Below, piece after piece: positions 1 through 52,462 of a DNA stretch of 52,462 nucleotides. Within the stretch, counting starts at the first letter, position 1. Each line of letters starts with the position of its first letter. Made by a program: the position numbers and the translations under genes. This stretch comes from a virus: positions 1-52,462 of IMG/VR virus record IMGVR_UViG_3300042549_010209; one strand, written 5' to 3'. The notes beneath the pieces are model-generated. The model had not been told where the DNA came from. It saw only the letters and a program-made list of their open reading frames with translations, and searched no databases.

Positions 1-1841
1 GATACACCATCAATATCATATTGAACCAATCTATAGTAATGTAAAATAAATTGATCTATGTTATCCAATTGAGAATATTCAATTTTTTCTGTTGAATTAC
101 CTGCTGATTGGTTTTGTGCTACTTCTCTCCATGTTTCTCCATCTATTGATCTTTCAATACCAAAATAAGATGAATTTTGCTCTGAAGCTGTAGCCCATTC
201 TAAAATATTATATGTTGAATAAGCATTTCCATTGAAATAAAGTAATTCAACTGGTAGTGGTTGAGGTGAAGTAACTGAAATTCCAAATGTACCTACTGTT
301 CCACCATTGTATTCCCATACTCGAATATAAATTGTTTCATATTCAATGAAATCTGTTCTAGAGATAAATGACATAGCTCCATTTGGGGAACTATCATCGT
401 CACATTGTATCTCAACTAACGCTCCAGGAGTACCTCTATAAATTGCCATACCAGCATCAGTTATAACTCCCGTTTGTGTATCAAAATCCAATGAATTCAT
501 ATATTGTGGAACTGTTACTTTAAACCAAACATCTTCTCCAACATATGCAGCACAACTAGGCGTGGATTCTGTTGTAGTAGCAGTAGCATTAACATTTGTA
601 TAAGTTGTATATGTAACTGTATTTGATATAGTTAATGCAATTGCCCCTGATGGATTATCGTTAATTGGGGGTACAGGAGGAGCAGTACATGTCCTAGATA
701 TAGTAAATGTTCCAGTTGTTGAACTGCTAGTTAAATAATGAGCAACATAAATATAATATTGAATTCCTACTGTAGTAATAAATGTATATGTTTCAGTTAG
801 TGTTGAATTATCAATGTTAGTTATATAACTTAATCCGCTACATGATCCAGACATAAATAATAAACTATGATCAAATGTGGTTGTTGATGTAATAGTTGTT
901 TGTTGACCATCACCTGTAAAAGTATACCAAACACCATAACTAGATGACAATGAAAAAGGTGCAGTTTCAACAACGGCCCCTACTGTTGTTCCAGCTAATG
1001 AACTAGTACCACAAGGAATGTTTGTTGATCCAGAACAATAATCATTTGATGGAGGTGTTGGTGGTGGTGGTGGAGTCCAAGTAAATGTTAATCCGGATAC
1101 AGGAAAACATGATGCCGCCGAAGTAAATCTAACTGTATGTGCATTTGAAGTACCTGCAGTAGTACCATTTGGAGCACCCCAATTTGGAGTAGCATCTGGT
1201 ATCGCTGCTGTTAATCTTCTGTTGTTATAGTTTGTATTGGTTGATCCACGTAAACCAACCATTGGTTGGTAGGTAGTACTTGCTACAATAGTAGTCATGT
1301 TACCATAAACAATACGTACAACACCTGTTGATTTATTTATTCTAATTTGGAATGAAAATCTTTCATTTAAAACAAATGGGGTTGTGGTTGAATATCTTGC
1401 ACAGTTTTGCCATTGAAATATAACTTCAGTACCATTATCTTGCCACCTGCGTTCATATACTTGACCGGCAATTGCTGTACTTCGTAAATCCATATTCATA
1501 GCACAAATTACACCTGTAGCAGCTATAGATGATGAAATAGCCCCAGTTGTTCCATTTCCTGTAGTTGTAGAACCAACATTCATCCAAAGGGCACCATCAG
1601 CAGTCATGTTAACTGAAGTAATTATGGTATTGTTAAATGTGAATTGACTCCCAGCGGCTAAAGTGAAATAACTACCATCTGTATCATATGATGTGGCACC
1701 TGATGTAGTAGTTACTAATTGAGTACCACCTGTAATTGCTGTGTATGTACCTGTTGTTTCGCTAAATGTGTAAGAGTTAACTTGGGAGAATAGGTTTCCT
1801 AGAATTAATAGAAAATAAAATAAGATTAATAACTGTTTCAT
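1..1841 (-). CDS. Secreted Bacteroidota-type modular protein, T9SS-cargo-like (3' end outside window)
   Basis: The frame is open from the ATG at 1841 to the window edge (613 codons, no stop), so the C-terminus is missing. It begins with a typical signal peptide (MKQLLILFYFLLILGNLFSQ), then a beta-rich domain, a proline run near residue 255, and two repeated CUB/pre-peptidase-like domains (about 265-385 and 390-525). The second carries DVWFKVTVP, the acidic run CDDDSSPNGAMS and TIYIRVWEYNGG. The last part (LPVELLYFNGNAY, NILEWATASEQNSSYFGIER, HYYRLVQYDIDG) is the module that in Flavobacteriia usually comes just before a type IX secretion sorting domain. By family knowledge such proteins are exported and often surface-anchored. 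In a phage this suggests a cargo gene that changes the infected host surface, or a virion adhesin. The T9SS signal itself is not visible. An AT-rich promoter-like block lies at 1852-1866. Confidence 0.85.
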   Translation of the reverse strand, partial: MKQLLILFYFLLILGNLFSQVNSYTFSETTGTYTAITGGTQLVTTTSGATSYDTDGSYFTLAAGSQFTFNNTIITSVNMTADGALWMNVGSTTTGNGTTGAISSSIAATGVICAMNMDLRSTAIAGQVYERRWQDNGTEVIFQWQNCARYSTTTPFVLNERFSFQIRINKSTGVVRIVYGNMTTIVASTTYQPMVGLRGSTNTNYNNRRLTAAIPDATPNWGAPNGTTAGTSNAHTVRFTSAASCFPVSGLTFTWTPPPPPTPPSNDYCSGSTNIPCGTSSLAGTTVGAVVETAPFSLSSSYGVWYTFTGDGQQTTITSTTTFDHSLLFMSGSCSGLSYITNIDNSTLTETYTFITTVGIQYYIYVAHYLTSSSTTGTFTISRTCTAPPVPPINDNPSGAIALTISNTVTYTTYTNVNATATTTESTPSCAAYVGEDVWFKVTVPQYMNSLDFDTQTGVITDAGMAIYRGTPGALVEIQCDDDSSPNGAMSFISRTDFIEYETIYIRVWEYNGGTVGTFGISVTSPQPLPVELLYFNGNAYSTYNILEWATASEQNSSYFGIERSIDGETWREVAQNQSAGNSTEKIEYSQLDNIDQFILHYYRLVQYDIDGV

Positions 1842-1913
1842 GTTGGTTTTGTTTATAAATATTTTAAATAAAAAAAGTATAGAAGTTTTTGACGGGTTAT
1901 TTACTGTTTACCG

Positions 1914-2297
1914 TTATCCGTTTATTATTTGCTTGGAACCATCTAAAGTTCCTTTCATTACTACTTTATCGATTCTAGAATCAATGTAGCTGCTTAGATC
2001 AGTACGCACTGTATGGACTGCCTTGCCTGTTTCTTGTCGTGCTTGATCAATTTGGTTCATAATAGTTTTTTCTACCATTGTGATATCACGTCCTGTACTT
2101 TCAAATTTACGCCATACGTTATTGTAATCATCTTTCATAGCATCATACAATTCACTACGTGTACGTTCTAGTGAAGAATTTAAATATTCTTGTTGTTTTT
2201 CTAGTTTATTAATCTTAGCTAAACCTGCAACAATAGAAGCTGATATAAAAGCTGCTACAATCGTAAGCATACCTAAAACAAATGAGGTTATTTCCAT
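1914..2297 (-). CDS. Small membrane-anchored coiled-coil protein
   Basis: 127 residues. One hydrophobic helix spans about residues 5-27 (FVLGMLTIVAAFISASIVAG). A long charged heptad-like helix follows (about 28-110), containing the KLEKQQEYLNSSLERTRSEL stretch. It would sit in the host inner membrane with a coiled-coil domain on one side, resembling small spanin, holin-antagonist or scaffold-like phage proteins, but no family is recognised. It stands alone between the secreted-protein gene and a structured RNA region, and 13-bp inverted copies of AAGTATAGAAGTT flank it at 1875-1887 and 2324-2336. Confidence 0.65.
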   Translation of the reverse strand: MEITSFVLGMLTIVAAFISASIVAGLAKINKLEKQQEYLNSSLERTRSELYDAMKDDYNNVWRKFESTGRDITMVEKTIMNQIDQARQETGKAVHTVRTDLSSYIDSRIDKVVMKGTLDGSKQIING

Positions 2298-2344
2298 AAT
2301 TTTTAATTTTTAATATGTCAAAGAACTTCTATACTTGTCCCCAA

Positions 2345-2720
2345 TATAAAAAACCCCTAGTAGTATTCCAAGCGTCCTTGGCACTTGCTAGGGGGTGATA
2401 CTTGGTTATAGGGTTGTCTATGAAGGCACCGTCGCGCACCCATAAAGCAGATCCCATTTCCCAATATCGAGAAAGACCATCTGAGTGAGCAGATCTAACG
2501 GTATGCCCGATGGTACTTGACCTATGGATTCTATCCACAGGGGGGAGTGTTACATTGATTTGGGTTCAATGTAGAAAACCTTTATACATTCCCTACCAAA
2601 GGTAAAGAACTATACTCTACAACCGGAGAAATAGAGGATCCCAATGTTTCCATTGGTGGGGTAAAAGACCTACCCTGGTACGCTCGATCGGGGACACCCC
2701 AGTCCAGAAGCGTGGTAGGT
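2345..2720 (-). ncRNA. Candidate structured non-coding RNA of about 375 nt
   Basis: A 430-nt gap without a convincing gene, visibly richer in G and C than its surroundings and packed with hairpins. It starts 10 nt after the stop of the gene ending at 2730. Helices include ACCTACC/GGTAGGT (2668-2674 with 2714-2720) closing ACGCT/AGCGT (2680-2684 with 2709-2713), and CCAATG/CATTGG (2641-2656), whose minus-strand loop is GAAA. Others are 2552-2557/2567-2572, 2521-2529/2533-2541, 2479-2483/2490-2494 and 2419-2429/2436-2444. Two of these (2521-2541 and 2425-2440) pair fully only on the minus strand because they use G-U wobbles, which argues for minus-strand transcription. The element ends in a terminator. 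I found no tmRNA, RNase P, group I or group II core motifs. ROOL/GOLLD-type phage RNAs also lie near tRNAs, but no sequence match can be claimed. Confidence 0.55.
2348..2394 (-). terminator. Branched intrinsic terminator closing the structured RNA
   Basis: The minus strand reads CCCCTAG ... CTAGGGG (2388-2394 paired with 2354-2360) followed at once by six T (2353-2348). A second hairpin, CCAAG-GACG-CTTGG (2368-2381), sits inside the loop. This is a stem-within-stem terminator. Confidence 0.75.
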
Positions 2721-2729
2721 ACTGTCAAA

Positions 2730-3092
2730 CTATAAATATTGTTTAAGTAATTCTCCTTTATAGTGTTTTTCATATGTTCCTCGAGGATCATCATAATACA
2801 TTGCCATATATGTTGTCATTTTATCAAATGATTCAAATACAAATGTTTGACAACCAACACTAACAATAAACCCATTATGTACGTGTTTAATAGTTACATC
2901 ATATTGGGCTAATTTATCATTTATGTCTACAGGCATTGGTATTGATTCCTCTCTACACACTTCTTCTCTATCATATGCTTCAAGTGCGGGTTCTCCTTCC
3001 TGAGGAAGTTCTCCCATGTCAATAATTTCTTCTAGTGCGTCTTGAAATGCTCTTCCTAGATCTGTTACTCGTTCTTCTTGTCTTCTATTCAT
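2730..3092 (-). CDS. Hypothetical protein, acidic N-terminus and small alpha/beta C-terminus
   Basis: 120 residues. Residues 1-60 are acidic and rich in E and D. Residues 62-120 look like a compact alpha/beta domain (YDVTIKHVHNGFIVSVG, then FESFDKMTTYMAMYYDD). No family is recognised. The gene lies between the tRNA-Gln gene and the candidate structured RNA, and its TAG stop is 10 nt from the first RNA helix, so the two are probably co-transcribed. Confidence 0.65.
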   Translation of the reverse strand: MNRRQEERVTDLGRAFQDALEEIIDMGELPQEGEPALEAYDREEVCREESIPMPVDINDKLAQYDVTIKHVHNGFIVSVGCQTFVFESFDKMTTYMAMYYDDPRGTYEKHYKGELLKQYL

Positions 3093-3111
3093 ATAACTTA
3101 TTTTATTTTAG

Positions 3112-3184
3112 TTGTCCCACAAGGGCTCGAACCTCGACTCTTCTGTACCAAAAACAGACGTGTTGCCAATTACACCATAGGACA
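3112..3184 (-). tRNA. tRNA-Gln (anticodon TTG)
   Basis: 73-nt cloverleaf. The acceptor TGTCCTA pairs with TGGGACA, with discriminator A at 3112. The D arm is GTGTAATTGGCAACAC. The anticodon stem TCTGT/ACAGA closes loop TTTTGGT, giving anticodon TTG. The T arm contains GGTTCGAGCC. CCA is not encoded. Confidence 0.92.
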
Positions 3185-3188
3185 ATTT

Positions 3189-3285
3189 AATAGAAGGCGA
3201 GAGCTTATTGCGATTCGTCTCTCTCGTCCACTTACCGGGTCATAGACGCCTCTATCCGGGTTGTGGCTTCCGCTTGCCTTCTATT
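3189..3285 (-). ncRNA. Candidate compact structured RNA between two tRNA genes
   Basis: A perfect 10-bp helix AATAGAAGGC/GCCTTCTATT (3189-3198 with 3276-3285) encloses GAGAG/CTCTC (3199-3203 with 3221-3225), CCAC/GTGG (3228-3231 with 3263-3266) and hairpin ATAGA-GGCG-TCTAT (3242-3255). This fits a three-way junction. It lacks a T arm and anticodon arm, so it is not a tRNA. Its orientation is inferred from the flanking minus-strand tRNAs. Parts of it (GATAGAGGCGT, then GGTAAGTG) resemble the element at 3454-3590. Confidence 0.5.
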
Positions 3286-3344
3286 TGAAATTACTAAAAC
3301 CCATCTCCGTTGAGGTAAGGAAACTTCATTTCTTGTTTTTTGCG

Positions 3345-3429
3345 TAGTCAGGACAGGATTCGAACCTGTACTAAACCTGGTATACACCATATTAAATTAG
3401 GGACGTGTTACCAATTACACCACCTGACT
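3345..3429 (-). tRNA. tRNA-like gene with aberrant anticodon region (possible pseudo-tRNA)
   Basis: The acceptor AGTCAGG/CCTGACT is perfect, as are the D arm GTGT-AATTGGTA-ACAC and T arm ACAGG-TTCGAAT-CCTGT, with discriminator A at 3345. Between the D and T arms lie about 35 nt instead of the usual 22. I cannot draw a 5-bp anticodon stem: the best options are CCT/AGG with a 20-nt loop, or a mismatched CCCTA/TATGG with loop ATTTAA. The identity is undetermined. It may be an inserted or intron-bearing tRNA, a decayed gene, or a tRNA-like structure. Confidence 0.6.
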
Positions 3430-3453
3430 ATATTGGTAAAGATTTGTAAGCCA

Positions 3454-3590
3454 ACGTATGATTACCCTTACGTCTCGTTTCTTTTGTCTTCGGCACTCTA
3501 CCATTGCAAGTACGCCTTATCTTGCGCCGCCGTTCATGAATTTTCCGAAATTCTAACGGCTGTTACTGTTAACTATCGGAATCAAGTAAC
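3454..3590 (-). ncRNA. Candidate structured RNA upstream of tRNA-like gene
   Basis: No gene fits here. Helices are ACGTA/TACGT (3454-3458 with 3469-3473), GCAAG/CTTGC (3506-3510 with 3521-3525), GCCGTT/AACGGC (3529-3534 with 3555-3560) enclosing GAATTT/AAATTC (3538-3543 with 3548-3553), and GTTACT/AGTAAC (3562-3567 with 3585-3590). It ends 6 nt from tRNA-Met. On the minus strand GATAAGGCGT and the following GGTAGAGTG resemble the element at 3189-3285. Confidence 0.45.
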
Positions 3591-3595
3591 TACTG

Positions 3596-3668
3596 TAGCG
3601 GGGGCCGGATTCGAACCAACGTCCTCGGGTTATGAGCCCGCCGAGAATACCATCTTCTCCACCCCACT
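3596..3668 (-). tRNA. tRNA-Met (anticodon CAT)
   Basis: 73-nt cloverleaf. The acceptor AGTGGGG pairs with CCCCGCT, with discriminator A at 3596. The D arm is GAGA...TCTC. The anticodon loop CTCATAA is closed by GCGGG/CCCGA, and the T arm is GTTGG-TTCGAAT-CCGGC. CAT could be elongator Met or, if lysidine-modified, Ile; I cannot separate these from sequence alone. CCA is not encoded. Confidence 0.9.
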
Positions 3669-3676
3669 ATCTTATT

Positions 3677-3775
3677 TTATTTCCTTTGTTTGTTTTTTCT
3701 GCTTGCTTCTGTTTTTACAAACGTTATCCAACCTTGTAATTGTTCTACTCTTTGTTTTGCACTTACTTTACTCAT
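3677..3775 (-). CDS. Tiny basic protein, 32 aa
   Basis: An ATG at 3775 opens a 32-residue frame (begins MSKVSAKQRVEQLQGWITF, ends RKNKQRK) that fills the gap between the SWIM-domain gene and tRNA-Met. It is rich in K, R and Q. The leader TTTGTATATTAAAACATAAATA is A/T-rich, as before other genes here. No function can be assigned. Confidence 0.45.
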   Translation of the reverse strand: MSKVSAKQRVEQLQGWITFVKTEASRKNKQRK

Positions 3776-3806
3776 TATTTTTTATTTATGTTTTAATATA
3801 CAAATT

Positions 3807-4277
3807 CTATTTTACTTTTCCAAGCTCTTTTTCAACTTCTTTAATATGCTTACACTTTCTATCTTTTGCTCTCCAAACACCAGGACAATCACAACGTAAA
3901 AATCCATTCTTTGTTTCGTTTACCATATATGTTCCACCCCCACTTGAACTTTCAAATGTCCAGCTTTTCAATTCTGGTTGTTTTGGTCGCAATGTCGTTT
4001 CCTCTACTTTAATTTTAGGTGTATTGTCAATTACTATAATATCATCTAATGTTGTTTCAGGATGACATTCAATACCCGCAGGCATAATCACTACTTTATC
4101 GTATAATCTTGCTATTGCAACAGGTAAATAAGCATGTTTTTCAACAGTATACTTAAATGATCTACAAAACCCCAATGTTATCCCATCGCGTTGTGGGTAA
4201 ATAGTGGTTTCGTTACTTAAAACTATTTTTGTTTCTTTTCTACCATCTTCGTATTCTAAAACTAATTCCTTTAACAT
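3807..4277 (-). CDS. SWIM zinc-finger-like protein
   Basis: 156 residues. The C-terminus has RCDCPGVWRAKDRKCKHIKE (about residues 128-147), a CxC...CxH arrangement typical of SWIM zinc fingers, which bind DNA or protein partners. The N-terminal 120 residues (beta-rich, LVLEYEDGRKETKIVLSNET) are not recognised. The upstream region contains TTTTCGTATATTTAATT (4293-4309), also found before the genes starting at 25133 and 35479. A DNA- or protein-binding accessory role is an inference. Confidence 0.65.
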   Translation of the reverse strand: MLKELVLEYEDGRKETKIVLSNETTIYPQRDGITLGFCRSFKYTVEKHAYLPVAIARLYDKVVIMPAGIECHPETTLDDIIVIDNTPKIKVEETTLRPKQPELKSWTFESSSGGGTYMVNETKNGFLRCDCPGVWRAKDRKCKHIKEVEKELGKVK

Positions 4278-4320
4278 AACCTTTATTTGAATTAAATATA
4301 CGAAAATAAGTTTAAATCTC

Positions 4321-4638
4321 CTAGCTTTTAATTTTTTCCTTCAAAAACTTTATTGCTTTAACAATCTCAGCACATCCTTCATACAACTCATGTTTTTCAT
4401 ATATTGGTAAATTACTTTCCAATGTTGTTATAAAGTCATTCCTATCAACTGTTATATCATATATTGTTTGTTCCTGTTCAATTGAAACAGAAAGTGCATG
4501 AAGGTGTCTTTTTCTTCCCTTCAAATTTTTCAAAATGGTCTCTACTAAGGCCTTAGATATTCTAATGTCTTTCCTTGAAACCAATTTTTCAAATTCTTCA
4601 CTATCAAATACATTAATTTCTACTGCCATATCTCTCAT
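4321..4638 (-). CDS. Hypothetical helical protein
   Basis: 105 residues, mostly helical and charged, with no recognised motif (MAVEINVFDSEEFEKLVSR at the start). Two in-frame ATGs exist (4638 and 4629). It begins 2 nt after the stop of the upstream 51-residue gene, consistent with one transcript. Confidence 0.6.
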   Translation of the reverse strand: MRDMAVEINVFDSEEFEKLVSRKDIRISKALVETILKNLKGRKRHLHALSVSIEQEQTIYDITVDRNDFITTLESNLPIYEKHELYEGCAEIVKAIKFLKEKIKS

Positions 4639-4639
4639 A

Positions 4640-4795
4640 TTAAAATAAATTTAAAAACTTAGGATCGATTTCTTTCCCCTTTAATTTACTAAATTTCTCA
4701 TCATTCTCCAACATCTTTGTAGCAAGCTTCTCAAGTTGTTTCTCCTTTTGCTTGTCATAGTCTTTGACTATGTTTTTATGTTTCTTGTTTTTCAT
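4640..4795 (-). CDS. Small lysine-rich protein, 51 aa
   Basis: ATG at 4795 to TAA at 4640. The protein begins MKNKKHKNIVKDYDKQKEKQ and ends KGKEIDPKFLNLF. It is highly charged and probably a single helix. It fills the gap between neighbours with a 2-nt junction downstream, which favours a real gene. The leader carries AATATTTATCATTGAA, close to the AT-rich motif found before several other genes. Confidence 0.55.
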   Translation of the reverse strand: MKNKKHKNIVKDYDKQKEKQLEKLATKMLENDEKFSKLKGKEIDPKFLNLF

Positions 4796-4809
4796 TTCAA
4801 TGATAAATA

Positions 4810-5457
4810 TTATTTTTTTCTTGAAACTAAATCATATGGATCATCACTTACCTTAGCTTCAAATCCTCCTAGTTCTTCTAACCGTTTTTTAGTATAACTA
4901 TCTACCTGAAATTCAATAGCATCACTTGTTCTGTATGCACCATGTCCTTCCAACGCTTCAATATCTTTTTCTGTAAATACGTTTCCAATATTCAAAAAAT
5001 GACAATTGTAACAACATAACTGTGCGTTTCCATTTGTATAATCGTATTTATTTGAATTCAAAAAAACCATAAGCAATGGTATCTTACCATCAACTATCCT
5101 TTTTTCACTGTACCCACAATAGTAACATTGCTCTATTATATACCCAGATTCAATTAATTTCCACCTTACTTTATCTGGGTTGAATGACGAGGCATCTACT
5201 ATTCCATTAACTATTTCCTCAATTGGGGCTATTTTACCAAAATGACTATGGGTCAAAAATTTAGGTATACCTTTACCACTTTGATTTTTATGTAACTCAA
5301 ATAATGATACTCCCGTTTCCTCGTCCTTATATGCTTTCATAAACGGCTTTAAATGCTGGTAAGAGCAATTTAAATAACGGGCGGCGGCTCTAACTGATCT
5401 AGTTGTTTTCATCGCCGCTAAGCATTGTTCTTTCGATATAGGTTTTGGTTTAGCCAT
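4810..5457 (-). CDS. HTH plus degenerate HNH-like zinc-ribbon protein
   Basis: 215 residues. Residues about 8-45 look like a helix-turn-helix (SVRAAARYLNCSYQHLKPFM). Residues about 112-160 follow the HNH_3-type layout: CYYCGYSEKR, then GKIPLL, then QLCCYNCHFL, i.e. two CxxC zinc-ribbon halves. In nucleases of that type the segment after IPL is LELHH; here it is LLMVFLN, so the catalytic histidine pair is missing. I infer a DNA-binding protein derived from an HNH fold rather than an active nuclease. Its stop-to-start neighbours overlap or abut, forming an operon with the zinc-finger gene upstream. Confidence 0.6.
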   Translation of the reverse strand: MAKPKPISKEQCLAAMKTTRSVRAAARYLNCSYQHLKPFMKAYKDEETGVSLFELHKNQSGKGIPKFLTHSHFGKIAPIEEIVNGIVDASSFNPDKVRWKLIESGYIIEQCYYCGYSEKRIVDGKIPLLMVFLNSNKYDYTNGNAQLCCYNCHFLNIGNVFTEKDIEALEGHGAYRTSDAIEFQVDSYTKKRLEELGGFEAKVSDDPYDLVSRKK

Positions 5458-5458
5458 C

Positions 5459-5773
5459 TTATAAATCCTCTAGACCATCAAGTAATGTATTGTCCCAATC
5501 TTTCAAATTATCGTCTCCATCATTGTTCATTTCCGTTTTATCTAAAATGTCAAATGATGATTTTTGGTTGTTTTGTTTTTCAAAACGATCAAACTCTTCC
5601 GGTTCCATCAAAATAATATCTGTCCAAGTATGGTCTTTTTCTCCAAACATCATTGGTACTCCTCTTTTTGCTCCTGTGGTTGAACATTCAACACACGTTT
5701 TTGCACTTGGCAACGCTTTAATCCTTAATGGATTAATTTCATGCCTGCACTTTATACATAATCTACTTTCCAT
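5459..5773 (-). CDS. DksA/TraR-like zinc-finger protein
   Basis: 104 residues. The N-terminus has LCIKCRHEINPLRIKALPSA followed by TCVECS, the four-cysteine finger and A-x-P spacing of DksA/TraR C-terminal domains. The usual DksA coiled coil is absent. The rest (GEKDHTWTDIILMEPEEFDRF) is acidic. DksA-type proteins bind RNA polymerase, so a role in redirecting host transcription is possible but inferred. The start overlaps the previous gene by 11 nt. Confidence 0.65.
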   Translation of the reverse strand: MESRLCIKCRHEINPLRIKALPSAKTCVECSTTGAKRGVPMMFGEKDHTWTDIILMEPEEFDRFEKQNNQKSSFDILDKTEMNNDGDDNLKDWDNTLLDGLEDL

Positions 5774-6155
5774 CGTATTGTTTTAAAAATTTATATAATT
5801 GGGTTGGTGTTTTTATTATGTGTTTTTTATCGTTTTCATCAATCAAAGGTAATATTGATCCGTCTGGTTCAATGCTTTCAAACACCCACCATAAAATAAT
5901 AGATGCTTTTACTTCACCATATATTTTTGTTAAGGTCATTTCAAAAACACGTATAAATCTATCTTCATAGTCAACCAAGTTAATGCCCAATGAGCTAACA
6001 ATAGCAGACGAAGCATCTATTTGACATAGTTCTTCAATCAAAGCCATAAAATACTCTTCTTCTAGTTTTTTAATAGACTTTTCTTTTTCTTTTACTTGAA
6101 CGCCCTTTCCTATCAATTCGGATAGGTTTTTGAATTTATTTTCTTTTTCGCTCAT
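5763..6155 (-). CDS. Conserved-type hypothetical phage protein
   Basis: 130 residues. A charged N-terminus (residues 1-35, KLIGKG/KEKEKSIKKLEEEY region) precedes a helical domain (MALIEELCQIDASSAIVSSL, then IYGEVKASIILWWVFE). No function is recognised. It overlaps both neighbours, so it belongs to the 6309-4321 run. Confidence 0.6.
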   Translation of the reverse strand: MSEKENKFKNLSELIGKGVQVKEKEKSIKKLEEEYFMALIEELCQIDASSAIVSSLGINLVDYEDRFIRVFEMTLTKIYGEVKASIILWWVFESIEPDGSILPLIDENDKKHIIKTPTQLYKFLKQYDGK

Positions 6156-6309
6156 ATTCTTCTACATTAAAAACAGTTAAAAAATCATCAACAGGCATTC
6201 GCTTAATGTGTGATGCTATTAAAACAGCGTCATCAAAGTTAATTGCTTCAAATTTACCGTGTGGTTCCTTGGTTTTATCTAATTTGTTATAGTAAATATA
6301 CTGTTTCAT
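6136..6309 (-). CDS. Small hypothetical protein, 57 aa
   Basis: I chose the ATG at 6309 because it makes an ATGA overlap with the stop of the glycosyltransferase upstream; the longer reading would intrude about 55 nt into that gene. The protein (starts MKQYIYYNKLDKTKEPHG) has no recognised domain. Confidence 0.55.
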   Translation of the reverse strand: MKQYIYYNKLDKTKEPHGKFEAINFDDAVLIASHIKRMPVDDFLTVFNVEEYERKRK

Positions 6310-7079
6310 AAAATAAATTTTTGGTTTGTATCTGGGTTGTGGTGAATGTAACTTCCCCATTTATATTTTGCGTATTCGTGTCCTGTTTGTTCTGCTTCTT
6401 GTCTTTTTTCTCCATTAGTTGAAATTGAAGCAAAGTGATAGAAGTGACAATTCCATGTTCGAATCATTTTTAAATTTGACATTGAACATTTTAAAAAGAA
6501 ATCCCAATCTGCTACCATCCCCATTTCAAAATTTTCATCCCATCCACCCAATCGAATAAAATCGTATTTGTTCATGAATATAGGCAATGTTGAACCACAT
6601 TCTTCTTTTTTATCACCCGAAGCGTAATGATAATCAAACAACCAAAATTTTTCTAGATCAAATGTTTCTGGTGTTGTTCCTAAATCTTCTATAATGAATT
6701 GTTTGAACATAGACGGATATGGTTCAATTTGGTTTGGTGTTATAACAGCACCATCTTCCCAATCATCTTCTAATGTTGTATCCCAGAATCTAGGAAATAC
6801 ATTATCGTCATTTACAATTAATATTTTGTCGTACCTTGCATTATAAACACCTAAATTAGTTGCTCTACATAAACCAACGTTTCCTGTTAATTCTAGAACA
6901 TTAATATGTTCAGCCCATTTTTCAAGTACCTCTTTGTTTATGTCATAGAAACCATCAACAACAACCATAATTTGGTTTTTGTTTTGTTGTCCTTCAATTG
7001 CAGAACGTAAACATAAATCAAGTACGTCTGGTTCTTTGTATGTTGGTATTATTACTGATATTAAATGTGGGTTTTCCAT
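6306..7079 (-). CDS. Family 2 glycosyltransferase (GT-A fold)
   Basis: 257 residues. The N-terminus ISVIIPTYKEPDVLDLCLRS is the nucleotide-sugar-binding start of GT2 enzymes. GNVGLCRATNLG (about 85-96) and the metal-binding NDDN (about 110-113) follow. The C-terminal WDENFEMGMVADWDFFLKCS matches the acceptor-side ED/W region. It would transfer a sugar in the cytoplasm. It overlaps the upstream glycosyltransferase-like gene, as do most genes in this cluster. The acceptor (virion protein, modified base or host glycan) is unknown. Confidence 0.85.
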   Translation of the reverse strand: MENPHLISVIIPTYKEPDVLDLCLRSAIEGQQNKNQIMVVVDGFYDINKEVLEKWAEHINVLELTGNVGLCRATNLGVYNARYDKILIVNDDNVFPRFWDTTLEDDWEDGAVITPNQIEPYPSMFKQFIIEDLGTTPETFDLEKFWLFDYHYASGDKKEECGSTLPIFMNKYDFIRLGGWDENFEMGMVADWDFFLKCSMSNLKMIRTWNCHFYHFASISTNGEKRQEAEQTGHEYAKYKWGSYIHHNPDTNQKFIL

Positions 7080-7789
7080 TCTTCAACTAGGTTTTCTGGG
7101 GTTACTTTATATAATGGGGCTAACCAATTAGTTTCGCCATGGGTGCTAAATGTATTTAAAGGACATAGTAATATACTACCTTTTTCCCTCAATTCCAAGA
7201 ACATTTGAAAATCATTTGGATGTTTTTCTGAGGTCCATTTTCTTAAAATATCTTCATCGTCTTTTAATGTTTTTACTTTAGCAGCAAAAGTCATAGTTGT
7301 GCTATTAAATATTCCAAATAATTGAGTTTCACCTCTATATATTTTAGTTGGATATCCTCCATCTGAATCTACTTCTGGGTTGCCACCTTGAGATGGGGAA
7401 ATAAATTTATCTGGGTGTAAATAAAGGGTCATGTAAGGTGCTCCTAAATTAAATCCTTCCTCTAATACTTCAGGAGAGCCAGATAAATGTATATAATCGT
7501 TTTCTATAAAATAAATTATTTCATCATCAGTGGATTGAAGTGCTTCATCTAATGCTAAATTAAACGTTCCTGCTCCATGACCTACAGAAACATAATTAAT
7601 ATAATCTCTAGAGATATATTTACAAATCATATTGTTTGTCTCCTCAGATATATTATCTGCTATAATTGACCAATCATATTCATTGTAAGGAAATACTTGT
7701 AAAGCATTTTTTAAACAATTTTCATTGGTGATGTAATCAGGTTTTACTTTATTGTAACCTGCATCTGATATACGGTATATTATTTTCAT
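7061..7789 (-). CDS. Glycosyltransferase-like protein, GT-A type
   Basis: 242 residues from the ATG at 7789, chosen because it makes an ATGA overlap with the methyltransferase stop; a TTG start at 7810 is possible. The fold signature is GT-A like: GHGAGTFNLALDEALQ, then DEIIYFIENDY (a D/E-rich metal site, about residues 85-95). Later GETQLFGIFNSTTMT and STHGETNWL resemble the acceptor side of phage and bacterial polysaccharide transferases. The family is not certain. Confidence 0.65.
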   Translation of the reverse strand: MKIIYRISDAGYNKVKPDYITNENCLKNALQVFPYNEYDWSIIADNISEETNNMICKYISRDYINYVSVGHGAGTFNLALDEALQSTDDEIIYFIENDYIHLSGSPEVLEEGFNLGAPYMTLYLHPDKFISPSQGGNPEVDSDGGYPTKIYRGETQLFGIFNSTTMTFAAKVKTLKDDEDILRKWTSEKHPNDFQMFLELREKGSILLCPLNTFSTHGETNWLAPLYKVTPENLVEEWKTHI

Positions 7790-8490
7790 AAAGTTTTTAT
7801 AATGTAACAACCTGCAGGTAACCCTGAATCATCATTGGTATGTCTAGAGTTGATATTTAATAATTGGTCTGTTACAGGATGATTAATAAATTCAGGTAAA
7901 TTTCTTTGTTTGAAGAATGTTTTAATAGCATCTAAAGTTTCATATAAACAAGAATCATCAAAAATTATATATCCTCCGGGTTGTACTTTATCATATAGCT
8001 CTTCTAAGGTTTCTAATGTGGCAGAATATGCGTCTACATCAATTCTTAATAGTGAGATTTTTTCTATTCCAGAAGTTGGTAAAGTATCTTTAACAAATCC
8101 TTTCAAAAATTTAATTCTTTCTTCATCACCTAAACCATATGTTTTAAAATGGGATTGAACTTCTTCTAAACTAATAGCTAATGGACCAACAGCATTATGA
8201 GTAACATGATTTGTATGTCTTTCTCTATCATAACTATGTTTAGCTATTTCAACTGGTTGGAATCCTTCATATGAATCACATACCCAAATGTTTTTATCCT
8301 GGAATATGTAACTTAAGAATATTGAAAATCCACCTCTCCAAACCCCACATTCTACTACATCACCCTCTACCTCAGATATTTTAGGATAATGTTTGAATAT
8401 TGTTTTGAATTCGTCAGGACGAACCATTGTAATTTTATTGTCAATAAGATCTTGAACTAGATCTTCATAAGTTGTAATTGTTTTTTCCAT
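7786..8490 (-). CDS. TylF/macrocin-type O-methyltransferase
   Basis: 234 residues. DVVECGVWRGGFSIFLSYIF (about 44-63) is the SAM-binding loop of the TylF family, followed by WVCDSYEGFQP. LLRIDVDAYSATLETLEELY and PGGYIIFDDS (about 146-180) supply the conserved metal-binding acidic residues. In antibiotic and lipopolysaccharide pathways these enzymes methylate sugar hydroxyls using SAM. In this glycan cluster it probably caps or decorates a sugar. Confidence 0.85.
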   Translation of the reverse strand: MEKTITTYEDLVQDLIDNKITMVRPDEFKTIFKHYPKISEVEGDVVECGVWRGGFSIFLSYIFQDKNIWVCDSYEGFQPVEIAKHSYDRERHTNHVTHNAVGPLAISLEEVQSHFKTYGLGDEERIKFLKGFVKDTLPTSGIEKISLLRIDVDAYSATLETLEELYDKVQPGGYIIFDDSCLYETLDAIKTFFKQRNLPEFINHPVTDQLLNINSRHTNDDSGLPAGCYIIKTL

Positions 8491-8495
8491 TTTAT

Positions 8496-9383
8496 TTATA
8501 TATTATATTTATTTTTTAACCATTGATAACAATCATTTATAAATGTTTGTGTTTGATCTAAACTTTGTTTTTTTAGATCTTTAACTAAATTTTGTACTAG
8601 AGGAAGGGTCGATACAGCCCAATCTAAATCTTCTTCTCCATATGCTATTCCATATTTTAAGGTAGGAAAACCTTTTCTCCAATCATCCTTTTCTAATCCT
8701 TGTGAAGGAACTACTATTACTATACATCCACACAATGCTGCTAAAGTTGCAATGAATGTTTTGTTACTATAACATATAAACCTTTCAGAATTATTGAAAA
8801 TAGAAACTAAATAATTAATTCTATCTTCTGAGGAAAGACTGTACATATTATCTAAGCACGTGTCATCATCATTGTGAAGTTTGTTTTCTTTAGTTATAGG
8901 GATACCTTTTGTATAATAACAATTACCTTTTCTAGGTAAATTGTAATTTTGAAAAATATCTAAATCAACATCTATAGCTATTAGTTGCCCATCTACGTTT
9001 TGGTTGTTTAGTGTATTAAAATAATCTACAAATTTATATACTTTATCTTTGGGGGAGTATAAAGAAACTTGATTATTCATCAACCATCGTATTTTATTAT
9101 CTATACCCAATATGCTTTGATTGAGATAATTTTGATATGTATGTTCACCGTCTCCTGATGGATAAACAATTATAGTATTTTCTTGAGAATATTCCAATTC
9201 TGTTCCCCAAGGTATAGGGGTGCTAGTATAATTTGATTTAGTAGAGTCTGCATATATGTAAGAATTTTCTCCTAACAAATTTATATTATGAGCTAAATTA
9301 TGACATACCATAGAACCTCCTATATAATCTACATATGTTGGGGTAGGGGAAAATACTATAAAATTTATATTAAAATTATTCAT
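8496..9383 (-). CDS. GT-B-type glycosyltransferase-like protein
   Basis: 295 residues from the ATG at 9383, which shares one base with the upstream stop (TGATG). The N-terminus FNINFIVFSPTPTYVDYIGG plus a following MVCHNLAHNI matches the N-terminal Rossmann domain of GT-B enzymes. ERFICYSNKTFIATLAALCG and VPSQGLEKDDW (about 200-235) look like the nucleotide-sugar domain. It is somewhat short for GT4 (usually 350 or more). Confidence 0.6.
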   Translation of the reverse strand: MNNFNINFIVFSPTPTYVDYIGGSMVCHNLAHNINLLGENSYIYADSTKSNYTSTPIPWGTELEYSQENTIIVYPSGDGEHTYQNYLNQSILGIDNKIRWLMNNQVSLYSPKDKVYKFVDYFNTLNNQNVDGQLIAIDVDLDIFQNYNLPRKGNCYYTKGIPITKENKLHNDDDTCLDNMYSLSSEDRINYLVSIFNNSERFICYSNKTFIATLAALCGCIVIVVPSQGLEKDDWRKGFPTLKYGIAYGEEDLDWAVSTLPLVQNLVKDLKKQSLDQTQTFINDCYQWLKNKYNI

Positions 9384-10168
9384 CAATCTTGATATTTCTT
9401 ATAAAAACGTTTATCTTCTGGTTGGTACCATTCATTTAATGAAGATGGTACACGAGAATAATATCCTAATAATTGTTGGATTTCGGGAGTATATGAATCC
9501 ATTTTATTATATCCTAGAGCTCTTGGGTAATCAAGTAATTGTTTCATAAATGATTTGCTTACTGTAAATGGAATAGCTCTTCTATTAAGTTGGGTTGTGT
9601 TTGGAGCAGATGAATGCCATATGTTAGCATTGAATATTAAAATATCTCCTCTTTTCCCGGTAGCTTGGATAGCATTATTAAAAAATTCTTCATCTGTTGG
9701 TTTTCTTTCTTCTAAATGAGAACCTGTAAGAAGATAAGTCCCGCCGTTTTCAATAGTAAAATCATCTACCATAATTAAACAATTAAGCATAATAGGAAAA
9801 TCACCAGAATAAAATCTTAAGTCACGATGTACTATAGCTGAAAAGTTAGGTTGGTTGGGTAAATTATTTAAAGCACTAAATGAGTTTAAGATACATTTAC
9901 TATGAAAAAAATTATCTTGTAATGATTGAATAAATTGATTTTCAATTAAAGTTTGTAAAAATTCAATAAATATTGGGTTGCTTAATAAAACATGAAGTGC
10001 AACTCCACCTGAGTTAATGTCATTGTTATTGTTTAATTGAATACTTCTATGTTCTAAAAATGCTTTATCCATTTCATCCGATAACAAATTTAACCACCTT
10101 TCATCTATTTGATTACGAATAATGGTGTAACCTTGTTCTTTAAGTTCTTGTGATTGTTCTTTTGTCAT
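9383..10168 (-). CDS. Phytanoyl-CoA dioxygenase (PhyH)-type Fe(II)/2-oxoglutarate oxygenase
   Basis: 261 residues. The iron-binding set is visible: VHRDLRF (HxD, about residues 118-124) and the distal His in NIWHSSAPN (about 189-197), followed by the Arg for 2-oxoglutarate (LNRRAIPF). ENGGTYLLTGSH is the family turn motif. These enzymes hydroxylate or oxidise small substrates. With a methyltransferase and glycosyltransferases on either side, sugar oxidation is the likeliest job; DNA-base oxidation is an alternative. Confidence 0.8.
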   Translation of the reverse strand: MTKEQSQELKEQGYTIIRNQIDERWLNLLSDEMDKAFLEHRSIQLNNNNDINSGGVALHVLLSNPIFIEFLQTLIENQFIQSLQDNFFHSKCILNSFSALNNLPNQPNFSAIVHRDLRFYSGDFPIMLNCLIMVDDFTIENGGTYLLTGSHLEERKPTDEEFFNNAIQATGKRGDILIFNANIWHSSAPNTTQLNRRAIPFTVSKSFMKQLLDYPRALGYNKMDSYTPEIQQLLGYYSRVPSSLNEWYQPEDKRFYKKYQD

Positions 10169-10830
10169 TTTAAGAATTTTTCAAATTTCTTTCTACTCCT
10201 GATTATTTTTGCTGGGTTTCCATAAGCTAGAACATTATCTGGAAGAGATTTAATGACTAAACTTCCTGCTCCTATTACTGTATTTTCTCCTATTTCTATT
10301 CGATCTAAAACAGTTACTCCTAATGTGATTGCTGAGAATTTTCCTATGGTTACGTATCCTCCAGTAATTGAACCTGCTGATATGCTAGCAAAATCATGAA
10401 TGATATTATCATGTTCTACTTGGGCTCCAGTAGCAAAAAATGTAAAATTACCGATTTTAGCTTTAGGGTTGAAAACACACCCAGCCATTGCTACTATCCC
10501 AAACCCTAGTTCTGTAGTATTTCCTATAACAACTGAAGGGTGAATTGCATTTACAAAAATAAAATCTGGGATGAGATTAATGATTTGTTGGGAAACTAAA
10601 TATCTTGATCCATTGTCTCCTATAGAAATAACTCCACCATATATATCATATTTTAAAATTATTTCTTTTAAATCTTCTTGTCTCCCTAAAATTTTATACC
10701 CGAATCTTTCACTATCTATATCATGTACCGAATCAATTATACCTACAATATTATATTTTTTTTCTTTTTCAATAATATCTATAGTATAATGAGCTTGATT
10801 ACCACCCCCAAATAATATTATATTTTTCAT
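10165..10830 (-). CDS. NeuD/PglD-like sugar O/N-acyltransferase
   Basis: 221 residues. The N-terminal Rossmann-like segment IILFGGGNQAHYTIDIIEKE is the PglD/NeuD nucleotide-sugar pocket. The C-terminal half is a left-handed beta-helix of hexapeptide repeats (VIGNTTELGFGIVAMAGCVF, then IGENTVIGAGSLVIKSLPDN). His in QVEHDNIIHDFASIS matches the family catalytic His. It probably acetylates the amino sugar made by the adjacent aminotransferase. It overlaps both neighbours. Confidence 0.85.
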   Translation of the reverse strand: MKNIILFGGGNQAHYTIDIIEKEKKYNIVGIIDSVHDIDSERFGYKILGRQEDLKEIILKYDIYGGVISIGDNGSRYLVSQQIINLIPDFIFVNAIHPSVVIGNTTELGFGIVAMAGCVFNPKAKIGNFTFFATGAQVEHDNIIHDFASISAGSITGGYVTIGKFSAITLGVTVLDRIEIGENTVIGAGSLVIKSLPDNVLAYGNPAKIIRSRKKFEKFLK

Positions 10831-11465
10831 TATCTATTGGATTTAGTATAAATTTCAAATTTAGATAAGTCTGGGTAAGGTAGTTCTAGATCATCGTTGT
10901 GTTTTGGTTTTCCATCCATGTCATAAAATTGATTCATGAGTAAAAACCCACGTGCAGCTAACTCAGGCATCATGTAAAAATTCCAACCCAACATATCAAA
11001 ATTATCATCATGGTATGAACATTCACGTCTACCACTATATCTTGCTCTTTTAAACCATAGATATGCTTCATGACTATCCGTTAATATAGCTCCACCTTTA
11101 GATAATTTGAAATGTTTATACGGACCTGTAAATGAAATACACATATGTGTACCTGGTTTATACATTTCCGAAGTAAAACATAGAGCAGAATCCCATACAT
11201 TAGTAGGTTCTAGTTGATAAGCGCCTTTAATGGTTTTACCTTCAACTGGTTTGAATTTAACTTTAGCTCCAGCATGGATTATTTCACATGGTACCGAAGG
11301 GTATGTACGAGATGGGATAGTTATTTCTGTTCCACATACTTTTTCATACATTAATGCTAAAAATAAAGCATTTGATTGGTTATCTACAGTTACTACATAA
11401 GGTGCTCCTGTATATTCAGCTAAACGTTTTTCAAATTCGTTTGTTATATCATAAACATTTTTCAT
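10830..11465 (-). CDS. DegT/DnrJ/EryC1-type PLP aminotransferase, short form
   Basis: 211 residues against about 370 for the family. The large-domain parts are present: EFEKRLAEYTGAPYVVTVDN (start), PSRTYPSVPCEIIHAGAKVK (substrate side), and SFTGPYKHFKLSKGGAIL with the likely PLP-binding lysine near residue 130. The usual C-terminal small domain is absent: the frame ends cleanly 4 nt into the acyltransferase gene. It could work as a minimal dimer, partner with a host subunit, or have a different activity. Confidence 0.75.
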   Translation of the reverse strand: MKNVYDITNEFEKRLAEYTGAPYVVTVDNQSNALFLALMYEKVCGTEITIPSRTYPSVPCEIIHAGAKVKFKPVEGKTIKGAYQLEPTNVWDSALCFTSEMYKPGTHMCISFTGPYKHFKLSKGGAILTDSHEAYLWFKRARYSGRRECSYHDDNFDMLGWNFYMMPELAARGFLLMNQFYDMDGKPKHNDDLELPYPDLSKFEIYTKSNR

Positions 11466-11488
11466 AACTTAAATATATATAATTAAAT

Positions 11489-12340
11489 TTAATTTTCCAA
11501 ATTTTTATCTATTATTTCAAACATTTCTTTTGGTTTTTCATGTCCTATGAAATGAATTACTTTAGATTTTTTCAAATATTCCATATCGATCCAATAAGGA
11601 AAAACATAATACTCTTGGGGGTTCAAAATTTGGTGAGTTGGAGAAAGAGCATTCATTAATGAATGAAATGATTGTTCCTGAGTATCAATTGTGGTTCTTT
11701 CCCACCCAGTTTTTTCAGATCCATCTTCATTGTATATCCCTGAGAAGTCAAAACATGCTAAAAGCATATTGAATGTGGATGGATTCATAAATTCATCAAA
11801 TATTTTTAAATCAATTCCTTGAAAACCAGCATTTATTCCTACATTTGGATACTTAATTATATCTTGTTGAAATAAGTTAGATAATTGTTGTGCTAAAGAT
11901 TTATCACATCCTGGGTTAGCTGGTTCAGTTATGCTAAATGGGGTTTTAGTTTCTAGGCATGTTTTTAGTTGATCTAAATCATTGCTATTAAATAACACAT
12001 CATATTCTATATTTAAAACATAATCATAACTGAATACTCTTCTTAGGTAATGATTGATTAAGATATGGTAGAAATGGACAAAATTAGGGATATTAGAAAT
12101 AAATTCTTCGTTTCCATACTCACTATTTTTTAGATAGTTACCCATATCTTCTTTAGAGTACCAAAAACATTTATATGGTAATTCATCAATTTTTTTAGAC
12201 CATTCATCTTCATAATCATGTTGGTCCAAAATAACATGAAATTCAAATTCCAAATTAGGAAAATGTTTTTTTAATTGGAACATAGTATAATATTCCATTT
12301 TCCCTTTTTTATGCCAAAGACGAGCTACAGGTATTTTCAT
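11489..12340 (-). CDS. Putative glycosyltransferase
   Basis: 283 residues. VARLWHKKGKMEYYTMFQLK at the start and YDYVLNIEYDVLFN (about 120-133, acidic pair in a GT-A-like strand) suggest a nucleotide-sugar transferase. NVGINAGFQGID (about 177-188) and KVIHFIGHEKP near the end fit a metal-binding His at the C-terminus. No family can be named. It makes an ATGA overlap with the reductase gene upstream. Confidence 0.6.
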   Translation of the reverse strand: MKIPVARLWHKKGKMEYYTMFQLKKHFPNLEFEFHVILDQHDYEDEWSKKIDELPYKCFWYSKEDMGNYLKNSEYGNEEFISNIPNFVHFYHILINHYLRRVFSYDYVLNIEYDVLFNSNDLDQLKTCLETKTPFSITEPANPGCDKSLAQQLSNLFQQDIIKYPNVGINAGFQGIDLKIFDEFMNPSTFNMLLACFDFSGIYNEDGSEKTGWERTTIDTQEQSFHSLMNALSPTHQILNPQEYYVFPYWIDMEYLKKSKVIHFIGHEKPKEMFEIIDKNLEN

Positions 12341-13230
12341 TTTGTAAAATATTCGTTTAAGTATTCATGTAAACACACTTTCCAATTTCTCATATAATTT
12401 CTATCCAAATCATTTAATGATTTATTTATTAATTTTTCTGAGTATGGGCGTGGGGCGAAGTATTCTGTTTTAAAATAGTCACTATCTACTTTATGTACTG
12501 TTAATCCTAAATTAAGATATTCATTTATAGCTACAGCGGTTTCATATCTACTAGCTTCACCTTGACTTACCATATTATATAGTCCGTATGGAAGTTCTTC
12601 TTCAATATGTCTTAAAATGGATGAAGCAAAATCTTTAGTATAAGTAGGTACTCCTAACTTATCATCAACCACAAATAATTCTTTAACACCTGATTTGACT
12701 TGTTTCATTATTTTATTAACGAATTTTTTATCTTTTTCAGGTCCACCTCCCATCATCCATCCAGCTCTGAATATCCAGTATTTAGGGTAGTCTTGGTTTA
12801 ATAGAAGTTGTTCAGTAAAATATTTACTTTTTCCATAAGCACTTAAAGGATAAGGTTGATCTTCTTCAGTATAAAATTCTTTATCATTACCAAATATACC
12901 GGCAGTACTTATGAAAACATATGGTATATTTAAATCTTTAGCTAAATTAAATAAATGCATAGCAGCAATTGTATTTGTTGAATAACAATCATCTTTTTCT
13001 TGCTCACAATATTCTAAATCTACTAAAGCAGCAAAATTTAATATTATATCTGGTTGGTATTCTTTAACTAGGTTAGCAGTATATTCAATATCTCTAATAT
13101 CACACCATTTAACATTTTCTGAAGTTTCTTTATCTGTTAAGAGGTAATTTTGAGTATCTGTTAGGTTTTGTAAAGTAGTACCTAACATTCCATTAGCACC
13201 AGCTATAAAAACCTTTTTATAGTTTGTCAT
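12337..13230 (-). CDS. RmlD-like dTDP-4-dehydrorhamnose reductase (extended SDR)
   Basis: 297 residues, the usual RmlD length. IAGANGMLGTTLQNL (about 9-23) is the NAD(P)-binding GxxGxxG. DIILNFAALVDLEYCE and YGKSKYFTEQLLL (YxxxK, about 133-145) are the reductase core. GVPTYTKDFASSI matches the RmlD motif. By family it reduces a dTDP-4-keto-hexose to a deoxysugar. No RmlA, RmlB or RmlC is in the window, so substrate may come from the host. Confidence 0.88.
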   Translation of the reverse strand: MTNYKKVFIAGANGMLGTTLQNLTDTQNYLLTDKETSENVKWCDIRDIEYTANLVKEYQPDIILNFAALVDLEYCEQEKDDCYSTNTIAAMHLFNLAKDLNIPYVFISTAGIFGNDKEFYTEEDQPYPLSAYGKSKYFTEQLLLNQDYPKYWIFRAGWMMGGGPEKDKKFVNKIMKQVKSGVKELFVVDDKLGVPTYTKDFASSILRHIEEELPYGLYNMVSQGEASRYETAVAINEYLNLGLTVHKVDSDYFKTEYFAPRPYSEKLINKSLNDLDRNYMRNWKVCLHEYLNEYFTK

Positions 13231-13840
13231 ATAAATCGTTTTGTTTCTCTTGTTTACTTATTGTTTTTGGATGATTTAGAGCAAAGTATTCTACATCGGG
13301 CATAGCGGTATATGTTTTAAAACCATCTAAACGCTCATGTACTTTGTTTACCCATTGAATCTCCGGTTTATTTTTCCAAATACGCCATTGGTAATCAGGC
13401 CAATTAACCCATCCCGCATCATTTACTCTCCATCCCCATTTTGCAATATGTTCGGGAGTTAAACCCTCTACTGTGTTTACTCTTGGTACCATAAAAACAT
13501 CTATGTCTTCATTTTCAGCTAGTACATCAGGTAAAACCGCTATTAGGTTTTCATTTGGCATTTCATCGGCATCAATTTGGAATATATGATCACCACTGCA
13601 CAGACTGGATAGTTTATTTTTCCAGTCTGCGAAATGTTTGTTGAATTTTCCTTTATGCCAACTAAATTCTCCATTAATGGAGTGAGTTCGCAGGAATAAT
13701 TCTATCTCCGGGTCACCATTTACTTCATCGTATAGTATTACTATGTTGTCTTGGATACGTTTGTGCTGAAGTAAAAAGCGCACTAAACGTTGAATTTCTA
13801 CAAATTCATTACAGACTGTAATTGCATAACTTATTCTCAT
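13217..13840 (-). CDS. Family 2 glycosyltransferase, compact
   Basis: 207 residues. ISYAITVCNEFVEIQRLVRF begins the GT2 domain, and FQIDADEMPNENLI (about 92-105) supplies the DxD-like DAD motif. The C-terminal WRIWKNKPEIQWVNKVHERL is the region seen in SunS- and LgtF-like GT2 proteins. It overlaps the RmlD gene by 14 nt. Confidence 0.82.
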   Translation of the reverse strand: MRISYAITVCNEFVEIQRLVRFLLQHKRIQDNIVILYDEVNGDPEIELFLRTHSINGEFSWHKGKFNKHFADWKNKLSSLCSGDHIFQIDADEMPNENLIAVLPDVLAENEDIDVFMVPRVNTVEGLTPEHIAKWGWRVNDAGWVNWPDYQWRIWKNKPEIQWVNKVHERLDGFKTYTAMPDVEYFALNHPKTISKQEKQNDLYDKL

Positions 13841-13872
13841 GTTTTTAATATATGAAACCTTTTTTAAATATC

Positions 13873-14340
13873 CTACTTGTCTTGAAATATTCCAATATGA
13901 TCTAAAGCCTCTATATAATCACGTTCAGGGTATACTTTCATATTAGCCATATCCATTTTATATTCCATAAATTCACCGGGTTTACCTGGGATTGGATGAT
14001 TTGGTCGGTCTTCTTCTGAAAGTTTAATTGATTTTACAGCTGCCCATCCCCAATTTGAAGCATTTCTTCCGTTTGCAAATATCATCCCCAATTCAGGTTC
14101 GTTAATTGTATTTGGAATCCAAGTTAAACCTGTTTTTTCATCTACCCAAGCTAAATCTTTATACAACTCAGGTAACGTTTGCATTTGGGCTTCATAAAAA
14201 TCCTCACCTTCTTTCATTAAGCTGTTAGTCCAATAACCACAACTTAAACTTAGGTAATTTGAAATGTCAGGTGTTACTTGTGTTTTATAACATAAATCCC
14301 CTCCTGATTTAGGGCATTGAATTATTTCTTCGTGTTGCAT
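13873..14340 (-). CDS. Hypothetical protein in glycan cluster
   Basis: 155 residues. Cys pairs near the N-terminus (IQCPKSGGDLCYK) hint at a metal-binding knuckle. The rest (GLTWIPNTINEPELGMIFAN, then GWAAVKSIKL) is not recognised. It starts 1 nt inside the end of the upstream glycosyltransferase gene, so its expression is tied to that enzyme. Confidence 0.6.
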   Translation of the reverse strand: MQHEEIIQCPKSGGDLCYKTQVTPDISNYLSLSCGYWTNSLMKEGEDFYEAQMQTLPELYKDLAWVDEKTGLTWIPNTINEPELGMIFANGRNASNWGWAAVKSIKLSEEDRPNHPIPGKPGEFMEYKMDMANMKVYPERDYIEALDHIGIFQDK

Positions 14341-15632
14341 TATGCTTCTACTTTTTTAAGTTTAGGTAATTCGATTTTTTTCAATTGAGGTAATTGCAAT
14401 GGTACTTGTTTTGGAAATTCAGGTATTCTTTCATTGAAAACACTATTTAATTTCTCTTTCATGTTTTCAAATGAGAATTTTGATCTTGAATGGAATCCTT
14501 GACGTTTTGCTTTTTCAAGATATGGTTTATAGTTGTCAAATACATCTTTCAAATAATGTCCTATATGTCCATGATCAACAGAAAACCATTGTGCTTCTTT
14601 CATTAACATGTTGTTGGCTGCACTTGGATGAACTTCAGTTAATGTTCCTTGAAGTAATGTAGTGAATTCTGGGTTTAAATAATCAGTATGTCCACTCCAA
14701 TTTGTTGTAATTATTGGTTTGTTTACCATAGAGAATTCAAGTAACGGACGACCAAAACCTTCTCCTTTAGTTAAATTAACCATTGCTTTAACTTTAGAGT
14801 GGTTATATATCTCATTCATCTCCCCATCTGTAAATTCACCATGAAGTAAATATACATTAGGTAAATGGGTTGATTTACATGATTCTTTAATAGATGTAAT
14901 TTTTTTCAATATCTCATCTCTATCCATATATGAAGAACCTACTTGAGATGTTTTTAAGATTAATGCTGGTTTTTTAGTTTTGTTTTTGAATGTTTCAAAG
15001 AACGCTTTAACTAGTAAACCTACATTTTTTCTATCCTCATTTATTTGCCCTTGCATCCAATGTCCTACAAATAGGTAAGCAAAATCTTCCTTAATTGAAG
15101 ACAAATCAAAATCAGATTTAACAGGTTTGTAAGTATTAACGTCTGCTCCTTCAAATATTACTTCGCTATTTCCTTTCCATTCAATGAATCCCATTGATTG
15201 GTTTGTTTGTTGGTCGCGTTTTTCAAATTTAGAACTTTTCAACACATTAATTGTGTGATTTGATGAACCTAATATTAAATCCATTCTACTACAACCTTCT
15301 ACCCATTCTGCAGGTGCTATTGTTGTTTCAATACCAGCTGTACATCCAATGTTATATTTTCCAACTTTTTGAAATTCATTTGGAACCGTAATTTGCATCC
15401 AAATTTCTGGTTGAGATGGTAATTGTGGTGAATTTAACATGTGTTTAGTTAAAAATGACCATTCTGGATTGTTTTTGATGAATCCTTTAGGTGTTGCACC
15501 CCATCGTTGAGGTAGGATTTTTACATCATATCTATTTAATTCAATAATCGCTTTAACGATGTCGCGAGAACGTGCTCCATAACCACTATATGTGTCAATC
15601 GGGCAACTAATTATAAATGTTGGTAAGCTCAT
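14340..15632 (-). CDS. GT-B glycosyltransferase (GT4-like)
   Basis: 430 residues. SCPIDTYSGYGARSRDIVKA is the donor-independent N-terminal start of GT4 proteins. VGHWMQGQINEDRKNVGLLV and the C-terminal LTKGEGFGRPLLEFSMVNKP (about 288-307, ExxxxGRPxxE motif that grips the nucleotide sugar) are diagnostic. A lysine/proline-rich tail follows (residues 400-430). It lies 1 nt from the next glycosyltransferase. Confidence 0.85.
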   Translation of the reverse strand: MSLPTFIISCPIDTYSGYGARSRDIVKAIIELNRYDVKILPQRWGATPKGFIKNNPEWSFLTKHMLNSPQLPSQPEIWMQITVPNEFQKVGKYNIGCTAGIETTIAPAEWVEGCSRMDLILGSSNHTINVLKSSKFEKRDQQTNQSMGFIEWKGNSEVIFEGADVNTYKPVKSDFDLSSIKEDFAYLFVGHWMQGQINEDRKNVGLLVKAFFETFKNKTKKPALILKTSQVGSSYMDRDEILKKITSIKESCKSTHLPNVYLLHGEFTDGEMNEIYNHSKVKAMVNLTKGEGFGRPLLEFSMVNKPIITTNWSGHTDYLNPEFTTLLQGTLTEVHPSAANNMLMKEAQWFSVDHGHIGHYLKDVFDNYKPYLEKAKRQGFHSRSKFSFENMKEKLNSVFNERIPEFPKQVPLQLPQLKKIELPKLKKVEA

Positions 15633-15633
15633 T

Positions 15634-17073
15634 TTAGTATAATAATTCGTGTTTAATTGTATCTTCTTTTATCTCGTTGCAATTGATTAGCTCATATTTT
15701 GAGCGCGGGATCCACGTTGAAAATAATTTATCTATCGCGTCTATTACTCTAGTTCCCATTATTTCTCCGGTAAAACCTGCTTCATTTAATGCCCAAACTC
15801 TTCCTGTTTTACCAAGTTCTTTTCTCATTGTTCTACCCAATGCATATACTTCAGAAATACGAGCAGCTGCATCTTCAGCATTACATCTATCATCCCAAAT
15901 ATAAGGTGTTTTAGGTGAACCTTGAATTGATCGGTTTGTTGGATAAACTGGAAATGCCCAGCAACCATGGTTTTTCAATTTGCCAGTATGGTTTGAAGGT
16001 AATTTTTTAGTTGGTACAAACCAATTTCCATACTCGTCTTCAAATCTCATTTGATCTTGCATTCCACCGGTTACATTTGCTATTACTACAGTTCCTGCTA
16101 AAATTGCCTCTGTAATCGATAGACCCCATCCTTCATTTGAAGTTAACAAGATTTGAGTATCTGCAATGTTATACAAGAAATTCAATTCTTTTGACGATAA
16201 TTTATTTGTTGAATAATAAATTGCATTTGGATAGTCTTGGAACAATATTTTACGTACTGCCTCTAAATCTGTTCCATGTTCACTTACTATTTCGGTATGT
16301 AAAACCATAGCACATTTTTGAGCTTTCTCTTTAGTTAATGTATCCAAAAAATACCTAAATGCAAGCATTGTATCCGGGATTTGTTTTCTTCGAATGTTTC
16401 TTGAATTGAAAAACACTACGAAATCTTTTTCTTGACCTGCAAACAATTGATTTCTAAACGCCTCTAATTCTTTTAATTCGTTTTCGTTTTCAATTGGATA
16501 GTAATGGTTTTCATTTAAACCATGAGGAACATACTCTATAATTTTTCCTTCTGTTTTATCACCCAATACCAATTCATTAATTAATTTGGTTTGTTTTGAA
16601 ATAGCTAACAATGCATCACACGATTCATAAAATGCTTTGTTGTACAACGGTGCCGGATAATCATCCCAAATGTTCAAGTAAATAATTGGAATGTTTTGTC
16701 TAATTTCATTTTCAATCATAAACAACCACTCAAAATACCTTGGATCCGTGATCAACATAATTGCATCTGGTTTTTCCATTTCAATCAATTGTCTAATTAA
16801 ATCAGCATCTCCATATCCGTTTGACGGATATACTACAACTGAAGAATCTGTTATACCTGCGTTTGTGTTTGTGTCCGCTGATAGATCTAGGCGTTTGCCT
16901 TGCTCGGGGTGGTTAATTGCTCCGGCAATGTTAACCCAATTAAAATGTTGTACTGTATTAAGTACAATTTCACGTGCTACTGTTGCTACACCCGAATGTA
17001 CTCTAATGTCGTCGCAAATTAAAAGGATTTTTTTCCTTTCGTTTTGTGGTAAATAACCAAATTTTTCTTTCAT
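15634..17073 (-). CDS. GT-B glycosyltransferase (GT4-like), first gene of the glycan cluster
   Basis: 479 residues. KILLICDDIRVHSGVATVAR begins the N-terminal domain. FNSRNIRRKQIPDTMLAFRY (about 250-269) and NEGWGLSITEAILAGTVVIA (about 319-338, the E-x7-E nucleotide-sugar motif) define GT4. It heads a tightly packed run of about 13 genes ending near 6306, with a short 37-nt gap before it. Confidence 0.87.
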   Translation of the reverse strand: MKEKFGYLPQNERKKILLICDDIRVHSGVATVAREIVLNTVQHFNWVNIAGAINHPEQGKRLDLSADTNTNAGITDSSVVVYPSNGYGDADLIRQLIEMEKPDAIMLITDPRYFEWLFMIENEIRQNIPIIYLNIWDDYPAPLYNKAFYESCDALLAISKQTKLINELVLGDKTEGKIIEYVPHGLNENHYYPIENENELKELEAFRNQLFAGQEKDFVVFFNSRNIRRKQIPDTMLAFRYFLDTLTKEKAQKCAMVLHTEIVSEHGTDLEAVRKILFQDYPNAIYYSTNKLSSKELNFLYNIADTQILLTSNEGWGLSITEAILAGTVVIANVTGGMQDQMRFEDEYGNWFVPTKKLPSNHTGKLKNHGCWAFPVYPTNRSIQGSPKTPYIWDDRCNAEDAAARISEVYALGRTMRKELGKTGRVWALNEAGFTGEIMGTRVIDAIDKLFSTWIPRSKYELINCNEIKEDTIKHELLY

Positions 17074-17110
17074 ATAACTGTTAATTTGTTTTAAATGTAA
17101 AAAATTTATT

Positions 17111-17302
17111 TTAGGCTTCCAAACTTAAATCACTGTGATTGTGAACTTGTTTTCTAAAATCTTCGTCTGTTAAATATAGGTGGATTGCTCGTTCACTTAG
17201 TTTTTGGAAGCTAAATTTGCGTTTAATACACTCGATTTTAAATTTGTCAAATAAATCCGTATCTATTTTTACGGATGTTAATACTTGGTTTTTCTCACTC
17301 AT
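17111..17302 (-). CDS. Ribbon-helix-helix (Arc/MetJ-type) DNA-binding protein
   Basis: 63 residues. LTSVKIDTDLFDKFKIECIK gives the beta-strand and first helix, and FSFQKLSERAIHLYLTD the second helix of an RHH dimer. It lies just before the glycan cluster, so it may repress that operon; this is an inference from position. Confidence 0.7.
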   Translation of the reverse strand: MSEKNQVLTSVKIDTDLFDKFKIECIKRKFSFQKLSERAIHLYLTDEDFRKQVHNHSDLSLEA

Positions 17303-17344
17303 ATGTTTTGTTTTTATGTTATTGTATATACATATGGTGATATA

Positions 17345-18280
17345 TTAGTAGGTTGCAGAACAAAAGTGAGTCTTATGAAAAGGACACCACTTACAATTTT
17401 CATTTATTTTAGGTTGGTGTTCTACTTCTTTAAATCCGTTCCAATCAAATGCTGTTTCTACAAAATTTTCTATTGATTTAGCTACTTTATTTAATTTTAC
17501 TTTACCCGAAGCCGGTTTGAATATTTGAACACGTTTAATTACGAAATCTTCACTTTTAAATGGTTTTCGTTTTACAATCATGAATTCTATTTCAATGTTG
17601 TCTAAAGGTATATTGTATGTTTCGGAGAAATATTTTTTATATGCTATAAGTTGAAATTGTTTTTGTTCGTTTGATTTTTCTTTTTTACTCCAACCTTGTT
17701 TACTTGTTTTTATATCTATGATTTTAATTGAGTTGGTTGGTTCATGATATAAAACAATGTCTAAATATGCCTGGAATATTATGTTTGGGTATTTTGGGTG
17801 TGGGGGGAGTATAAGGGGTAATTCAATTCCGGCTAAGTGCCATCCTCGTTTGGAAAAATATTTTCCTTTGTTTTTGGATAGTTCTCTTATTATTTCTATT
17901 CCGTCTTCATAGAACTCTCTAAGTTCTCCAGGTTCAGTGAAATGTTGTTTGTTGTTGGATTTGTATTGTTTTTTGTATTCGTTACGTAAAGCTTCTTCTA
18001 GCATTTCAGATGTGTTTAATCGGTCTGCTTCGGCTCCACTTTGTTGATAAAATACAGTTAAATATGATTGGATTACCTCATGTAATGCTGTTCCAAAAAC
18101 AGTATGAATGGTAGAGGTGAATTGTTTATGTCCTTCTTTGTATTGTAGTGACCATTTTTTAGGGCACTCATTGAACATAGATAATTGGGAATATGATATT
18201 GATTTTTGGTTTGCGTAATCAATTTCCAATAAAACCTTGTTTTTTATTTCCTTTAATATAGGAGGTAACTTTTTTTTCAT
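17345..18280 (-). CDS. PD-(D/E)XK nuclease with Cas4/AddB-like iron-sulfur cysteines
   Basis: 311 residues. ISYSQLSMFNECPKKWSLQY holds the first Cys (about 39). TVFGTALHEVIQSY is the RecB-type helix. YLDIVLYHE (Asp) and KIIDIKTSKQG (DxK, about 205-215) form the catalytic PD-(D/E)XK core. CKWCPFHKTHFC near the C-terminus adds three Cys, which with the N-terminal one would bind a 4Fe-4S cluster as in Cas4 and AddB. It probably processes DNA ends in recombination or degrades host DNA. Confidence 0.85.
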   Translation of the reverse strand: MKKKLPPILKEIKNKVLLEIDYANQKSISYSQLSMFNECPKKWSLQYKEGHKQFTSTIHTVFGTALHEVIQSYLTVFYQQSGAEADRLNTSEMLEEALRNEYKKQYKSNNKQHFTEPGELREFYEDGIEIIRELSKNKGKYFSKRGWHLAGIELPLILPPHPKYPNIIFQAYLDIVLYHEPTNSIKIIDIKTSKQGWSKKEKSNEQKQFQLIAYKKYFSETYNIPLDNIEIEFMIVKRKPFKSEDFVIKRVQIFKPASGKVKLNKVAKSIENFVETAFDWNGFKEVEHQPKINENCKWCPFHKTHFCSATY

Positions 18281-18293
18281 TACCTAAAGATAC

Positions 18294-18317
18294 AAAAAAA
18301 GCCTGCCAGAGGCAAGC
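18294..18317 (-). terminator. Intrinsic terminator, GCTTGCC family
   Basis: The minus strand reads GCTTGCC-TCT-GGCAGGC then seven T. It stands just before the nuclease start. The same hairpin recurs at 21194-21217 and, with a different loop, at 25951-25973. Confidence 0.85.
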
Positions 18318-18405
18318 TTTCTTTAAATTTTTGAAATTACCTTGATAGCGACAAGAAGATAATCTCTTGCTATAACTAGCAAACGGTCCTAAGCCGTGTT
18401 TTGAA
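18318..18405 (-). ncRNA. Candidate short RNA or structured 3' leader before a terminator
   Basis: 88 nt between the stop at 18406 and the terminator. The plus strand shows TAG-CGA-CAAGA ... TCTTG-CTA and ACGG-TCCTAAG-CCGT inverted repeats, so the transcript could form two hairpins and then the terminator. It could be a small RNA processed from the mRNA or simply a structured 3' end. No known family is recognised. Confidence 0.3.
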
Positions 18406-18639
18406 TTATTTAATGATTCCCGCTCTAACTTGGAGCATTCTACGTTCATTCATTTCTTCTTGAGATCCAATAATAGCTGCATAATCTATCATCCCTAAAG
18501 CTTCTCCTACGGAGCTAAGGGAAATTACATTTTCTGCAACGCGATGTAAATCCATATCGTCTTTTGCATCCTCTCTAGCATATTCGAGTAAACGAATAAA
18601 TAAAGGAACGTCTAGTTTGATTATGTCTTTTGGGTTCAT
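18406..18639 (-). CDS. Hypothetical helical protein, 77 aa
   Basis: Helical throughout (DVPLFIRLLEYAREDAKDDM, then VAENVISLSSVGEALGMIDY). No motif is recognised. It starts 2 nt from the stop of the upstream gene and precedes a terminator, so it ends an operon. Confidence 0.6.
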   Translation of the reverse strand: MNPKDIIKLDVPLFIRLLEYAREDAKDDMDLHRVAENVISLSSVGEALGMIDYAAIIGSQEEMNERRMLQVRAGIIK

Positions 18640-18640
18640 A

Positions 18641-19150
18641 TTAATTTAATTCTAATTCTTCTGCAGGATATAACTCTTCTTCACCATTATGATCCACTTT
18701 ATACCAAGGACCATTTAAAGCGCTTTCATCATATGCGTCTGCATCTACTTCATAATATCCAATATCTTCTGATGGGATTGAATTAAAATTAGGATAAACT
18801 TTAGTGATCATACCTTCGTCTGTTTCTGCAGAAGCATCTAAAGGGGCAGTAATTCTAATAGTATCACCAACTTTAAACATGTTTCCTTCCATTTCTTCAC
18901 CTTCTTCTAGATCTTGTTCTCTGTTTTCAAATTTAGTTTCGTATCTTTCACTTAAGAAATGTTCAAAAGCATCTTCGTATGATTCTTTTTCACGTTTAGC
19001 AAATGGGCTATTAATAGCACCCATTCCAACAAAGTTTTCATTTAGTGATTCTTTATTTTCAGATGTCTCGTTTTCTTGCAATTTTGCTTTGTATTCACTT
19101 TCTGTGATTATACCTGAAAGCATTTGCATACGTAATTGTTCGTTTGTCAT
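18641..19150 (-). CDS. Acidic protein with shared LRMQMLxGxITESxYK N-terminal tag
   Basis: 169 residues. The first 23 (EQLRMQMLSGIITESEYKAK region) nearly match the N-terminus of the protein at 25998-26303. The middle is acidic and low in complexity. Residues 90-169 form a beta-rich SH3-like domain (FKVGDTIRITAPLD, then PWYKVDHNGEEELYPAEEL). The shared tag suggests a sorting or assembly signal, perhaps for packaging into the prohead, as an inference. Confidence 0.6.
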   Translation of the reverse strand: MTNEQLRMQMLSGIITESEYKAKLQENETSENKESLNENFVGMGAINSPFAKREKESYEDAFEHFLSERYETKFENREQDLEEGEEMEGNMFKVGDTIRITAPLDASAETDEGMITKVYPNFNSIPSEDIGYYEVDADAYDESALNGPWYKVDHNGEEELYPAEELELN

Positions 19151-19159
19151 TTTTAAGTA

Positions 19160-19174
19160 TTTTATTATAAATAT
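19160..19174 (-). promoter_or_regulatory. Candidate phage promoter motif ATATTTATAATAAAA
   Basis: The exact 15-mer ATATTTATAATAAAA lies 9 nt upstream of the ATG at 19150. The same 15-mer precedes the fibre genes at 41867, 45258 and 47607. It is similar to, but not the same as, the T4 late -10 element TATAAATA. Confidence 0.5.
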
Positions 19175-19398
19175 TATAAACCTTTTGTTTCTACGGTTTT
19201 TTTCAATTTTTCCAGGTATAATATAGCATCCATATGTTCTTGTTTGGCATGCTCAATCCATTCCAAAACACTTAAATCTTCACGATCTAAATCTACTCCA
19301 TATTTTTGTTTACCAAATGTTGCTCTTTGTACAAACTGGTCAATAATTGAATCAACTACTGAATCTGTTTGGTTTATTAGTCTAAATACTTTATTCAT
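19174..19398 (-). CDS. Small MazG-like all-alpha protein
   Basis: 74 residues. FVQRATFGKQKYGVDLDRED, then EWIEHAKQEHMDAILYLEKL: helical with an EHxxDAxxYLE-type metal-site pattern reminiscent of all-alpha NTP pyrophosphohydrolases. It is much shorter than true MazG, so nucleotide cleavage is only a possibility. It abuts the clamp-loader subunit gene. Confidence 0.45.
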   Translation of the reverse strand: MNKVFRLINQTDSVVDSIIDQFVQRATFGKQKYGVDLDREDLSVLEWIEHAKQEHMDAILYLEKLKKTVETKGL

Positions 19399-19399
19399 A

Positions 19400-19828
19400 T
19401 TATTTTAATAGTTTTTTTATTTCTTTGTCGTCTAATCCCATGTCATGGAGTATTCTTTGAACACCATGTTCACGTAAAATGTCAATATATTCTTCGGCTT
19501 CGCCTAAACCACATTCAAAGTATTTTGCTACATATTCTACCAATGTAGTTGGTTTTTTCTTAGTGGTTGATTTAGTCCACTTGAAAAACATTTTACGTTT
19601 TGGGATCATTTCTTTGTAAATCGAGTATATTTGTTTCTTTTGATCATATGGTACAGTTTGGACAAAATTAACCAATTCAATAAAATTTTGATTCATTGAA
19701 ATAGAACGGTTAACTGTATAGCTATTCCAATTGTCCCAAGACTCCTCTGAAATATCTTCAATAGGAGTCTTAAAGTAGGCAATTTCATCTATCCATTTCC
19801 AAACTGTAGGGATATGTTTTTTAGACAT
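19400..19828 (-). CDS. Clamp-loader small subunit, gp62-like
   Basis: 142 residues. The pattern NRSISMNQNFIELVNFVQ and YKEMIPKRKMFFKWTK resembles T4 gp62 (187 residues in T4). The downstream-of-gp44 context also supports it: in T4 genes 44 and 62 are adjacent and their products form the 4:1 clamp loader. The C-terminus (GLGEAEEYIDILREHGVQRI) is helical. The family is recognised with moderate certainty. Confidence 0.65.
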   Translation of the reverse strand: MSKKHIPTVWKWIDEIAYFKTPIEDISEESWDNWNSYTVNRSISMNQNFIELVNFVQTVPYDQKKQIYSIYKEMIPKRKMFFKWTKSTTKKKPTTLVEYVAKYFECGLGEAEEYIDILREHGVQRILHDMGLDDKEIKKLLK

Positions 19829-20063
19829 CTAAAGTAATATCTTTATATTCGTCACGGATTTCTTTTGGAAGTGAATCTGCTAAGATTTTCTTTGATTCCA
19901 AATCGTAAAATACAGGGATAGGCATAAGCATATCTTCGTCTGTTCCTGTAATGAATTTAGATACTTTACGGATTACTACGGCTTGTCCGAATAATTTACC
20001 TCCATCAAATCCTTCTATGGATGTTGTGTTTTGAAAGTCAATGTTCAATTTTGGTTGTTCCAT
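19821..20063 (-). CDS. Hypothetical protein, 80 aa, in replication operon
   Basis: A small beta-rich protein (KLFGQAVVIRKVSKFITGTD, then MPIPVFYDLESKKILADSLP). Its end overlaps the gp62-like gene start by 8 nt, so translation is coupled. The function is not recognised. Confidence 0.6.
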   Translation of the reverse strand: MEQPKLNIDFQNTTSIEGFDGGKLFGQAVVIRKVSKFITGTDEDMLMPIPVFYDLESKKILADSLPKEIRDEYKDITLDV

Positions 20064-20071
20064 TTTATTTA

Positions 20072-20275
20072 TTATTTATTTGTTTTTTCTTTTTTATATT
20101 CTATAAAGTCATGTATAAACCCAGCTGCAACTATTATGTTCATTCCAAGCGATACTATTATTTCATGTATATCTTGGTAAACAGTTGTCATTAAATGAAT
20201 ATGTCCTACTGTCCAAAAAGGTACGGACAGATTTTGAGATACCCACGAAAGAGTGTATTTTACAAAATATTTCAT
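20072..20275 (-). CDS. Small membrane protein, 67 aa
   Basis: Hydrophobic stretches at about residues 18-35 and 40-57 (IIVSLGMNIIVAAGFIHDFI) suggest one or two membrane helices with a basic C-terminus (EYKKEKTNK). It overlaps the clamp-loader gene by 4 nt. The function is unknown. Confidence 0.55.
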   Translation of the reverse strand: MKYFVKYTLSWVSQNLSVPFWTVGHIHLMTTVYQDIHEIIVSLGMNIIVAAGFIHDFIEYKKEKTNK

Positions 20276-21180
20276 ATTACATCTATAATCTTTGCAATTG
20301 CAGACATTACATTTATTTCTTTATCTATTCTAAAATTTGATTGATATAAATGCTCGTTTAGTATAATTGCAACAGATCCCTCTTTACCTGGAGCGTATTT
20401 GGGGGCATATTCAAATAGGTTACGATATAGTTCCTCAAAGTCTTTAACGTTTGAATCTGCTATAATTTGTCTAATTGTAAGCCATTTTTTACTACCTGCT
20501 AGTTCTTTCAATACCTCTTTAATGTAGTTGTTTGAGGTTAAGATTGTTTCGTCAAGTACAACTTCATCGTCTTTTACAGACATTTGTAAAACGTTTAACA
20601 TTTTACGCATGTCGGGATAGTATTTTACAATTAGTGATTTAATGTCTTCTGGTTTGTAAGATACACTAAGTTGATCTGCTAAAATACAAGTTAAATGGTT
20701 ATACACATCCATTTTAGATGGTGGTGTAATTTTAATTGTGTGGCATCTGGATTGTAGAGGATCAATTATTCGCTCTATAAAGTTACAAGTTAAAATAAAA
20801 CGTGTTGAACGAGAGAAGGTTTCAATTACATTACGTAATGCGGCTTGTCCTTGAACTGTAATGAAATCGGCTTCATCTAGGATTACTACTTTGATACCTT
20901 TCCAAGATGCAGCACTAGCAAACCCCTTTACTTTTTCTCTAATAGTGTCGATTCCATTTTCGTCGGATGCGTTTATATAAAGGTAATCACAATCTAGATT
21001 TTTAACTATGATTTTAGCTAATGTTGTTTTACCTGTACCTGCAGGTCCATAAAATATAAAATTTTGGATATCACCTTGATCAAGGTATTTTTGGATTGTG
21101 TCTTTGATGTTTTCGTTACCAACATAGTATTTCAGTTCGGTAGGGCGAAAACGTTCTACATATAACGTATTTTCTTTCAT
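20272..21180 (-). CDS. Clamp-loader ATPase large subunit, gp44/RFC-like
   Basis: 302 residues from the ATG at 21180; ATG at 21186 is also possible. YVERFRPTELKYYVGNENIK is the RFC box. FYGPAGTGKTTLAKII (about 39-54) is Walker A, KVVILDEADFI (about 99-109) Walker B, and TCNFIERIIDPLQSRCHTIK holds sensor 1 and the SRC arginine finger. By family it loads the sliding clamp at 25202-25936 together with the gp62-like subunit. A terminator stands directly upstream. Confidence 0.93.
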   Translation of the reverse strand: MKENTLYVERFRPTELKYYVGNENIKDTIQKYLDQGDIQNFIFYGPAGTGKTTLAKIIVKNLDCDYLYINASDENGIDTIREKVKGFASAASWKGIKVVILDEADFITVQGQAALRNVIETFSRSTRFILTCNFIERIIDPLQSRCHTIKITPPSKMDVYNHLTCILADQLSVSYKPEDIKSLIVKYYPDMRKMLNVLQMSVKDDEVVLDETILTSNNYIKEVLKELAGSKKWLTIRQIIADSNVKDFEELYRNLFEYAPKYAPGKEGSVAIILNEHLYQSNFRIDKEINVMSAIAKIIDVI

Positions 21181-21193
21181 AACCATATTATAC

Positions 21194-21217
21194 AAAAAAA
21201 GCCTGCCAGAGGCAAGC
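21194..21217 (-). terminator. Intrinsic terminator, GCTTGCC family
   Basis: The minus strand reads GCTTGCC-TCT-GGCAGGC followed by seven T, the same hairpin as at 18294-18317. It begins 9 nt after the stop at 21227, and the clamp-loader start follows within 20 nt; GTATAAT lies in that interval. Confidence 0.85.
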
Positions 21218-21226
21218 TTTTCTTTT

Positions 21227-21607
21227 TTATTCTGAATATCTTTGTGATCTGTAATATGCTTTTTCTAGAGTTTCACCTGGTCCTCTATCTCTAGATTTTC
21301 CACCTACATCACCAACTGCAACTTGATACATTGGGTCGTTTATTAACGAATCCATTGTTGCTTTTACTTTAGCTAAGTAATCTTTATACCCTTCGGATAT
21401 TTTGATTAGTTCTTCTCTTTCTTCTGGGGTGTTAAAGAAACGTCCTAGGTTTCCACTTCCATCTGCTTCCATTTTGTCAGCATTTTTTCTAGTGAATAAA
21501 CCAACTTGTGAAATCATTTGACCTGCATTGTAATACAAATCTGTTCCTTCTGCTTCGTTTAGCTTACTTTCAGCTAAATACTTTTTTAAATCAAAATTGT
21601 CTATCAT
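21227..21607 (-). CDS. Hypothetical, possibly virion-associated protein
   Basis: 126 residues. The start NFDLKKYLAESKLNEAEGTD is a short amphipathic segment of a type common at the N-terminus of marine T4-like structural or prohead proteins, in my reading. The rest is helical (TPEEREELIKISEGYKDYLA). No function is recognised. It overlaps the upstream gene by 4 nt. Confidence 0.55.
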   Translation of the reverse strand: MIDNFDLKKYLAESKLNEAEGTDLYYNAGQMISQVGLFTRKNADKMEADGSGNLGRFFNTPEEREELIKISEGYKDYLAKVKATMDSLINDPMYQVAVGDVGGKSRDRGPGETLEKAYYRSQRYSE

Positions 21608-22563
21608 AGTCCTGCTATTTTTCTCATTCTATACATTCCATAATCAAAATCAACTTCTTCTTTCAATGTTGATTTTTTAACTAAAAGTTTTTGTCTTTGG
21701 TCTTTTGAAATACCTGTTACAATTACTTTATATTTTCTTTCACCGTTTATATCAATTGGTTCAATTTCGTATTTGGCTGTTGGAACTTCTCCAATTTCTT
21801 TACGTAGTAAATCTCTGAATTTGTCTGCTTTGTCTTTTGTATCTGTAGTTACAGTTAAAGGTGGTACCTCTTCTGCTTTTGCTTTTTCTACTGTTTTAGG
21901 TGCTTCACCTCCATCCTGTTCTACATCCACTAGTTGGTATTCAACTTTAGCATTGTCCATGATTGTTTTCAATACTTTAGACAAATATGGTTTTGTTTTG
22001 TATGGATTTTCAAGTGTGTATGGGAAAACAATTTTTCCATCTTTTACTATATAGTGAATATCTTGTTCCAATTTACCACCATATTTTTTCAAATTGTCAG
22101 GTGTTTTCATTGGGTAATAGTTAGCACCATATTTTCCAATAATATCTTTTGGAAGTAATTTACCGGATAATGTAAATAAATAGTCGTTTATGCTACCATC
22201 GTTTCCTTCAGCTTGCCATTTTTCGTATCCAGCTTGTGCTTCAGCTTCAGCTTTTGTCCACGCTTCTGGTACTCTGTTTTTGATATCAATTATTTTGAAT
22301 GCTTTTTCGTCGTCTGAACGTGTATCCCAGTCTTTCCAAGCAGCTCCAGCTTTTTGTGCAGGAATTGAAGGTCCAAATGCTTTTTTAATAGCTTCAGGAT
22401 TTCGCATGTTTTGTGCGTAAATACCGTAGTTTTTAACGTCATCCATTGCTTGCAACGCAGCATCTAAATTTGTGGGTTGAACGGCAAGATCGTAACGAAC
22501 CTTTAATTGGTTCATTCCATCTTCATCACCTTCAATTTCACGTAGTATATCAGTCAATTTCAT
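21604..22563 (-). CDS. Hypothetical protein with repeated small alpha/beta units
   Basis: 319 residues. Two segments (PYLSKVLKTIMDNAKVEYQL and KFRDLLRKEIGEVPTAKYEI) suggest tandem small alpha/beta domains. The C-terminus ends GMYRMRKIAGL, reminiscent of the RMQMLAG tag on two other proteins here. CATATTTATAATT directly precedes the ATG. It may be a virion or prohead protein, by inference only. Confidence 0.55.
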   Translation of the reverse strand: MKLTDILREIEGDEDGMNQLKVRYDLAVQPTNLDAALQAMDDVKNYGIYAQNMRNPEAIKKAFGPSIPAQKAGAAWKDWDTRSDDEKAFKIIDIKNRVPEAWTKAEAEAQAGYEKWQAEGNDGSINDYLFTLSGKLLPKDIIGKYGANYYPMKTPDNLKKYGGKLEQDIHYIVKDGKIVFPYTLENPYKTKPYLSKVLKTIMDNAKVEYQLVDVEQDGGEAPKTVEKAKAEEVPPLTVTTDTKDKADKFRDLLRKEIGEVPTAKYEIEPIDINGERKYKVIVTGISKDQRQKLLVKKSTLKEEVDFDYGMYRMRKIAGL

Positions 22564-22577
22564 AATTATAAATATGT

Positions 22578-22607
22578 AAAAAAGGAGACCCGTTACTGAG
22601 GGTCTCC
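22578..22607 (-). terminator. Intrinsic terminator overlapping a stop codon
   Basis: GGAGACCC (22584-22591) pairs with GGGTCTCC (22600-22607); on the minus strand six T follow. The stop of the 86-residue gene (22593) lies inside the hairpin. Confidence 0.85.
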
Positions 22608-22853
22608 ATATATGTTAAAGCGTTTAACTGGTTCGGGTTGAATTTCTTTCTCTTCGTTTCGTATAACATAAAGTTTACTATCTAAAGGAGATAAACGGAA
22701 TTCAGCCTTTATTTGATTTTTTTCAAACCATGCCTCTAAAGCATCAGTAAGTGACTTGTGAATCACTTTACTTTTATCTCCCACGAGTGTCCAGGAATCT
22801 CCTGGAGGTACTCGTGTTGCGATAAGTTCATTATATTCTATTACTTGTAGCAT
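22593..22853 (-). CDS. Hypothetical protein, 86 aa
   Basis: ATRVPPGDSWTLVGDKSKVI and ALEAWFEKNQIKAEFRLSPL suggest a small alpha/beta fold. It starts 3 nt after the GroEL stop, so it is read with the chaperonin genes. The function is not recognised. Confidence 0.6.
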   Translation of the reverse strand: MLQVIEYNELIATRVPPGDSWTLVGDKSKVIHKSLTDALEAWFEKNQIKAEFRLSPLDSKLYVIRNEEKEIQPEPVKRFNIYGDPQ

Positions 22854-22856
22854 ATA

Positions 22857-24776
<1,920 letters not shown>

Positions 24777-24780
<4 letters not shown>

Positions 24781-25133
24781 AATTCTATTTTGTTTAACAT
24801 TGTTTCCATTCCTTCTTTAACTGTGTTCCAAGTATCAATATATTCTTGGATAGATTCATATTCATTTTGATTTTGGTAGAATTTTTCTTTGGCAATACGA
24901 TTTAACGCATTTCTAAAGTTACTGTAGTAACCTAATGTTTTTTCAATTTCTTTACCAGTTGCTTCTTTCCCAGCAAACCCTCTAGTTGAAACAGATTTTT
25001 CTATTACTGTAAAATTGGTTGAATCTTTGACAATATAAAATGGTTCCATTGCAGGATCCTTAATTGTACATAAGTTGGATTGTGTGTCATTCTCGTCTCT
25101 AGCGGGACGACCGCGTCGTTTGGTTTCTTCCAT
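24777..25133 (-). CDS. Hypothetical protein with AT-hook-like N-terminus
   Basis: 118 residues. KRRGRPARDEND near the N-terminus resembles an AT-hook (RGRP core), suggesting contact with AT-rich DNA. The rest has a beta segment (EPFYIVKDSTNFTVIEK) and helices. It heads the GroES-GroEL operon, so a regulatory role is conceivable. The upstream region has TTTTCGTATATTATAG (25159-25174). Confidence 0.55.
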
Positions 25134-25201
25134 AACTAAATTTAAATTTATAACTATAATATACGAAAACTAATTTGGATATCCAAATTTTATTATACAT
25201 A

Positions 25202-25936
25202 TTAGAAAGCACTTTCCTCTCTGCGAACCATATAGTAAGTACTGGTTGTGTCTTCTGATTTGAATTCAAGTTTCATTAAACCTTGATAGCTAATCCAAAT
25301 ACATCCATCTTCTAGGTCTTTATTTTCCTTTAGTATGTTTTTGAACATATCTGAATTGAATGGGATTTCGATTTTTTCCTGTTTGATTTTACCATACATT
25401 TGGTATGTGATTTTATTGTTATGTCCTTGTTCGTCTCCGAAAGTAAACACACACATATCATCTCCATTTAAGTCTTTATCAACAGAAATAGCCATTGAAC
25501 CAATACCTGCTAAAGCCGATTTAGCTTTAACTAAATTATCAACGTGTTCTTTTTCTAAAGGTAAACATGCATCCCATTCTGGTTCTGTAGCCGTAGCTAC
25601 TTTTCCAATTAATAAAGGATCAGCTAAAGCATAAGTTAAATTAAATGAACTGTCAGCAAAATGCATTTTAGTGTAAACGGATCTGCCTTTCTCTAAACTA
25701 AACATCAAATCACCTGAAGTGATTCCAATTAAATTTAATAATTTTTTAGTGTCAAATATAGCTAATTCACTGTCTTCAATATCAATATTGTTGTGAGTGA
25801 TTTTACCTATTACCTCTTTTGAAATTGACATAAAGTCAATTGTTAAGGTTTTGTCTTTGATTTTCCACCTAACGGATTCGTTTTCGCCTAGGTAGTATTT
25901 GTTTATAACCGATTGTAGAACTAATTTATTTACCAT
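25202..25936 (-). CDS. Sliding clamp, gp45-like
   Basis: 244 residues (T4 gp45 is 228). LTIDFMSISKEVIGKITHNN, SELAIFDTKKLLNLIGITSG and FNSDMFKNILKENKDLEDGC match the two-domain gp45/PCNA-type fold, which as a trimer encircles DNA and tethers the polymerase. Lys-rich strands and the location near polymerase and loader genes agree. A GCTTGCC-family terminator lies just upstream. Confidence 0.85.
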   Translation of the reverse strand: MVNKLVLQSVINKYYLGENESVRWKIKDKTLTIDFMSISKEVIGKITHNNIDIEDSELAIFDTKKLLNLIGITSGDLMFSLEKGRSVYTKMHFADSSFNLTYALADPLLIGKVATATEPEWDACLPLEKEHVDNLVKAKSALAGIGSMAISVDKDLNGDDMCVFTFGDEQGHNNKITYQMYGKIKQEKIEIPFNSDMFKNILKENKDLEDGCIWISYQGLMKLEFKSEDTTSTYYMVRREESAF

Positions 25937-25950
25937 GTGTTAAAGATAAG

Positions 25951-25973
25951 AAAAAGCCTGCCGGTAGGCAAGC
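25951..25973 (-). terminator. Intrinsic terminator, GCTTGCC family (variant loop)
   Basis: The minus strand reads GCTTGCC-TACC-GGCAGGC then five T. It is the third copy of the hairpin seen at 18294-18317 and 21194-21217. Confidence 0.8.
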
Positions 25974-25997
25974 TTTTCTATAAGAGTTTATTTAAAT

Positions 25998-26303
25998 TTA
26001 ATAAGCTAGATTTGAAATAAAATCAGATAACTCTGGACTAATGTCAACTGCATCGTAATCATCTCCAAATTCTACTACTAATTCTTCTTCAAAATCTTCT
26101 TCAAAAAATCCAGCATTTTGAAGATCTTCTATTTCTTCTTCAGAATACTCGTTCATTATCTCATTTAATCTTTTGATAACATATCGTTTAGTAGTTGCAT
26201 CTAAAGGAATTGTAGGATTTTCTTCTTCTTCTATTTTTTCTTTATATTGGCTTTCTGTAATTACTCCAGCCAACATTTGCATACGTAGTTGCTCTTGTGT
26301 CAT
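25998..26303 (-). CDS. Small acidic protein with shared LRMQMLAG N-terminal tag
   Basis: 101 residues from the ATG at 26303; a longer reading would translate the upstream promoter motif as MYNKI and is rejected. MTQEQLRMQMLAGVITESQY matches the start of the protein at 18641-19150. The rest is very acidic (EEEENP, SEEEIEDL, EEDFEEELVVE). It is probably an assembly-related partner protein, by analogy with the other tagged protein. Confidence 0.65.
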   Translation of the reverse strand: MTQEQLRMQMLAGVITESQYKEKIEEEENPTIPLDATTKRYVIKRLNEIMNEYSEEEIEDLQNAGFFEEDFEEELVVEFGDDYDAVDISPELSDFISNLAY

Positions 26304-26311
26304 TTCAATTA

Positions 26312-26326
26312 TTTTATTATACATAT
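26312..26326 (-). promoter_or_regulatory. Candidate promoter motif ATATGTATAATAAAA
   Basis: Differs in one base from the 15-mer found before the fibre genes and lies 8 nt before the ATG at 26303. An identical version lies at 52445-52459. Confidence 0.5.
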
Positions 26327-29055
26327 TATGAAAAGTTAAAAAATTTAGCTTTAAATGGGTTAAGAGCAAGTTCCCAACCTATATCAGAGTAAAGGGTTTC
26401 TAATTTGTTTCGCATCACACTATCAAATAAACCATCGCGATCAATATATTTGTTGATCAATTCAGTTATGTCATCTGGATCGTTATAGCCGTTATAGCCT
26501 ATAGCATCAATTTGGTATGGGTTTGATTTTAGATTAGCTATATACATTTTATCTCCAATTGTAAATTCAGGATATTTGACATTGAGTTTCTTGTATTTCA
26601 AGAAATCATTATATCTAATGGCTGCTTTAGTATTTACCGGACATTTTAATTTTAATTTAGTAAATAATTCACCAGGCATTGGTCTGCGTTCAATGTATTC
26701 ACCCATTTTCTTCAATCCAGTTGGTTTGAGTAATTTGATCCATTCAATTTCACCTACCATTTTCTTGAATTCCATTACGTCTTTGTCTATATCTGTTTTA
26801 GATTTACCAAATAGGATATTTTTAATTAAATTTTCTCCAAAGTCTCTAAATAGGGGAGGGAAATTTGATTTCATAATGTCCAATCCCTTCATCTCTAGTT
26901 CCTCAAGTGACACACCCTCTTTGTTTACAATATACATTGCATAACGACGTTTTCCCGACCAATACGCTTTTTCAGCGATTACCTCTTGCTTCAACACAAA
27001 GTGATGTTTACCATTCATATTGAACAGATCCTGCGATATACTATTTAAATTATCGTTTGCTACTTGTTGGAGTTCTTCTGTTAATGTAAGTAAACGGCTA
27101 ATTTTTTCTTCACGATCTTCGTATTTTAAATCTGGGTTTCTGTGTTTTAGCAGGTCAGTTAATTCCATATACAGGGAATCTGTATCGGATGCAATTACAA
27201 ATGTTTTTGGTTCAATTTCAAGTTGATCTGAAATGTATTGGTTTACAAATGTAATGGATTCCTTCGTAAGTCTCTGTCCGCTGTTTGTAATAGCAGCAGA
27301 ACATATTTTAAATCCATCTGTAAAACGCCAAGAATTAATTGCGTACGTACCATATAATGCATTTTGTAAGATTTTAAATGCCATTTGGTACAAGTCATAT
27401 AATTTATAATTTGCCCAATCTTCTTGTTTACCTGCAGTTTTCTTAAGTGCTCTATAGTGTTCTCGTTTATCAAACCAATCCTCTAGTACTTCACATGCTA
27501 TACTTTTAATATCGGTTCTAAAAAATGCTCCACTAGCCGATATTGTCCATTCATTGTCTTCAATTAACTTAATTAAAGCACCAATAGCTATAGTAGCATC
27601 CTTTAACTTGTATGAATGTTTATTTAATTTTTGAATATGGATTTTTTCTTCGGGGTCACGTTGTTTTAGTTGCTCAAGTGAATTGTACTGTTCGTAATTG
27701 TTTTTTGTAACGATTCTACCAACCAATGTTTCCACACCCAAATTCAATGATTTAATAATCGAAGGATATAGTGAGGTAAAGTCAAGGTCACTTACGTCTG
27801 AATATAACCCAGGTATAGGGTCGAGTAAATATCCTCCAGCATATGAATCTTTTTTACGGATTGATTTTGGAAAACGATTAATAAACTTACCAGCTGCTGT
27901 TTTAACGATGATTTGATCTTTGTCTATGTTGTATACAACACCTTCAATAGTTGGGGTACCTCGTTGATGTATAACGTGATCTCCAATTTCCAACTCTCTA
28001 ATTGTAGGGTTGGTTGTTGTTGGTTTATTTGGAGCAATTATACCTTTACGTTTTAAATAAGTTAAAATAGCACCTTCGTTCAATGTAGTATTGTAGTAAA
28101 TTGCTTCGTAAGGTGTATGGCATAGATGGGAAATCAAAATAGTTAACTCAATAAATTTCTGTTTTTCCTCTAGCGCCTCTATAATTTCAACATCTCGAAT
28201 GTTATAGTCTATAAATTTATTTGGATCTTCTCTAAATAACGTATCTAAATTACCATTGTATTCTATTTTCCCCATCTTAGCGTACTTGGTTCCAATGTCA
28301 CCTAATTTGTACGAGGATTCTTCCTTCATAATATACTTACGAAGCAACAACATATAATCTAAACTACTAACTAAACCAATTTTAATTGGGGAATTTGGTT
28401 GAGATAATGTTTCTGTAATCTTTTTTATTGGAGATAAACGATATACATCATCTCCTAGACGTTTTTTAATTCTGTAATATAAATACGGGATATCAAAGAA
28501 ATCACTATTGTATCCTACTACAATTGTAGGGTCCATTTCTTCCCATTTATTTAAAAACTTACGTAATAGTGTATTTTCGTCTTTACAAGGTATAACCTTC
28601 TTACCATCTGAATCGATTTCCTCTATTTTACTTTGTTTATCTAAAATAAAACATATTTTCTCCTTGGTTGAAGTATCAATTAAAGCAATTGCTGTTATTT
28701 CAGCATTTGCCTCTCTAATTGTTTGTGGGGTAAGTGCACCTAGAATTTCAATCTCAATATCCAGATAAACTGTATTGTGATATGAAGGCATTTCATCAGT
28801 TTCTGAATATAAATCTCGAAGTAAGACTAGTTCACGGTCAATATCTTTTTCAAGTATAGTTGGATCGTTTCTGTCATATCTTCCATTGATGGGAGAACAC
28901 TTATCACCAAATAGTGTTTCGTGTTCTCCATATTCATCTAATTTGTATAAAGTAGGCCAATATTGGAATTGGTGGATTCCTTTTTTATCATCACGTAGAT
29001 AATAATGGTATTGGTCTTCACCGGGGAGGCGATTGTAAAAAACTGATTGGTACAA
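26326..29055 (-). CDS. DNA polymerase, family B, gp43-like
   Basis: 909 residues (T4 gp43 is 898). The 3'-5' exonuclease motifs are DIEIE (99-103), YNSDFFD (181-187) and YNIRD (283-287). The polymerase motifs are DFTSLYPS (424-431), NALYGT (564-569) and ASDTDSLY (621-628, catalytic Asp pair). Between the domains is a beta-rich insert (about 357-392, IGDHVIHQRGTPTIEGVVYN) that I do not recall in T4. No ATG is available near the expected N-terminus: an in-frame TAA lies at 29065-29067, so the TTG at 29055 is the likely start. It replicates the phage genome with the clamp and loader above. Confidence 0.95.
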   Translation of the reverse strand: MYQSVFYNRLPGEDQYHYYLRDDKKGIHQFQYWPTLYKLDEYGEHETLFGDKCSPINGRYDRNDPTILEKDIDRELVLLRDLYSETDEMPSYHNTVYLDIEIEILGALTPQTIREANAEITAIALIDTSTKEKICFILDKQSKIEEIDSDGKKVIPCKDENTLLRKFLNKWEEMDPTIVVGYNSDFFDIPYLYYRIKKRLGDDVYRLSPIKKITETLSQPNSPIKIGLVSSLDYMLLLRKYIMKEESSYKLGDIGTKYAKMGKIEYNGNLDTLFREDPNKFIDYNIRDVEIIEALEEKQKFIELTILISHLCHTPYEAIYYNTTLNEGAILTYLKRKGIIAPNKPTTTNPTIRELEIGDHVIHQRGTPTIEGVVYNIDKDQIIVKTAAGKFINRFPKSIRKKDSYAGGYLLDPIPGLYSDVSDLDFTSLYPSIIKSLNLGVETLVGRIVTKNNYEQYNSLEQLKQRDPEEKIHIQKLNKHSYKLKDATIAIGALIKLIEDNEWTISASGAFFRTDIKSIACEVLEDWFDKREHYRALKKTAGKQEDWANYKLYDLYQMAFKILQNALYGTYAINSWRFTDGFKICSAAITNSGQRLTKESITFVNQYISDQLEIEPKTFVIASDTDSLYMELTDLLKHRNPDLKYEDREEKISRLLTLTEELQQVANDNLNSISQDLFNMNGKHHFVLKQEVIAEKAYWSGKRRYAMYIVNKEGVSLEELEMKGLDIMKSNFPPLFRDFGENLIKNILFGKSKTDIDKDVMEFKKMVGEIEWIKLLKPTGLKKMGEYIERRPMPGELFTKLKLKCPVNTKAAIRYNDFLKYKKLNVKYPEFTIGDKMYIANLKSNPYQIDAIGYNGYNDPDDITELINKYIDRDGLFDSVMRNKLETLYSDIGWELALNPFKAKFFNFS

Positions 29056-29069
29056 AACTTTTATTTATT

Positions 29070-29693
29070 TTAGTTAAAAAACTGTGTTAAATCGGGTCTA
29101 AAGTATTTAATGTTTTTCATTACTTTTCTATCACGTGTTCTATAGACGATATAATATCCGCCAATCTTTTCATAGTGACACGCCTCACCTTGCTCTTCGG
29201 AACGAACTCGTACTGTTTCTTGTGCATCTTCCTCACTTGAACAAGCCTTGCTAAGATTGGACGCTTGTACTTCTTGATATGCGGGCCATACTTTATTCTT
29301 AAGGCCATGTAGCATAGCGCCATTGCCAAGCGAGACATAGGTAATGTCACACAAAGCATCAAGAACTTCAACAATGTTCCCGGTTTCGCACGCATGTTTA
29401 TATTCCTCGAGTTCTTCCAAAATAAAATTATAGACAAACATCCACTCCTTCTCATTGGGGATGACCGGTGTATAATTATTTGGTTTTCCCATTACTGTAT
29501 TGAATTCTTCTACTTCAGATACAAAAGGAACATAATTAGATTGGGATTTTGCCTCTTCAATTTCTTCTTTTAATCGAGTCCATTCTTGAATTACATCATC
29601 TCCAAGTTCAATTTTGGACATTACTGATAAATCTACAACTTGGTTTCGCAGTAAATTAATTAACTCGTCTTGTTTTTGTTCTAGATATGTCAT
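29070..29693 (-). CDS. MazG-like NTP pyrophosphohydrolase
   Basis: 207 residues. ILEELEEYKHACETGNIVEV, then DALCDITYVSLGNGAMLHGL (about 110-150), gives the EExxE...DxxxD metal site of MazG/PRA-PH folds. The C-terminal YEKIGGYYIVYRTRDRKVMK is an added beta element seen in phage versions. It may clean non-canonical nucleotides or affect ppGpp. It lies directly before the polymerase gene. Confidence 0.8.
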   Translation of the reverse strand: MTYLEQKQDELINLLRNQVVDLSVMSKIELGDDVIQEWTRLKEEIEEAKSQSNYVPFVSEVEEFNTVMGKPNNYTPVIPNEKEWMFVYNFILEELEEYKHACETGNIVEVLDALCDITYVSLGNGAMLHGLKNKVWPAYQEVQASNLSKACSSEEDAQETVRVRSEEQGEACHYEKIGGYYIVYRTRDRKVMKNIKYFRPDLTQFFN

Positions 29694-29694
29694 A

Positions 29695-29928
29695 TTAAAA
29701 TGGGTTAAAATCGTTTGAGTTAGTTGAATGAATTGTGTTTAAAGCTTCAAGTTTATCCTGGGCATCTGCTAGTTGAGTTACAAACTTATCCATTTCTTCT
29801 AAATGTTGTGGGTGTTCTCCGATTCCAACTGAACTTTCAAAGTAAATTGCTAGGGTTGCTTGTGCTTCTGCGATTTGAGCTTCATACTTTGCTTCTAAAG
29901 CTCTGTATAGTAATTGTGATTTTGTCAT
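29695..29928 (-). CDS. Small coiled-coil protein, 77 aa
   Basis: Mostly helix (ALEAKYEAQIAEAQATLAIY, then MDKFVTQLADAQDKLEALNT). No function is recognised. It starts 2 nt from the preceding 56-residue frame and ends 2 nt from the MazG-like gene. Confidence 0.6.
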   Translation of the reverse strand: MTKSQLLYRALEAKYEAQIAEAQATLAIYFESSVGIGEHPQHLEEMDKFVTQLADAQDKLEALNTIHSTNSNDFNPF

Positions 29929-29929
29929 T

Positions 29930-30100
29930 TTATTTTTCTGTTAAATAGTAATATATTCTTTCTTTTACTGTGTCTTTCCAAACATTGATTCTTGCTTGAG
30001 AAAAACTATCTTTTTTCTTAGGATCAATCAAAATGTGAAGATTACCTCCTAACTCAGCATCCAATAATTTTAATACTTCGTCTTTAGATTTGATGTCCAC
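29930..30100 (-). CDS. Small protein with GTG start, 56 aa
   Basis: This frame opens at a GTG (30100), 17 nt inside the folE end, and stops at 29930, next to the following ATG. The protein (KSKDEVLKLLDAELGGNLHI, then IDPKKKDSFSQARINVW) is balanced in composition and fills an otherwise empty gap. No function is recognised. Confidence 0.55.
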   Translation of the reverse strand: MDIKSKDEVLKLLDAELGGNLHILIDPKKKDSFSQARINVWKDTVKERIYYYLTEK

Positions 30101-30782
30101 CGTTATTTATTTTTAATGAATCAAAGAATTCTTTACGTGCTTCGTTTCCATTTTCCATAAACACACCTGATGCTTTGGTTGTAACCATAGAAGCGCCTTG
30201 GTGTTTAACACCTCTACAAGATACACAATTATGTGTTGCTACTGTAGTAACGATTACACCTCTATTTAATTCACATATTTTGTCTACTGCTTGGTGGATT
30301 GCTGAAGTTAATTGTTCTTGGATTGCTCCTCTACGGCCAAAATGTTCTACAATTCGGTTTAGTTTAGATAAACCAATTACTCTACCTTCGTTTCCAACAA
30401 CATAACCAATATGTACAACTCCTCCAATTGTTTGGTGGTGATGTGAACACATTGAAGTTAACGGGATATTTCGTTCAATTACTATACCGTCATATCCATC
30501 GGATGGAAATGAAGTAATATCAGACATCGCATTATATCTACCAGCAAATAAATCGAACACGTATGCCTTAGCTACACGTCGTGGTGTTTCAGATGAATTT
30601 GGATCGTTTTTCCAATCAACACCTAATGCTGTTAAGAATTGTCCATAAGCAACTTCTGCTTTATCAACCATATCCCATTTTTGTCCTTCGGTAAAGGGGA
30701 ATCCAGGAGCAACTCCATTCGCGAAACCTGTTTTAACACACTCTAAATCGGTGTGGTTTTTTCTACGTTTGTTTTCTGTCAT
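30084..30782 (-). CDS. folE: GTP cyclohydrolase I
   Basis: 232 residues from the ATG at 30782. SMCSHHHQTIGGVVHIGYVV holds the first zinc Cys and the catalytic His residues, and ATHNCVSCRGVKHQG the second Cys. GLSKLNRIVEHFGRRGAIQE is the signature helix and strand. It turns GTP into dihydroneopterin triphosphate, the first step towards preQ0. A Bacteroidota-type promoter lies upstream. Confidence 0.95.
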   Translation of the reverse strand: MTENKRRKNHTDLECVKTGFANGVAPGFPFTEGQKWDMVDKAEVAYGQFLTALGVDWKNDPNSSETPRRVAKAYVFDLFAGRYNAMSDITSFPSDGYDGIVIERNIPLTSMCSHHHQTIGGVVHIGYVVGNEGRVIGLSKLNRIVEHFGRRGAIQEQLTSAIHQAVDKICELNRGVIVTTVATHNCVSCRGVKHQGASMVTTKASGVFMENGNEARKEFFDSLKINNGGHQI

Positions 30783-30800
30783 ATAACTTGTTATTTTGTA

Positions 30801-30831
30801 CAAATGTACGGATAATTTTTAGGGGAAACAA
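30801..30831 (-). promoter_or_regulatory. Bacteroidota-type host promoter before folE
   Basis: The minus strand has TTG (30831-30829), 20 nt, then TACATTTG (30808-30801). This matches the TTG / TAnnTTTG consensus used by the Bacteroidota primary sigma factor, and lies about 20 nt before the folE ATG. It suggests early expression by host RNA polymerase. Confidence 0.6.
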
Positions 30832-30837
30832 GGATTT

Positions 30838-31620
30838 TTAAACACCTCGTTTAGTATCAAAGGCAATAATATGATCTCTACCAGTCATGTTATATCCTTT
30901 TTCAGCACACATATCAAATACAAGTGGATACATTTTAATTAATTCTTCTCTAGTATCACCTGCTGGCATAATATATGTTTTATTTTTTGGGATATTTAAC
31001 AACACACGAAATTCTTCAATTTCTTCTAGATTATATTCGGTACCATCCCACACGGGTTTGTAATGGTAGTCAGTATGGTATGCTAGTGTTTGTTTAATAG
31101 TATCGTGTTTTAAACGAAATTTATTGTGTTGATCAACCATTTTTTGGTCTACAATATTCCCAAGAGGTGTAGTAACACCAACCACAGGGACGCTGTTATC
31201 AAATTTAGGGCTAAGAGAAATAAGGCCAATAGGGTAATGTGTTTCGAGAAAATGGGACCCTTCGGTTTCAATAGTGATAAGAATATTTCTTTCATGTGCA
31301 AAATAAGTTAATTCGTTTACAAGTTTTGGATGCATTGTTGGAGAACCACCAGTTAACATCATTTCTTTAATATGAGGGTTCTCGTCATATATTTTTATAA
31401 TATCATTAAATGTGAATGTACCTTTTTCTGGGTGTATTGAAGTATACCAGCTGTCGCACCATCCACCTTCTCCAAAGTAGCAACGGTGTGTACATCCTGT
31501 TGTACGTACTGCGATTGTAGGGCGTCCAAAGCGAGATCCCTCACTTTGAACACAACGATACAATTCTATTATTGGTAATACTTTGTTATAGTCTTCTATT
31601 CTTCCTAATTTTGATTCCAT
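30838..31620 (-). CDS. queE: QueE-like 7-carboxy-7-deazaguanine synthase (radical SAM)
   Basis: 260 residues. VRTTGCTHRCYFGEGGWCDS carries the cluster cysteines 43, 47 and 55, spaced CX3CX7C instead of the canonical CX3CX2C. MMLTGGSPTMHPKL matches the GGEP-type SAM loop. IELYRCVQSEGSRFGRPTIA is the QueE N-terminal signature. It turns 6-carboxytetrahydropterin into CDG. It overlaps thioredoxin upstream by 16 nt. Confidence 0.88.
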   Translation of the reverse strand: MESKLGRIEDYNKVLPIIELYRCVQSEGSRFGRPTIAVRTTGCTHRCYFGEGGWCDSWYTSIHPEKGTFTFNDIIKIYDENPHIKEMMLTGGSPTMHPKLVNELTYFAHERNILITIETEGSHFLETHYPIGLISLSPKFDNSVPVVGVTTPLGNIVDQKMVDQHNKFRLKHDTIKQTLAYHTDYHYKPVWDGTEYNLEEIEEFRVLLNIPKNKTYIMPAGDTREELIKMYPLVFDMCAEKGYNMTGRDHIIAFDTKRGV

Positions 31621-31853
31621 AAATTTTTTATCTGTGATTCTGTTAAAACTCCGGCTTGTTTACTTGCAACTTGCCCATTATTTAATATAACAATTGTAGG
31701 TACATTTCTTACACCATATTCGGCAACTAATTGAGGACTCGCATCTACATCAACAAATTGTACAGGTAATTCACGGCTTACTTGTTCCATGATTGGTTTG
31801 AAATTCTTGCACGGTTGACACCAACCCGCAGAGAAATAAAGTATTTTTTTCAT
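31605..31853 (-). CDS. Thioredoxin-like protein
   Basis: 82 residues. YFSAGWCQPCKNFKPIMEQV has the WCxxC redox site, and the following VDASPQLVAEYGVRNVPTIV contains the cis-Pro loop. It is shorter than E. coli Trx (about 108) but of usual phage size. It may serve redox needs of radical SAM or other enzymes, or act as a polymerase processivity or reductase partner. Confidence 0.88.
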   Translation of the reverse strand: MKKILYFSAGWCQPCKNFKPIMEQVSRELPVQFVDVDASPQLVAEYGVRNVPTIVILNNGQVASKQAGVLTESQIKNLWNQN

Positions 31854-31921
31854 TTTGTTAATAAATATGTAAATTTGATGTTACCAAATGTAGTAGTAAC
31901 TGTATAGTAATTATTGTCCAT
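31850..31921 (-). CDS. Possible micro-ORF, 23 aa
   Basis: An ATG at 31921 opens 23 codons (MDNNYYTVTTTFGNIKFTYL) that end in a TGA overlapping the thioredoxin ATG. The overlap suggests translational coupling, but the frame is very short and also contains an ATATTTATTAAC motif, so it may be only leader sequence. Confidence 0.3.
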   Translation of the reverse strand: MDNNYYTVTTTFGNIKFTYLLTK

Positions 31922-32042
31922 TTTTTTTATTTTTTTGGTATTCTTTATCTGCTTCCAAAAGTATTTTTGCTACTCTAGGACTAAATGGTCCTATTGTAAT
32001 TGGAGGAACAGGTTTAAGTTGTTTAAACTTTTTATTCCCCAT
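31911..32042 (-). CDS. Small proline-rich protein, 43 aa
   Basis: ATG at 32042 to TAA at 31911, overlapping the end of queD by 11 nt. It begins MGNKKFKQLKPVPPITIGPF and continues SPRVAKILLEADKEYQ. It fills the space between queD and thioredoxin. No function is recognised. Confidence 0.5.
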   Translation of the reverse strand: MGNKKFKQLKPVPPITIGPFSPRVAKILLEADKEYQKNKKNGQ

Positions 32043-32496
32043 AAATTGCTGAGTTTTTATTATGTTCGCTAAATTCTACTTGGGTAACACGTACTCTGTT
32101 ATTTGTTTCTTCTAGTACAAATGCATTTACTTTGTCGTAAATGTATTTTGCAAATTGTTCTGCTCCGGTAGCTGGGATAATTCTTAATTGAATTATTCCT
32201 TTTATATGCATACCTTCAAAAAAGTTAAGGTGTGGATCATCTTCAGCTATAATTGTAGTGTGATCAAACATATGATCCATCCACATTTTAGGATTCATTC
32301 CATCAATAGTATTTTTAGCACGTTTCATACCGCCAAAATCCCATACCCAATTTTTTTCATCTAGTTCACCTTCAAATATGATTTTGAATGAAACACCATA
32401 ACCATGTAAAAACGAACAATGAGTTCCATCTGCTTTCCATTGACGGAATACTGTACTGAATCCATCAAATATTTTTGTTGATTTAAATTTTGCCAT
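32032..32496 (-). CDS. queD: QueD-like 6-carboxytetrahydropterin synthase, divergent
   Basis: 154 residues. THCSFLHGYGVSFKIIF (about 25-41) matches the catalytic Cys and HGH region of QueD, but the second His is Tyr. The upstream AAH zinc ligand is replaced by VFRQW. MDHMFDHTTIIAEDDP and the Glu in GAEQFAKYIYDKVN are present. The protein looks like a phage branch of the family with altered metal ligands. It would convert dihydroneopterin triphosphate for the QueE step. Confidence 0.82.
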   Translation of the reverse strand: MAKFKSTKIFDGFSTVFRQWKADGTHCSFLHGYGVSFKIIFEGELDEKNWVWDFGGMKRAKNTIDGMNPKMWMDHMFDHTTIIAEDDPHLNFFEGMHIKGIIQLRIIPATGAEQFAKYIYDKVNAFVLEETNNRVRVTQVEFSEHNKNSAIYGE

Positions 32497-32507
32497 TTTA
32501 ATTTGTT

Positions 32508-32888
32508 TTATTCTACTATTTCATAAGTTAAGTCAAAGATATCAGGTTTACATGGATAAAATTCTCCTTTAACACCTCTGATAATATAATCGTTCCAAGA
32601 CAATTCCATTTTACCTTCTAATGTGTTAATAAAATGTTTTACCTCATCTTCATCTGTATTTATTATTAGAGTATCACCTAACATTTCATAAACTTGTTCA
32701 ATGTTATCAGATACCCATTGAATTGCTTCAATCTCTACTGGTTTTTTTCTATATATTCCCATTTTATTTTTATTTTTATATTCTTTTTCTATTGGTTTTT
32801 CTATTTCAACTGTAATATATTCTGGAAAGAACATATTTAATCCTACTCCAGTGCATATTTTTATTGTGGTTTTGTTTTTCTTTGCCAT
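32508..32888 (-). CDS. Phage protein with PVEIEAIQW domain
   Basis: 126 residues from the ATG at 32888; the ATG at 32762 is an alternative. YRKKPVEIEAIQW and DYIIRGVKGEFYPCKPDIFD are a domain widely found in phage proteins of unknown function. The 42-residue N-terminal extension (KNKTTIKICTGVGLNMFF) has no match. It lies between queC and queD. Confidence 0.65.
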   Translation of the reverse strand: MAKKNKTTIKICTGVGLNMFFPEYITVEIEKPIEKEYKNKNKMGIYRKKPVEIEAIQWVSDNIEQVYEMLGDTLIINTDEDEVKHFINTLEGKMELSWNDYIIRGVKGEFYPCKPDIFDLTYEIVE

Positions 32889-32922
32889 AACTTTTTGGTA
32901 TAATTCCCAATCTAATATACAA

Positions 32923-33801
32923 CTATCCTGCATGACTTTCAAGTACTTTTGTTACTTCATTTACTACGTGTTCCCAAGTTACAGGACCTTCTTCATCAGC
33001 ATATCCCACAGGATCTTTACGGCCTAATTTAATAAACGCCTCTACTCGCTCAACTGATGATGCTGATTTATAGTCACTAAACCATTTATGGGTATAGGTT
33101 TTTCTTTCAGGATGATCTGTATCTTCCCACACTGCAAATAGGATTGGTTTGTATGATGTATTTGTTCTTGAATATACTTTATTAAAATCTAAATCTAATT
33201 CTTCACATAACGTTTCTCCATCTTGTAAAATGGTAAATTTATTTCCTTCAAGGTATGGTGTAAAATAACCTACTTTTTCAGATCCCCAATTCCCTACTCT
33301 AAATGCATGGTCATCTGCATCTCTAAATTCTTGTCTGCAATCAGGATAAATTGCATGATCGCCTGCATGTATTCCTAAAGCAATATCGCATTGTTCACCT
33401 GTTTTTTCTGCAATTGAAAGTGCAATTGCTTGAACGATGGAAGCAAATATTTTGTTTCTATTTGGAACAACTGTTGCTTTCATGTTTTCTTCAGCATAGT
33501 GTCCTTCAGGTACTTCATCTCCACCTGTTACAAGTGCTGAGTTAAGTAGGGAAGATAAACCATCAAGTATAATTTGACGATAACGAATAATGGTATATAC
33601 TGTTTCTCCATTAATCTCAATAGGTTTTTCAAATGTATAATTGATATAATTTACCAATGATTCAGCTCGTTCAAGCTCAACTCGATGCTTTTGTCCATAA
33701 TCAAATGAAATTGCTGTTACTGTATCGTACTCTTTCAAGCAGCGAAGCAACAATGTACTGGAATCCATTCCTCCAGATAGGGATATTACTACGTGTTTCA
33801 T
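32923..33801 (-). CDS. queC: QueC-like 7-cyano-7-deazaguanine (preQ0) synthase without zinc cysteines
   Basis: 292 residues from the ATG at 33801. VVISLSGGMDSSTLLLRCLK is the PP-loop ATP motif, followed by ISFDYGQKHRVELERA. VVPNRNKIFASIVQAIALSI and DIALGIHAGDHAIYPDCRQE are QueC core motifs. The canonical C-terminal CxxxGxxHCGxCxxC zinc knuckle is absent: the equivalent stretch reads YTHKWFSDYKSASSVERVEA. It is longer than bacterial QueC (about 220-230). It should turn CDG into preQ0 using ATP and ammonia. Confidence 0.88.
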   Translation of the reverse strand: MKHVVISLSGGMDSSTLLLRCLKEYDTVTAISFDYGQKHRVELERAESLVNYINYTFEKPIEINGETVYTIIRYRQIILDGLSSLLNSALVTGGDEVPEGHYAEENMKATVVPNRNKIFASIVQAIALSIAEKTGEQCDIALGIHAGDHAIYPDCRQEFRDADDHAFRVGNWGSEKVGYFTPYLEGNKFTILQDGETLCEELDLDFNKVYSRTNTSYKPILFAVWEDTDHPERKTYTHKWFSDYKSASSVERVEAFIKLGRKDPVGYADEEGPVTWEHVVNEVTKVLESHAG

Positions 33802-33802
33802 A

Positions 33803-33949
33803 TTATTCATTATTTAATTTATCGTATTCTTCTTTGGTCATTCCTCCCATCAACATATAAGCTTCAAAGTCAATATCCAAAAGTCTCCAATGATTATACC
33901 ATTCTGATTTCCAAACTTCACGGTACTCTTCAAATGTTTTTGAATCCAT
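33803..33949 (-). CDS. Small hypothetical protein, 48 aa
   Basis: ATG at 33949, stop at 33803, two bases from the queC ATG. It begins MDSKTFEEYREVWKSEWYNH and continues WRLLDIDFEAYMLMG. Good composition and tight spacing support a gene. No function is recognised. Confidence 0.6.
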   Translation of the reverse strand: MDSKTFEEYREVWKSEWYNHWRLLDIDFEAYMLMGGMTKEEYDKLNNE

Positions 33950-33951
33950 GT

Positions 33952-34206
33952 TTAAAATGGTAAATCGTCATCAGCAAGATTTCCTGTCCAATCATGTCCT
34001 TTAGGCAAAACATCTTCCGTTGGTTTTCTAAAATAAAATTCAAGAAAATCTTTTGGATATAAATGTACAGAACCTGTATATTTTGGATTTGATATTTCTC
34101 TTTCTTGTGGTTTAATACCACCTTGGTAAGCTGCTTGTGCAACTTGTCCTCCTAGTTCTTTACCTGCTGGTTTTCCTAGGTAATCATATAAACTTAAGTA
34201 TTCCAT
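33952..34206 (-). CDS. Hypothetical protein, 84 aa
   Basis: EYLSLYDYLGKPAGKELGGQ, then SVHLYPKDFLEFYFRKPTED. No domain is recognised. It lies between the DpdA-like gene and queC with 1-2 nt junctions, so it belongs to the preQ0/DNA modification operon. Confidence 0.6.
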   Translation of the reverse strand: MEYLSLYDYLGKPAGKELGGQVAQAAYQGGIKPQEREISNPKYTGSVHLYPKDFLEFYFRKPTEDVLPKGHDWTGNLADDDLPF

Positions 34207-34207
34207 A

Positions 34208-35002
34208 TTATAAATTATTTATTTTTCTAAACATTTCAACATTGTATTCTACAAGATCTTCATTGACAAAATCTAAACTTACGTCTTGATATTTGTTCAT
34301 ATTGGCTACTGGTTTGGAGTTAAGTCCCATTTTTGTATATGGCATTTCCCCAATTGCAGCCATAATGGGATTTGAGGTATCAATTGATTCAATGAATTTA
34401 AAGTTGCTATACATTCCAAATTCAATAGGAGAAGCAGTTCCAAGTAAGTGTACGCGATCAAAATCTGTTAGTGTTTTATTTTTATATAAAGTAGATATAG
34501 CCATAAATCTACCAATTGCTTTACCCAAATCCTTGTTTGGGTGTGGACACAAGTCATTGTAATATGAAGCACCGTATGAATATGCTATTTTCTTGTATCC
34601 TAAATCTTTATATGATAGAGTACAAAGTGTTGCTTCATGTAAATCCTTTGCTTGAACTACAGCTACCTTTAGTACTTCTTTAGGTAATTTAATTTTAGAC
34701 CATTGTTTTGCATTTACAACTGAAGCTGTATGGTTTTCCCATACGTCTGGGACTATAAATTCATTTGGTTTAATTTCATTTACCCAATACAGTAAACGTT
34801 CTGTGTTGTATGCTTCTCCAAGTTCATGGAGTGAATTGTCCATTACAATGTATCGACCCATTTCCTTTGACTTGTAGAAGAAATTGCGATATTCTTCGTT
34901 TTCGTCCATTAAATGAGGTAAACAATAATCATAATCGTTAAATTCTCTACTTGAGTCAAGTAGACAAAATGGTACTTCGTGTGATACTTTTACTTTTTTC
35001 AT
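34208..35002 (-). CDS. dpdA: DpdA-like tRNA-guanine-transglycosylase-fold DNA transglycosylase
   Basis: 264 residues. YIVMDNSLHELGEAY (Asp55, Glu60), FIVPDVWENH (Asp86, the position of the TGT substrate-binding Asp), VHLLGTASPIEFGMY (185-199, TGT-like glycine loop) and FIESIDTSNP (Asp208, candidate nucleophile) form the TGT-type core. It is short and lacks the zinc domain of bacterial TGT, as phage DpdA proteins do. It would exchange guanine in DNA for a 7-deazaguanine made by the neighbouring Que genes. Assignment rests on motif layout and context. Confidence 0.78.
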   Translation of the reverse strand: MKKVKVSHEVPFCLLDSSREFNDYDYCLPHLMDENEEYRNFFYKSKEMGRYIVMDNSLHELGEAYNTERLLYWVNEIKPNEFIVPDVWENHTASVVNAKQWSKIKLPKEVLKVAVVQAKDLHEATLCTLSYKDLGYKKIAYSYGASYYNDLCPHPNKDLGKAIGRFMAISTLYKNKTLTDFDRVHLLGTASPIEFGMYSNFKFIESIDTSNPIMAAIGEMPYTKMGLNSKPVANMNKYQDVSLDFVNEDLVEYNVEMFRKINNL

Positions 35003-35003
35003 A

Positions 35004-35252
35004 TTAATTTAATGCGTAATTAGATTCTGTTGCTTCTTCGTATACACCATCAGCACTTGCAAATCTGTCTGCGTTATATCCATACCACCGTAATCCCATT
35101 TTAGTCATACCATAGTTGTTTATACCTGCTATAATGTAAACTCGTTGATCAAAGTTATTTAGAAATTCATCTTCAACTTCATATTCCTTTCCTTCAGTTA
35201 AATTTGAACCTTCAGGTAGTCTTTTATCATTTATACAAACTACTTTCTTCAT
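35004..35252 (-). CDS. Small SH3-like phage protein
   Basis: 82 residues. KKVVCINDKRLPEGSNLTEG, then KEYEVEDE and RWYGYNADRFA follow the layout of small SH3-like phage proteins (LTxGKxYxV ... xRF). No function is known. It overlaps the upstream gene by 4 nt. Confidence 0.6.
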   Translation of the reverse strand: MKKVVCINDKRLPEGSNLTEGKEYEVEDEFLNNFDQRVYIIAGINNYGMTKMGLRWYGYNADRFASADGVYEEATESNYALN

Positions 35253-35479
35253 TTAATCGGTGATTTTTTAATTTCATGGAAGATATGGATTGCAGCTTCT
35301 AAATCTTGTTTGTTTTGAGGGATTTCCCTTAGTGGAGATTTGTATTCAGTAACAGTTCCATCAGGTTGAACTGATCTAGATACTCGAATGCCTCTTCTGT
35401 GTTTGTATGGTTTTTTAGCAAAACCTAATTCACGTAAAAGTGATAATAATTTGCTTTTAGCTTTTTTTCTTGTAGTCAT
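35249..35479 (-). CDS. Basic hypothetical protein, 76 aa
   Basis: Strongly basic N-terminal half (TTRKKAKSKLLSLLRELGFA, then KHRRGIRVSRS) and a helical end. It may bind nucleic acid. TTTCGTATATTAAAG lies upstream (35497-35511), as before the genes starting at 4277 and 25133, so it probably begins an operon with dpdA and queC. Confidence 0.55.
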   Translation of the reverse strand: MTTRKKAKSKLLSLLRELGFAKKPYKHRRGIRVSRSVQPDGTVTEYKSPLREIPQNKQDLEAAIHIFHEIKKSPIK

Positions 35480-35535
35480 AACTTTTATTTTTATACCTTT
35501 AATATACGAAATAAAAATATTAACTCCAAGTTTTT

Positions 35536-36354
35536 TTACACGTAATTAAATTTTTCGAAATACCATTTGTAACTTTGTTTAATTAAGTCACAATTTTGGA
35601 AACCTAAAATGCTAGTATAGTCTTGTGCTACTGGTTTTATTGTAGGTTGGATTTCGTGGTCTCCAAATATTCCATGTATAACATCGTTTTCGTGAGTTAA
35701 TTGTTCTACGTTTTCAAAGTCATGTTTGAAATATGGAATTTCAAGATAATTGTATATCCGTTGCATTTCTGCCTCTGGGTTTGTGGTAAAGTCCTCGAAT
35801 CGAATAAATAGAAAATGTGAATCATATCCTTGTTGGATTGAATCTTTTAACCACTCTAAAGCAGGACCAATTGGAGGTGCAACGGAGAAATGTTGCATAC
35901 GATTATCCGTAGTCATGTTTTTAAGTTGAGCTCCGTTTACAATTTGGGGGTCTTTGTGTGGATTTTTTCTGTAATTTTTTTCCATTGAAGCAAATACTCC
36001 CCTCAAATCTCGAACCATTACTATAGCTTTTGCTCCTGGTTCAATAAAGTTAGCAAAACGGAAATTGCCCGTCCATGCTCTACTTTTGTCTATAACGTAA
36101 GGGCGATCTGTGATTGCATCAAAGTATCCATATAGTCCTGCTTTACAGAAACCATGGAATGCTTTTTCCATTTCTTTTGGATCTTGTGCTTTGAAAGCAT
36201 CACCTGTTGAATAAAGTGAACGAGCCGTTAATAAAAATTCTATAACACCGGAAGTTGGAGTAGAATATATTTCGGGATTTTGCATTAAAACATTTTGCAA
36301 TAACGTTGAACCTGCTCTTGGGAGAGAGGCATTGAAAAAAACCTTTTTTACCAT
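35536..36354 (-). CDS. Sulfotransferase
   Basis: 272 residues. FFNASLPRAGSTLLQNVLMQ is the 5'-phosphosulfate-binding loop of PAPS-dependent sulfotransferases. AKAIVMVRDLRGVFASMEKN (about 98-117) is the 3'-phosphate-binding motif with Arg and Ser. LFIRFEDFTTNPEAEMQRIY is the third family segment. It would transfer sulfate to a sugar or tyrosine in the cytoplasm. It directly follows a tail-fibre gene, so a fibre or glycan substrate is plausible. Confidence 0.85.
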   Translation of the reverse strand: MVKKVFFNASLPRAGSTLLQNVLMQNPEIYSTPTSGVIEFLLTARSLYSTGDAFKAQDPKEMEKAFHGFCKAGLYGYFDAITDRPYVIDKSRAWTGNFRFANFIEPGAKAIVMVRDLRGVFASMEKNYRKNPHKDPQIVNGAQLKNMTTDNRMQHFSVAPPIGPALEWLKDSIQQGYDSHFLFIRFEDFTTNPEAEMQRIYNYLEIPYFKHDFENVEQLTHENDVIHGIFGDHEIQPTIKPVAQDYTSILGFQNCDLIKQSYKWYFEKFNYV

Positions 36355-36360
36355 AAAATT

Positions 36361-38073
36361 TTATTGGATCATTAATAATCGATATGTATTTCCGTTTAAA
36401 TTAATTGCTAAAGTATGAGTTGAACTTGCACTTGATTCTGTTGCAATTGGTCCAATTGGATAATCTTGAGAGCCTAAAGCAAACTGTCCATTATCTGTTG
36501 CTGCAGCTTTTGCTCCAAGTATAACTGAACCGGAGAAATCATTTGATTGGACTTTATATCCTAGACCTGAGTTGTGGGTTCCTGTTGTATTTGAAGATAA
36601 AGCACTGTTACCTAAAGCAACGTTATATTGTCCTGTTCTATTTTTTTCTAAAGCACTTGCTCCTAAAGCAACGTTATTAGTTCCTGTTGTATTAAAAACT
36701 AAAGCACTTGCTCCTAAAGCAATATTAGCAGTTCCTAAGGTATTTTGTTGTAAAGCATTTGTACCTAAAGCAATATTAGTACTTCCTTCTGTGTTTGATT
36801 TTAAAGATTGATATCCTAAAGCAATGTTAGAGTTTCCTGTTGTATTGTAAAATAAAGCACGTCTACCTAAAGCAACGTTATTATATCCTGTTGTATTGTA
36901 TTTTAAAGTACTTTCACCTAAAGCAACGTTACTATTTCCTGTTGTATTGTATCTTAAAGCATTTTCTCCTAAAGCAACGTTACTGTCTCCTGTTGTATTT
37001 GAGGATAAAGCACTTGCTCCTAAAGCAATGTTATTGGTTCCTGTACTGTAGGTATAACCCCCATACCCATCAGATATTTTTTGTCCCGTTAATGCATTTG
37101 GTCCTATTGCTATGTTTGGTTTGTTGGTTTGGAAATATCTTAAAGTATATGCTCCTAAAGCAACGTTATTGGCTCCTTCTGTATTTGAGGATAAAGCACT
37201 GTTACCTAAAGCAACGTTATAATTTCCTGTTGTATTACTATATAAAGCACTATCACCTAAAGCAACATTTTGATATCCTGTTGTATTTGTTTGTAAAGCA
37301 CGTGGTCCTAAAGCAACGTTATTGTTTCCTGTTGTATTTGCAGTTAAAGCATTTTGTCCTAAAGCAACGTTATAGTTTCCTGTTATGTTACTACCTAAAG
37401 CAGTATTTCCTAAAGCAACGTTATAGTTTCCTGTTGTATTGTATAATAAAGCACTTGATCCTAAAGCAACGTTATTAGTTCCTGTTATATTTTGTTGTAA
37501 AGCACTTGCTCCTAAAGCAATGTTATTGGTTCCTTCTGTATTTGAAGTTAAAGCACTTAGGCCTAAAGCAACGTTATTAGTTCCTGTTGTGTTATTAAAT
37601 AACACGTTACTACCTAAAGCAATATTAAAGTTTCCTGTTGTATTTGAATGTAAAGTAAGTGGTCCTAAAGCAATATTAACACTTCCTTCTGTATTATCAT
37701 ATAAAGCATTAAAGCCTAAAGCAACGTTGTTGTTTCCTATAGTATTTGATTGTAAAGCAGAAGTACCTAAAGCAACGTTGTTGTTTCCTTCTGTGTTTGA
37801 AGTTAAAGCACTTAGGCCTAAAGCAACGTTATTAGTTCCTGTTGTATTTGCAGATAAAGCACTTGGTCCTAAAGCAATATTATTACTTACATTTGAACCA
37901 CCTAAACCAAGAGTTAATAAATTTACTGTTGTAGCTGATAGAGCATTAACAACTGCTAAACTTTCTATAGTACCATCTACTGGGTTGCCTGTTCCGTCTT
38001 GAATTTCGCCTCCATCTACTTGGAGTACTCTTTGATATGATTCACTTATGGATTGTCCTGCGAAATTTGCCAT
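36361..38073 (-). CDS. Tail fibre/adhesin with NNVALG beta-roll repeats
   Basis: 570 residues. After a 65-residue N-terminus come about twenty 22-23-residue repeats of the type GNNNVALGxxALxxNTTG. These resemble the beta-roll heads of trimeric autotransporter adhesins and phage fibres. Each repeat has a conserved codon pattern, so the DNA is also repetitive. The C-terminus (ALGSQDYPIGPIATES, then NLNGNTYRLLMIQ) is probably a trimerisation or tip domain. It is likely a host-recognition fibre, and the repeat number could change by slippage. Confidence 0.8.
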   Translation of the reverse strand: MANFAGQSISESYQRVLQVDGGEIQDGTGNPVDGTIESLAVVNALSATTVNLLTLGLGGSNVSNNIALGPSALSANTTGTNNVALGLSALTSNTEGNNNVALGTSALQSNTIGNNNVALGFNALYDNTEGSVNIALGPLTLHSNTTGNFNIALGSNVLFNNTTGTNNVALGLSALTSNTEGTNNIALGASALQQNITGTNNVALGSSALLYNTTGNYNVALGNTALGSNITGNYNVALGQNALTANTTGNNNVALGPRALQTNTTGYQNVALGDSALYSNTTGNYNVALGNSALSSNTEGANNVALGAYTLRYFQTNKPNIAIGPNALTGQKISDGYGGYTYSTGTNNIALGASALSSNTTGDSNVALGENALRYNTTGNSNVALGESTLKYNTTGYNNVALGRRALFYNTTGNSNIALGYQSLKSNTEGSTNIALGTNALQQNTLGTANIALGASALVFNTTGTNNVALGASALEKNRTGQYNVALGNSALSSNTTGTHNSGLGYKVQSNDFSGSVILGAKAAATDNGQFALGSQDYPIGPIATESSASSTHTLAINLNGNTYRLLMIQ

Positions 38074-38116
38074 TGAAATATAATTTTGTTTTACTATAAT
38101 AAATATTGAAGAAATA

Positions 38117-38200
38117 TTAACTCCAACCTTTTCCAGTAAAAATCATTGCTTTAATTTTTTCTTGTTCAAGAAATGTTAAATATTTAAAAAATCGTTTCAT
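38117..38200 (-). CDS. Small basic peptide, 27 aa
   Basis: ATG at 38200 (2 nt past the thyA stop) to TAA at 38117. It begins MKRFFKYLTFLEQEKIKAMI and ends TGKGWS. Its position is tightly linked to thyA. No function is recognised. Confidence 0.45.
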   Translation of the reverse strand: MKRFFKYLTFLEQEKIKAMIFTGKGWS

Positions 38201-38201
38201 A

Positions 38202-39272
38202 TTAATTAGATAAAGGTGCTTTAATTGATGGGTGTGATTGATAGTTTTCAATTTGAAAATCCTCAATCAACATAGACAAAATGTGAGTATCTAAACCACA
38301 GTTATCAACCCAATATTGATCATCTATTTTAAGTTTAGGTAATACATATGGTTCTCTTACTAGTTGTTCACGTGCTTGAGACATATGGTCTTCATATAAA
38401 TGAACGTCACCTAAGTTACCAACCAATTCATCTGGGATCATGTTGGTCATTTTGGCAAGTATTTCTAAGAGTAAACCGTAAGATGCAATGTTAAATGGTA
38501 AACCTATAAATGTATCTACTGAACGTTGATTCCACATTAGGGAGATTGCTCGTTTAGGTATGTTTGCCTGATTTACATCTAATTCTGCCAAACTACATTC
38601 ATACCAACCTGCATTATTTGTTTGGATTTTTTCTACACCGTATATTTCAACTCTTTCCTCCAAACTCAACTCTCTTGTATAAACTTGAAATCCATAATGA
38701 CAAGGTGGAAGTGTCATTGAATCCAATTCTCCAACATTCCAAGCATTAACCATCAATCGTCTTGAATCTGGGTTTGTTTTAAGGTCGTTGATTAGGTTTG
38801 CGATTTGGTCTACTTTTCCATTCACATACGCAATTTGTTCTCCATTTGTAAACTTATCTGTAAATTTCCACTTTCTCCATTGCTTACCATATACAGGACC
38901 TAAATCACCCCAACGCTCAGCAAATTTAAAATCTGTTTTTATAAATTGAATAAACTCTTCTTGATTTGGAACATCTTCATAACCTATAAACTGGTCTAGA
39001 TATTTTTTATAAGCATCACCATCCCAAATATGGCACCCATTATCAATAAGGAATTTAATGTTTGTATCACCACGTAGGAACCATATTAATTCTGTTACGA
39101 TACCTTTCCAATACATTTTTTTAGTTGTGAGTAATGGAAAGCCCTCTTTCATCTTATGTCGTATCTGTTTACCAAATACAGAACGTGTTTTTCCGTTTCT
39201 AGTATCTTTATCAACACCATTTTCAATGATGTCAAATAGGAGTTCTTGGTATTGTTTATCCAATGTGTTCAT
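38202..39272 (-). CDS. thyA: Thymidylate synthase
   Basis: 356 residues from the ATG at 39272; the ATG overlaps the upstream stop region by 17 nt. GNTRSVFGKQIRHKM-like start (NGKTRSVFGKQIRHKMKEGF), then LPPCHYGFQVYT with the catalytic Cys, RSVDTFIGLPFNIASYGLLL, and GDVHLYEDH are the ThyA signatures. It is longer than E. coli ThyA (264) and carries inserts around KYLDQFIGYEDVPNQEE and LEERVEIYGVEKIQTNNAGW. It makes dTMP from dUMP. Confidence 0.95.
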   Translation of the reverse strand: MNTLDKQYQELLFDIIENGVDKDTRNGKTRSVFGKQIRHKMKEGFPLLTTKKMYWKGIVTELIWFLRGDTNIKFLIDNGCHIWDGDAYKKYLDQFIGYEDVPNQEEFIQFIKTDFKFAERWGDLGPVYGKQWRKWKFTDKFTNGEQIAYVNGKVDQIANLINDLKTNPDSRRLMVNAWNVGELDSMTLPPCHYGFQVYTRELSLEERVEIYGVEKIQTNNAGWYECSLAELDVNQANIPKRAISLMWNQRSVDTFIGLPFNIASYGLLLEILAKMTNMIPDELVGNLGDVHLYEDHMSQAREQLVREPYVLPKLKIDDQYWVDNCGLDTHILSMLIEDFQIENYQSHPSIKAPLSN

Positions 39273-39447
39273 AATGTTCCAATTGGTTTTCATTGAAGAT
39301 ATGTAATAATCCGTATTCATCCATTTCACCAATCACCCGTACTTCACCAGCAATTGTTTCAAATACACCCACGATTGTACAAGGAAATTTATAACCTTTT
39401 GGTTTGTGAGACTTGTCCCCCACTTTAAATTTTGTTTCTTTATTCAT
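39256..39447 (-). CDS. Small SH3-like phage protein, 63 aa
   Basis: KFKVGDKSHKPKGYKFPCTI, then GLLHIFNENQLEHYEHIG: the pattern of small SH3-barrel phage proteins. No function is known. It overlaps both neighbours. Confidence 0.6.
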   Translation of the reverse strand: MNKETKFKVGDKSHKPKGYKFPCTIVGVFETIAGEVRVIGEMDEYGLLHIFNENQLEHYEHIG

Positions 39448-39668
39448 AACACTATTCCATTTACTATTTTATAACTTGGTCTTTCTTCTTCATCTATAAA
39501 TGAAACTGTTTCATGTGGTCCATAATACCATTCTTTGTTTACATTTAAGCAAAATGAATCTGATTTAGAAACATCTACATAATGGTATCCACCTTCATAT
39601 CCAGGTACAAAGACATGTAATTCTGGGTCTAGTTCACTTAATTTTTCGATTAGCTCTTTAATTGTCAT
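39444..39668 (-). CDS. Small conserved-type phage protein, 74 aa
   Basis: MTIKELIEKLSELDPELHVF is the helix-strand start seen in many phage and bacterial small proteins. The rest has GGYHYVDVSKSD. No function is assigned. It overlaps the upstream gene by 11 nt. Confidence 0.6.
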   Translation of the reverse strand: MTIKELIEKLSELDPELHVFVPGYEGGYHYVDVSKSDSFCLNVNKEWYYGPHETVSFIDEEERPSYKIVNGIVL

Positions 39669-40170
39669 TTATTTGTTTTTTAGGTCTTCCACGTTTATCA
39701 GGTTGTTTACCAGATCTATCAAATGTTTTGAGACAGTAAATGTAAAATTCTTCTGTTGTACCTCCAAATTCTATTACATGTTGATCGTATTCTTCTTTGG
39801 TCATTATGAATTCTCTCATAAAACCATTTTTCAATGCTTTTAATCTAGAATTTTCGTCTTTTTCAAAGTCCTCAGTTAATCTTTTTCTACGAGCTAAATC
39901 AACTCCATTTTTTTCTAGGAGTTTTTGAATATCACCTCTGTATTCTACATATTTTTCATTGATTTCTAACTCGGTTAATTTCAATTGCCAGTAGTAATGT
40001 GAGAATTCATATTCACCGTTTTTAATGCGATCAAAAAATTTAGCTCCCTTGGGTAATGGTTTGTTTTTTGAGTCAAAACGTCTCCACCATTTGAATTGGT
40101 TGTAATTTAGTGGTTGGAGTTTTTTTATTTCTTTGTATACTAATTTTGGATCGGATGTTTTATAGAGCAT
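39658..40170 (-). CDS. Hypothetical basic protein, 170 aa
   Basis: I chose the ATG at 40170 because a fibre-gene terminator ends just upstream at 40193. The protein starts MLYKTSDPKLVYKEIKKLQP and is helical and basic, with C-terminal KRGRPKKQINDN resembling an AT-hook. It may bind DNA. Confidence 0.6.
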   Translation of the reverse strand: MLYKTSDPKLVYKEIKKLQPLNYNQFKWWRRFDSKNKPLPKGAKFFDRIKNGEYEFSHYYWQLKLTELEINEKYVEYRGDIQKLLEKNGVDLARRKRLTEDFEKDENSRLKALKNGFMREFIMTKEEYDQHVIEFGGTTEEFYIYCLKTFDRSGKQPDKRGRPKKQINDN

Positions 40171-40192
40171 AACCTTTATTTTCCGTAAATAT

Positions 40193-40215
40193 AAAAAGGC
40201 CCCTTTGGGGGGCCT
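40193..40215 (-). terminator. Intrinsic terminator after fibre gene
   Basis: AGGCCCC (40197-40203) pairs with GGGGCCT (40209-40215); on the minus strand a T run follows. It separates the fibre gene from the thyA-side operon. Confidence 0.8.
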
Positions 40216-40226
40216 AGTTTTTTTAA

Positions 40227-40267
40227 ATAAAATGTTATATTTTATGCAAGTGAACCTGATCTCCAAG
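40227..40267. repeat. 41-bp direct repeat, copy 1
   Basis: Identical to 41931-41971. It covers the last codons of the fibre gene (WRSGSLA end) and the bases just after its stop. The two copies flank the 40242-41867 gene. Confidence 0.9.
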
Positions 40268-41867
40268 TTCCTGCCATCCATACATAAAATAAATGATTTC
40301 CTGTTACTGTTGCAAACACCATTTCACCATCAACACCTGTCCAAGAAGGAGTAGATGATTGAGTAGTTGGTAAAACTATTGAACCTGACATTTTTACTGT
40401 AAGAGCATTGCTTCTAGATCCATCTGAGGTGCCATTTCCAATAGCAAATAAATCATTTTCATCAAATGAAAGTAAATTAAATTTACCAGAGGCATGTTGA
40501 TAAGGAGCTGATGTTATAGTACCTAAACCTTCAGCATGTGAAAAATTGCCTGCTGCATATGTACCGTATCCTTCAGTATGTGACCATGAGCTAGAAGCAT
40601 ATGTTTGGTATCCTTCAGCATGTGATGCTCTACCTACAGTTATTGTTTCTTCACCTTCGGCATGTGAGCCAATTGCTGGGTTATCTGAAGTATTAGTAGG
40701 GGCATAAGGATCATAAGTATAAGTTCTAATACCTTCAGCATGAGAAAATTTAGACCAAGCTGTAGATTCTTCACCTTCAGCATGTGAACATGCACCCATA
40801 GTTATAGAACCTGAGCCCTCAGCGTGGGATGCTACTCCATTAGCTTGGGTAAAATTACCTTCAGCATGAGCACCATTTGCTGATGATGTAGTGTATCTTC
40901 CCTCGGCATGAGAACTTACACCTGATGTATATGTACTAAATCCTTCAGCATGTGAATTTGTACCTAATGTAAATGTAGCAGCTCCTTCTGCATGTGAATA
41001 TGGTCCTGCGGATATTGTAGAGTTTCCTTCTGCATGAGAATGGTTACCGGATGCTGTTGTAAAAGCACCTTCAGCATGTGAATACGAGTTAATAGCCAAA
41101 GTACTTTGACCTTCTGCGTGTGAATATAATCCTGATGCTGTTGTACTAAGACCTTGTCTTAGTTTTCCATCTATAAAAGTATCACCTGTTAATTGGTTAT
41201 TTCCAGAACCAATAGTTTGAGTTACTGTTCCTGCTGAGTTTAAAAAGTTAATTGTTCCTTGTGATACGTAAATGTCTTTCCAAGCAGCTGTTGGTGAACC
41301 TAAATTAAATGAGGAAGTTGTTGAAACACCATCTGTATTTGGTATAATTGAACCACTTACTAAAATTGAACCAGAAACAATTACGTCTTGATTTAATTTA
41401 TTAACATATGAAGATGTTTGAGCATTTTCTACAAATGAAGCTGTTTGAGCATTTTCAACATATGATGCTGTTTGAGCTAAAGTTACAAATGAAGCTGTTT
41501 GAGCATTTTCTACAAATGAAGCTGTTTGAGCAGTTGTAACATATGAAGCTGTTTGAGCATTTTCAACATATGATGCTGTTTGAGCAGTTGTAACATATGA
41601 AGCTGTTTGAGCTAAAGTTACAAATGAAGCTGTTTGAGCATTTTCAACATATGATGCTGTTTGAGCTAAAGTTACAAATGAAGCTGTTTGAGCAGTTGTA
41701 ACATATGAAGCTGTTTGAGCTATTCCTAAAAGTGTACCCGTAATATCTCCACTTACAACTAAAGAACCTGTTATTGCGTGTGAGCCTGTGAAGTACTCAA
41801 AGTTGCCATCTAACTGGTCATAAGTTAGCGGGTCATTTCCTGTGTTTTTTCTTAAAATTAATGCCAT
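40242..41867 (-). CDS. Tail fibre protein with shared N-terminal module and SHAEG repeats
   Basis: 541 residues. The N-terminus NTGNDPLTYDQLDGNFEYF is shared with three other proteins here. A run of TAQTASxV repeats (about 55-150, likely coiled or beta spacer) follows. SHAEGxxTxA repeats (about 250-450) resemble Hep_Hag/YadA-type adhesin heads. The C-terminal tip (TWRSGSLA) matches the end of the 1009-residue fibre upstream. It is likely a receptor-binding fibre. Long near-identical repeats favour recombination. Confidence 0.82.
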   Translation of the reverse strand: MALILRKNTGNDPLTYDQLDGNFEYFTGSHAITGSLVVSGDITGTLLGIAQTASYVTTAQTASFVTLAQTASYVENAQTASFVTLAQTASYVTTAQTASYVENAQTASYVTTAQTASFVENAQTASFVTLAQTASYVENAQTASFVENAQTSSYVNKLNQDVIVSGSILVSGSIIPNTDGVSTTSSFNLGSPTAAWKDIYVSQGTINFLNSAGTVTQTIGSGNNQLTGDTFIDGKLRQGLSTTASGLYSHAEGQSTLAINSYSHAEGAFTTASGNHSHAEGNSTISAGPYSHAEGAATFTLGTNSHAEGFSTYTSGVSSHAEGRYTTSSANGAHAEGNFTQANGVASHAEGSGSITMGACSHAEGEESTAWSKFSHAEGIRTYTYDPYAPTNTSDNPAIGSHAEGEETITVGRASHAEGYQTYASSSWSHTEGYGTYAAGNFSHAEGLGTITSAPYQHASGKFNLLSFDENDLFAIGNGTSDGSRSNALTVKMSGSIVLPTTQSSTPSWTGVDGEMVFATVTGNHLFYVWMAGTWRSGSLA

Positions 41868-41877
41868 TTGTTTTTGG

Positions 41878-41893
41878 TTTTATTATAAATATA
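41878..41893 (-). promoter_or_regulatory. Candidate promoter motif TATATTTATAATAAAA
   Basis: Contains the 15-mer ATATTTATAATAAAA, 10 nt upstream of the fibre ATG at 41867, with the same spacing as at 45269 and 47618. Confidence 0.55.
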
Positions 41894-41900
41894 ATAGAAA

Positions 41901-41927
41901 AAATAAAAGGCACCATTTAGGTGCCTT
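41901..41927 (-). terminator. Intrinsic terminator of the 1009-residue fibre gene
   Basis: AAGGCACC (41907-41914) pairs with GGTGCCTT (41920-41927), then a T-rich tract on the minus strand. A close copy lies at 45291-45318. Confidence 0.8.
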
Positions 41928-41930
41928 AAT

Positions 41931-41971
41931 ATAAAATGTTATATTTTATGCAAGTGAACCTGATCTCCAAG
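41931..41971. repeat. 41-bp direct repeat, copy 2
   Basis: Identical to 40227-40267, covering the 3' end of the 1009-residue fibre gene (end WRSGSLA). Recombination between copies would delete or swap the fibre gene at 40242-41867. Confidence 0.9.
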
Positions 41972-44900
41972 CTCCACCTAAGTATGCCCAGATTACATAG
42001 TTACCTGCTCCATCATCTCCAAAGAACATCTCTCCTTGAGATCCTGAATAGGATGGGGAGGTTGATGAAGTTGTTGGAATAATGATAGATCCATTAGTGG
42101 TAACTTCAAAAGCATTTGATTCAATATATTGATTTCCATTTCCAACTATAAATAGTGAATTTGATGAGGTAACGTTATTCATCCCTACTACAGTTCCATA
42201 ATCCATACTAGATGTTAAACCTGTACCTGCTAAAAGGGAACCTTTATGATTAGAATAATTTTCACTTCCAACTATTAAAGCTTGATCATATGAAATTAGA
42301 TATACATCTGTATCAGCTTCAACTAATGTTCTAGAATAAGCCCCTGCTACTAAATTTAAACCTGCATATCTATCAAAACCAGTTCGAGAATATGCATGAA
42401 CAACTGTATTAGTTCCATCAAATTCTGAGGCTGCAGTATTTATAGAAGTAACTTCATTAAAATCTGGGGAGTAGAAGTAAAAATCCATTGGTCCATTAGC
42501 TGTTATGTATGAAACAACATCACCATATTTTGCATCTAGAAGTAATACATTTTCACTTCCCGATAAAAATACAGTTCCATTATATCCAACATATTGAAAT
42601 TCTTCTATAGTAGAAGTTGTATTGTCAAAAGCTTGGTTATTAGGTCCTAATATTAAACTTTTATTTACCGCTATATCTGAATTCAATACGACACCTACTT
42701 CATCATTAATAACAGCAATTGCTTGAGCACCCGGTACACATCCTCCAGGGATATTTACATATAATTTATCAGCTGGAGCTGGGAAAGTAACATATCCTGC
42801 ATCAGCTAAAATTAATGGTAATAATATTGGTGGTTGGGTTGGGGCTTGTACTATAGCTGATCCTACACCGTATGCACTATAACTAATATAGTCACATAAA
42901 ATATTAGTGCTAAGATCTGAAGTTACTAATCTAACTTTTCCACCGTTAGCAGCAGCTGAAGCTGATAAGCTTGAACTTATATTTCCATATTGTGGAGCAA
43001 AATTCATTTGAGTAGTCCAAACGTTTGGAGACAATTCACCAGATGATTTAACTAATACATCAAATCCAACTGTGTCAGGACATGGTGTTACTACGGCTAC
43101 AGATCCTGTAACTGTAACACTTCCACTTACTGTTGTATCGCCATTAATTGTAACTTCTTCATCACATATGATAACTGTAGAAAAACATTCACCTGGTACT
43201 GTTACTACAATATTAGATCCTGTTGGGGTAGTTCCATCTATTCCTATAGCTAATTGTCCTGTTGCATTCGGGAATATTTCGTTTGGAGAAGTAAATTGGA
43301 AGTAATTGATTGGAGCATTATAAACTGAAGCTACTAAAGTAACGTAAGTTATTTCTCCTGTTGTACTATTGTAAAGTGTAACTATATCATTATTTAAAGC
43401 TGCTAAAGCAGTCATTTCAGCTGAAATGTCTCCGTATGGTGGATCTGTTACCCATAATGTAGTTAAGTAAATACTACCACTTAAAGTACTTGAGCGAAAT
43501 GCTGCTTCAAACCCAGTAAATAATACTTGATCACAACTTGCACTAGTTATTACTTCTACACATCCATTAACTGTTACTGATCCTGTTACATCAACTGATC
43601 CTGTTACACCTAAACCACCTGAAATATCTACATCTACATCAAATGTTATTCCGTCACAACAGAAAGTAGCAATAGTTGATGGAGTAGAACTTCCTGATCC
43701 CATTAATGTATCTGCTAATGGAAGTACTGAACCTTCGTTACCCAAAACAATATTTGTTGGAGGGTTATATGGGATAAATGATCCAGAAACAATTACTCTA
43801 GTAATAGTACCTGTATAGATTGAACTTACAAATTGGTATTGTCCACTAACTCCTGTTGATGTGTTAAGTAATTCTAATTTACCTCCGTTATCTACTGCTG
43901 ATTGAGATATAAATGTTGAAACATTACCATATGTTGGAGATAATTGAACAAATGATGTCCAATCACCTGATCCTGTAACTTTTTCATATCCGTCTCTAAC
44001 TTGACCAGCATATCCATAATATGAATCTGTTTCGTCTCCAGGACAAAGCATTTCAATACATCCAGTTATAATTAAACCATCATGTAAATTTGTTGGTCCT
44101 GTTACATCTAATCCACCTGAAATTGTTGTATCGCCGTATAATGTAATTCCATCGCAACAAAATTCAGCTATTGGAGTACAAACATCACCTTCTACAGGGT
44201 ATGTAGCTCCGGTAACTGCAAATGTAAATCCTGGTTGTCCAACGTATACTACTGTTCCGTCTGGTACTTCAGCACCGGATGCTGTTAAAAATGTTCTAAC
44301 ACCATTGTAATTAGATCCTTCATATCCAAAAGAAGCATATTGATCATAAAATGGAGAATATAAATAAATAAATCCATTTCCTAAAGCAGCAGCTGCAACT
44401 AATTGAGAAGTTATATCTCCATATGATTGTGTAAATGCTATTATTTCATAACTAAAACTTCCACTTTTTGATTCACCTGTTACTTGACCTATAACACCTG
44501 TATAAAGCGATTCACAGCAATTGATTGTAAAACAACCATCAACATCTACATCTCCTATAAATTGAGTGCTACCTGTTACACTTAATGAACCTGTTATACC
44601 TGCAGATCCCGATGTTTGTGTCCCACCTGAAGTAGCAGACCATGAAGATGAAGGTGTATAATTGTTTGTTTGAGCTGAGGGGCCACTTCCTATAACATGT
44701 AAACTACCTGATTTTAGTATTACATCTCCTGTAAATTCTGAATCACCTTTTATAAGGAGTGAACCTGTTCCGGTTAAAGATCCGGTTACGTCAAATGAAC
44801 CTGTTACAGTTGAGGAACCTGTTACATCAAATGAACCTGTTATAGTTGAGGAACCTACTGTTGTTGATGATCCTGATGTTACAGTAGAAGATCCTGAACC

Positions 44901-44975
44901 AAATGTAGTGATTGATCCATTACTACCTGAGATGGCTAATAATCCATCGATTACTAAATTTTTAATTCTTGGCAT
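41946..44975 (-). CDS. Large tail fibre/adhesin, 1009 aa
   Basis: After MPRIKNLVIDGLLAISGSNG come several long beta modules, each beginning with strings of TVTGSxDVTGS repeats and a cysteine-rich unit such as FCCDGITLYGDTTISGGLDV. The modules repeat three to four times, each with a variable domain of about 130 residues. The C-terminus (FFGDDGAGNYVIWAYLGGAW) ends WRSGSLA, as in the next fibre. It is likely a long virion fibre. The N-terminus lacks the QLDGNF module. Confidence 0.78.
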   Translation of the reverse strand: MPRIKNLVIDGLLAISGSNGSITTFGSGSSTVTSGSSTTVGSSTITGSFDVTGSSTVTGSFDVTGSLTGTGSLLIKGDSEFTGDVILKSGSLHVIGSGPSAQTNNYTPSSSWSATSGGTQTSGSAGITGSLSVTGSTQFIGDVDVDGCFTINCCESLYTGVIGQVTGESKSGSFSYEIIAFTQSYGDITSQLVAAAALGNGFIYLYSPFYDQYASFGYEGSNYNGVRTFLTASGAEVPDGTVVYVGQPGFTFAVTGATYPVEGDVCTPIAEFCCDGITLYGDTTISGGLDVTGPTNLHDGLIITGCIEMLCPGDETDSYYGYAGQVRDGYEKVTGSGDWTSFVQLSPTYGNVSTFISQSAVDNGGKLELLNTSTGVSGQYQFVSSIYTGTITRVIVSGSFIPYNPPTNIVLGNEGSVLPLADTLMGSGSSTPSTIATFCCDGITFDVDVDISGGLGVTGSVDVTGSVTVNGCVEVITSASCDQVLFTGFEAAFRSSTLSGSIYLTTLWVTDPPYGDISAEMTALAALNNDIVTLYNSTTGEITYVTLVASVYNAPINYFQFTSPNEIFPNATGQLAIGIDGTTPTGSNIVVTVPGECFSTVIICDEEVTINGDTTVSGSVTVTGSVAVVTPCPDTVGFDVLVKSSGELSPNVWTTQMNFAPQYGNISSSLSASAAANGGKVRLVTSDLSTNILCDYISYSAYGVGSAIVQAPTQPPILLPLILADAGYVTFPAPADKLYVNIPGGCVPGAQAIAVINDEVGVVLNSDIAVNKSLILGPNNQAFDNTTSTIEEFQYVGYNGTVFLSGSENVLLLDAKYGDVVSYITANGPMDFYFYSPDFNEVTSINTAASEFDGTNTVVHAYSRTGFDRYAGLNLVAGAYSRTLVEADTDVYLISYDQALIVGSENYSNHKGSLLAGTGLTSSMDYGTVVGMNNVTSSNSLFIVGNGNQYIESNAFEVTTNGSIIIPTTSSTSPSYSGSQGEMFFGDDGAGNYVIWAYLGGAWRSGSLA

Positions 44976-45000
44976 TTCTTGTTATTTTATTTTTAATTAA

Positions 45001-45258
45001 TTAATGAACTATACATAACACATCATCTGATCTGTAAATAGCACCTATTGGTAATCCTGCATTTATTGCATCGGCATTTGAATTTATTCCTGGGAAATCT
45101 TGGACACTTCCTACTAATATTAGTGGAGTTAATGCTGATCCTGAGACTGTAAGTGAGCCTGTTACTGCGTGCGAGCCTGTAAAGTACTCAAAGTTACCAT
45201 CTAACTGATTATAAGTTAGTGGGTCATTTCCTGTGTTTTTTCTTAAAATTAGTGCCAT
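45001..45258 (-). CDS. Short virion protein: shared N-module plus mini C-domain, 85 aa
   Basis: The first 50 residues (NTGNDPLTYNQLDGNFEYFT) nearly match the two large fibres. The last part, NADAINAGLPIGAIYRSDDV, is a compact domain seen at the end of other phage tail proteins. It has its own promoter motif and terminator. It looks like a complete small fibre-tip or a collapsed fibre left after recombination; the intact frame and motif favour a working gene. Confidence 0.7.
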   Translation of the reverse strand: MALILRKNTGNDPLTYNQLDGNFEYFTGSHAVTGSLTVSGSALTPLILVGSVQDFPGINSNADAINAGLPIGAIYRSDDVLCIVH

Positions 45259-45268
45259 TTGTTTTTGG

Positions 45269-45283
45269 TTTTATTATAAATAT
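45269..45283 (-). promoter_or_regulatory. Candidate promoter motif ATATTTATAATAAAA
   Basis: Exact 15-mer, 10 nt before the ATG at 45258. Confidence 0.55.
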
Positions 45284-45290
45284 GATATAA

Positions 45291-45318
45291 AAAATAAAAG
45301 GCACCGTTTATGTGCCTT
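45291..45318 (-). terminator. Intrinsic terminator of the 754-residue fibre gene
   Basis: AAGGCAC (45298-45304) pairs with GTGCCTT (45312-45318), with a T-rich tract after it on the minus strand. Confidence 0.78.
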
Positions 45319-45342
45319 AATATGAGATTATTTTTTTATATA

Positions 45343-47607
45343 TTAAATATCTGAAATTGATATTAATTTATATATAGCTCCATAAGTTGCATCAGAATAC
45401 CCATCTCCACTAAAATCACCATTATAAAATGGGTAATTTGAGCTAGTACCTATAGAAAAATTACCCCAGTTAATTACTTCAAATGAAACTTTTTTTCCTG
45501 GGAGGATTTCTAATGAAGCTGAATATCCAGAACTAGGATTTATGCTTTTAAAATCACCCCATGATCCTGATAGAATAGGACATTGAGTATTTTGGGCTGA
45601 AGTTACGTTTTTAGATCCTGTATCTACACCTAAAATACCTTGAGCAAAACAACTAATTTTAAGACTTCCTGAGTTTCTAATATTTGATGACGCTGAAGGA
45701 GAGATATTATATACTGTAATGATTTCACCAGGTGTGTATGGTGCATTATTTATTGGAGGTAAATATAATAATGATGGAGATACTGATGAAGATAAATTAT
45801 TATAAACATAAAAAGTATTAATTTTTCTATCCCATGGGAGGATTGGATCACTAAAATAAGTATACAACCCAGAATTTAAAGATAAACCAGTTGAATAATC
45901 AGCAGCTAATTTAATACCTGCTGAAGTAAGTTTTTGTTTAGATAGCTTAGAAAAAACACCATTGTATCCTTGAGTTTCTAAATTTAATTCTTCATCACCA
46001 TAAGAAATAACATTTAATGAACCTGTAATTACTGTTCCTGCAGTTCCAGCTCCTACTGTTCCTTGAATATTTCCGGCTCCATCTAAGAAATTAATTGTAC
46101 CATTTGATACATAAATATCTTTCCAAGCATTTGTAGGTGAACCTAAGTCAAATGATGAAGTTACAGATACACCATCAGTATTTGGAATAAGTGAACCACT
46201 TATTAAAATTGAACCAGATATTATAACATCTTGATTTAATATATCAACATATGATGCTGTTTGAGTGGTTGTAACAAATGAAGCTGTTTGAGCTAAAGTT
46301 ACAAATGAAGCCGTTTGAGCATTTTCAGCATATGTAGCATATGAAGCTGTACCCTCTAAAGAACCAGTAAATGAATCTGCTGTTATATTACCTGGGGTTG
46401 ATATATCTCCTGGGAATAAGGTATCCCCACCAGGAGTAAACTCCCACATATTTTCATTACCGCTATCATATTGTGTTATAATATCAACAGAATCAGTAGT
46501 TGAATAGTTTCTTAAGCTAAATATATCACGGCTATACATTCTTAAATCATCTATAGCTTCTATTGTAACATCACTATTAACTCTAACATAAGAATCTGCA
46601 TATTGATTAATTTCAAAATAAACTTGATCTAATGATATAGGATTAGCAGGTGGAGCTTGATCTACTGTTAAGACAATTGGACTTAAACCACCGGGAGCGC
46701 TTGTGCTTAAAACTTCTAGGATGGAAAAAGTACTATTAGAATCAATTACTGAAAAAAAGCTTGGGGGGTTAGGAATTATAAGAGATGTTGCAGTATAAGC
46801 ATCTATAGTAGGATCATTGAGAGTAATAATATGTACACTTCCGCTAGAAGACCATACTGCTGTAGAATATCCTACACCTGGAGTGAAAGTATAATCATTA
46901 ACAAATAAAACAGATTTACGTTTCATCTCTATTTCACTATTATTATCACTTACTACCAAATTAATATCTTCACCACCAATAATTAAATTAGCAGTACTAT
47001 TATCAATAGTTCCACCAGCTCTAATATGAATATGGTTTGGACCTGTTGGGTCTAAAATTAAATATTGATCTGTTCCTAAACTTGAATCTGGTATTAATTC
47101 TAAAGTTGGTAATCCTAATCCATCACCTGAGCTAGATGGGATTGATTGGATTGTACTACCGTCCCCAAAATTGATTGATCCAGAAATAGTTTGGTTTCCT
47201 ACAAATACATTTGAACCAGTTGTTGCAAATGAACCTGTATCTATAGAAGTGCCTCCACTTCCAAATCCAGAAGCTGCGGCTGAAGCAGATATAAATGTTG
47301 GGTCAACATATGATGCTGTTTGGGCTAAAGTTACAAATGAAGCTGTTTGAGCATTTTCAACATATGATGCTGTTTGAGCTAAAGTTACAAATGAAGCTGT
47401 TTGAGCATTTTCAACATATGATGCTGTTTGAGCTAAAGTTACAAAAGATGCAGTTGAAGCGGTTCCTAAAAGTGTACCGGTAATATCTCCACTTACAACT
47501 AAAGAACCGGTTATTGCGTGTGAGCCTGTAAAGTACTCAAAATTGCCGTCTAACTGTTCATAAGTTAGAGGATCATTTCCTGTGTTTTTTCTTAAATTTA
47601 GTGGCAT
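45343..47607 (-). CDS. Tail fibre protein with shared N-terminal module, 754 aa
   Basis: The N-terminus NTGNDPLTYEQLDGNFEYFT is shared. TLAQTASYVENAQTASF spacer repeats follow, then a beta-helix-like central part (SITQ/DSS and DRM segments, about 150-430), a second TAQTASFV spacer, and a unique C-terminal domain (about 550-754, VYNISPSASSNIRNSG, then GDFSGDGYSDATYGAIYKLI). It is likely an alternative fibre with its own receptor tip. Confidence 0.78.
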   Translation of the reverse strand: MPLNLRKNTGNDPLTYEQLDGNFEYFTGSHAITGSLVVSGDITGTLLGTASTASFVTLAQTASYVENAQTASFVTLAQTASYVENAQTASFVTLAQTASYVDPTFISASAAASGFGSGGTSIDTGSFATTGSNVFVGNQTISGSINFGDGSTIQSIPSSSGDGLGLPTLELIPDSSLGTDQYLILDPTGPNHIHIRAGGTIDNSTANLIIGGEDINLVVSDNNSEIEMKRKSVLFVNDYTFTPGVGYSTAVWSSSGSVHIITLNDPTIDAYTATSLIIPNPPSFFSVIDSNSTFSILEVLSTSAPGGLSPIVLTVDQAPPANPISLDQVYFEINQYADSYVRVNSDVTIEAIDDLRMYSRDIFSLRNYSTTDSVDIITQYDSGNENMWEFTPGGDTLFPGDISTPGNITADSFTGSLEGTASYATYAENAQTASFVTLAQTASFVTTTQTASYVDILNQDVIISGSILISGSLIPNTDGVSVTSSFDLGSPTNAWKDIYVSNGTINFLDGAGNIQGTVGAGTAGTVITGSLNVISYGDEELNLETQGYNGVFSKLSKQKLTSAGIKLAADYSTGLSLNSGLYTYFSDPILPWDRKINTFYVYNNLSSSVSPSLLYLPPINNAPYTPGEIITVYNISPSASSNIRNSGSLKISCFAQGILGVDTGSKNVTSAQNTQCPILSGSWGDFKSINPSSGYSASLEILPGKKVSFEVINWGNFSIGTSSNYPFYNGDFSGDGYSDATYGAIYKLISISDI

Positions 47608-47671
47608 TTGTTTTTGGTTTTATTATAAATATGGTATAAAAAATAAAAGACATCATTTAGATAACTTTTTT
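47511..47671 (-). repeat. Fibre 5' cassette, copy 3 (hairpin degenerate)
   Basis: Similar to copies at 41771 and 45173. The hairpin at about 47645-47671 has decayed to AAGTTATC/GATGTCTT with a mismatch, so it may no longer terminate well. Confidence 0.75.
47618..47632 (-). promoter_or_regulatory. Candidate promoter motif ATATTTATAATAAAA
   Basis: Exact 15-mer, 10 nt before the ATG at 47607. Confidence 0.55.
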
Positions 47672-47712
47672 ATTTTTAGTTTATTTTTTATTCAGTTATA
47701 AATATTACCATT

Positions 47713-48045
47713 TTAAGTAAAATATTGTAAAGTTATTTCTTTATTAGGGGCAATTTGTTTAATAGTTTTAATAGTAATTATTTTATTTAATTCATCTACA
47801 TAATGAATGCAATTATAATTTTTACTACTATTAATCCAGCTACTATATCCTAAAAATAACAGTAATCCATTACTTGCATGTAGCGGGTATGTGTATTTTG
47901 TTAATTCAGAAGGACAATGATCTGTAATAAGAACACCAGGGGTTTGTAAAATAATAGTATCTTGTTGTAATGTAGAAGATGAAAAAAGCCCCCATCCGTG
48001 GATGGGGGATTTATCAATATAAAATAATTTAGAAATTAATTTCAT
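47713..48045 (-). CDS. SET-domain protein (lysine methyltransferase-like)
   Basis: 110 residues from the ATG at 48045, chosen because it gives a 2-nt gap from the fibre stop; a TTG at 48066 is possible. DKSPIHGWGLFSSSTLQQDT (about 12-31) is the SET start with the GWG SAM loop. NSSKNYNCIHYVDELN matches the NHSCxPN-type knot in altered form. IAPNKEITLQYF matches the ExxxxY end. SET enzymes methylate lysines of proteins. In a fibre cluster a virion protein may be the target. It is short, so it could also be inactive. Confidence 0.7.
   Translation of the reverse strand: MKLISKLFYIDKSPIHGWGLFSSSTLQQDTIILQTPGVLITDHCPSELTKYTYPLHASNGLLLFLGYSSWINSSKNYNCIHYVDELNKIITIKTIKQIAPNKEITLQYFT
47982..48008 (-). 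terminator. Terminator-like hairpin inside the SET-domain coding sequence
   Basis: CCCCCATC (47989-47996) pairs with GATGGGGG (48001-48008), loop of 4, then C and six T on the minus strand: a full intrinsic terminator encoding the SPIHGWG segment. It would end fibre transcripts from 50024 and limit SET expression. Confidence 0.7.
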
Positions 48046-48047
48046 CC

Positions 48048-50024
48048 TTATACTCCAGTACCCCAATAAGATGCGGTAGTTGATGACCCCATCGCCATTA
48101 AGGTAACGCTAGAGCCATTAGTATCACATATTTTAGCAACACCATTTGATACACTAGTATTATTTAGCATTAAAACTGGGGACATGCTAGAATTTACAAG
48201 GATAACACCTCCTAAACTAGCTCCATCTTTTACTTTAATAATTTCAACACAACGTCCTGCTGGGCTAGATGACAAAAATGAAGCAATATTTATATTACCA
48301 TCACCAACTCCAGGAGCTCCAGAGGTATTATCTACAACTAAAATAATATCATCAGTAGGTAATATGGTTTCAGAAGGAGAAGTAGAAAATGTACTTACTG
48401 TAACTGTTCTATAATTTCTAACTCTAGAACCACTTGTAATAAGTGACCCGGTAATTACTACATTTTGATTAAGTGGATCAACAAATGATGCTGTTAAAGC
48501 ATATGAAGCACTTATAGCAGTTGTAGCATTATCAGCTGTTGAAGCACTTAAAGCATATGAAGCACTTAAAGCATATGAAGCACTTATAGCAGTTGTAGCA
48601 TTATCAGCTGTTGAAGCACTTAAAGCATATGAAGCACTTATTGATTGTAGAACATATGAAGCTGTTTGAGCTGTTTGAACATATGAAGCGGTTATAGCAT
48701 ATGAAGCGGTTGTAGCAGTAACTGGGAGTGAACTTATTGGGGTTGAGAAAAATTGCCCAGTTGTTGTATTATAAGTTACTACATCTGTTTGGGTTGTTGT
48801 TAAGAGTGTTTTAACAAAGAATGAACCTGTTATTTCAACATTATTTCCTCCAGCATATAATAAATTTTTACGATTAAAATCATTAATACCATTACCTACC
48901 ATAAAAGCTCCAGTAACAGGAACTGGGAGATTAAATACTCCTTGAGCATGTTGGTAAGAAGCCGTAGTTATTGTATTAAATCCTTCAGCATGTGAATAAT
49001 TTCCTTTCGCCCATGTTTGGTAACCTTCAGCATGTGATGCTTGTCCACTAGTTAGTGTATTTTCACCTTCAGCATGTGAATAAGAACCACTTGCTCTTGA
49101 ACTATAACCTTCAGCATGTGATCCATCAGATAATGCTTGTGCTATATACCCCTCAGCATGTGATGCTTGTCCAGAAGCTGCTGCTAAGTAACCTTCAGCA
49201 TGAGAATAAAAACCACTTGCTACAGCAAGCCAACCTTCAGCATGTGATGACTGTCCTGGAGATATTGTTTCAGTACCTTCAGCATGGGAAAAATTACCAC
49301 TTGCTTTTGTTCTCCAACCTTCAGCATGTGAATATAATCCTGATGACCATGTTTGGATTCCTTCAACATGGGAATAATCCCCAGATGATGTTGTATTAAC
49401 TCCTTCAGCATGTGAACCTTCTCCAGTTGCTTTTGTAAATTCACCTTCAGCATGAGATTTAGCCCCTTGAGCAATTGTATTAACTCCTTCAGCATGTGAA
49501 CCTTCTCCAGTTGCTCTAGTTATATACCCTTCAGTATGTGAATATATTCCTGATGCTGTTGTATAAGCTCCTTCAGCATGTGAATATAATCCACTTGCTA
49601 TTGTATGTGCTCCTTCAGCATGTGCTCCTTCAGCATCTGTTAATGTACTATTACCTTCAGCATGAGAATAATCTCCTGAAGCAGTTGTGAATCCTCCTTC
49701 AGCATGAGAAAAGTACCTATTAGCATTTGTATTAATACCATGAGCAAAAGAATCATTAATTGCAGTACTTCCAACCCCAGAAGTCATAGGCCCAACATTG
49801 TTAAATGTATTTGAACCTGAGACTGTTACTGAACCAAATATAGTTGTTGATTGGGAAACTGGGTCAATTGTTAAAAGTGAGCCAATAGTAATAGACTCAG
49901 TAGTTGTTCCTATAATATTAGATATTGATTGGGATAAGTAAGCAAAATTACCATCTAACTGATCATATGATAGTGGTTCATTTGTGTCTGAGCGATAAAT
50001 TAAATTTGGGTTTGGTACTGCCAT
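48048..50024 (-). CDS. Tail fibre protein with SHAEG repeats, 658 aa
   Basis: The N-terminus NEPLSYDQLDGNFAYLSQSI is a more distant version of the shared module. About twenty SHAEGxxTxASGxY repeats (about 105-400) form a Hep_Hag/YadA-like head. A second spacer of ASYALSASTADNATTAI repeats and a C-terminal tip (about 560-658, VVDNTSGAPGVGDGNINIAS) follow. ACGTATAAATAAAAA, close to the T4 late element, lies a few bases before the ATG. Confidence 0.8.
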   Translation of the reverse strand: MAVPNPNLIYRSDTNEPLSYDQLDGNFAYLSQSISNIIGTTTESITIGSLLTIDPVSQSTTIFGSVTVSGSNTFNNVGPMTSGVGSTAINDSFAHGINTNANRYFSHAEGGFTTASGDYSHAEGNSTLTDAEGAHAEGAHTIASGLYSHAEGAYTTASGIYSHTEGYITRATGEGSHAEGVNTIAQGAKSHAEGEFTKATGEGSHAEGVNTTSSGDYSHVEGIQTWSSGLYSHAEGWRTKASGNFSHAEGTETISPGQSSHAEGWLAVASGFYSHAEGYLAAASGQASHAEGYIAQALSDGSHAEGYSSRASGSYSHAEGENTLTSGQASHAEGYQTWAKGNYSHAEGFNTITTASYQHAQGVFNLPVPVTGAFMVGNGINDFNRKNLLYAGGNNVEITGSFFVKTLLTTTQTDVVTYNTTTGQFFSTPISSLPVTATTASYAITASYVQTAQTASYVLQSISASYALSASTADNATTAISASYALSASYALSASTADNATTAISASYALTASFVDPLNQNVVITGSLITSGSRVRNYRTVTVSTFSTSPSETILPTDDIILVVDNTSGAPGVGDGNINIASFLSSSPAGRCVEIIKVKDGASLGGVILVNSSMSPVLMLNNTSVSNGVAKICDTNGSSVTLMAMGSSTTASYWGTGV

Positions 50025-50044
50025 TCTGTTTTTATTTATACGTA

Positions 50045-51154
50045 TTAATAAGTTATTGTATTGTCTAAATCTCTTAATTTATTTTGTAATTTTTCCATAG
50101 CTAAACCTTTTTTCTTACTAGATACTCCTGAATTTTCGAGTTCCCATATTTCTTTAAGTAAATTTTGTTTTTCTTCTTCAACTATAAATTCATTTCTATA
50201 TTGTGAATTGGCAAGTGCTGATGGTTCATCAAGTTTTTCTTCTTCGGTAGGTTCAGTAAATACACCTTTTTCTCTTAATTCAGCAACCTTTTCCCAAACT
50301 CTATCAGCTTCTTTTTGTAAGTGTGTTTTAGGTTCACCGTAAATGTTTTTTTTAGGTTTTAATCCTGCAAATGCTTGATTAGTGGCTATAACTAAAGTAA
50401 TAGCTAGTGGATCAAATACAAATATTAAGATAAATATAAACCAGTTTGCTACTGTTTTTACATCAGATCCAGTCAATTCACTTACATATTTAATAGCACC
50501 TAATTCACTACTAGCTGTTTCTTTAGATTCCATATCTAAAATTTGAACATCTAATTTAGTAATACTATCGTTTAAAGCATCTATACGTTTAGATAAAGTA
50601 TCTCTATTTGATTGAGCTAATTTGATTTGGGATTCAAATGATTTTCTATTACCTGAATTTTCTCTTGTTATTAATTGTCCTGTTTTTTTATCTACTGATT
50701 GGGTAGTTGTGTTAGATGATAGGCCATCTCTTAATTTAGTAATATCTGTATCTAAAGTGGTTTTTTCTTTATTTAATTCAGATTTAATATCTTCAAATCG
50801 TTTTTTCTTAACTTCAATATTTGCTACTTGTTTACTTCCAATTTCAAGTTTAGCAATGTTTTCTTGAAATCCAGTACTTAGTAAACCATAAATTCCAAGG
50901 GATGTGATTACAGATAATGTAACTAAAGCTACGGTTAAATATATTTTTAAAGCAGTATATGTTTCTTTCCATTTATCATGTAAATATGTTGCAATTGCTA
51001 TTTTAGATATTTCTAAAAATGAACCCATTATAATAACGGGTATAGCTACTCCAACAAATACAATAGATAAACCTATAACACTGTAATATGCTGCTGTTGA
51101 AGATAATCCTATTGCACAAAACAATAGAAACCAAGGTAAAAATGTTTTTTTCAT
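50045..51154 (-). CDS. Membrane protein with four helices and coiled coil
   Basis: 369 residues. Membrane segments are about 6-25, 29-50 (VIGLSIVFVGVAIPVIIMGS region), 70-92 (IYLTVALVTLSVITSLGIYG) and 238-262 (WFIFILIFVFDPLAITLVIA). A coiled coil of about 120 residues (EVKKKRFEDIKSELNKEKTT on) lies between the third and fourth. The C-terminus is charged and cytoplasmic by the positive-inside pattern. No family is recognised. It lies between lysis genes and fibres. Confidence 0.65.
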   Translation of the reverse strand: MKKTFLPWFLLFCAIGLSSTAAYYSVIGLSIVFVGVAIPVIIMGSFLEISKIAIATYLHDKWKETYTALKIYLTVALVTLSVITSLGIYGLLSTGFQENIAKLEIGSKQVANIEVKKKRFEDIKSELNKEKTTLDTDITKLRDGLSSNTTTQSVDKKTGQLITRENSGNRKSFESQIKLAQSNRDTLSKRIDALNDSITKLDVQILDMESKETASSELGAIKYVSELTGSDVKTVANWFIFILIFVFDPLAITLVIATNQAFAGLKPKKNIYGEPKTHLQKEADRVWEKVAELREKGVFTEPTEEEKLDEPSALANSQYRNEFIVEEEKQNLLKEIWELENSGVSSKKKGLAMEKLQNKLRDLDNTITY

Positions 51155-51160
51155 ATGTGA

Positions 51161-51187
51161 AAAATAAGGAGACCCTTTCAGGTCTCC
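51161..51187 (-). terminator. Intrinsic terminator after the 53-residue membrane protein gene
   Basis: GGAGACC (51168-51174) pairs with GGTCTCC (51181-51187), then a T-rich tract on the minus strand. The next ATG follows within 10 nt. Confidence 0.78.
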
Positions 51188-51210
51188 AAATACTTTAAAA
51201 AATTAATTAT

Positions 51211-51372
51211 TTATTTTTTAGCCGCTATAGACCAGATAGTACCAGCTAATGCTAATGTACCACCAATTAATTCGTTAAGTAGGCTTTCATCAAGATATCC
51301 TTTAACTACAAGGAAACCTCCGACAAATGTCAAAATGTGTCTTGCGATACCTAAGATTTGTTCTTTACTCAT
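51211..51372 (-). CDS. Small membrane (holin-like) protein, 53 aa
   Basis: ATG at 51372 to TAA at 51211. MSKEQILGIARHILTFVGGF, then LVVKGYLDESLLNELIGGTL and ALAGTIWSIAAKK: two hydrophobic segments with a basic end, a layout common in small phage holins. The amidase gene lies just upstream. A holin role is an inference. Confidence 0.7.
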   Translation of the reverse strand: MSKEQILGIARHILTFVGGFLVVKGYLDESLLNELIGGTLALAGTIWSIAAKK

Positions 51373-51391
51373 TTTATTTTATTTTTATTGG

Positions 51392-52267
51392 TTACAAACT
51401 TAATAACATGTCGATTAGTTCTTGTTGAGGGAACATATCAACTTTTCCTCTAATTATATTGGTATGTGAATACATACCTGGTGTTGATTCGGCTTTAGCT
51501 AAATCTAAAACATCAAATCCATCAGCTCCTTTAGCTTTAATATATTGAACTAATCCTACTCTAGGGTCAATATTATATTTGTTAGCTGTAAATAAAATCC
51601 ATCTTTTTAAATTAAGGATTTGAGCATCTGAATATTTGTGCCAGAATTGGAATCCTCTAAATGGTTTAGCTAATTTAACAATTTGGGATGGTTCTGCAAA
51701 TGTATTAACATATGTTTTTCCATTTACAATTTGTCCCATACAACACACCTCTATTGCTACCGAGTTACGATGCATTACAGAATTTCCTGTTCCGGTATGC
51801 CATCCATATCCTCCTTCAGGAAAACATTGAATCAACTCACCGTCAAATTTAGTTGAACCATCTTTAACGGATTGTCCACCTAATATAAATTCAGTAGCAA
51901 CATTACCACGATTATCTCTAGCCCACATATCAGCAACTTGATATGGGTTTTCCCATCCAGCTGTGTGATGTAAAAATATCCAATCTTTTGGAACAGGCCC
52001 TTTGAAGTAAGTATTTTCGGGCATGTAATGTTTAATGATTTTCAATGCACTTTCTACTTCTAAGTTTTCTGCATTGTCAGTATTTAAAATACCCATTGCA
52101 GCCCATGTTTTTGATCCTACAATACCATCAGCTAGCAAGCCATGTGATTTTTGCCATGATTTGACTGCTGATTCGGTTTTTGGTCCAAAATTACCGTCTG
52201 TAGTGATTTTAAGAAACTCTTGTAGAGTTTTTACGGCTTCGCCCTTGCTTCCTAGTTTTAGTACCAT
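51392..52267 (-). CDS. N-acetylmuramoyl-L-alanine amidase (endolysin)
   Basis: 291 residues. The N-terminal peptidoglycan-binding repeat (about 1-58) has GSKGEAVKTLQEFLKITTDG and WQKSHGLLADGIVGSKTWAA. The amidase_2 domain begins WIFLHHTAGWENPYQVADMW (zinc His in LHHTAG), continues through NSVAIEVCCMG, and ends GMYSHTNIIRGKVD with a second zinc His. It cuts host peptidoglycan at lysis. Confidence 0.9.
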   Translation of the reverse strand: MVLKLGSKGEAVKTLQEFLKITTDGNFGPKTESAVKSWQKSHGLLADGIVGSKTWAAMGILNTDNAENLEVESALKIIKHYMPENTYFKGPVPKDWIFLHHTAGWENPYQVADMWARDNRGNVATEFILGGQSVKDGSTKFDGELIQCFPEGGYGWHTGTGNSVMHRNSVAIEVCCMGQIVNGKTYVNTFAEPSQIVKLAKPFRGFQFWHKYSDAQILNLKRWILFTANKYNIDPRVGLVQYIKAKGADGFDVLDLAKAESTPGMYSHTNIIRGKVDMFPQQELIDMLLSL

Positions 52268-52445
52268 CTTCTTTAAAAAAATTAGTTAAAAATTTACCTA
52301 TTACACCTGTTATTAATGCTGTTAAAGCAACCCATTGCACATCATTGTACATTGCAAAACCTGTTATTGTTACACTTACGGCAAGTAAGGTATCACCTAA
52401 TTTTCTCCATTTTGTAGGAGTTGGTTTATAGTAATTCTTTAACAT
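52209..52445 (-). CDS. Holin-like membrane protein, 78 aa
   Basis: ATG at 52445, which abuts the promoter motif; a reading from 52457 would translate the motif as MYNK. KWRKLGDTLLAVSVTITGFA, then VQWVALTALITGVIGKFLTN: two membrane segments and a basic tail (TRKQGRSRKNSTRVS), as in phage holins. It overlaps the amidase gene by 59 nt, consistent with a lysis pair. Confidence 0.72.
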   Translation of the reverse strand: MLKNYYKPTPTKWRKLGDTLLAVSVTITGFAMYNDVQWVALTALITGVIGKFLTNFFKEDGTKTRKQGRSRKNSTRVS

Positions 52446-52459
52446 TTTATTATACATAT
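52445..52459 (-). promoter_or_regulatory. Candidate promoter motif ATATGTATAATAAAA
   Basis: Same version as at 26312-26326. The ATG at 52445 begins inside its last base, so the transcript would be leaderless or nearly so, unless the true start lies further in. Confidence 0.45.
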
Positions 52460-52462
52460 TAT

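What the first reader, a model, noticed from the sequence alone, without database searches (positions are those of the whole stretch)
1..1841. Phage-borne secreted protein with flavobacterial T9SS-cargo architecture
The frame has a signal peptide, two CUB/pre-peptidase-like domains with the DVWFKV / CDDDSS / IYIRVWEY signature, and the LPVELL...YYRLVQYDIDG module that in Flavobacteriia precedes a T9SS sorting domain. Phages rarely carry complete secreted host-type proteins. It could be a cargo gene that remodels the host surface, blocks superinfection or serves as a diffusible adhesin, and it points to a Bacteroidota host. The C-terminus is outside the window.
Basis: partly seen in the sequence, partly recalled or inferred. 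Interest (0 to 1): 0.85.

Follow-up and report, generated by a model that had tools for sequence, protein, structure and literature searches.

The report
Phage-borne surface protein with short sorting tail
The cut-off gene at the window's left edge belongs to a family of secreted, adhesin-like proteins carried by large T4-type phages of Bacteroidota, and its relatives end in a short, previously uncatalogued tail that also closes secreted proteins of the likely hosts, so these phages probably borrow the host's own protein-export machine to coat the infected cell.

Summary
A 613-aa minus-strand frame (3..1841) has a Sec signal peptide, two tandem PPC-like beta-sandwich domains and an "LPVEL..YYRLVQYDIDG" Fn3-like module, and it runs off the left edge. 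It is phage DNA: an independent 45-kb contig (L002) repeats the gene and its flank, and dN/dS is 0.14. Complete relatives in many viral loci show the missing end. It is not a type A (TIGR04183) sorting domain but a conserved ~37-aa tail (KKIVKYVNLLGQEV..GVIIEIYEDGTMRKIIR-stop).

The same tail closes unrelated secreted proteins of Crocinitomicaceae-type bacteria; in all 118 distinct ORFs with a hit it ends within 6 aa of the stop. In most phages the gene sits just behind the T4-type major capsid gene, in an accessory slot shared with homing-endonuclease-like genes. In one 229-kb phage that slot also holds two genuine type A T9SS cargo genes.

Best reading: phage-encoded cargo for the host type IX secretion system, with a short, uncatalogued sorting signal. 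T9SS dependence and the surface role are inferred. Phage-borne type A T9SS cargo was reported before (Cryophage, PMC7468147), so this is a new variant of a known kind.

The parts
3..1841 (-). Phage gene for a secreted multidomain adhesin-like protein; 613 aa seen, about 51 C-terminal residues lie beyond the window's left end
   Evidence: the missing length is read from L002
1782..1841 (-). Sec signal peptide, about residues 1-20 (MKQLLILFYFLLILGNLFSQ)
   Evidence: sequence; equivalent N-termini in complete relatives (crude heuristic plus reading by eye)
1056..1781 (-). N-terminal region, residues ~21-262, conserved in phage relatives, fold not resolved (low pLDDT). A fn3 module present in L002 just after it (95 aa) is missing here
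681..1055 (-). PPC-like beta-sandwich domain 1 (residues 263-387)
   Evidence: ColG CBD s3b, Z 12.4, rmsd 2.0, 103 aligned
261..662 (-). PPC-like beta-sandwich domain 2 (residues 394-527; DVWFKV/CDDDSS/IYIRVWEY)
   Evidence: ColG CBD, Z 11.2 (1nqj, residues 400-525); GBD_T9SS_assoc E 0.045, below cut-off
3..257 (-). LPVEL..YYRLVQYDIDG Fn3-like module, incomplete; in complete relatives it leads directly into the short C-terminal tail, which lies outside the window
   Evidence: Fn3-like, Z about 10-11 over model residues 1-99
1914..2297 (-). Neighbouring upstream gene, 127 aa, function unknown
3111..3668 (-). Three tRNA genes upstream of the gene; this part of the genome, not the capsid-gene slot used in most relatives, is where the window's lineage keeps the gene

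Best explanation
The gene encodes phage cargo for the host's type IX secretion system. Shown: a Sec-type signal peptide at the N-terminus; swappable extracellular modules in the middle (PPC-like here; fn3, CUB, GEVED, PKD, Ig in relatives); an Fn3-like LPVEL module and, in complete relatives, a ~37-aa tail at the extreme C-terminus that also closes secreted chromosomal proteins of Crocinitomicaceae-type, T9SS-bearing bacteria. Inferred: after Sec export the short tail is recognised by the T9SS in place of a classical CTD, through its GxxIxxYxDGSxxK end, which resembles the D/E motifs and the conserved near-terminal Lys of type A signals; the protein is then put on, or released from, the infected cell's surface, late in infection in the phages where it sits behind the capsid gene. 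Most likely use: coating or shielding the infected cell (receptor masking or superinfection exclusion, about 1 in 3), otherwise adhesion of infected cells to surfaces or neighbours.
For: Tail at 0-6 aa from the stop in 118/118 distinct ORFs with a hit, none internal. Same tail on unrelated secreted proteins of bacteria that also have at least 95 type A CTD matches each; all 23 tail-bearing genomes of a 295-genome sample encode SprA. Signal peptides in the complete phage proteins. In a 229-kb phage contig the short-tail gene lies in one island behind the capsid gene with two bona fide type A cargo genes (a subtilase with SprB repeats, and a SprB-repeat protein). In L176 a type B (TIGR04131) cargo gene sits immediately upstream. 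Middle modules vary while both ends are kept. Purifying selection, dN/dS 0.14. Literature: the last 22 residues of one type A signal (motifs D and E) suffice for secretion, and the conserved near-terminal Lys matters (PMC10202324; PMC10994853).
Against: No TIGR04183, PF18962 or TIGR04131 match in complete relatives. No detectable profile homology of the tail to type A CTDs. Co-occurrence with SprA carries little weight because 286 of 295 sampled genomes have it. Secretion, localisation and late expression were not measured. The window's own C-terminus is not in the data, so its tail is inferred from relatives, chiefly L002.
Confidence: 0.7

Rival explanations
1. Virion component: an Ig/PPC-rich decoration or fibre protein of the capsid, encoded next to the major capsid gene.
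For: In 37 of 64 locus rows the gene starts within 1.5 kb, mostly ~110-170 bp, behind the T4-type capsid gene. Ig-like domains on phage heads are common (own knowledge).
Against: Signal peptides in complete members, which a capsid protein assembled in the cytoplasm would not need. The slot is optional: only a minority of close capsid relatives with enough downstream sequence have the gene there, others have homing-endonuclease-like or unrelated genes. In a relative of the window's lineage the gene is far from the capsid gene (capsid at 0.4-2 kb, gene at 70 kb of G038).
Confidence: 0.12
2. Sec-exported but T9SS-independent: the tail is a structural beta-element, and the protein acts in the periplasm or is released at lysis.
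For: No curated T9SS domain is matched. The tail is predicted as a few short beta-strands behind the Fn3 module.
Against: The tail is shared by unrelated proteins with no LPVEL module and always sits at the extreme C-terminus, as sorting signals do. It shares an island with real T9SS cargo.
Confidence: 0.15
3. Chimeric assembly or recently captured, functionless host gene.
For: Host-type protein at a contig end.
Against: Independent contig with the same junctions; 30 viral loci from a first scan and 175 matching stretches from a second; dN/dS 0.14.
Confidence: 0.02

Closest known systems
Cryophage type A T9SS cargo genes (Bellas et al. 2020, PMC7468147)
   Same: Phage-encoded, Bacteroidota host, variable cargo presumed to be secreted through the host T9SS; the authors also suggest competition or superinfection exclusion
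   Different: Cryophage cargo carries classical type A sorting domains and includes glycoside hydrolases in a 76-kb phage. Here the tail is short and unlike type A, one copy per genome as a rule, in T4-type phages, mostly behind the capsid gene
T9SS-domain ORFs near the head genes of crAss-BACON cluster 2 phages (PMC6949934)
   Same: T9SS sorting-domain proteins encoded beside the head section of Bacteroidota phages
   Different: Different phage group and BACON modules; the passages read do not describe a short tail
T9SS type A CTD (TIGR04183 / PF18962)
   Same: C-terminal, portable, follows the same LPVEL Fn3-like module in host proteins; conserved Gly and near-terminal Lys
   Different: About 37 aa instead of ~70-100 aa, no PNP motif, no HMM match, no profile homology detected
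Bacterial PPC / collagen-binding domains (ColG s3a-s3b)
   Same: Predicted fold of both middle domains, in tandem
   Different: Below Pfam cut-offs; ligand unknown

Membership tests
T9SS type A sorting domain (TIGR04183/PF18962) | Profile match above the curated cut-off at the C-terminus | tested here: not met
   Complete relatives L010, L002, L029, L018: no match; window record: no match. The window protein itself is cut off before its end
T9SS type A sorting domain (TIGR04183/PF18962) | Homology by profile-profile comparison | tested here: not met
   hhalign A4 vs A5: probability 3%, 14 columns; the type A profile had only 8 sequences
T9SS type B sorting domain (TIGR04131) | Profile match above the curated cut-off | tested here: not met
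   No match in complete relatives; a neighbouring gene in L176 does match
T9SS type C CTD (cl41395) | Sequence match to ChiA-type CTD | tested here: inconclusive
   No Pfam or NCBIfam match was reported, but no type C sequences were compared directly
T9SS substrate in general | Sec signal peptide plus conserved signal at the extreme C-terminus | tested here: met
   In relatives:
T9SS substrate in general | Export depends on SprA/PorV | not testable with these tools
   Needs a bench experiment
T9SS substrate in general | Occurs only in T9SS-bearing organisms and their phages | tested here: inconclusive
   23 of 23 tail-bearing genomes have SprA, but so do 286 of 295 in the sample
Phage-encoded T9SS cargo (Cryophage type) | Encoded on phage DNA | tested here: met
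   T4-type terminase, portal, protease and capsid genes on the relatives' contigs; window record is viral and has phage DNA polymerase, virion and endolysin-type genes
PPC domain | Beta-sandwich fold like ColG CBD | tested here: met
   Z 12.4 and 11.2, from a model of moderate confidence
CUB domain (PF00431) | Profile match | tested here: not met
   No match for the window protein; CUB occurs in relatives L132 and L155

The most novel reading that the evidence does not exclude
The ~37-aa tail is an uncatalogued class of T9SS sorting signal (beside types A, B and C), used by Crocinitomicaceae and other Bacteroidia, and large T4-type phages have captured it to display one swappable adhesin on each infected cell.
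Probability: 0.55. Interest if true: 0.75.

Novelty: new variant of a known kind. Interest (0 to 1): 0.6.

Why it matters
It would show that phages of Bacteroidota routinely use their host's type IX export machine, and it supplies a compact signal that could test how little of a CTD the translocon needs. The one-copy design with fixed ends and a swappable middle also makes a clear prediction about surface display during infection.

Tried and rejected
Leftward extension of the window itself is impossible: the record ends at base 1. Type A CTD search of complete relatives: no hit. Profile homology of tail to type A: none found. SprA co-occurrence as a test: uninformative because SprA is near-universal in the sample. 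Capsid-slot gene as core virion gene: rejected because the slot is variable and the gene lies elsewhere in the window's lineage. Foldseek/VIA on the LPVEL-plus-tail model found Fn3 domains, essentially over residues 1-99; no T9SS CTD structure was among the rows shown, and the tail itself was barely tested. Structure of residues ~15-260: low confidence. Cryophage record MT820023 is not held in the collections. Signal peptides were judged by a crude rule that missed a few clear cases. Literature searches for phage-borne T9SS signals gave two relevant papers.

Full report
WHAT IS THERE. The minus-strand frame 3..1841 codes for 613 residues from an ATG and runs off the left end of the record. The record is a 52,462-base virus contig and nothing lies to its left. 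The window also holds a phage DNA polymerase, virion proteins, an endolysin-like gene, GroEL and thymidylate synthase, and no T4-type capsid gene.

NOT AN ARTEFACT. A scan of viral contigs found 30 loci encoding relatives. The nearest, L002 (91% identity in the best segment, 45-kb contig), follows the window in the same order across the gene's start and on to base 6306, so a joint near 1850 is excluded without reads. Against L002, dN is 0.064 and dS 0.456 (ratio 0.14), i.e. purifying selection. The window copy lacks one fn3 module (95 aa) that L002 has, and the last 51 residues lie beyond the edge.

DOMAINS. Residues 1-20 form a typical signal peptide. Residues 263-387 and 394-527 are predicted as two PPC-like beta-sandwiches, matching the tandem collagen-binding domains of ColG (Z 12.4 and 11.2), from a model of moderate confidence in that part and poor confidence before it. 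From 529 on comes the LPVEL module. Its complete version in L002, tail included, folds confidently (pLDDT 92.8) and matches Fn3 domains over residues 1-99.

THE MISSING END. Complete relatives share a tail straight after the LPVEL module: KKIVKYVNLLGQEV-x(4,5)-GVIIEIYEDGTMRKIIR-stop. Pfam and NCBIfam do not recognise it. It is not confined to phages. A bacterial scan and whole-genome searches find it in Brumimicrobium, Fluviicola, Crocinitomicaceae and other Flavobacteriales genomes, 1-7 copies each in the ten genomes first searched, beside at least 95 type A matches each (that search scored at most 150 candidates per genome). It is found on proteins with the LPVEL module and on others without it that show no evident similarity to each other. 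Across all fetched loci, 118 of 118 distinct ORFs with a match carry it 0-6 residues from the stop and none internally. That is the behaviour of a sorting signal. A 634-kb uncultured phage carries it too (L347).

WHERE PHAGES KEEP IT. Of 32 viral records searched, chosen because they hold the gene, 31 have exactly one match and one has a second, weak one. In 37 of 64 locus rows the gene starts within 1.5 kb downstream of a T4-type major capsid gene, in the order terminase, portal, protease, scaffold, capsid, gene. In 10 more the capsid gene is upstream but not within that distance, in the cases looked at with another gene between. The other 17 have no capsid gene in the locus (identities of the head genes from PHROGs, except the scaffold, which is named by position). 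A reverse test starting from the capsid gene found the tail gene downstream in 15 of 79 loci examined, many of which are too short to tell; among those with more than 3 kb downstream it is a minority, and homing-endonuclease-like and other genes fill the slot. So it is an accessory gene, not a core capsid gene. In the window, L002 and L168 it lies elsewhere, in L002 and L168 before a metallophosphatase-like gene, and the capsid gene of L168's contig is about 70 kb away.

COMPANY IT KEEPS. In L317 (229-kb contig) the capsid gene is followed by a subtilase with SprB repeats and a type A sorting domain, a SprB-repeat protein with a type A domain, a further secreted-looking protein, and then a short-tail protein. 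In L176 a type B sorting-domain protein precedes the short-tail gene. Subtilases also sit between capsid and short-tail gene in L108 and L134. Genuine T9SS cargo therefore shares islands with short-tail proteins, although type A domains are otherwise rare in these phages (1 of 36 records above cut-off).

INTERPRETATION. Signal peptide, swappable binding modules and a shared C-terminal tail fit a phage-encoded substrate of the host's type IX secretion system. The literature makes a short signal plausible: the last 22 residues of one type A CTD suffice for secretion, and a near-terminal Lys contacts PorV (PMC10202324; PMC10994853). The tail's invariant or near-invariant Gly, Tyr, Asp and Lys could play that part; this is inference. 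Formal membership in types A or B fails here, type C was not compared directly, and homology to type A was not detected. Phage-borne T9SS cargo was described before with type A domains (PMC7468147) and noted near head genes of crAss-BACON phages (PMC6949934).

LIMITS. No expression, secretion or host data. Host assignment rests on tail similarity and on the company of T9SS genes. SprA co-occurrence is uninformative. Counts of loci include near-duplicates.

Noticed in passing
window 6306-17073 (-): Cluster of sugar and glycan genes: GT2 and GT1 glycosyltransferases, TylF-type methyltransferase, PhyH dioxygenase, PglD-type acyltransferase, RmlD reductase; suggests that the phage alters surface or other glycans.
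   Followed up: partly
window 22857-24488 (-): Phage-encoded GroEL chaperonin (phrog_5725, E 2.4e-149).
   Followed up: no
L317:8015-12748: Island behind the capsid gene of a 229-kb phage: subtilase with SprB repeats and type A T9SS domain, a SprB-repeat protein with a type A domain, a further secreted-looking protein, and a short-tail protein.
   Followed up: yes
L108:1927-3399 and L134:2536-3990: Subtilase (PF00082) genes with signal-peptide-like N-termini between the capsid gene and the short-tail gene.
   Followed up: partly
L347 (LR745206.1, 634-kb uncultured phage): Huge phage with an ORF ending in the same short tail (LVKRVNTLGQEVDEYQKGLIFEIYEDGSVKKKYISE).
   Followed up: no
window 3111-3668 (-): Three tRNA genes (Gln, Met and one with an unclear 2-base anticodon call).
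   Followed up: no
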